From IMG/VR virus record IMGVR_UViG_3300034418_002291, positions 1-22,516 of that record: 22,516 nucleotides of DNA; one strand, given 5' to 3'. The notes below the pieces were generated by a model that was given only the letters and a program-made list of their open reading frames with translations, ran no database searches and had not been told where the DNA came from. The translations under genes and the position numbers were made by a program. This stretch comes from a virus. Of the stretch, positions 1-22,516 are shown in pieces (position 1 is the first letter of the stretch; every line of letters starts with the position of its first letter).

Positions 1-276
1 GTAAAGGAACTGGTGCCGAATGTCTGCTTCCATCTCACGCAGCTTTACCTTGGCGGCGTAGGCATCAAAGGCTTGCTTGGTGTCATCACCAAAGTTTAGC
101 TTCTTAAAAAGCGGTGGTTTCTTTGGCTTATCGGATACTTGCTCAAGTACATCAGCGGCTTGTGCCCAAGCAGATAGTTGGCTCCAAACGTCGGAAACCT
201 CCCTGCCTACTTCGACAGCCTTCTTGATGCCACCCCAAATGGTTGAGATGGTTGCTAATGCCGTAATCGGGTCTAT
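1..276 (-). CDS. Phage virion-associated protein, N-terminal 92 residues, apparent ATA start
   Basis: The reading frame runs open to the left window edge, so the C-terminus is missing. The translation begins IDPITALATISTIWGGIKKA and continues with a mostly helical, charged region containing KPPLFKKLNFGDD. From memory, small marine phage proteins begin MDPITA-A and carry a similar PPLFKK segment; their function is unknown to me, and their position among structural genes suggests a virion or ejection role. A TGA lies two codons before the conserved Asp. The only codons between them are ATC and ATA, and no ATG, GTG or TTG occurs in frame until about residue 81. ATA lines up with the expected Met, with a GGGGGTG purine-rich stretch four bases upstream. 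Family assignment is by recall only; the frame itself is convincing from its composition. Confidence 0.7.
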   Translation of the reverse strand, partial: MDPITALATISTIWGGIKKAVEVGREVSDVWSQLSAWAQAADVLEQVSDKPKKPPLFKKLNFGDDTKQAFDAYAAKVKLREMEADIRHQFLY

Positions 277-280
277 GATT

Positions 281-287
281 CACCCCC
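281..287 (-). promoter_or_regulatory. Ribosome-binding site supporting an ATA start
   Basis: On the minus strand GGGGGTG is followed by AATC and then ATA GAC CCG. This is the only Shine-Dalgarno-like stretch near the start of the left-edge gene. It sits at a workable distance from the ATA codon, and it overlaps an out-of-frame ATG at 289 that leads to a short, unconvincing peptide. Confidence 0.45.
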
Positions 288-321
288 ATTGAAACTTAGC
301 CCCTACATTACTGGCCTATTG

Positions 322-669
322 TTACAATCCTTCGCCGGGACAAACGTAGACCGTAGCGTTATTGTGGGGTGCAATGCAACGGGCGTAAACCGTCTTGGTG
401 CTACTAACCTGTGGGCCAGTAAATACCTTAGCTTCGTATGGGGCTATTGCCACCACGTTAGCCGCTGAACCATCAGGAATCGTTGCCGTAATCTGGTCAG
501 TATCACCATAGGCTACAAAGACAGGATCGTTCTTGTCAGGGTTGATAACCCAGAACTGTTGGCAAGGGCTAACAGCATTGATTGCCACCACATTGCCTTC
601 CGTATTGGCTGTGGCAGCAAATATCTTGACCGTCGGCCCCATTGGTTGAAAGGGGATATTGTTGGCCAT
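322..669 (-). CDS. Small beta-rich virion protein, paralogue of the product at 11050-11394
   Basis: This 115-residue protein has alternating hydrophobic strands and no long helix. It shares a layout with the 114-residue product at 11050-11394: GPTVKIFAAT against GKTVKLVADT near the N-terminus, QFWVIN against QYRVIN in the middle, and the endings PGEGL and PGDGL. Small proteins of this sort are common in phage structural clusters and are probably minor head or tail decoration proteins, but the exact role is unknown. The start ATG immediately follows the TAA of the preceding gene (TACTAAATG), and GGGG inside that gene's last codons acts as the ribosome-binding site. The gene is clearly coding; its function is inferred only from context. 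Confidence 0.75.
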   Translation of the reverse strand: MANNIPFQPMGPTVKIFAATANTEGNVVAINAVSPCQQFWVINPDKNDPVFVAYGDTDQITATIPDGSAANVVAIAPYEAKVFTGPQVSSTKTVYARCIAPHNNATVYVCPGEGL

Positions 670-900
670 TTAGTACCCCTTTTTCTTGAACCCTGTTACA
701 CCCGGCGTGGTGGGCGACTTCTTCTGGTCAGGTGAGCCAGAGAAGCATTGCATGGCCATAAAGCCGCCGACGGGGTTTGTACGACTAGGCTTGCCCATGC
801 CGTAGGTATCGGCAATGGAGGCTTGACGAATGGGCTTACCGGCGCTGCCCGTGTTCATGGCAGAGGCGTACACCTCAGTCTTCTTGATGCTTACCTTCAT
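670..900 (-). CDS. Small basic hypothetical protein
   Basis: This 76-residue protein begins MKVSIKKTEVYASAMNTGSA and ends in a basic KKKGY tail. It is rich in Gly, Lys, Ser and Met, with little predicted secondary structure, and looks like the short basic accessory proteins found between phage structural genes. I chose the ATG at 900 because AAAGGA lies seven bases upstream; a start at 948 would add 16 residues without a good binding site. Its first 26 bases overlap the end of the membrane-protein gene before it. Its last codons GGG TAC supply the binding site for the next gene. I do not recognise the family and no function can be given. Confidence 0.65.
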   Translation of the reverse strand: MKVSIKKTEVYASAMNTGSAGKPIRQASIADTYGMGKPSRTNPVGGFMAMQCFSGSPDQKKSPTTPGVTGFKKKGY

Positions 901-1102
901 CTTTTTTCCTTTCAATGCTAATGCAAGGGATATACACGCACACGGCAAAAAACGCTGCCATCGCCATTCTCTCGTAAGTAGGCTCTAACATCGTCCATAC
1001 GGCCAGAGCAAACGACATGACCATCGACAGGATTGTCAACAACCGCATAGAGATAGTCTGCACCGCCACACGGACGATCTTCAACAACATAGCTTCTTCC
1101 AT
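875..1102 (-). CDS. Small two-helix membrane protein, holin-like
   Basis: The 75-residue product has two hydrophobic segments, about residues 21-38 (LLTILSMVMSFALAVW) and 46-62 (MAMAAFFAVCVYIPCIS), separated by a short EPTYER loop. A charged tail ERKKDEGKHQED follows. Two short transmembrane helices and a charged C-terminus fit a class II-like holin, but also many small phage membrane proteins, and no endolysin is visible nearby to support lysis. The start is uncertain: ATG at 1102 follows the previous stop almost directly, while ATG at 1090 has GGAAG better placed upstream. A second, out-of-phase open frame (918-1178) crosses the same bases and is treated as a separate observation. Confidence 0.6.
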   Translation of the reverse strand: MEEAMLLKIVRVAVQTISMRLLTILSMVMSFALAVWTMLEPTYERMAMAAFFAVCVYIPCISIERKKDEGKHQED

Positions 1103-1104
1103 CC

Positions 1105-1305
1105 TCAATCCCCTTCGTCATCGTTATAAAATCCTTTGCCCCATTCATCGTCACTGATCTTTTGCTTGATCTGCTCAAGTTTCAGTGCCCGATCTAGGAC
1201 TTTTGTTTTGTCAGTCAGGCTTGCAGTAGGGTCGGCCATGACCTCTTTGAGTAACTTGCCGACTGCCTCTTCAAGCTCTGGATTAAGCCCCTTAACCCTT
1301 TTCAT
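1105..1305 (-). CDS. Short acidic helical protein, unknown (possibly small-terminase-like)
   Basis: This is a 66-residue, mostly helical protein: a basic N-terminus (MKRVKG), the helices PELEEAVGKLLKEVMAD and TDKTKVLDRALKLEQIKQKI, and an acidic tail ending YNDDEGD. Similar short proteins, with a stretch like TDKxKVxDRALxLE, occur in phage packaging and structural regions and have sometimes been suggested as small terminase-type or regulatory proteins; I cannot confirm either. The gene starts with a four-base ATGA overlap with the 51-residue gene before it, so translation is probably coupled. It is confidently coding because of the composition and junctions. Confidence 0.7.
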   Translation of the reverse strand: MKRVKGLNPELEEAVGKLLKEVMADPTASLTDKTKVLDRALKLEQIKQKISDDEWGKGFYNDDEGD

Positions 1306-1457
1306 CGCTCCATCTTTCTCCCAGAGCGTTTATCACGTTTCATGCGTGCCAAGACCTCGCCACCATTGTTGGAGCGCACTGGCATCGGCGCACCCTGCCT
1401 CAAGTTGCGGTCAGGGTTACGCATTTCGTCGTAGTTACGCTCTTTTTGTTCGCCCAC
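1302..1457 (-). CDS. Very small basic protein (51 aa), GTG start
   Basis: This gene is absent from a simple long-ORF view. The frame reads (M)GEQKERNYDEMRNPDRNLRQ, then a segment with PMPVRSNNGGEVLARMKRD, and ends in a basic KRSGRKMER. The start is GTG, with AAAGGA about ten bases upstream, inside the end of the preceding 53-residue gene. The stop overlaps the next start as ATGA. The protein is Arg-rich and probably disordered. No family is recognised. The tight coupling on both sides and the lack of any other explanation for these bases support it being real. Confidence 0.6.
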   Translation of the reverse strand: MGEQKERNYDEMRNPDRNLRQGAPMPVRSNNGGEVLARMKRDKRSGRKMER

Positions 1458-1596
1458 TTCTACGGTTCCTTTCTTCGGCTTTTCGTGCCGTGTTCAAAGC
1501 AATGGCAATGGCTTGCTTTTGTGGTTTGCCGCTTCTCATTTCCTTGCTTATATTACTACTAACCGACTTCTTGCTATATCCTTTTATTAACGACAT
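1435..1596 (-). CDS. DUF6496-like small basic protein (53 aa)
   Basis: The 53-residue frame begins MSLIKGYSKKSVSSNISKEM and continues RSGKPQKQAIAIALNTARKA before an Arg-rich tail. The pattern SKKS-S-NI--EM--GKPQKQAIAIAL-TARKA matches what I know of the DUF6496 family of short basic proteins, which is frequent in phages and of unknown function. A near-perfect AGGAGG lies eight bases upstream of the ATG. The start is separated by one base from the stop of the large ejection-type gene (TGATATG). The family call is from memory of the motif; the coding status is strong. Confidence 0.8.
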   Translation of the reverse strand: MSLIKGYSKKSVSSNISKEMRSGKPQKQAIAIALNTARKAEERNRRSGRTKRA

Positions 1597-1597
1597 A

Positions 1598-3985
1598 TCA
1601 CTGTCCTCCTAAAAACGGCTCAGTAAAGCTAAGGCCAAGCGTATCCATAAGCCTGCTTGTTCCCATGCCAAACTGCGACACAATGGCGCTTTTGATTAGA
1701 TTTGCAGTGCGGATTGGCACGGCACTAGGATCAGCGGTCATAGCCACCAAACGCACCTGATCGGCGATCTGTCTAGCCTGTTGGTCTGTAAGCAATCCAG
1801 CCTGCAACAATGAAGGCTGAATCTCTCTCAAGAAACGGTCTGCCATCTGATCTGGCGGCAACCTTGAAATGCTTATTTTTATTCCTTCAACAAAGTTATT
1901 AAGCACTTCGGGGTTTGACTTAATAACCGGGGCAGCAGCCAACAAGCGTGGCGTATCACCTTTTGTAGCAAGCTCGTCAAAAAACGCCACTTGGCTTTGA
2001 TTAGTCTGGCGGGTAAGCATTGAAGCGGCACGATTGGCTTCAGCCTGAGCTTGTCTTCCAGCCTGACCCGCTTGGGCACGCATATCAGCACCAATGCCAC
2101 CAGCAGCCTTCGCTTCGGCTTCACCCGCTTTAGTGATCTGAGTGGCCTTCTTTTGCGCCTCAGTTAACTGCCGTGGCAACGCCTTGAGTTCGGTGCGTAG
2201 GGTTTTCTCTAGTTCTCCAAGCCGTCCAGTGCGTCGTGCAGTGCCAGTAAGGGTGTCTGCAAACTGGTTCACAGAGGCTTGTAGCTGAGGAAACTCACGC
2301 AGCCAGTCGCTATTACGATCAACAAAGTTACGCACCTGATTAGCGTCTGTAGCCGTTTGCAACTGACGGGCAACGTAAGCACGGGCTTGTTGCTCAACCA
2401 GATTACGGTCACCGCCAGTCAATTCAATCAAGTCACGCACCGATTGGCGGGTGGCAAAGTATTCTGAGGGTAGGCTTGCAGGGTCGGTCTGGAACCGTGT
2501 TGGGTCATAACGATCTACCGCCGTGGCTTTACGTCCAGCAGCACCCTTGAATATGTCCAACTCACGGGAAAGCTCTTCGTAGTTAGCAATTAGGTTTTTC
2601 TTGGCAGGCGAATAGTTGCCAAGTATTTCGGAAAGGCGCTTGTAGTAGTCCTTTGCCATTTGTTGACCGATAGCACCATAGCCCTCGGCCTGTGGATTTC
2701 GATATGCGTCGCCTAACTTACGACGAATAGTGTCAATAGCATCAAAACCAGTTGGAATGTCGTCAGCAAACGCTTCTATTTTTTGTTTACCAGTCTCAGG
2801 GTCTATGACAGTTCTTGTTCTTTCAACTTGACGTTTCGTCAAAGATTTGTAGAGGTTACTTAATGCAGCAACCGTTCCGGGGTCACGCTCTGCTTTTAAT
2901 GGGTCTGTTAGCCCAATTCCAGCCTTGATTTTAAGCTCGTTTAGTAACGCCTTGTATTCAGGCATATTTTCTACAAAATTACCAGCAGTTTGTTTTTCCG
3001 ATACTTCTTTGATTACATCGTCTTTATCGGCATCTATTTGCTTTTTCCTTGCCGATAATCTATCGCCTTGCACTTGTACGATTCTGTCTCGCAACGACTG
3101 ACCAATATCGGACGCTTCGGCAGGCTGACCAATGGCTTGACGGGCTTGAGGTATTGTCGCCTCTGCTTCCATGCCTACTGCACGACCACGGCTCTGCGCT
3201 TGCCGTATCTGCGCTGCTCGTTTTTCAATCTGTTGGCGTGCTGCAAATAGCGTTGCTGCCGCTTCATCACGGGCACGTTGACGAATAAGATCAGCCTGTT
3301 GCTCTGCGCCGGGAGCAAGACGGGCAATCTCTGCCTCGGCATTGCTCATAATCTCATTAGCACGTTGTTGGCCCGTCTGCCGAATACTGTTTGCCTCGGC
3401 CTCTAGTGCTGCAATAACACGCTGTTGGGCGGCAATATCTTGTGGCCCTGCTTCACCACGAATACGGGCGGCAAAACGCTCACCCGCCTCTTTGAATCCA
3501 CCTCTTTCAGCTTCCCGCAAAATGTCTCGTGTTAATGAAATGTTTCTGCCTAGCGCACCCAATAGTGTAGGAGTTCCCGCACCTACTGCTAGACCAGCGG
3601 TGGTCTGTAACCACTCAGGGGCACCGAGCGCCTTAGAAAGCTGAACAGCGGTTTCTCCTGTGCCACCTTCAACACCACCAGTAAACGCTGACGCAAGACG
3701 CCGACCTTTCAATGCTTCACCAGCAACATAAGTGCCAACGCCAAGTGGCCTTGTGTAAGGGAAAGCCTGCAAGGTAGGAGAAACTACTTTTTGCAAAATT
3801 TCTGGTGCAACTGCGCCAAAAACAGTGCCATAGGCAGTGCTTTCAGGAATCTTACCTATGTCGAATCGGCGGTCTGGCCCTTCAGCACTTTCAACGGCTG
3901 GTTGTTGGCGTGGAATTGGAACTTCGTCTGCAAGCAAGTTGCGTGGCTGTGTAACGGGTTCGTCAGCGAGAAGATTCCTAGCCAT
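1598..3985 (-). CDS. Large internal virion / DNA-ejection protein (795 aa)
   Basis: The 795-residue protein has a disordered N-terminus with two copies of RNLLADE (residues 3-9 and 15-21). A Gly/Ala-rich, partly hydrophobic region follows (about 48-147, including GLAVGAGTPTLLGALG). Long Ala/Gln/Arg-rich helices follow at about 182-300 and again near 600-680. No lytic transglycosylase, peptidase or other enzyme motif is visible. In short-tailed phages such proteins, encoded after the tail genes and following two smaller helical partners, are usually stored in the capsid and injected to form a DNA channel across the envelope. That role is inferred from position, size and composition. The start ATG shares one base with the preceding stop (TAATG). 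Confidence 0.7.
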   Translation of the reverse strand: MARNLLADEPVTQPRNLLADEVPIPRQQPAVESAEGPDRRFDIGKIPESTAYGTVFGAVAPEILQKVVSPTLQAFPYTRPLGVGTYVAGEALKGRRLASAFTGGVEGGTGETAVQLSKALGAPEWLQTTAGLAVGAGTPTLLGALGRNISLTRDILREAERGGFKEAGERFAARIRGEAGPQDIAAQQRVIAALEAEANSIRQTGQQRANEIMSNAEAEIARLAPGAEQQADLIRQRARDEAAATLFAARQQIEKRAAQIRQAQSRGRAVGMEAEATIPQARQAIGQPAEASDIGQSLRDRIVQVQGDRLSARKKQIDADKDDVIKEVSEKQTAGNFVENMPEYKALLNELKIKAGIGLTDPLKAERDPGTVAALSNLYKSLTKRQVERTRTVIDPETGKQKIEAFADDIPTGFDAIDTIRRKLGDAYRNPQAEGYGAIGQQMAKDYYKRLSEILGNYSPAKKNLIANYEELSRELDIFKGAAGRKATAVDRYDPTRFQTDPASLPSEYFATRQSVRDLIELTGGDRNLVEQQARAYVARQLQTATDANQVRNFVDRNSDWLREFPQLQASVNQFADTLTGTARRTGRLGELEKTLRTELKALPRQLTEAQKKATQITKAGEAEAKAAGGIGADMRAQAGQAGRQAQAEANRAASMLTRQTNQSQVAFFDELATKGDTPRLLAAAPVIKSNPEVLNNFVEGIKISISRLPPDQMADRFLREIQPSLLQAGLLTDQQARQIADQVRLVAMTADPSAVPIRTANLIKSAIVSQFGMGTSRLMDTLGLSFTEPFLGGQ

Positions 3986-5586
3986 TATTCTTCCTCAATA
4001 TCGTATCCACGATCACGCAATTTTTGAGCAGCCTCTTCTACCGAAATGTTGTTAAGTTCTGCCTGTTCTCGCACTTGATCTGCCGTCAAAGAACCACGGC
4101 TTTGGCCTTGTTGTTGGCTAACGGCAGGCTGTTGCGCTTGAGTCGTTTTCCGTTTGCCTCCATAGAAATCTTCAAAAGACTGCCTACTTCGGTTGAATAC
4201 CAAGTTGCCACGGCCATCATCAATAAGAACTGGATTTTGGTTCAAATAGTATTGATACCATTCCTCAGCCTCATTAACCTGCTTATTGGCGGCAAAGAAA
4301 CGCTCATAGAACTTGGAACGCTCAATATCCTGTTGTGCTGCCGCACGATAAGCCTCAAGAAGTCTGCGGTTGGTTTCAATTGGGCGTCCTATGCCAATGT
4401 TGGCACGCTGGAATAACTCACGCTCATAGTTCGAAATCTGGCCTTCGCCGGGTACATAAGCAAGTCGTTGCAGTTTGTTAGAAACTTGGTCAAAGTCTGC
4501 GTAATCCTTGTCTTGCGCTGACAAAATTTGTTGAATTGGCGTGCCAATAATAGGCATACCAGCAGCACCACCAGTGCCAATTCCCTTTTGCGCTTTTGCT
4601 TTTGCCTCAATATTGTTAAGTGCAATTTCTGCGGCATCAATATCTCGTAGCGTTTCTCTGGCTTTTTTGACAATGCTTTGATTTTTGATGCGCTCAGTCG
4701 CAAATTTAGTCTGCTCTGTTCGTGCAAATGACTCTTGCAAGCCCTTTGGCAACCCTTCGTAAATGCTTGTCATAACCCGTGGAACGCCAGCGCCGGGGAT
4801 AATTTGCACGCCTTCAACGTCGATGCCAGCAGGCACTTGAACGCCGCCACCTTTACCGCCGCCAGAGCTGCCAGCACTTTCAAGCAATTTTTGCTGTGCC
4901 TTGTCAGCAGCCTGCATTGCGTCTTTGAGGAAGTTGTTTACTTCCTTGAAATTTCCAGCCTTGGCTTGCGCTTCGCCTGCCGTGCCAGCAATTTGTGTCT
5001 GCAATTTTTTAAGTTCGGCAGCACCAGCACCTTTTCTTGCCGTTTCTAGCTTAATTACATTGTCATACGTTTGCTTTGCAGAAGAAATGCGATCTTTATA
5101 TTTTTGCAATTCTGACTCATAGGTTTTTAGCTCACGTTCATATCGGTCTTGGTCGCCTTGCCTATAACCTGTTGTGACTCCTTCCAAGGCTGCTAAAGCG
5201 CCTCGTCCACCACCACCTGTTAGACCTACAAAGGCGCCCATAATGGCAGTCAGTGCGGCAAGTTCCATTGCGGCATCTGGATTGAAGTCTTGAACTCTTC
5301 GAATAGGTGCTTCACCTATAGCTTCAGTATAAGCACGCTGCGCCCCCTCAATAGCCCTAACCTCTCCTTGAGCAAGATCAACCTCGCCTTGTGCTATTTT
5401 TTCAGCGCCTTGACGTTGTAACCGCCTAGATTCTGCGCTAGCCGATTCTTCAGCACGCATCATTGGTTCTAGTGCGCTTCTAGCGGCAGTTCCACGCTCA
5501 ATAAGGCCCGGTTTTTTGGATACCTGCCCAACAATACTAAAAGGGTCTACAGGCTGATTAAGAGTGCTTGCTAATGTTTCAGCCAT
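3985..5586 (-). CDS. Internal virion / DNA-ejection protein (533 aa)
   Basis: The protein is largely helical. It has a Glu/Arg/Gln-rich helix at about residues 40-90, a hydrophobic Ala/Gly segment at 104-140 (ELAALTAIMGAFVGLTGGGG), a long coiled-coil stretch at 140-240 (DRYERELKTYESELQKYKDR), a Gly-rich linker near 240-250 and further helices. Its C-terminus (about 499-533) resembles a small helical motif, SLTADQVREQAELNNISVEE. A hydrophobic patch beside long coiled coils is typical of phage internal core or ejection proteins. It is the middle member of a trio with the products at 5589-6728 and 1598-3985. A binding site, AAAGGA, lies in the end of the preceding gene. No enzymatic motif is seen. 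Confidence 0.7.
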   Translation of the reverse strand: MAETLASTLNQPVDPFSIVGQVSKKPGLIERGTAARSALEPMMRAEESASAESRRLQRQGAEKIAQGEVDLAQGEVRAIEGAQRAYTEAIGEAPIRRVQDFNPDAAMELAALTAIMGAFVGLTGGGGRGALAALEGVTTGYRQGDQDRYERELKTYESELQKYKDRISSAKQTYDNVIKLETARKGAGAAELKKLQTQIAGTAGEAQAKAGNFKEVNNFLKDAMQAADKAQQKLLESAGSSGGGKGGGVQVPAGIDVEGVQIIPGAGVPRVMTSIYEGLPKGLQESFARTEQTKFATERIKNQSIVKKARETLRDIDAAEIALNNIEAKAKAQKGIGTGGAAGMPIIGTPIQQILSAQDKDYADFDQVSNKLQRLAYVPGEGQISNYERELFQRANIGIGRPIETNRRLLEAYRAAAQQDIERSKFYERFFAANKQVNEAEEWYQYYLNQNPVLIDDGRGNLVFNRSRQSFEDFYGGKRKTTQAQQPAVSQQQGQSRGSLTADQVREQAELNNISVEEAAQKLRDRGYDIEEE

Positions 5587-5588
5587 TT

Positions 5589-6728
5589 TTAAGTCCTTTT
5601 AGTGCTAGGCTCTGCGAATAAACGCTCTTTAGGCAAAAAATCTTGCGCTGTTCTTAGTGGCTCTCTAATACTGCCTTGACCTACTGCACTACGAACAAGG
5701 TTGCTGTAAATGTTAGAAAGAGCCATGTTTACATCTCGGTCTGACGCCAAGCGTGCCCGAATAGCTGCCTCTGTAACAGTGTTTGCAAGGTTCAGTTGCC
5801 GCATTGCGTTCTCAAGGTTTGTTTGAGCTAGACCTGCACGCTCTCTTGCTAGGGTGTTTTCAATCATGCCTTGTTGCGTACCAGTAGTTGCACCACGGGT
5901 AGATGCCGCCTGCCGCATGGAAGCTCGACGTGCTTCTTCTTGCCGTGCCTGCTGAGGTGTAAGACCGCCTGTAAGCGCCTGCTGACGCAGTGCTTCGGCT
6001 TGCTCACGAATAGGTTGCGCCATCGAACGCAATTCACGTTCAGCAGAACGCCCTTGTCTTCGTGCTTGACCAGCAAAAAAAGCAGCAGGCAATGAAGCTG
6101 CTCCAGTCATAAGAAGCCTAGAAAGCAATGGATATTGCTGAGTAAACGATTGTTGTTGTGCAACAGCAGGTTGAGCCTGTGGAGCAGTAACGGGTGCGGG
6201 TGCGGCTGAGGGTTGAGCTACAGGGCCAGACGGTAACTGACCACGGCCCATGTCATAACGCTCTACGGCAGGGGCAGTCACCATTGGGATTGGTGCTTGA
6301 CCCATAGTTTCACGTTGCAGTGGCATGGGGCCATACTGGAAACCTTGAAAATCTTGGGGGGCAAGGGAGCCTGCGCCAGTAAACATAGGTTGCTCACCTG
6401 TAAATCGCTCAAACTGGTCGGGAGCCATGCCTTGAATATCGGCGGGTTGTACGGGTGGCGCAAACTCGCCAGAACCAAAGCCAATGTCGTATGGGTCGCC
6501 ATAAAAACCACCCTCTTGTGCCTCTACGTCGTAGTTGTACTCAGGCTGAAACTCTGGCAAACCTGTCATGGGGTTGATTCGGCCACTACCACCTGACTCA
6601 AGAAGCATTTGCGCTTCTTCTGGTGTAATATGAGCCAACATAGTGTCTGGGCCACGGCCCATTTGACGCAGCATTTCTGCGAGTTCTCGGGCGCTTCCAG
6701 TACCGCCCATGCCGGTTAAAGTTCTCAT
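5589..6728 (-). CDS. Virion protein, likely small ejection-type protein (379 aa)
   Basis: The N-terminal part (residues 25-60) carries DTMLAHITPEEAQMLLESGG and INPMTGLPEF, a signature I recall from many phage structural proteins. Residues 85-200 are Pro/Gln/Gly-rich and probably disordered. Residues 200-350 are helical, with a hydrophobic patch (LLMTGAASLPAAFFAG, about 205-220) and a basic Arg/Gln-rich coil containing TRGATTGTQQGMIENTLARE. The start was set at the ATG at 6728, which overlaps the preceding stop as ATGA; a start at 6770 would lengthen the overlap and has no support. The gene opens the run of three helical proteins proposed to be ejected with the DNA. Confidence 0.7.
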   Translation of the reverse strand: MRTLTGMGGTGSARELAEMLRQMGRGPDTMLAHITPEEAQMLLESGGSGRINPMTGLPEFQPEYNYDVEAQEGGFYGDPYDIGFGSGEFAPPVQPADIQGMAPDQFERFTGEQPMFTGAGSLAPQDFQGFQYGPMPLQRETMGQAPIPMVTAPAVERYDMGRGQLPSGPVAQPSAAPAPVTAPQAQPAVAQQQSFTQQYPLLSRLLMTGAASLPAAFFAGQARRQGRSAERELRSMAQPIREQAEALRQQALTGGLTPQQARQEEARRASMRQAASTRGATTGTQQGMIENTLARERAGLAQTNLENAMRQLNLANTVTEAAIRARLASDRDVNMALSNIYSNLVRSAVGQGSIREPLRTAQDFLPKERLFAEPSTKRT

Positions 6729-9706
6729 AGTCCTAACGCCCTTCGCAATCGCAATGAACGGCGGTTCCAAACGGCCCTTTGTTCGTCTGGATCACCGCCA
6801 AACAGCGGTTCTTTAGCCCCTAGAATACCCGCTAATGCCTCACCTGTCACTCTACTTGCAAAGGGTGCAACAGGTCTAGTATCGGGGGAATCAAATATCG
6901 CAACAGGGCGTAACGGCGTGCCTTCTTCCCCGCCGCCAGCACCCCCTTCACCACCTCCACCGGGGCCAACACCTTCTTCACCCGCACCGGGGCCAACGCC
7001 CTCAGTACCGGCTCCCGGCCCTGCACCTTCTTCACCGGCTCCCGGGCCTTCGCCACCGCCTACACCGCCAGTGCCAGCACCCTCACGGATTGGTAATCCC
7101 TCGCCAAAGCCACCACGAATAAGGTCGCCAATGACTTCGCTACTCGGACGACCACCTTCTTGTCCTTCTTCTTGTTGCAACGCACCAATTGCACCTACTT
7201 GGGTTCCGAGGGTGGATTCTGCTTCGGCTGCACTGCGCTCGGCAGCCTCCAAAGTGGCGATTTCAGCGTCTAACATTTCCCTTAAATCTGGGCCTAAAGC
7301 GGTCTGCAAGCCCTGTGATTGCAACCTTTCCCGCTGAGAGACAGCATTGGCAAGGTTTTGTGCCGCCTGTTGGCGTTCTTTTGCAGCATCTTGCAAGCGA
7401 TTCTCTAAAACACGCAATTCAAGGGCAAGCGCCTCTTGTAAAGTGCCCGGTGTAGCACCGCCGGGGGTACCAGCAGCACCTTCTGCACCCGTAGTGCCCT
7501 CTTCGTCCTCTGCTCTTGGCCCCGGCTCTAGTTTTACTGGCTCGGGTGGCCGTTGCTCTTGCACATCCACCTGCACTTGCTCGACATTGGTTGGATTAAG
7601 CACAAGCTCAGTCTCGGCAGTGGCGGGATTCTCAACAAAGTCAGGGTAGAAAACTAATTCAGAGGTGGTGGAGGCAAGCACGGGACGGTTGTTTGGCATA
7701 ACAAATAAGGTAAACACCTCGTTACCGACGTTAAATTGCTGGTTGCCACCCGAATCCACACCGATAAAGTTCCAGCCAACAGCGTTTCCTACCGAGGCAG
7801 TACCACCACCACCAACAAGTGCGTAGCCTTTGCCGCCAGCATCACTACTAAACTGGCGCATGTCATAGCCGATATTGATGCGAGATACTTGTTGATACAA
7901 GCCATCAAGGTAGCTTTGCGTTTCGTTAATGAACCGCATAATGTTATTTCGATCAGCCTCGGACATATTAGGCGACGTATCAAGCGCATCTTGAGCATTA
8001 GCAATAGCATCTTCTGTAACGCTAATTTCGCCTTCTAGCTCTGGCGGCACACCAAATAAACCACTTACGCCATCGGCACCAGCTACTTGCACACCCTCTC
8101 CCGGTATGCCGCCCTGCTGCAACTGCTCTTCAAGAATGGCGGCAATGCGGTCAGCATCCGTTTGTGGTTGCTCCAAACCGCTTAAACCGGCTTGTATGAC
8201 AATGCCGGGGGCAGCAAACTTAACCGCATCCTCAACGTCTTGTCCTCTTACAGCGGCTTCCGTAGCCACCTGAGCAATCCCTTTCGTGCCATTAAAGACA
8301 ACGGCTAGTGCCTCTGGGTTTTGCGTAAAGTTATTGGCCACAAAATCAACCGCTTTATTAGCGGCAGCCGTGCCTACTCCACGGGCTACAAGGCTAGCAC
8401 CGAGGGCAGAACCAAAACCATCACGGTTCTGAGCGTCAGCCACCACCGCATCGGCAATGGAACTGGCAATAATGTCTTGTGTTTGGCGCAAGCCTAAACC
8501 CGTCGCATCGGCAACAGCTTTGACGTTTGCTTCGCCACCCATAATGGTGTTGGCAATGTCGGGGGCACTTGCAATAGCACCGCCAACAATCGCACCCGTT
8601 ACCATTGACTGTTCAACGTTACCACCTGTCACGCCTGCAATCAGGCCACTAACGCCTGAGTTAACCACTGCATTACCGACAATCTTTGCGGTTGCACTGT
8701 TAGCAAGCTCGGTAGGTAGCATGGCATTGCCGACCTTTGTTGCATAGTCTGCACTAGCAATCTCACTACTTATGTAGGTTGTAGCTGCCGCTAGAGCTAC
8801 TTTTTCAGGCTCAATCTTTCCCGTGGTGGCTAATTGACCTAAAGAACTTCCTATGGCTGCACCGGGCACACCACCGTAGTAGGCACCGACAACGACTGCA
8901 ATAGGCTCGACAAGTGCTGCTAGATCACGCCCTAATAGCTGTTGGGCAAGTCCTTTGGTCTTTTCATGGACGGGGAAAAGAACGGCTCTGCCTGTGCTGT
9001 CAAAGTAGATTGAAAGGTTTGCGCTGTCTTTAACGCCACTAAGAATATCGCTCCACTTATCGGCACCCGTGTCTCGGTCTTTTTTAATTCTAAAAAGGCT
9101 TTCGCCCGTGTCTCGGTTAACCACAAACCTGCGGCCACTGTCATCCGTTGTCTCGGTAAGCTGTGCAAGGTTGGCTACACCCTTTTGAGCTAGCTTCTTA
9201 GCCGTTTCCGTGTGTATCTTGTCTAAATCGCTCTGTCTGCCACCGTAGCGTGCTGTTGGGCTGGTTTCAACCACGATCCCATACATTCGCTTTAGTTCGT
9301 CCGTAAGGTTGGCCGTCCTTTCCTCGAGGCTAGCAGGTGCAGCAGGTGCCTCGGGCGCAGCAGTGGGCACAGCGGTGGATACGTTCTGTGGCACTACCGT
9401 TGCCTGTATCAACTCTTCAAACGGCATTTGATTAACAGGCGTGGTGGGCAGCGTGATTGTTTCTGCTGGCGCAGTAAAAGACGGTGCAAGCGTTAAGCCT
9501 TGCCACATTGACGGCGTAATCCTAACGGTCTGCGTGTTGGACGGAGCAGGTTCAGGGCGATTGATGGTAATGCTTTGCGGCCCGAGTATGGGAGTAGTTG
9601 ACACCGGGCCTGTGGGCGACGGTGGCCCCATGTTAAGCACGGGGGAACTTGCCGCACGGTTTGCTGATGCTAAAAGGTCGGCAAAACTAAGGTTCTGAAT
9701 CGCCAT
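6725..9706 (-). CDS. Large phage structural protein (993 aa) with glycine-zipper-like region and Gly-Pro repeat
   Basis: Visible regions, in order: a Pro/Thr-rich disordered N-terminus (1-130); a mixed domain (135-250) with DSGRRFVVNRDTGESLFRIK; a Gly/Ala-rich hydrophobic stretch (265-400) with AIVGGAIASAP and GLIAGVTGG, resembling glycine zippers; a helical and mixed region (400-700); a coiled coil (755-835); and a Gly-rich tandem repeat (887-922). The C-terminal tail contains LGAKEPLFGGDPDEQRAVWN and ends RRALGL. No enzyme motif is evident. Position between the fibre cluster and the helical trio suggests a virion protein, perhaps involved in membrane passage or tail assembly; this is inference. 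The start ATG at 9706 follows the previous stop by one base (TAGTATG), with GGAG upstream. Confidence 0.7.
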   Translation of the reverse strand: MAIQNLSFADLLASANRAASSPVLNMGPPSPTGPVSTTPILGPQSITINRPEPAPSNTQTVRITPSMWQGLTLAPSFTAPAETITLPTTPVNQMPFEELIQATVVPQNVSTAVPTAAPEAPAAPASLEERTANLTDELKRMYGIVVETSPTARYGGRQSDLDKIHTETAKKLAQKGVANLAQLTETTDDSGRRFVVNRDTGESLFRIKKDRDTGADKWSDILSGVKDSANLSIYFDSTGRAVLFPVHEKTKGLAQQLLGRDLAALVEPIAVVVGAYYGGVPGAAIGSSLGQLATTGKIEPEKVALAAATTYISSEIASADYATKVGNAMLPTELANSATAKIVGNAVVNSGVSGLIAGVTGGNVEQSMVTGAIVGGAIASAPDIANTIMGGEANVKAVADATGLGLRQTQDIIASSIADAVVADAQNRDGFGSALGASLVARGVGTAAANKAVDFVANNFTQNPEALAVVFNGTKGIAQVATEAAVRGQDVEDAVKFAAPGIVIQAGLSGLEQPQTDADRIAAILEEQLQQGGIPGEGVQVAGADGVSGLFGVPPELEGEISVTEDAIANAQDALDTSPNMSEADRNNIMRFINETQSYLDGLYQQVSRINIGYDMRQFSSDAGGKGYALVGGGGTASVGNAVGWNFIGVDSGGNQQFNVGNEVFTLFVMPNNRPVLASTTSELVFYPDFVENPATAETELVLNPTNVEQVQVDVQEQRPPEPVKLEPGPRAEDEEGTTGAEGAAGTPGGATPGTLQEALALELRVLENRLQDAAKERQQAAQNLANAVSQRERLQSQGLQTALGPDLREMLDAEIATLEAAERSAAEAESTLGTQVGAIGALQQEEGQEGGRPSSEVIGDLIRGGFGEGLPIREGAGTGGVGGGEGPGAGEEGAGPGAGTEGVGPGAGEEGVGPGGGGEGGAGGGEEGTPLRPVAIFDSPDTRPVAPFASRVTGEALAGILGAKEPLFGGDPDEQRAVWNRRSLRLRRALGL
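6941..7048 (-). repeat. Four tandem 27-base units encoding GPGAGEEG(A/V)
   Basis: Inside the 993-residue protein, residues 887-922 are four consecutive 9-residue units: GPGAGEEGA, GPGAGTEGV, GPGAGEEGV and GPGGGGEGG. The DNA is partly degenerate between copies, with CCGGGAGCC in some units and CCCGGTGCG in others, so the repeat is kept at the protein level as well as by recent duplication. It probably forms a flexible acidic linker before the conserved C-terminal tail. Confidence 0.85.
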
Positions 9707-9707
9707 A

Positions 9708-10052
9708 CTAGGCTCCTAAGCGTCGAGCAATCTGCTCATGGATTAGCAAGTGCTGCTGAATCCAATCATAAAAGTCATCCTCTTGGTTCCAATCGCTGTC
9801 AAGAAGATTAAACGGGTTGTCTAAATCAAGGATTGTGGCAAACGATTGATGCTCAATCTGATGAATGGCCAGCCAATCGTCCAAATCTTCCACGTCAGCA
9901 TCAATTAAGGGATAGCGTGGCACTTGAAAGCCAAGGTCTTGCAAACGCTCGGCAAAGGACTGGTGCTGGATACCATTTTCAAAAAGAAACTCATTGAGTC
10001 CGTCTGGGTCGCCAAAACGTACTTGAGACAAGGCATCCATGTTGTATGCCAT
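9708..10052 (-). CDS. Small phage protein of three His-containing helical repeats (114 aa)
   Basis: The 114-residue protein is acidic and helical and consists of three related units: residues 19-41 (LNEFLFENGIQHQSFAERLQ), 57-78 (LDDWLAIHQIEHQSFATILD) and 94-114 (FYDWIQQHLLIHEQIARRLG). Each unit has an aromatic residue, a run of hydrophobics and a His (H30, H68, H105), then a second amphipathic half. The linkers both carry Asp-rich turns before the next unit. I recall similar proteins beginning MAY-M in other phage structural clusters but no known function. The ATG shares one base with the stop of the membrane-anchored gene before it (TAATG). Confidence 0.75.
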   Translation of the reverse strand: MAYNMDALSQVRFGDPDGLNEFLFENGIQHQSFAERLQDLGFQVPRYPLIDADVEDLDDWLAIHQIEHQSFATILDLDNPFNLLDSDWNQEDDFYDWIQQHLLIHEQIARRLGA

Positions 10053-10285
10053 TACTTGTCTGCCTTTTTCCTTAGTTCTTGATAAATGTCCGTAAGCATC
10101 TGCTTGACCTCTTTGAAGTCATCTTTTACGTCATCTCTTTGGGCGTAAGTCTTGGGCAACTCTTCTCGCAACTTAGCAAGATCGGTTTTAAGTTCCTTAA
10201 CAGCAGTCCATAACTCACGGGCAAACCATCCTAATGCAGTTAAACCAATGCCACCAATGAGATTAAGAAGGTCTTGTAAGGTCAC
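10052..10285 (-). CDS. Membrane-anchored coiled-coil protein (77 aa), GTG start
   Basis: The N-terminal hydrophobic segment (residues 5-22, DLLNLIGGIGLTALGWFA) is followed by a charged coiled coil with ELKTDLAKLREELPKTYAQR and DDVKDDFKEVKQMLTDIYQE, ending in basic KKADK. Proteins with this pattern (one helix, then a LREELPK-Y--RDD coil) are widespread in phage tail-fibre and lysis regions and are sometimes annotated as holin-like; that role is not proven. The start is GTG at 10285, with GGAG eight bases upstream. The frame has no nearby ATG. The stop overlaps the next start by one base. Confidence 0.75.
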   Translation of the reverse strand: MTLQDLLNLIGGIGLTALGWFARELWTAVKELKTDLAKLREELPKTYAQRDDVKDDFKEVKQMLTDIYQELRKKADK

Positions 10286-10286
10286 A

Positions 10287-11039
10287 TCACACTCCGTAGT
10301 AAGGGACTTTTTTGGTTGTACCGTTAATCACAATGGAAACGTAGCCTTCGGGCACCAATGGCAATTCATCGCTAGCAAAGGTGGCTGTTGCGGCAGTAGC
10401 AAGGTTGGCAAAGACGTTGCTTGTTACCGTGACATTGGCAGCCGTGACATTAGAAACCTCAATAACGCCGCCAGTAACGGCTACGTTGTCTGCATCTTGC
10501 GTGGCTATGGTGCCAAGGCCAGAGACTTCAGCCGTGGTAATGGCAATCGTGACGTTAGAGGCGGCTGTAAGCCTGCCCTGTTGGTCTACGGTAAACGTGG
10601 CTACCGTGTTTGCACCGCCGTAGTCGTCAGGCGATACGGCAGTATTAGCAAGAAATACGTTGACGTTGGCCTCTAGGTTACCGCCACCGCCCAATCCTGT
10701 ACCTGCGGTCACATACACATTGCTTGCGGCAGCATTGACATTGGCAGCCGTCAGCACAACCGTGCCCACCTGCCCGTTGACCGAGCTAACCGAGTCGGTG
10801 TTATCAACCTTTTGCCATACCGAACCGTTGTAAATGGCCCAGTCGCCAATCTCCCAGTCGGTAATTCCGTCTAAATCGGTGTTTCCAGCGACATTGACAA
10901 CGTAGTAATCACCTTGCGTTGGAGTGCCAGTAACCAAATCGGGATTGTTTGTGTCGGCATCCCATGTGCCTTTATAGGTAACAGCGCCTACGCCACCGCC
11001 ACCACCTGTTACTGCAAAGCCCCCAAGCGCCTTAAGCAT
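10287..11039 (-). CDS. Tail fibre-like protein (250 aa)
   Basis: A Gly-rich N-terminus is followed at about residues 22-80 by a segment with YKGTWDADTNNPDLVTGTPT, GDYYVVNVAG, DWEIGDWAIYNGSVWQKVDN, a pattern common in phage tail fibres and carbohydrate-contacting virion proteins. The centre is a beta-rich, Asn/Val/Thr-rich repeat region (VEVSNVTAANVTVTSNVFAN type), typical of trimeric beta-helical shafts. The C-terminus ends YVSIVINGTTKKVPYYGV, again a form I recall from phage fibres. It likely projects from the tail and takes part in host contact. AAGGAG precedes the ATG. Confidence 0.72.
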   Translation of the reverse strand: MLKALGGFAVTGGGGGVGAVTYKGTWDADTNNPDLVTGTPTQGDYYVVNVAGNTDLDGITDWEIGDWAIYNGSVWQKVDNTDSVSSVNGQVGTVVLTAANVNAAASNVYVTAGTGLGGGGNLEANVNVFLANTAVSPDDYGGANTVATFTVDQQGRLTAASNVTIAITTAEVSGLGTIATQDADNVAVTGGVIEVSNVTAANVTVTSNVFANLATAATATFASDELPLVPEGYVSIVINGTTKKVPYYGV

Positions 11040-11049
11040 GATCTACTCC

Positions 11050-11394
11050 TTAGAGTCCATCTCCCGGCGTAATGTACAAGTCGGCAGTGCCAGAGCTTGT
11101 AATGGCCGTGAAGTAAGCATTAGGAACAAACGACAAAATCTCGTCTGTCTGCGGTAATAATGTAAGCACTGCGGTGCTGTTTGCGCCATCGCCAGTGGGG
11201 ATTACGCAGTTGGTCGCAGCATCGGCTGAGGCTTGAGCATAAGCCAGCCAACAGGCCGTATTACTTGATAGGTTGATGACACGGTACTGGTTTCCACCAA
11301 GGGTGGTGGACGGCACCTGAACGGGCGTAGGAGCCGTTGTATCGGCAACCAGCTTTACCGTCTTGCCAAGCGTTGTAAAAGCGTTAATTCCCAT
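11050..11394 (-). CDS. Small beta-rich virion protein, paralogue of the product at 322-669
   Basis: The 114-residue protein is beta-rich (KTVKLVADT, GGNQYRVINL, ADLYITPGDGL), with conserved ends shared with the product at 322-669. I recall related proteins in marine and freshwater phage structural clusters with endings like YVTPGDGL, annotated only as hypothetical. A minor decoration or tail role is likely. The start ATG lies inside the end of the preceding gene, giving an 11-base overlap, with GAGGTG just upstream as the binding site. Confidence 0.75.
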   Translation of the reverse strand: MGINAFTTLGKTVKLVADTTAPTPVQVPSTTLGGNQYRVINLSSNTACWLAYAQASADAATNCVIPTGDGANSTAVLTLLPQTDEILSFVPNAYFTAITSSGTADLYITPGDGL

Positions 11395-11788
11395 CTTGCA
11401 CCTCTATCCAGTTAACAGTTGTTTCGTCCCATTGGTAACGCTTAGGTGGCTCACCCGTACCAGCATCTTCTGGCATGGCTACTGGAGCATCCCAAAGGCA
11501 TGAGTCTTCGTTAAGAACCCATGAGTTAAACGTCTTTGGTGGAATAAAAGCATCTCGGTCTGCGTCATAGGCATACCCTAGACCTGCGTAATTCTTGCGA
11601 AACGCTTTGCTTTGGTCTGCTGAGGGTTGACCGTCAGAACCATAGTGAACGCCACCCCGGGTGTTATAAGATGTGCGCTTGTATATCCAACCATCATGCG
11701 CTAGTTCGTCTTCACGGTTCTCATCATCGTCACGACCAACAGTTACAAAGTCTACGATTCCATTTTTAATGCGGGCAAAGTGGGCCAT
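11384..11788 (-). CDS. Tail-fibre-region protein of the cyanophage-type MAHFA family (134 aa)
   Basis: The protein begins MAHFARIKNGIVDFVTVGRD, contains KAFRKNYAGLGYAYDADRDA and FIPPKTFNSWVLNEDSCLWD, and ends with a YQWDETTVNWIEV motif. This layout (MAHFA, FRK-YAG-GY-YD---D-FI-P--F-SW-L, W-AP--MP, Y-WDE----W-E) matches small proteins I know from cyanophage and marine phage tail gene clusters. They are annotated as hypothetical or tail-associated. A structural or fibre-tip role is likely but untested here. TAGGAG, formed by the preceding stop, serves as the binding site. Confidence 0.75.
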   Translation of the reverse strand: MAHFARIKNGIVDFVTVGRDDDENREDELAHDGWIYKRTSYNTRGGVHYGSDGQPSADQSKAFRKNYAGLGYAYDADRDAFIPPKTFNSWVLNEDSCLWDAPVAMPEDAGTGEPPKRYQWDETTVNWIEVQDGN

Positions 11789-11797
11789 CTATCACTC

Positions 11798-12427
11798 CTA
11801 TTTGAATGGTTTTCCAGTAATCCAGCTAACTAAAGAATAACGGGTGCCTTCAGTAACAGGCTTAACCTCATGCAAAACATAAGAGGGGAACAGAGCAACA
11901 AAGCCCTGATCCTTCTTCATCACTTCTGCCTTGTCACCCAAATACAAACACAAGTCACCACCCTTGTAGTCTTCAGGCTCCGAGAGTTGTAGAGTAAAAG
12001 ACAGTTTGCGAATCAGAGTGCCGGGTGCTGAGTCAATGTGCCGACCGTACTTCCCGCCGGGTGCTGAGTACTTGGTGAACTGAAATCCCTCGGTTGCACC
12101 AAACAGATCGAACTGAAAGAATCTGCCGTTCAAATCCATAATAATGTCGGTCAAACGCCTGTACGCCCAGTCAAGATCGTCAGAAGGGTAAAGCCATGCG
12201 ATCTCCGACTTCCGCACCTTCTGTGCTTCTTCACCACGAGTCTTAGCTTGTTTAGCAGTCCTGTCGTTGCCGATCTCGATGATGCGCTCACACTCCTCCT
12301 TGCTGAAGGCTTTCTCCCAGTAGGCCCACGAGTGAACGGGGTCGAGGTTAAAAGCCCAAGCAGGGTTAGGTGTCTGCCGTTCTTTAGGGGCAGAGTGCAT
12401 AGGTATGACATCAGCAGTATTTTTCAA
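11798..12427 (-). CDS. 2-oxoglutarate/Fe(II)-dependent oxygenase, prolyl 4-hydroxylase-like (209 aa)
   Basis: This enzyme family hydroxylates proteins or small molecules using O2, 2-oxoglutarate and Fe(II). The full catalytic set is visible. The iron ligands are H130 and D132 (GRHIDSAPG) and H186 (SYVLHEVKPV), and R196 (GTRYSLVSWI) is placed to bind 2-oxoglutarate. Residues 35-110 form the helical N-terminal part seen in such folds, and the core beta-strands follow (FQFTKY, KLSFTLQLSE, GGDLCLYLGD). The length is normal for phage and bacterial P4Hc/PiuC-like proteins. The start is TTG at 12427, overlapping the adhesin stop as TTGA; an ATG at 12400 (residue 10) is the alternative and also lacks a clear binding site. 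The substrate is unknown; its place in the fibre operon hints at virion protein modification. Confidence 0.92.
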   Translation of the reverse strand: MKNTADVIPMHSAPKERQTPNPAWAFNLDPVHSWAYWEKAFSKEECERIIEIGNDRTAKQAKTRGEEAQKVRKSEIAWLYPSDDLDWAYRRLTDIIMDLNGRFFQFDLFGATEGFQFTKYSAPGGKYGRHIDSAPGTLIRKLSFTLQLSEPEDYKGGDLCLYLGDKAEVMKKDQGFVALFPSYVLHEVKPVTEGTRYSLVSWITGKPFK

Positions 12428-14142
12428 GAGAATGTCACCGTTTCGTTAGTTGTAGAAGTAGCGGTAACAATGTAGGTTGTATAGCCGCCTGCGGTTGAGT
12501 TTGTTTCTGTCACGCCACCAGTAAATGTAGCAGTCTTGGTGTCAGGGATCTTGATAACGACTACACCTGAAGAGCCATTGCCACCTGCGGTTGCGTTCCC
12601 TGCTCCACCACCGCCACCACCTCGATTGGTGGTTCCATTTGATCCTGGCGTAGAACTAATTCCACCATTTCCACCAACACTAGAGCCTCCTGTTCCAGCA
12701 GGGCCAATAGATTCACAGCCACCTCCACCACCACCAGAGTAAAATAGAGAAGATCCTGTAATTGAGTTTGATGTTCCTGCCCCACCGTTGCCGCCTTGAT
12801 TTCCGTCTACAGAACTTGCACCAGCACCACCATTTCCGCCACCACCACCGCCACCATACCTAACTGAAACAAAACCATTGCCGCCGTTATTTCCTTGGCT
12901 TGGGCTTCTAAATGAAACATTCCCAGACCCGCCAACATTAGGCCCACCGCCACCACCACCGCCAGAACCACCATTTCCACCTACAATGCCAGACCCGCCA
13001 CCGCTACCGCCACCACTAGCTAAAATAGATGCGAATTGAGAGCTAGACCCAACACTACCAGAGGCATTTGAGCCACTGGGCGCACCAGCGCCACCCGACC
13101 CAACAATTACTGGGTACGCTTGGCCTGTTACAACTGCGGTTGCTACTGCTGATGCCGAGGCTAAGTAACCACCCGCACCACCACCACCACCGCCCGTGGC
13201 CGCTCCCCCACCGCCACCACCTGCAACCACTAGGTACTCGGCTAAGAAAGCATTCGGGTAGAAAGTAACTGTCTCACTTGTCGTAGAAGTGGCTTGCACT
13301 TCGTAAATGTTGTAACCCGAAACAGAGTAAGAGCGTGTGGCTACACCATCAGAGAAGACTGCCGCCGCAGTATCGGGTACTCGTAGGATGACAACACCAG
13401 AGCCGCCGTTACCATTTCCAACATAGTAAGCACCGCCACCGCCTCCACCTGTCAATGCTGTGCCTGGTGTACTTCCTTGACTGCCGGTACTACCGTTACC
13501 GCCACCACCTGCGCCACCTGCTCCCCCACCTGCACCTGCGGCACCACCGCCACCACCGCCACCCCTTTGAACTGCGGAGCCAGTAATATCAGAAAAAACG
13601 CCTTGCCCACCATTTCCAGCAACCGTTCCAGATGCCGCAGTTCCTACTGCTCCAGCACCACCGCCACCCCCACCAGAAGAAGTTCCGCTTGCGGCTCCAT
13701 CTCCACCAGCATAGCCTTGGTTTGCTGTTCCAGCACTTCCTGGGCTTCCAGATCCATAGCCACCAGCACCAGAACCACCAACACCGCCAGAAATAGTAAA
13801 TGCGCCACCACCAACCGAGGTAATACTACTAAATACAGAATCACTACCCTTACTATTAGCTCCACCAGCTCCACCAGCACCAACTGTTACTGTGTAAGCA
13901 GTTCCAAAGGTTGCGGTAAAAGAAGATTCTGGAGAAGCACCCCCACCAGAACCTTTGGGAGTAGAAACGGGTGCCGCAGATGTATAATTGGTACGATACC
14001 CGCCAGCACCACCACCAGAAGTTCCTGTGCCACCACCAGCGATGACGAGGTAAGATACGGATGTAGATGTAGAAAAAGATGCCGCCGCAAAACCATAAGC
14101 CCTAGCAGTTGCCGCAGCGATAGATGATAAAAGTGGTGGCAT
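12424..14142 (-). CDS. Glycine-rich tail fibre/adhesin with duplicated domain (572 aa)
   Basis: About the whole protein is Gly/Ala/Ser-rich, with many GGGGGG blocks. It is two copies of one unit. Unit 1 (about residues 31-294) runs from YLVIAGGG to GGSGVVILRVPDT and ends SETVTF. Unit 2 (about 303-572) runs from YLVVAGGG to SSGVVVIKIPDT and ends NETVTFS. Each unit closes with a small beta region with a SGYNIYEVQATST or GGYTTYIVTATST strand pair. Glycine-rich domains of this kind occur in phage fibres and adhesin tips, where polyglycine type II helices pack as a bundle (as in phage S16 gp38); applying this here is inference. It probably contacts the host surface. AAGAGA precedes the ATG. GC-rich glycine codons give a strong GGTGGTGG base pattern across the gene. 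Confidence 0.82.
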   Translation of the reverse strand: MPPLLSSIAAATARAYGFAAASFSTSTSVSYLVIAGGGTGTSGGGAGGYRTNYTSAAPVSTPKGSGGGASPESSFTATFGTAYTVTVGAGGAGGANSKGSDSVFSSITSVGGGAFTISGGVGGSGAGGYGSGSPGSAGTANQGYAGGDGAASGTSSGGGGGGAGAVGTAASGTVAGNGGQGVFSDITGSAVQRGGGGGGGAAGAGGGAGGAGGGGNGSTGSQGSTPGTALTGGGGGGAYYVGNGNGGSGVVILRVPDTAAAVFSDGVATRSYSVSGYNIYEVQATSTTSETVTFYPNAFLAEYLVVAGGGGGGAATGGGGGGAGGYLASASAVATAVVTGQAYPVIVGSGGAGAPSGSNASGSVGSSSQFASILASGGGSGGGSGIVGGNGGSGGGGGGGPNVGGSGNVSFRSPSQGNNGGNGFVSVRYGGGGGGGNGGAGASSVDGNQGGNGGAGTSNSITGSSLFYSGGGGGGCESIGPAGTGGSSVGGNGGISSTPGSNGTTNRGGGGGGAGNATAGGNGSSGVVVIKIPDTKTATFTGGVTETNSTAGGYTTYIVTATSTTNETVTFS

Positions 14143-14151
14143 GGCAGTCTC

Positions 14152-14793
14152 TTAAGCGAATTGGGTTTGTGAGCCTAAAATGGTGTATGCAGCGTTGGCA
14201 GTCTTGACAATGCTTAATACATACGCATCAACGCTGTCAGCATTGCCTGCACTTGGGGCAGAACCGCCCTGCCAAATGGGTGTTACCGATACGCTGTCCA
14301 CCGTAAACACGTTGGCGTAGTAACCTGTGCCACCTTGCGTAGCCAAAAAGGTTACGGTTACAGCGTCGCCCGTACTCATAACGTCATTCAACGCTGTGGA
14401 ACCATCGCCACGCACATTAAGCGTCCAGTCAGCACTGGCATTGGCTGTGTAAAACAAAACTTGTTGCGTTAATACGTCAAAATCAACCGTACTTGCCGCC
14501 GCAGACGCTTGGATGGTTACAAACTCACGGTTGCTGTTTGTAAGTAGCACGTTTGACACGTTGGCATTGGAAACGCTGCCGCTTGTGACTGTGACGTTTG
14601 ACACGCTCAGGTTGGTGGATGACACGTTATTGATTGTGCCCCCAGTAATCTGCACGTTGGCAAGCGTTTCTACGCCGTTGGCAATGCCGTTAACAGCGTT
14701 TGACAGCGTGCTAAAGTTAGCATCTAACTGGGAAAGGGGAATAGAAGCCGTAGCACCGGCAAACGTATTAGGAACAACGACAGGTAGTGCCAT
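14152..14793 (-). CDS. Tail fibre / baseplate-type structural protein (213 aa)
   Basis: The N-terminus (MALPVVVPNTFAGATASIPL, then SQLDANFSTLSNAVNGIANG) is a form I recall in many phage fibre-cluster proteins. A Ser/Val/Asn beta repeat follows (NVSSTNLSVSNVTVTSGSVS, about 50-85), and then a globular C-terminal domain: VDFDVLTQQVLFYTANASAD, WTLNVRGDGSTALNDVMSTG, then WQGGSAP and a YTILGSQTQFA end. The C-terminal domain recurs across phage fibres and probably forms the tip. Its gene sits between the tail hub and the glycine-rich adhesin. GAGG in the previous gene's end is the likely binding site. Confidence 0.75.
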   Translation of the reverse strand: MALPVVVPNTFAGATASIPLSQLDANFSTLSNAVNGIANGVETLANVQITGGTINNVSSTNLSVSNVTVTSGSVSNANVSNVLLTNSNREFVTIQASAAASTVDFDVLTQQVLFYTANASADWTLNVRGDGSTALNDVMSTGDAVTVTFLATQGGTGYYANVFTVDSVSVTPIWQGGSAPSAGNADSVDAYVLSIVKTANAAYTILGSQTQFA

Positions 14794-14794
14794 T

Positions 14795-16525
14795 TTAGAA
14801 CCTCGCTCTTAGTTCATGTTCAAGTTGGAAGCCATTGATCGTGAATGGCGTGGTATTACCAGTCACGGTTAGCCCAAGATATTTACCGTACATTTTCGCA
14901 TCAGATTTGTATAAAAAATAGCCACTGGTTACAGAGCCGCCCTGCCCCGTCCAGCCAATCTGTTCACTGCTATTGTTAACCCACGGGATGACAGTGCCAA
15001 GGTTATTGACCCAAAACACCGTATTGGCAAAGTCAATGGCAGGCGATTGCTGGTTTTCTGAATCAATGTAGGCTTGCAGAGAGGCAAAGCCTGTTCCAAG
15101 GGTCGCTTCGATGCCCACCTTGAGGGCTTGCTTATCCCGTATGGGATCACCCATTGGCCACAATGCCGTTTCTAGCTCCCAGTCGATGCCCGTTGTGGAG
15201 TTGGCGTAGAACTTTACAAAGTCGGTGCCCGTGGTGCCGTACATGAGGATGTTACCGTCAAGCGTAGCCGAGGCGGTAAAGGTAATGTTGTCGCCCTGAC
15301 TGGTTATAAACCATTTGCGGTCAAAGAAAACAAGCTGCACCTTGCGTGGCGTGCCTGCATCGTTGTAAGTAAACGTCCAAGCAGCGCACAGAATGTTGTT
15401 AATAAGAACTTGACCTGCCGTAATCGGCTCAGAAAAGTCAATGTCCGTAAATATATCGTCGATGGAATCGCTAATTTTAGTAGTGGTTGCACCCACAAGG
15501 GCGTACACACCATAACGATTGAGAAACAACATGCTTCGGAAGTACGGGAAAATGGCGTATTTGAACCCCGATCCAATGCTTGCCGACACGTTGGTGTTCG
15601 TAAATAGGGTTTCCCCTGTGACGCTGTTCACCCGAACGTCAGAAAAGACGTTGATTGAGTCTTCGCCAAAGATGTAAAGGAAGTTGTTTGCCGCAATAAT
15701 CGTGGCAATGTTGGTTCTAAGCGTGCTGTCAGTAAGGGTAATAAAGCCCGAACTGACGTTAATAAAGTCGTTGTATTTGTCTACGGCGGTGTAATAGACC
15801 GTCCGTTCTTCACTAATCCACGCCCTGCCCGAAAAAGTAGCGATTCCAGTGCCACTTTGGTTGAATAACGTGCAGGTTACGTTGGCATTGGAGCCCGTTG
15901 GGTCGTTGATTGTTATGGTGGGAGGCGATGTATAGCCTGTTCCCGGCTCCGTCAAAATGACTTGAGCAACAGTATTGGACAAAAGGACGACTTCACCTGC
16001 TGCTGGCACCCCGCCCGTTTGGTCTGGTGCGCTAATTGACACGTTAGCGTTGCTGTAACCCGTGCCGGGGTCGTTAATCGTGATGGTGCCGATTGATCCA
16101 ATATCGACAAGATTCGTGCCATCCCATGTTTTGTACCCGTTATTGGGGTCAATAATAAGGATTCGCTCGTTTTTCCACTGCACAATCTGCACATTGGAGT
16201 TGGAAAACGTGCCAGACGTGGCTAGGTTGCCAAGGGTATTGTTTTCAATGTTGACGTACTGTGCCGAACCGTTTTCTTGGAAGGCAAATTGAAATTCCGT
16301 GTTGTTAATGTTTGCCGAGGCCATGTAGCTGACCGTGTTGGCAAAGGTTACACCGGCTTGCGTATCGGGCGCATTGACAATCTTGACGTTACCAAAGCCA
16401 ATGGGCTGTGCGTTCTCCATCCATGCGAACTCACCCTCGCCAATGGCGGTACGGTTGTTTGTAACATTGATGCCCTTGAAGTCTTTGGCAACAAAGTAAG
16501 ACTTCTTCTGCTCTAACGCCGCCAT
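14795..16525 (-). CDS. Tail hub / nozzle beta-propeller protein, P22 gp10-like (576 aa)
   Basis: The 576-residue protein has the pattern of phage packaged-DNA stabilisation or nozzle proteins: an N-terminal KDFKGINVTNNRTAIGEGE segment (first-residue contacts in such hubs), then repeated beta strands with GRAWISEERTVYYTAVDKYN, FLYIFGEDSINVFSDVRV and YGVYALVGATTTKISDSIDD. The order adaptor, then hub after the head genes matches P22-like and SU10-like tails. An insertion at about residues 143-228 carries two PGTGY-containing segments and looks like a fibre-type repeat placed within the propeller. The ATG follows the previous TAA directly (TACTAAATG). The role is assigned by position and composition rather than by a diagnostic motif. 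Confidence 0.72.
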   Translation of the reverse strand: MAALEQKKSYFVAKDFKGINVTNNRTAIGEGEFAWMENAQPIGFGNVKIVNAPDTQAGVTFANTVSYMASANINNTEFQFAFQENGSAQYVNIENNTLGNLATSGTFSNSNVQIVQWKNERILIIDPNNGYKTWDGTNLVDIGSIGTITINDPGTGYSNANVSISAPDQTGGVPAAGEVVLLSNTVAQVILTEPGTGYTSPPTITINDPTGSNANVTCTLFNQSGTGIATFSGRAWISEERTVYYTAVDKYNDFINVSSGFITLTDSTLRTNIATIIAANNFLYIFGEDSINVFSDVRVNSVTGETLFTNTNVSASIGSGFKYAIFPYFRSMLFLNRYGVYALVGATTTKISDSIDDIFTDIDFSEPITAGQVLINNILCAAWTFTYNDAGTPRKVQLVFFDRKWFITSQGDNITFTASATLDGNILMYGTTGTDFVKFYANSTTGIDWELETALWPMGDPIRDKQALKVGIEATLGTGFASLQAYIDSENQQSPAIDFANTVFWVNNLGTVIPWVNNSSEQIGWTGQGGSVTSGYFLYKSDAKMYGKYLGLTVTGNTTPFTINGFQLEHELRARF

Positions 16526-17164
16526 TTAGTACCCCGATTGGTAAACGGAGGGCAAGCGCCGTGTGAAGGTGCTGTTTAAGGCTCCAATAACTTGTTTGGT
16601 GTACTCTTGCTTGAATATCTCTGACTCGCCATACGACTGCTCTTGGTACTTTGCACGGCTAGCGGCATAGTACGCAACAGCATCATAGTAAGGCGAGGGT
16701 ATGTCATCGTCTTCGTCCGTAATATTGACAAGTGCGGTGGGCAAAACAACCGTATCAAGCTCAATTTCGTAGGCTTGATCGGGTTTTGGCCCTATGTAAA
16801 TGGTTTTGCCGCCATAAATCGAGAAACCTATGGGACGGCCATTGTAGTTTTGCCAAAAACGCAACTGGGCGTTGAAGTCAGTCCAAGCCATGTAGTACAT
16901 TGGCCAGCGTGAATCACCCCAATACAGATTGATGTTAAGAATATCAATCGTATTGTTGCCTTGCGGCAATGCGCTGTATGCGATGGTTTCTTGTCCTACC
17001 GACATAGTGTAGGACTGGATTACTCTCTTACAACCCGTGTCTTGAACCGTGTGACTACGAGCGTCGTTAACGTAATCGGTTATTTCTGCTGTTGTCCAGA
17101 AATTCCCATTAACATCATGCAAGAGTCGTCGGGTTTCGACGATGTAATCGTTTAGCGTAGGCAT
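16526..17164 (-). CDS. Head-tail adaptor protein, P22 gp4 / SU10 adaptor-like (212 aa)
   Basis: The 212-residue protein begins with helices in MPTLNDYIVETRRLLHDVNG and WTTAEITDYVNDARSHTVQD, followed by a beta region (VGQETIAYSALPQGNNTIDI and RPIGFSIYGGKTIYIGPKPD). It ends with helices in PSPYYDAVAYYAASRAKYQE and a basic tail. Such N-terminal WT-xEI-xYVNxAR helices are typical of the adaptor that binds beneath the portal ring in short-tailed phages. The gene lies directly between the head proteins and the hub, as expected. The only in-frame start candidate is the ATG at 17164; the binding site is weak (TGAGC), which suggests coupling to the preceding gene. Confidence 0.78.
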   Translation of the reverse strand: MPTLNDYIVETRRLLHDVNGNFWTTAEITDYVNDARSHTVQDTGCKRVIQSYTMSVGQETIAYSALPQGNNTIDILNINLYWGDSRWPMYYMAWTDFNAQLRFWQNYNGRPIGFSIYGGKTIYIGPKPDQAYEIELDTVVLPTALVNITDEDDDIPSPYYDAVAYYAASRAKYQEQSYGESEIFKQEYTKQVIGALNSTFTRRLPSVYQSGY

Positions 17165-17176
17165 ACATGCTCATAG

Positions 17177-17524
17177 TTAATGGGCATGGACTTTGGCTGC
17201 GCTTTTGCCTTTCGCTTTTGGCTGAGGCATCGGCGCAGCTACTCGCTCCACCACCGGGGCTGACAAGTGGACTTTCTTTGCAGGCTCGGACAAGAATGAA
17301 ATCTCTGCCATGCGCTCTAAAGCACGGGGCAAATCCGTGTTCATTTTCATCCACCCAAGCCTTACAAAATACGGCTCTTTATTGTCAACGCCATAACCAA
17401 AAATGTGTTTTGCCGCATCTAAGGAAATTTCTGTTTCTTTGTCTGTTTCGAAAACGTAATCCTTGCCTTCAAACCGACCAGTGACAGGCATACCCTTATT
17501 TGTGACAAAAATCATCTTGCTCAT
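17177..17524 (-). CDS. Small head-completion or connector-region protein (115 aa)
   Basis: The N-terminal part (1-80) is beta-rich and ordered (MIFVTNKGMPVTGRFEGKDY, then VFETDKETEISLDAAKHIFG), and YFVRLGWM recalls small head-region proteins in other phages with LGW or RLGW after a conserved FG-G loop. Residues 85-115 are Ala/Pro/Lys-rich and probably disordered, ending KVHAH. The start ATG overlaps the previous stop as ATGA. The gene lies between putative decoration proteins and the adaptor, so a connector or head-completion role is possible, but I recognise no named family. Confidence 0.7.
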   Translation of the reverse strand: MSKMIFVTNKGMPVTGRFEGKDYVFETDKETEISLDAAKHIFGYGVDNKEPYFVRLGWMKMNTDLPRALERMAEISFLSEPAKKVHLSAPVVERVAAPMPQPKAKGKSAAKVHAH

Positions 17525-17925
17525 AGCGTGACAATATCTCCATACACAAAAATGTCTGCTGTAGCAGCAGCACCTTGCGGAGTAGTTAGTGAGAGATACA
17601 GGCTAGTGGCGGTACGGTAATCCGTGTTGCTGGCAAGCGTGAGGTCAAGAAACTTCGTGCTTGCTGACAACGTGCTGTATGCCTGCGAGTTAGCCACAAC
17701 AGCCGTACCACCCTTGCTGACAGCGGTATAAATACCGCCGACAGCCGTGGTAAGGCTAATTGAAGCGTTGGTCGCAACAATACGCCGAATGATGTACTTT
17801 GCTGGTGCCGAGAATATAACGATCTGTTGATCGTCAGTGCTATTCATGTTGGCACCAATCAATTCGCCAAGCAATATCCCGCCAAACCGATCAGGCAACT
17901 GCGCTCCTATACGATTAGCGTCCAT
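17521..17925 (-). CDS. Small beta-rich head protein, probable decoration (134 aa)
   Basis: The sequence has an N-terminal stretch with LPDRFGGILLGELIGANMNS, then beta strands such as QIVIFSAPAKYIIRRIVATN, FLDLTLASNTDYRTATSLYL and a C-terminal ADIFVYGDIVTL. This composition, and its place two genes after the major capsid protein, suggest a capsid decoration or minor virion protein. No diagnostic motif is visible. A strong GGGGGAG lies five bases upstream of the ATG. Confidence 0.68.
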   Translation of the reverse strand: MDANRIGAQLPDRFGGILLGELIGANMNSTDDQQIVIFSAPAKYIIRRIVATNASISLTTAVGGIYTAVSKGGTAVVANSQAYSTLSASTKFLDLTLASNTDYRTATSLYLSLTTPQGAAATADIFVYGDIVTL

Positions 17926-17936
17926 ATTGCTCCCCC

Positions 17937-18272
17937 TTAACTATTGTAAGTGCCGCTAGCGGCTTGCTCACTGCCTACGATAACGTAGGTTGAGGTTACA
18001 AGTTGATCGCCAAGGTTGCTAAGACGCACGTTGACCCCATCAGAAACGATGAAGCCACCGGCGTTATTAGCAAGCACTGTGGCAAAACCACTGCCAGCAG
18101 AGGCGTTGTTAACTTGCACAGCGACGTTTACCGTGGGGTAAACAATGTAAGCGCCTGCGGCCAGAACAACATTGGCAGTATCCGTCAGTCCTTGCGAACC
18201 GGCGGTAAAGTACGCTGCCGTGCTGTTGGCGTTAGCGCCAGCAAGAAGGATTTTATTGAGTGCGAGTGACAT
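17937..18272 (-). CDS. Small beta-rich head protein next to the capsid gene (111 aa)
   Basis: The 111-residue protein is Ala/Asn/Val-rich with strands such as NVVLAAGAYIVYPTVNVAVQ and QLVTSTYVIVGSEQAASG, no long helices and no Cys. A small beta protein directly downstream of the major capsid gene is often a decoration or cement protein; that is inference from place. The stop of the capsid gene (TAA) immediately precedes a GGAG binding site for this ATG, so the two are expected to be made together. Confidence 0.68.
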   Translation of the reverse strand: MSLALNKILLAGANANSTAAYFTAGSQGLTDTANVVLAAGAYIVYPTVNVAVQVNNASAGSGFATVLANNAGGFIVSDGVNVRLSNLGDQLVTSTYVIVGSEQAASGTYNS

Positions 18273-18284
18273 GGTTATTTCTCC

Positions 18285-19286
18285 TTAAAGCGTAAGAGAG
18301 TTGTAGCCAGTCACCTTCGTCATCGACTTGGGCTTCGTGCTAACCATCTCAGCGATCATAAGCACGGCACCAACGTAGCCGATTTGGAAGTTGGGCAGAG
18401 TGGACTCAAACCCAGTGAACGCAAACGATGCCTGCTCATGGATGTACATGGACAGATAGTTGGTGTTCAATAGGTAAAGCGTACCCTCTGGGCAGTAGGG
18501 GTCTGGGTAGATAGGTACACCAGCAACCATCAAAGCACGGAAAGCTGCTTGAGGGCCGTTGGCATCACCGTCAAAACCTGATCCCGGTGTAATCATGTAC
18601 TGCTCTTGACCGACGTAATCTTGGGCAAGCAGCGTCCAAGTACCGAATCCGCACACACCAAACGTGGGCACTTCAGCGCAGTTCTTCACTGTGCCAGAAA
18701 TGTACTGCAACACGTTTTGACGGGTGGGATTCACGGAACCAGCCGCATACTCTTTGGACTGCCACCAGCTATAGGTGGAACGATTGATGTTTCCGTAGGT
18801 GCCAGAAGAATCAACCGCCAAAGGCAGGCCAGTAAATTGCTGTGTATCGCTGGTGTTGTTGTACAGCGACGTGGCCATAGCGTCCATCATCACGTTGGTC
18901 GCATCGTTCATGCGAGCCTCGATCAGAGGAATAATGGCATAGTCTTGCTGAACAGCACCTTCCATACCGAGGAACGGTACGGGAGAAACCAGCAGTTTCA
19001 GGTTGAACTCGGCGTTATAAGCGCCTTGTTGCACTGAAGGTTGGGCAAAGGAGCCAGAGTAATCTGACCACTGTGCGTTGACGAACTGCGACCCTTGGAC
19101 GGGCACCGTCACCGACGACACACCGCCTGAAGCGGTCTGACTGTTGGCGATCAGTGCGGCCATAAGGGGCGTAGAGTTGTAAATCTGCACGACCATTTTC
19201 GGGATAAACGCACGCCGAGTAACATAAGTTAACTCGGTGTATTGGTTGCTACCCGAGGCCGGTATAATTCCACCGCCGATAGGCAT
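18285..19286 (-). CDS. Major capsid protein, HK97-fold type (333 aa)
   Basis: The gene stands where a capsid gene is expected: after a portal and a coiled-coil scaffold-type protein and before small head proteins. The product begins with a Gly-rich N-terminus (MPIGGGIIPASGSNQYTELT) and has TRRAFIPKMVVQIYNSTPLM early. Mid-protein features are NDATNVMMDAMATSLYNNTS, a W-rich loop (STYSWWQSKEYAAG), then VPTFGVCGFGTWTLLAQDYV and AGVPIYPDPYCPEGTLYLLN, close to patterns of capsid proteins I know in uncultured podoviruses. The C-terminus has PNFQIGYVGAVLMIAEMVST. The fold class is inferred from family resemblance. AGGAG lies six bases upstream in a 44-base AT-rich leader, the longest gap around the capsid gene, fitting high expression. 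Confidence 0.87.
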   Translation of the reverse strand: MPIGGGIIPASGSNQYTELTYVTRRAFIPKMVVQIYNSTPLMAALIANSQTASGGVSSVTVPVQGSQFVNAQWSDYSGSFAQPSVQQGAYNAEFNLKLLVSPVPFLGMEGAVQQDYAIIPLIEARMNDATNVMMDAMATSLYNNTSDTQQFTGLPLAVDSSGTYGNINRSTYSWWQSKEYAAGSVNPTRQNVLQYISGTVKNCAEVPTFGVCGFGTWTLLAQDYVGQEQYMITPGSGFDGDANGPQAAFRALMVAGVPIYPDPYCPEGTLYLLNTNYLSMYIHEQASFAFTGFESTLPNFQIGYVGAVLMIAEMVSTKPKSMTKVTGYNSLTL

Positions 19287-19330
19287 AACGATCTCCTAAA
19301 CTAAAAAGCCCCTAAAACAAAAACAGAACC

Positions 19331-19861
19331 CTACAGCCCAATGGGTCGAGGATTCTTCCTAAATTCTGCTAATGCTGCATGTGCTGCGTCACGAGCCGCC
19401 CCCACGGGATTCTTCATGTAATCCTTGGTGTTGAACTTGCTCATTACCGGCTGAGGAAACTGACTGGGCGTAGGTGCCGTCATCTGCTTCATGTACTGGT
19501 GGTACTCAGCAGCGGTTTCGTGATTGGCAATGCCTTTTTCGATCATCAATTTTTCGATCTCCTGAATATCATCGTCGGAATCGACCAATTGCTTCTGCTT
19601 CAAAGACGAACGCCGACGCTCAAGCTCTTCTTTGGCCTCTTTTGCCCGTAACTTGGCTTCCAAGGACTCGACTCGCTTATTGGCATCGGCTAGCACTTCG
19701 TTCGTGCGCTCTTCAATCTCAATTTCTGGGATGGGAACGTCAGGACGAACCTGCTTGGTGAGTTGCAAAAACTGCTTGCGGGTCTTGGGGTCTTCGGCCA
19801 ATGACTTGGCTAAGGCCGCAAGTTCCGCTTGTGCTTCGACTGATAAGTTTTCTAATGACAT
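19331..19861 (-). CDS. Probable scaffolding protein (176 aa)
   Basis: The protein is charged and helical: QAELAALAKSLAEDPKTRKQ, then a long coiled coil (about residues 45-110) with RVESLEAKLRAKEAKEELER. A Pro/Met-rich break (130-140) follows, then a basic C-terminal helix, RDAAHAALAEFRKNPRP. Scaffolding proteins of tailed phages are typically coiled coils with a basic C-terminal capsid-binding helix and lie directly before the capsid gene, as here. No protease motif is visible, so removal of the scaffold would depend on release rather than on a visible cleavage enzyme. GAAAGGGG precedes the ATG. Confidence 0.72.
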   Translation of the reverse strand: MSLENLSVEAQAELAALAKSLAEDPKTRKQFLQLTKQVRPDVPIPEIEIEERTNEVLADANKRVESLEAKLRAKEAKEELERRRSSLKQKQLVDSDDDIQEIEKLMIEKGIANHETAAEYHQYMKQMTAPTPSQFPQPVMSKFNTKDYMKNPVGAARDAAHAALAEFRKNPRPIGL

Positions 19862-19883
19862 ACGTTAGCCCCTTTCGTTGAAA

Positions 19884-20069
19884 TTAGATAACCTTCTTGC
19901 CGTCACCGGGCTTGCTAAGAGTCATTTTGTTCTTAGGCCCGATCTTGGCTGAGTCCTTTAGACCGCCAAAGGTGGCATAACGGGGAGTGTTAACAATCTG
20001 ACCGTTCTGCTGCGTGTTGTCGGTAGGACGGCGGGGAGACATGTTGCCCCGAGGTTTGAAAAGTTCCAT
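19884..20069 (-). CDS. Small basic hypothetical protein (61 aa)
   Basis: This 61-residue, Lys/Pro/Asn/Gly-rich and probably disordered protein begins MELFKPRGNMSPRRPTDNTQ and ends LSKPGDGKKVI. It has a clear AGGAG six bases before the ATG, provided by the stop region of the previous gene (TATATAGGAGTAGC). Short basic genes at this place between portal and scaffold are common in such phages; a capsid-assembly or DNA-contacting role would be a guess. No family recognised. Confidence 0.6.
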   Translation of the reverse strand: MELFKPRGNMSPRRPTDNTQQNGQIVNTPRYATFGGLKDSAKIGPKNKMTLSKPGDGKKVI

Positions 20070-20078
20070 TTGCTACTC

Positions 20079-20501
20079 CTATATAGGCATGGGTGGTTGC
20101 TGAGTACCGGGTACAGGCGCTTGGGCAATTGCTCTTGCTTCAGGCGTGGCGCCTCCCGCCTGCGGCAAAGTTTGAATCAGGTTCATTATTTCGGCTGGCA
20201 TCAACTCACGGGTTGATGACTCACGCTCACCGAACTCACGGGTAATGTCGGACACGACTTTTTGCAGGGCCATGCCCTCTTCAGTGTCCATACCGAACTC
20301 GGTCAAAGCGTTTTGGAGCATGTCGAGCGCCATCATCACGTTTAGACGGGCTTGCTCCATGTTGCCTTCCTGTGGTTCAGGCGTGGTCATGGGGCTTGAC
20401 ATAGGTGCAGTCATTGCACCTTGCTCACTTGGCGGTGGGGTTTGCTCAGGCATTTGATCTGCCTTGAGCATGTCCATCATTTCCTTGCTTGAAACGGCCA
20501 T
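20079..20501 (-). CDS. Pro/Met-rich helical head-region protein (140 aa)
   Basis: The N-terminus (1-50) is Met/Pro/Gln-rich and disordered. The centre is helical (about 50-125, with RLNVMMALDMLQNALTEFGM and ELMPAEIMNLIQTLPQAGGA), and the C-terminus is again Pro/Gln-rich (QQPPMPI). I recall similar portal-to-scaffold proteins with PAEIM-L-QTLPQAGG in other uncultured phages; their function is not established. It may be a head-assembly factor. The ATG at 20501 has AAAGGTG seven bases upstream and lies 90 bases after the previous gene. Confidence 0.65.
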   Translation of the reverse strand: MAVSSKEMMDMLKADQMPEQTPPPSEQGAMTAPMSSPMTTPEPQEGNMEQARLNVMMALDMLQNALTEFGMDTEEGMALQKVVSDITREFGERESSTRELMPAEIMNLIQTLPQAGGATPEARAIAQAPVPGTQQPPMPI

Positions 20502-20591
20502 GTGTTCACCTTTAACTATGTTGGGTTGATTGTTCGTTAATAAAAACTATCGTGTCAACCAAAAAAAGGGTGTACAGGTGAATTTCCCCAG
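20502..20591 (-). promoter_or_regulatory. Intergenic region with a candidate promoter before the head-assembly genes
   Basis: This 90-base stretch is the longest gap between genes in the window. On the minus strand it holds TTGACA (20558-20553), identical to the sigma70 -35 consensus. After an 18-base spacer comes AACAAT (20534-20529), a four-of-six match to the -10 consensus. The gap also contains a T-run after CCC (near 20567-20561) that could weakly end upstream transcription, though the preceding stem is poor. If active, this promoter would drive the scaffold and capsid genes. The sequence supports the boxes; activity is inferred. Confidence 0.45.
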
Positions 20592-20762
20592 TTAAGACTT
20601 GCGTGAGGAACGGCCATAACCGCCTCTAGGCATAGGCCCACGTTGGGCTTGACGGGTATAACTGATGCGTCCCATGTCTTTGTTGCCTTGACTAAGCTGA
20701 CGCTCGGTCATACGGGGTTGATCGCCACCACGGATCATGCCTTGGTTGCCATTTTGTGCCAT
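20592..20762 (-). CDS. Very small basic Gly/Arg-rich protein (56 aa)
   Basis: The start was placed at the ATG at 20762, since AAGGAG lies seven bases upstream in the portal's last codons and the previous stop is one base away (TGATATG). An upstream ATG at 20801 would lie deep inside the portal. The product begins MAQNGNQGMIRGGDQPRMTE and ends PRGGYGRSSRKS. It is Arg/Gly/Gln-rich and likely disordered and nucleic-acid-binding. I do not recognise a family. Confidence 0.62.
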   Translation of the reverse strand: MAQNGNQGMIRGGDQPRMTERQLSQGNKDMGRISYTRQAQRGPMPRGGYGRSSRKS

Positions 20763-20763
20763 A

Positions 20764-22401
20764 TCAAGCTCCTTGCGGGGGTGGAAGGGCGGCTGGCGCA
20801 CCTTCGGGTTGTGGAATGGCCGGTGCTTGCGGTGTTTCGCCCACCATTGCCGTCTGTTTTTTCAAATCTTCGAGCAAAAGTTGCTTCATTGGGGGGTCAA
20901 GCATGTCAATAAGGCGCTCTTTGCTAATTGCACCGGCATTAAACAGGTTAAATGCAAGCTCTCGCTGGTCTTCCATGAAGATTGGGCTGTTGGAATGGGC
21001 ATCAACCTTGACGTTAAAGTCGTCTGTGAACTGTGCGGCAATGAATTTATTGCCGTCTTCGTCCACATAAGGCGTGTCGTCATAGACCATCATCATTTTG
21101 AGATAGATCGTGGCCAGCTTTTCAAGGGCCGATTCGACCACCAAGGCACGTTTTTTTGCTCGGGAAGAGCCTAAACGAGCCAGTTGGGAGGCGTGTCCAG
21201 CACTACGAACCCCTGATTCACCCCGTCCTTGCAACACATTAACGATGCCAGAGGCTTCGGCAAACATGTTGTCGATCTCTGCGATCTCACGGAATATGTC
21301 GTTGGGTATGTCGGGCGTAAACTGCTCGACCTTGGCGCTAGGCATATCGTTGGCCAGCAGGCCACCGGCACGGCGCAAGGCAAAGGATTTTTCGTCAAGG
21401 ATGCCGCCAAATCCCATAAGGGCTGTGGGTGGGTCAACCTGTTTGTCTAACAACTGCATGATTTGGGTTGTGCGCTTGTTTCGCATGTCTTGCAAGAAGA
21501 CAAGGCGCTGCACTTCGGATTGACCCCAATAGTAGTCGTACTGTGGGTTGGGCGAAATTTGAATGAAAGGCACCTCACCCTTCAAAAACATCTTGCTTGA
21601 CGGCCTGTCGTAGATCACAACGTCTGGGTCGGCAATGGTTACGCAGACATAGTCTTCAAGCTCGTCATCGAATATCCAAAGCTCCCGCATCTTGACGGTT
21701 TCCTCGGCAATCTGCGCCACATAACGGTTGACACCCTCAAGGCTGAGGTTGATGTTGCCGTAGATCGTGGGGTTAGTGGCCGAGGTAATCACTCGATCCA
21801 CGCCGCCTGCGCTTGTTTCGGTCTGCTGCTCAGAGAATGTGATGCGTTGCACCAATTCATCTCTCTTGGGGTGGCTATAGAGGCGTGAGAAAAGCTCACT
21901 GCGGGTCATGTAATACTCTTGCACCATCGCTTCTTGGCGGTCTGTATAGGGCGTATCTTCACGCAAAACGCCTATGACAGAGGGTTCAACCATGTACGGA
22001 TGGATGCCATTTCGCCAAATTGGTTTGACAAACGTGGTGGAGTAGCAGAACGACCAGTTCAAAGCCTGTCCAAAGACCTGATCGGCGTTGGAATTGAGCC
22101 AATAATCGTAAAGTGCCTTGGTTAAGACGGGCACCATCTTGTGAAACTGCTTGGGTTGGCTTGCACCGATGTTGATACTGAACCGAGTGCTGTCGGCGGC
22201 GTACATAAAGGCCGACAACTGGTCGATGTGCGGGAAGATTTTGTTGTACTGGGCCGGTGCTTCTTCAGGGCCAGCACCAAACAGGTAGTAGGAACGCAGT
22301 CCTTCGTAGCCTGTCTTACGGTTTTCCAGTGACACCATGCACTTTTGCATAATGTCGATGTAGAAAAACTCACGTTCCAGCGGATTTTGAGGGATTCTCA
22401 T
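20764..22401 (-). CDS. Portal protein (545 aa)
   Basis: The portal ring is the DNA entry and exit gate at one capsid vertex. The sequence fits podovirus portal proteins in length and layout. The N-terminal part carries RKTGYEGLRSYYLFGAGPEE and a segment NADQVFGQALNWSFCYSTTF. The centre has VPFIQISPNPQYDYYWGQSE then VQRLVFLQDMRNKRTTQIMQ (crown/wing type region). The C-terminal half has LLANDMPSAKVEQFTPDIPN and helices (VVESALEKLATIYLKMMMVY), ending in a Pro/Gln-rich tail. It begins the head module, with scaffold and capsid genes downstream, as expected. The start ATG overlaps the stop of the gene before it as ATGA. Family resemblance is recalled, not computed. Confidence 0.88.
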   Translation of the reverse strand: MRIPQNPLEREFFYIDIMQKCMVSLENRKTGYEGLRSYYLFGAGPEEAPAQYNKIFPHIDQLSAFMYAADSTRFSINIGASQPKQFHKMVPVLTKALYDYWLNSNADQVFGQALNWSFCYSTTFVKPIWRNGIHPYMVEPSVIGVLREDTPYTDRQEAMVQEYYMTRSELFSRLYSHPKRDELVQRITFSEQQTETSAGGVDRVITSATNPTIYGNINLSLEGVNRYVAQIAEETVKMRELWIFDDELEDYVCVTIADPDVVIYDRPSSKMFLKGEVPFIQISPNPQYDYYWGQSEVQRLVFLQDMRNKRTTQIMQLLDKQVDPPTALMGFGGILDEKSFALRRAGGLLANDMPSAKVEQFTPDIPNDIFREIAEIDNMFAEASGIVNVLQGRGESGVRSAGHASQLARLGSSRAKKRALVVESALEKLATIYLKMMMVYDDTPYVDEDGNKFIAAQFTDDFNVKVDAHSNSPIFMEDQRELAFNLFNAGAISKERLIDMLDPPMKQLLLEDLKKQTAMVGETPQAPAIPQPEGAPAALPPPQGA

Positions 22402-22516
22402 TTTTTGATCTGCAAATTCTGATGGTCAGCAATGTAGGAGCCAACTTTTGGCCCTGATAGCTTTGCATCTTGTTTAAGCGCCCCGATTCCACTGACATTC
22501 TCGCCTGCAACCGGGT
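22398..22516 (-). CDS. C-terminal fragment of an upstream phage gene
   Basis: The last 38 codons before the portal read PVAGENVSGIGALKQDAKLS then GPKVGSYIADHQNLQIKK. They end in TGA overlapping the portal start (ATGA), which supports this frame over the alternatives: one of these meets a stop early and the other runs past the portal start. The 5' part lies outside the window. The sequence is too short to recognise; the coupling suggests a structural or packaging gene. Confidence 0.55.
   Translation of the reverse strand, partial: PVAGENVSGIGALKQDAKLSGPKVGSYIADHQNLQIKK

Follow-up and report, generated by a model that had tools for sequence, protein, structure and literature searches.

The closest described relatives of the enzyme considered here are prolyl hydroxylases of cells and of an algal virus. 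The gene studied lies on a 22.5-kb virus fragment from IMG/VR (22,516 nt), and we refer to this whole stretch of DNA as the window. By fold, the nearest enzyme is PPHD of Pseudomonas putida (4iw3; Z 20.8, 176 residues, 23% identity), which shares with the phage enzyme the H-x-D...H triad, an Arg and a Tyr that precedes the first metal-binding His by three positions (H-3). PPHD is, however, a cellular protein that was co-crystallised with EF-Tu, it has no fibre linkage, and the sequence match is weak. A virus-encoded prolyl hydroxylase of the same fold is known from PBCV-1 (vCPH; 5c5t, Z 18.8), but this is an algal virus, and the substrates of vCPH are collagen and Pro-rich sequences rather than polyglycine adhesins; hydroxylation of viral peptides by vCPH has been reported (Eriksson 1999, cited in PMC9301287). 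Among solved structures, the best sequence match of the phage enzyme is to the PKHD enzymes YbiX/PiuC (NF003972-NF003975; 3dkq, 9ghl), in which the spacing of the Arg after the second His is also the same. We rejected assignment as a PKHD-type equivalog: every NCBIfam cut-off was missed (84.1/143, 49.8/180, 44.7/336 and 36.8/399 bits), and the alignments place Phe, not Tyr, at H-3 of the PKHD proteins.

The family to which the window enzyme itself belongs is that of the cyanophage and pelagiphage 2-oxoglutarate (2OG)-Fe(II) oxygenases (phrog_61; T4-GC 412), whose members are 30-38% identical to it. Such oxygenases were found in 14 of 16 cyanophage genomes, where modulation of 2OG was proposed as their role and DNA repair was cited (PMC3037559). 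A 2022 survey found viral P4HA genes to be abundant and concluded that their use by viruses "remains cryptic" (PMC9301287). The enzymes of S-RSM4, S-SM1, S-SSM5, P-RSM4, S-CAM8 and HTVC023P lie near a Gly-rich protein and a phrog_7759 protein, as in the window; only a minority of the cyanophage relatives was examined, and some of those are not fibre-linked. On the fibre side, S16 gp38 and Pam3 gp24 with its chaperone gp25 resemble the window in combining a glycine-rich receptor-binding domain with a small dedicated neighbour protein, but no hydroxylase has been described in these systems. We found no paper in the openly accessible literature that links phage 2OG oxygenases to polyglycine fibres; others may exist.

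We propose that the window enzyme is a prolyl-4-hydroxylase that acts on the prolines of a glycine-rich adhesin and is made from the adhesin's message. We regard this reading as likely, with co-transcription, hydroxylation, the C4 position and any effect on the fibre all being inferred.

The oxygenase gene and its active site

All recognisable virion genes of the window are carried on the minus strand. The features discussed below are as follows.

11798-12427, minus strand: 2OG/Fe(II) oxygenase, proposed prolyl-4-hydroxylase, 209 aa, TTG start; supported by PF13640 (2.1e-15), phrog_61 (1.1e-33) and fold
12424-12427, minus strand: TTGA overlap of the adhesin stop (TGA) and the oxygenase start (TTG), read from the sequence; ATGA in orthologues at the same place
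12435-12439, minus strand: GGTGA, Shine-Dalgarno-like, within the adhesin gene and 7 nt before the TTG start; identified from sequence alone
12424-14142, minus strand: glycine-rich adhesin, proposed substrate, 572 aa, 31% Gly, 2.8% Pro; PF21722, phrog_2295
11384-11788, minus strand: phrog_7759 family protein, third cassette member, 134 aa; phrog_7759 5.4e-31
6914-7054, minus strand: Gly repeat with GPG motifs, close to the C-terminal end of the 993-aa protein 6725-9706; possible second substrate

The first-pass annotation had described a complete 2OG/Fe(II) oxygenase with H130, D132, H186 and R196, whose gene overlaps that of a glycine-rich adhesin by the four bases TTGA. Both statements held. 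The oxygenase ORF is intact and without stops, its match to PF13640 reached 57.9 bits against a curated cut-off of 27, and the four residues are all in place. The overlap with the upstream ORF is exact, and that ORF matched PF21722 (Gly_rich_2) at 88.7 bits (cut-off 24.3; 7.6e-25). Compared with its counterpart in contig L004, the oxygenase showed a dN of 0.027 and a dS of 0.63, indicating purifying selection.

The TTG start had also been called unusual. It is genuine: orthologues in three contigs (L004-L006) have an ATG at the same base, forming an ATGA overlap, and the same conserved N-terminus; the oxygenases of L016 and L033 likewise start with TTG. The start is thus real, but the codon is a within-clade variant and evidence of nothing special. 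Contigs with the TTG start carry GGTGA upstream and those with the ATG start carry GGTCA (window positions 12424-12439 compared with L004-L006), and start codon and Shine-Dalgarno strength seem to be traded against each other. The description of the downstream genes as small virion genes could be kept in part: the gene at 10287-11039 matches phage tail families, but the one at 11384-11788 belongs to phrog_7759, whose function is unknown.

Residue conservation was counted in a family-wide alignment of 135-136 relatives, and the codons of the active-site residues are located as follows.

12047-12049, minus strand: Y127, equivalent of PHD2 Tyr310 (H-3), mark of 4-hydroxylases; Tyr in 131 of 135 relatives (role from PMC4396695)
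12038-12040, minus strand: H130, metal ligand; invariant
12032-12034, minus strand: D132, metal ligand; invariant
12008-12010, minus strand: R140, equivalent of PHD2 Arg322 (substrate Pro carbonyl); Arg in 128 of 135 relatives (role from PMC4396695)
11870-11872, minus strand: H186, metal ligand; invariant
11840-11842, minus strand: R196, ligand of the 2OG C5-carboxylate; invariant

The H-x-D...H triad and the basic 2OG ligand showed no variation among relatives that have a residue at the position concerned. An Arg at the mouth of the active site (PHD2 Arg322) is common to all P3Hs and P4Hs, and the P4Hs add the Tyr at H-3, where 3-hydroxylases have Leu (PMC4396695). R140 of the oxygenase aligns with the Arg of PPHD. 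As judged from these alignments, the active site carries the prolyl-4-hydroxylase determinants, Tyr and Arg, while trans-4 hydroxylation of peptidyl Pro is itself an inference. The two cultured-phage relatives that lack the Tyr at H-3 are those of PhiXhv-12 and DLP_6, and no Gly-rich gene was present on the stretch examined around either enzyme.

An AlphaFold2 model of the oxygenase, built from 30 relatives (pLDDT 81; confidence is low for roughly the first 27 residues), is a double-stranded beta-helix like that of the prolyl hydroxylase subfamily; a fold does not by itself establish function. The P. putida prolyl-4-hydroxylase was the best match, in agreement with Foldseek, followed by HIF prolyl hydroxylases (PHD2, Z about 20), vCPH, an algal P4H, PiuC and OGFOD1, and prolyl hydroxylases filled nearly all of the top 50 places in the fold search.

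Linkage of the oxygenase to glycine-rich genes

In 52 related viral loci, the oxygenase again has a Gly-rich gene and the gene of a 120-140-aa phrog_7759 protein as neighbours. A Gly-rich gene lay no more than three genes from the enzyme in 31 of 56 enzyme clusters, and a phrog_7759 gene did so in 31 clusters. When genes of the same loci were drawn at random 2000 times, a Gly-rich gene was this close in 15.2 clusters on average and in 28 at most, so the adjacency is not due to chance. Conserved pairing of enzyme and adhesin in relatives had been named as a check on the earlier suggestion that the enzyme modifies a fibre protein. This check was run and the pairing was found throughout: in all eight clusters whose enzymes share some 70% identity or more with that of the window, the phrog_7759 gene is a direct neighbour and the Gly-rich gene is at most two genes away. 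The suggestion is therefore supported by the conserved pairing; hydroxylation itself has not been shown.

Seven contigs (L004-L006, L009, L010, L012 and L016) retain the cassette of Gly-rich, oxygenase and phrog_7759 genes, with enzymes 74-97% identical, although most of their other nearby genes have no match to the window's genes; the cassette thus moves as a unit. Among the matches listed, loci found via phrog_7759 had a Gly-rich neighbour in 66 of 80 cases but this oxygenase in only 2 of 80, so the enzyme is an extra that a widespread fibre module may or may not carry. Proteins of the phrog_7759 family are very common beside Gly-rich fibres, with at least 600 matches in each of two scans. 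Their profile found nothing credible in the PDB and had no sequence match to a fibre chaperone of the Pam3 gp25/Tfa type. A model of the protein gave no significant Foldseek match, only a weak likeness to a chain of the Pam3 fibre complex (7ypx_a; prob 0.33, E 1.1). It is possibly a fibre chaperone, which is a plausible guess. The window adhesin likewise had no match among PDB sequences.

The enzyme family is not uniform. About a quarter of the 56 clusters had no Gly-rich gene on the stretch examined, and the relatives in S-H38, CRP-810 and Melnitz are not located in fibre regions, that of CRP-810 being in a DNA-metabolism region. Because these clusters and relatives are not fibre-linked, the family may have other substrates. 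The enzyme could also be a prolyl hydroxylase of a host protein, in the way that PPHD acts on EF-Tu, or of another virion protein, with the fibre locus serving only as an insertion hot spot. That PPHD is the best structural match and that some relatives are not fibre-linked both favour this explanation, as do the GPG repeats of the window's 993-aa protein; of the 15 window proteins checked, that protein alone contains GPG motifs, all four of them in a 9-residue Gly repeat, and it is possible that it is a second or even the main substrate. A target other than the adhesin would not, however, predict the proline enrichment described below, which is confined to Gly-rich proteins and leaves the Pro content of neighbouring genes unchanged, and we consider this explanation unlikely.

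Only seven relatives were found in bacterial genomes, mostly in MAG contigs; the Pseudokordiimonas copy has a polyGly protein nearby with 6.3% Pro. Just upstream of the enzyme in L036, a gene at 2072-2824 matches Anp1 glycosyltransferases below the threshold (PF03452, 2e-5), and L043 and L044 contain a gene of similar size. In light of this Anp1-like neighbour, hydroxyproline could be a glycosylation site.

Proline content of adhesins with and without the enzyme

If the adhesin is hydroxylated at Pro, adhesins with and without the enzyme should differ in Pro. We compared 78 polyglycine adhesins (after clustering) encoded within four genes of the enzyme with 109 polyglycine adhesins encoded beside phrog_7759 in loci without it. 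Sampling was by pattern scans limited to 80 loci, and collagen-like proteins were left out because a few GPTGPT proteins inflated the result. Adhesins linked to the enzyme contained 4.84% Pro, compared to 2.56% in the controls (p=4e-16). Pro was the only residue so affected and no other came near; Ala and Thr were slightly lower with the enzyme, and Lys, Asn, Asp and His content did not differ between the two sets. Pro, Lys, Asn and Asp had all been put forward as candidate residues, of which Pro tracks the enzyme and the other three do not. Local GC and the Pro content of other proteins were equal between the two types of locus.

These data also bear on the idea that the substrate is not proline, or not protein (Asn, Asp, Lys, a lipid, a glycan or nucleic acid), or that the enzyme draws down 2-oxoglutarate. 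The 2OG fold is versatile, and the roles raised for the cyanophage enzymes in PMC3037559 are of this kind. The unchanged Lys, Asn and Asp content of the linked adhesins speaks against it, however, as do the prolyl hydroxylase identity of the closest folds and the conservation of the P4H Tyr and Arg, and it would leave the linkage to a fibre cassette unexplained. We judge it very unlikely.

The excess was concentrated next to glycine. GP occurred at 9.6 vs. 1.9 per 1000 aa with and without the enzyme (5-fold), PG at 12.9 vs. 4.0 (3-fold) and GPG at 3.2 vs. 0.5 (6-fold), whereas Pro not flanked by Gly rose only from 20 to 29 per 1000 residues. Among adhesins matched one to one, Pro was higher with the enzyme in 70 of 78 pairs and lower in 8, and 27 of 29 enzyme lineages were above the control median. 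In aligned pairs, Pro was private to the enzyme-linked member at 759 sites and to the other member at 253, and frequent contexts of the extra prolines were GGPGG, GNPGG and GAPGG. The last variable position of an alignable GTxxQGxxGG motif was Pro in 11 of 35 enzyme-linked copies and in none of 65 others. All of these are x-Pro-Gly sites, a form accepted by collagen prolyl 4-hydroxylases. Gly-rich genes more than four genes from the enzyme in the same loci were Pro-rich too, so the trait belongs to the phage and not to the adjacent gene. A TPxxxPSQG motif was rejected as the cause of the excess, as it is present in both groups and the excess falls at other positions. The enrichment is correlative evidence, and hydroxyproline itself has not been shown.

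Shared ancestry, hosts or habitat could produce such an association as a by-product, without any enzyme-substrate relation; enzyme status is indeed clustered on the phrog_7759 tree, and host and habitat were not controlled directly. We matched adhesins by phrog_7759 similarity, a criterion independent of adhesin composition, and found Pro higher with the enzyme in 63 of 67 pairs and lower in 4. The enzyme effect persisted (+1.45% Pro; t 7.7, p=2e-12) when phylogeny was accounted for by regression on the 156-tip phrog_7759 tree, with GC, length and Gly content entered as covariates. The tree contains 19 inferred changes of enzyme status, and in small mixed clades Gly-flanked Pro was higher with the enzyme in nine of nine and total Pro in seven of nine. 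By these reconstructions, Pro enrichment tracks the presence of the enzyme across independent gains and losses. These results, together with the equal GC and background Pro and the cultured-phage patterns below, count against a by-product, which we hold to be the least probable of the explanations weighed here.

In cultured phages that encode the enzyme near fibre genes, Pro makes up 4.7-7.2% of the Gly-rich protein whose gene is beside or close to phrog_7759. The values are 4.9% in S-RSM4, 5.4% in S-SM1, 5.7% in S-SSM5, 6.7% in P-RSM4 and 6.9% in S-CAM8 for the cyanophages, and 4.7% in HTVC008M, 6.5% in HTVC023P, 6.1% in 023Pt_psg01, and 5.9 and 7.2% in HTVC033P. Phages for which a search of the whole record found no copy of the enzyme have less (phiPsal1, 3.4%; zth2-2, 1.9%; CRP-143, 2.3%; CRP-207, 1.7%; HTVC025P, 2.6%), and DSL-LC04, without the enzyme but with another oxygenase, has 3.7%. 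The PF21722 domain is common to the adhesins of both groups. Pelagiphages grown on one host strain repeat the pattern (HTVC023P, HTVC033P and HTVC008M vs. HTVC025P). Bellamy (7.2% Pro) was an apparent exception for which we predicted an enzyme elsewhere in the genome beforehand; the whole-record search located it at 47.7-48.3 kb, where another Gly-rich gene ends 0.6 kb before it. In Melnitz, the enzyme lies 28 kb from the Gly-rich genes, whose products are Pro-poor (2.1-2.4%), which fits local pairing.

The window adhesin itself is unexceptional. Its Pro content is at the 62nd percentile of the controls and its Gly-flanked Pro, five residues (P134, P226, P401, P481 and P499), at the 75th; the adhesins of the close relatives L009, L010 and L012 are likewise ordinary in Pro. 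The window's close clade as a whole is mildly enriched (3.64 vs. 2.6%, p=0.0025), also in Gly-flanked Pro (14.7 vs. 5.8, p=4e-4).

Other oxygenases accompany 21 of the 78 enzyme-linked loci and 4 of the 109 controls, and credit for the Pro effect could be shared with them. A PF13759-like oxygenase was rejected as the sole cause, since the adhesins of enzyme-linked loci without it are still Pro-rich (4.70 vs. 5.21%). Members of this PF13759-like group are too divergent for one profile. The loci L098, L105, L138 and L381 have such an oxygenase without the phrog_61 enzyme. Only four of the 109 controls have one, yet the seven most Pro-rich control adhesins include those of L098, L105 and L138, which suggests that it is a second fibre prolyl hydroxylase.

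A possible route to hydroxyproline in fibre tips

In the adhesin-hydroxylase reading that we favour, the oxygenase and the adhesin would be made from one message via their overlapping stop and start codons. The enzyme would use O2, Fe(II) and 2-oxoglutarate to hydroxylate Pro within or beside the polyglycine stretches, typically in the context x-Pro-Gly-Gly, during or just after adhesin synthesis in the host. Tips of the Pam3 gp24 type stack glycine-rich strands that are held by main-chain hydrogen bonds (PMC9608196). A Pro in such a strand would lack the NH donor, and a 4-hydroxyl could restore a donor or provide a polar group at the receptor-facing tip. Hydroxyproline may in this way make the glycine-rich receptor-binding tip more stable or alter its shape, and with the modification a fibre lineage may tolerate prolines that are avoided in relatives without the enzyme.

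A broader reading is that aquatic tailed phages (cyanophages and pelagiphages as well as many uncultured phages of fresh and marine waters) use dedicated oxygenases to introduce hydroxyproline post-translationally into polyglycine receptor-binding tips, and that a large share of the phage 2OG oxygenases now filed as auxiliary metabolic genes are fibre-maturation enzymes; we give this about an even chance. On this reading, hydroxylation would add to phage receptor-binding chemistry a layer not known before. The compositional signal points to a class of substrate and to the residue targeted for common, unexplained cyanophage genes, and can be checked in cultured phages; virion proteomics data exist for S-SM1 (PMC3037559). 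If the proposal is true, sequence-based host-range prediction and work with recombinant fibres would overlook a modified amino acid in the fibre tips, and adhesion chemistry would depend on the oxygen and iron available in the infected cell.

The fibre regions of S-SM1, S-SSM5, P-RSM4 and S-CAM8 (L382-L385) encode a Gly-rich protein and phrog_7759 together with several consecutive oxygenases, some of them annotated as leprecan (collagen prolyl 3-hydroxylase) or ferrochelatase. This row of cyanomyovirus oxygenases may be a fibre-modification cluster.
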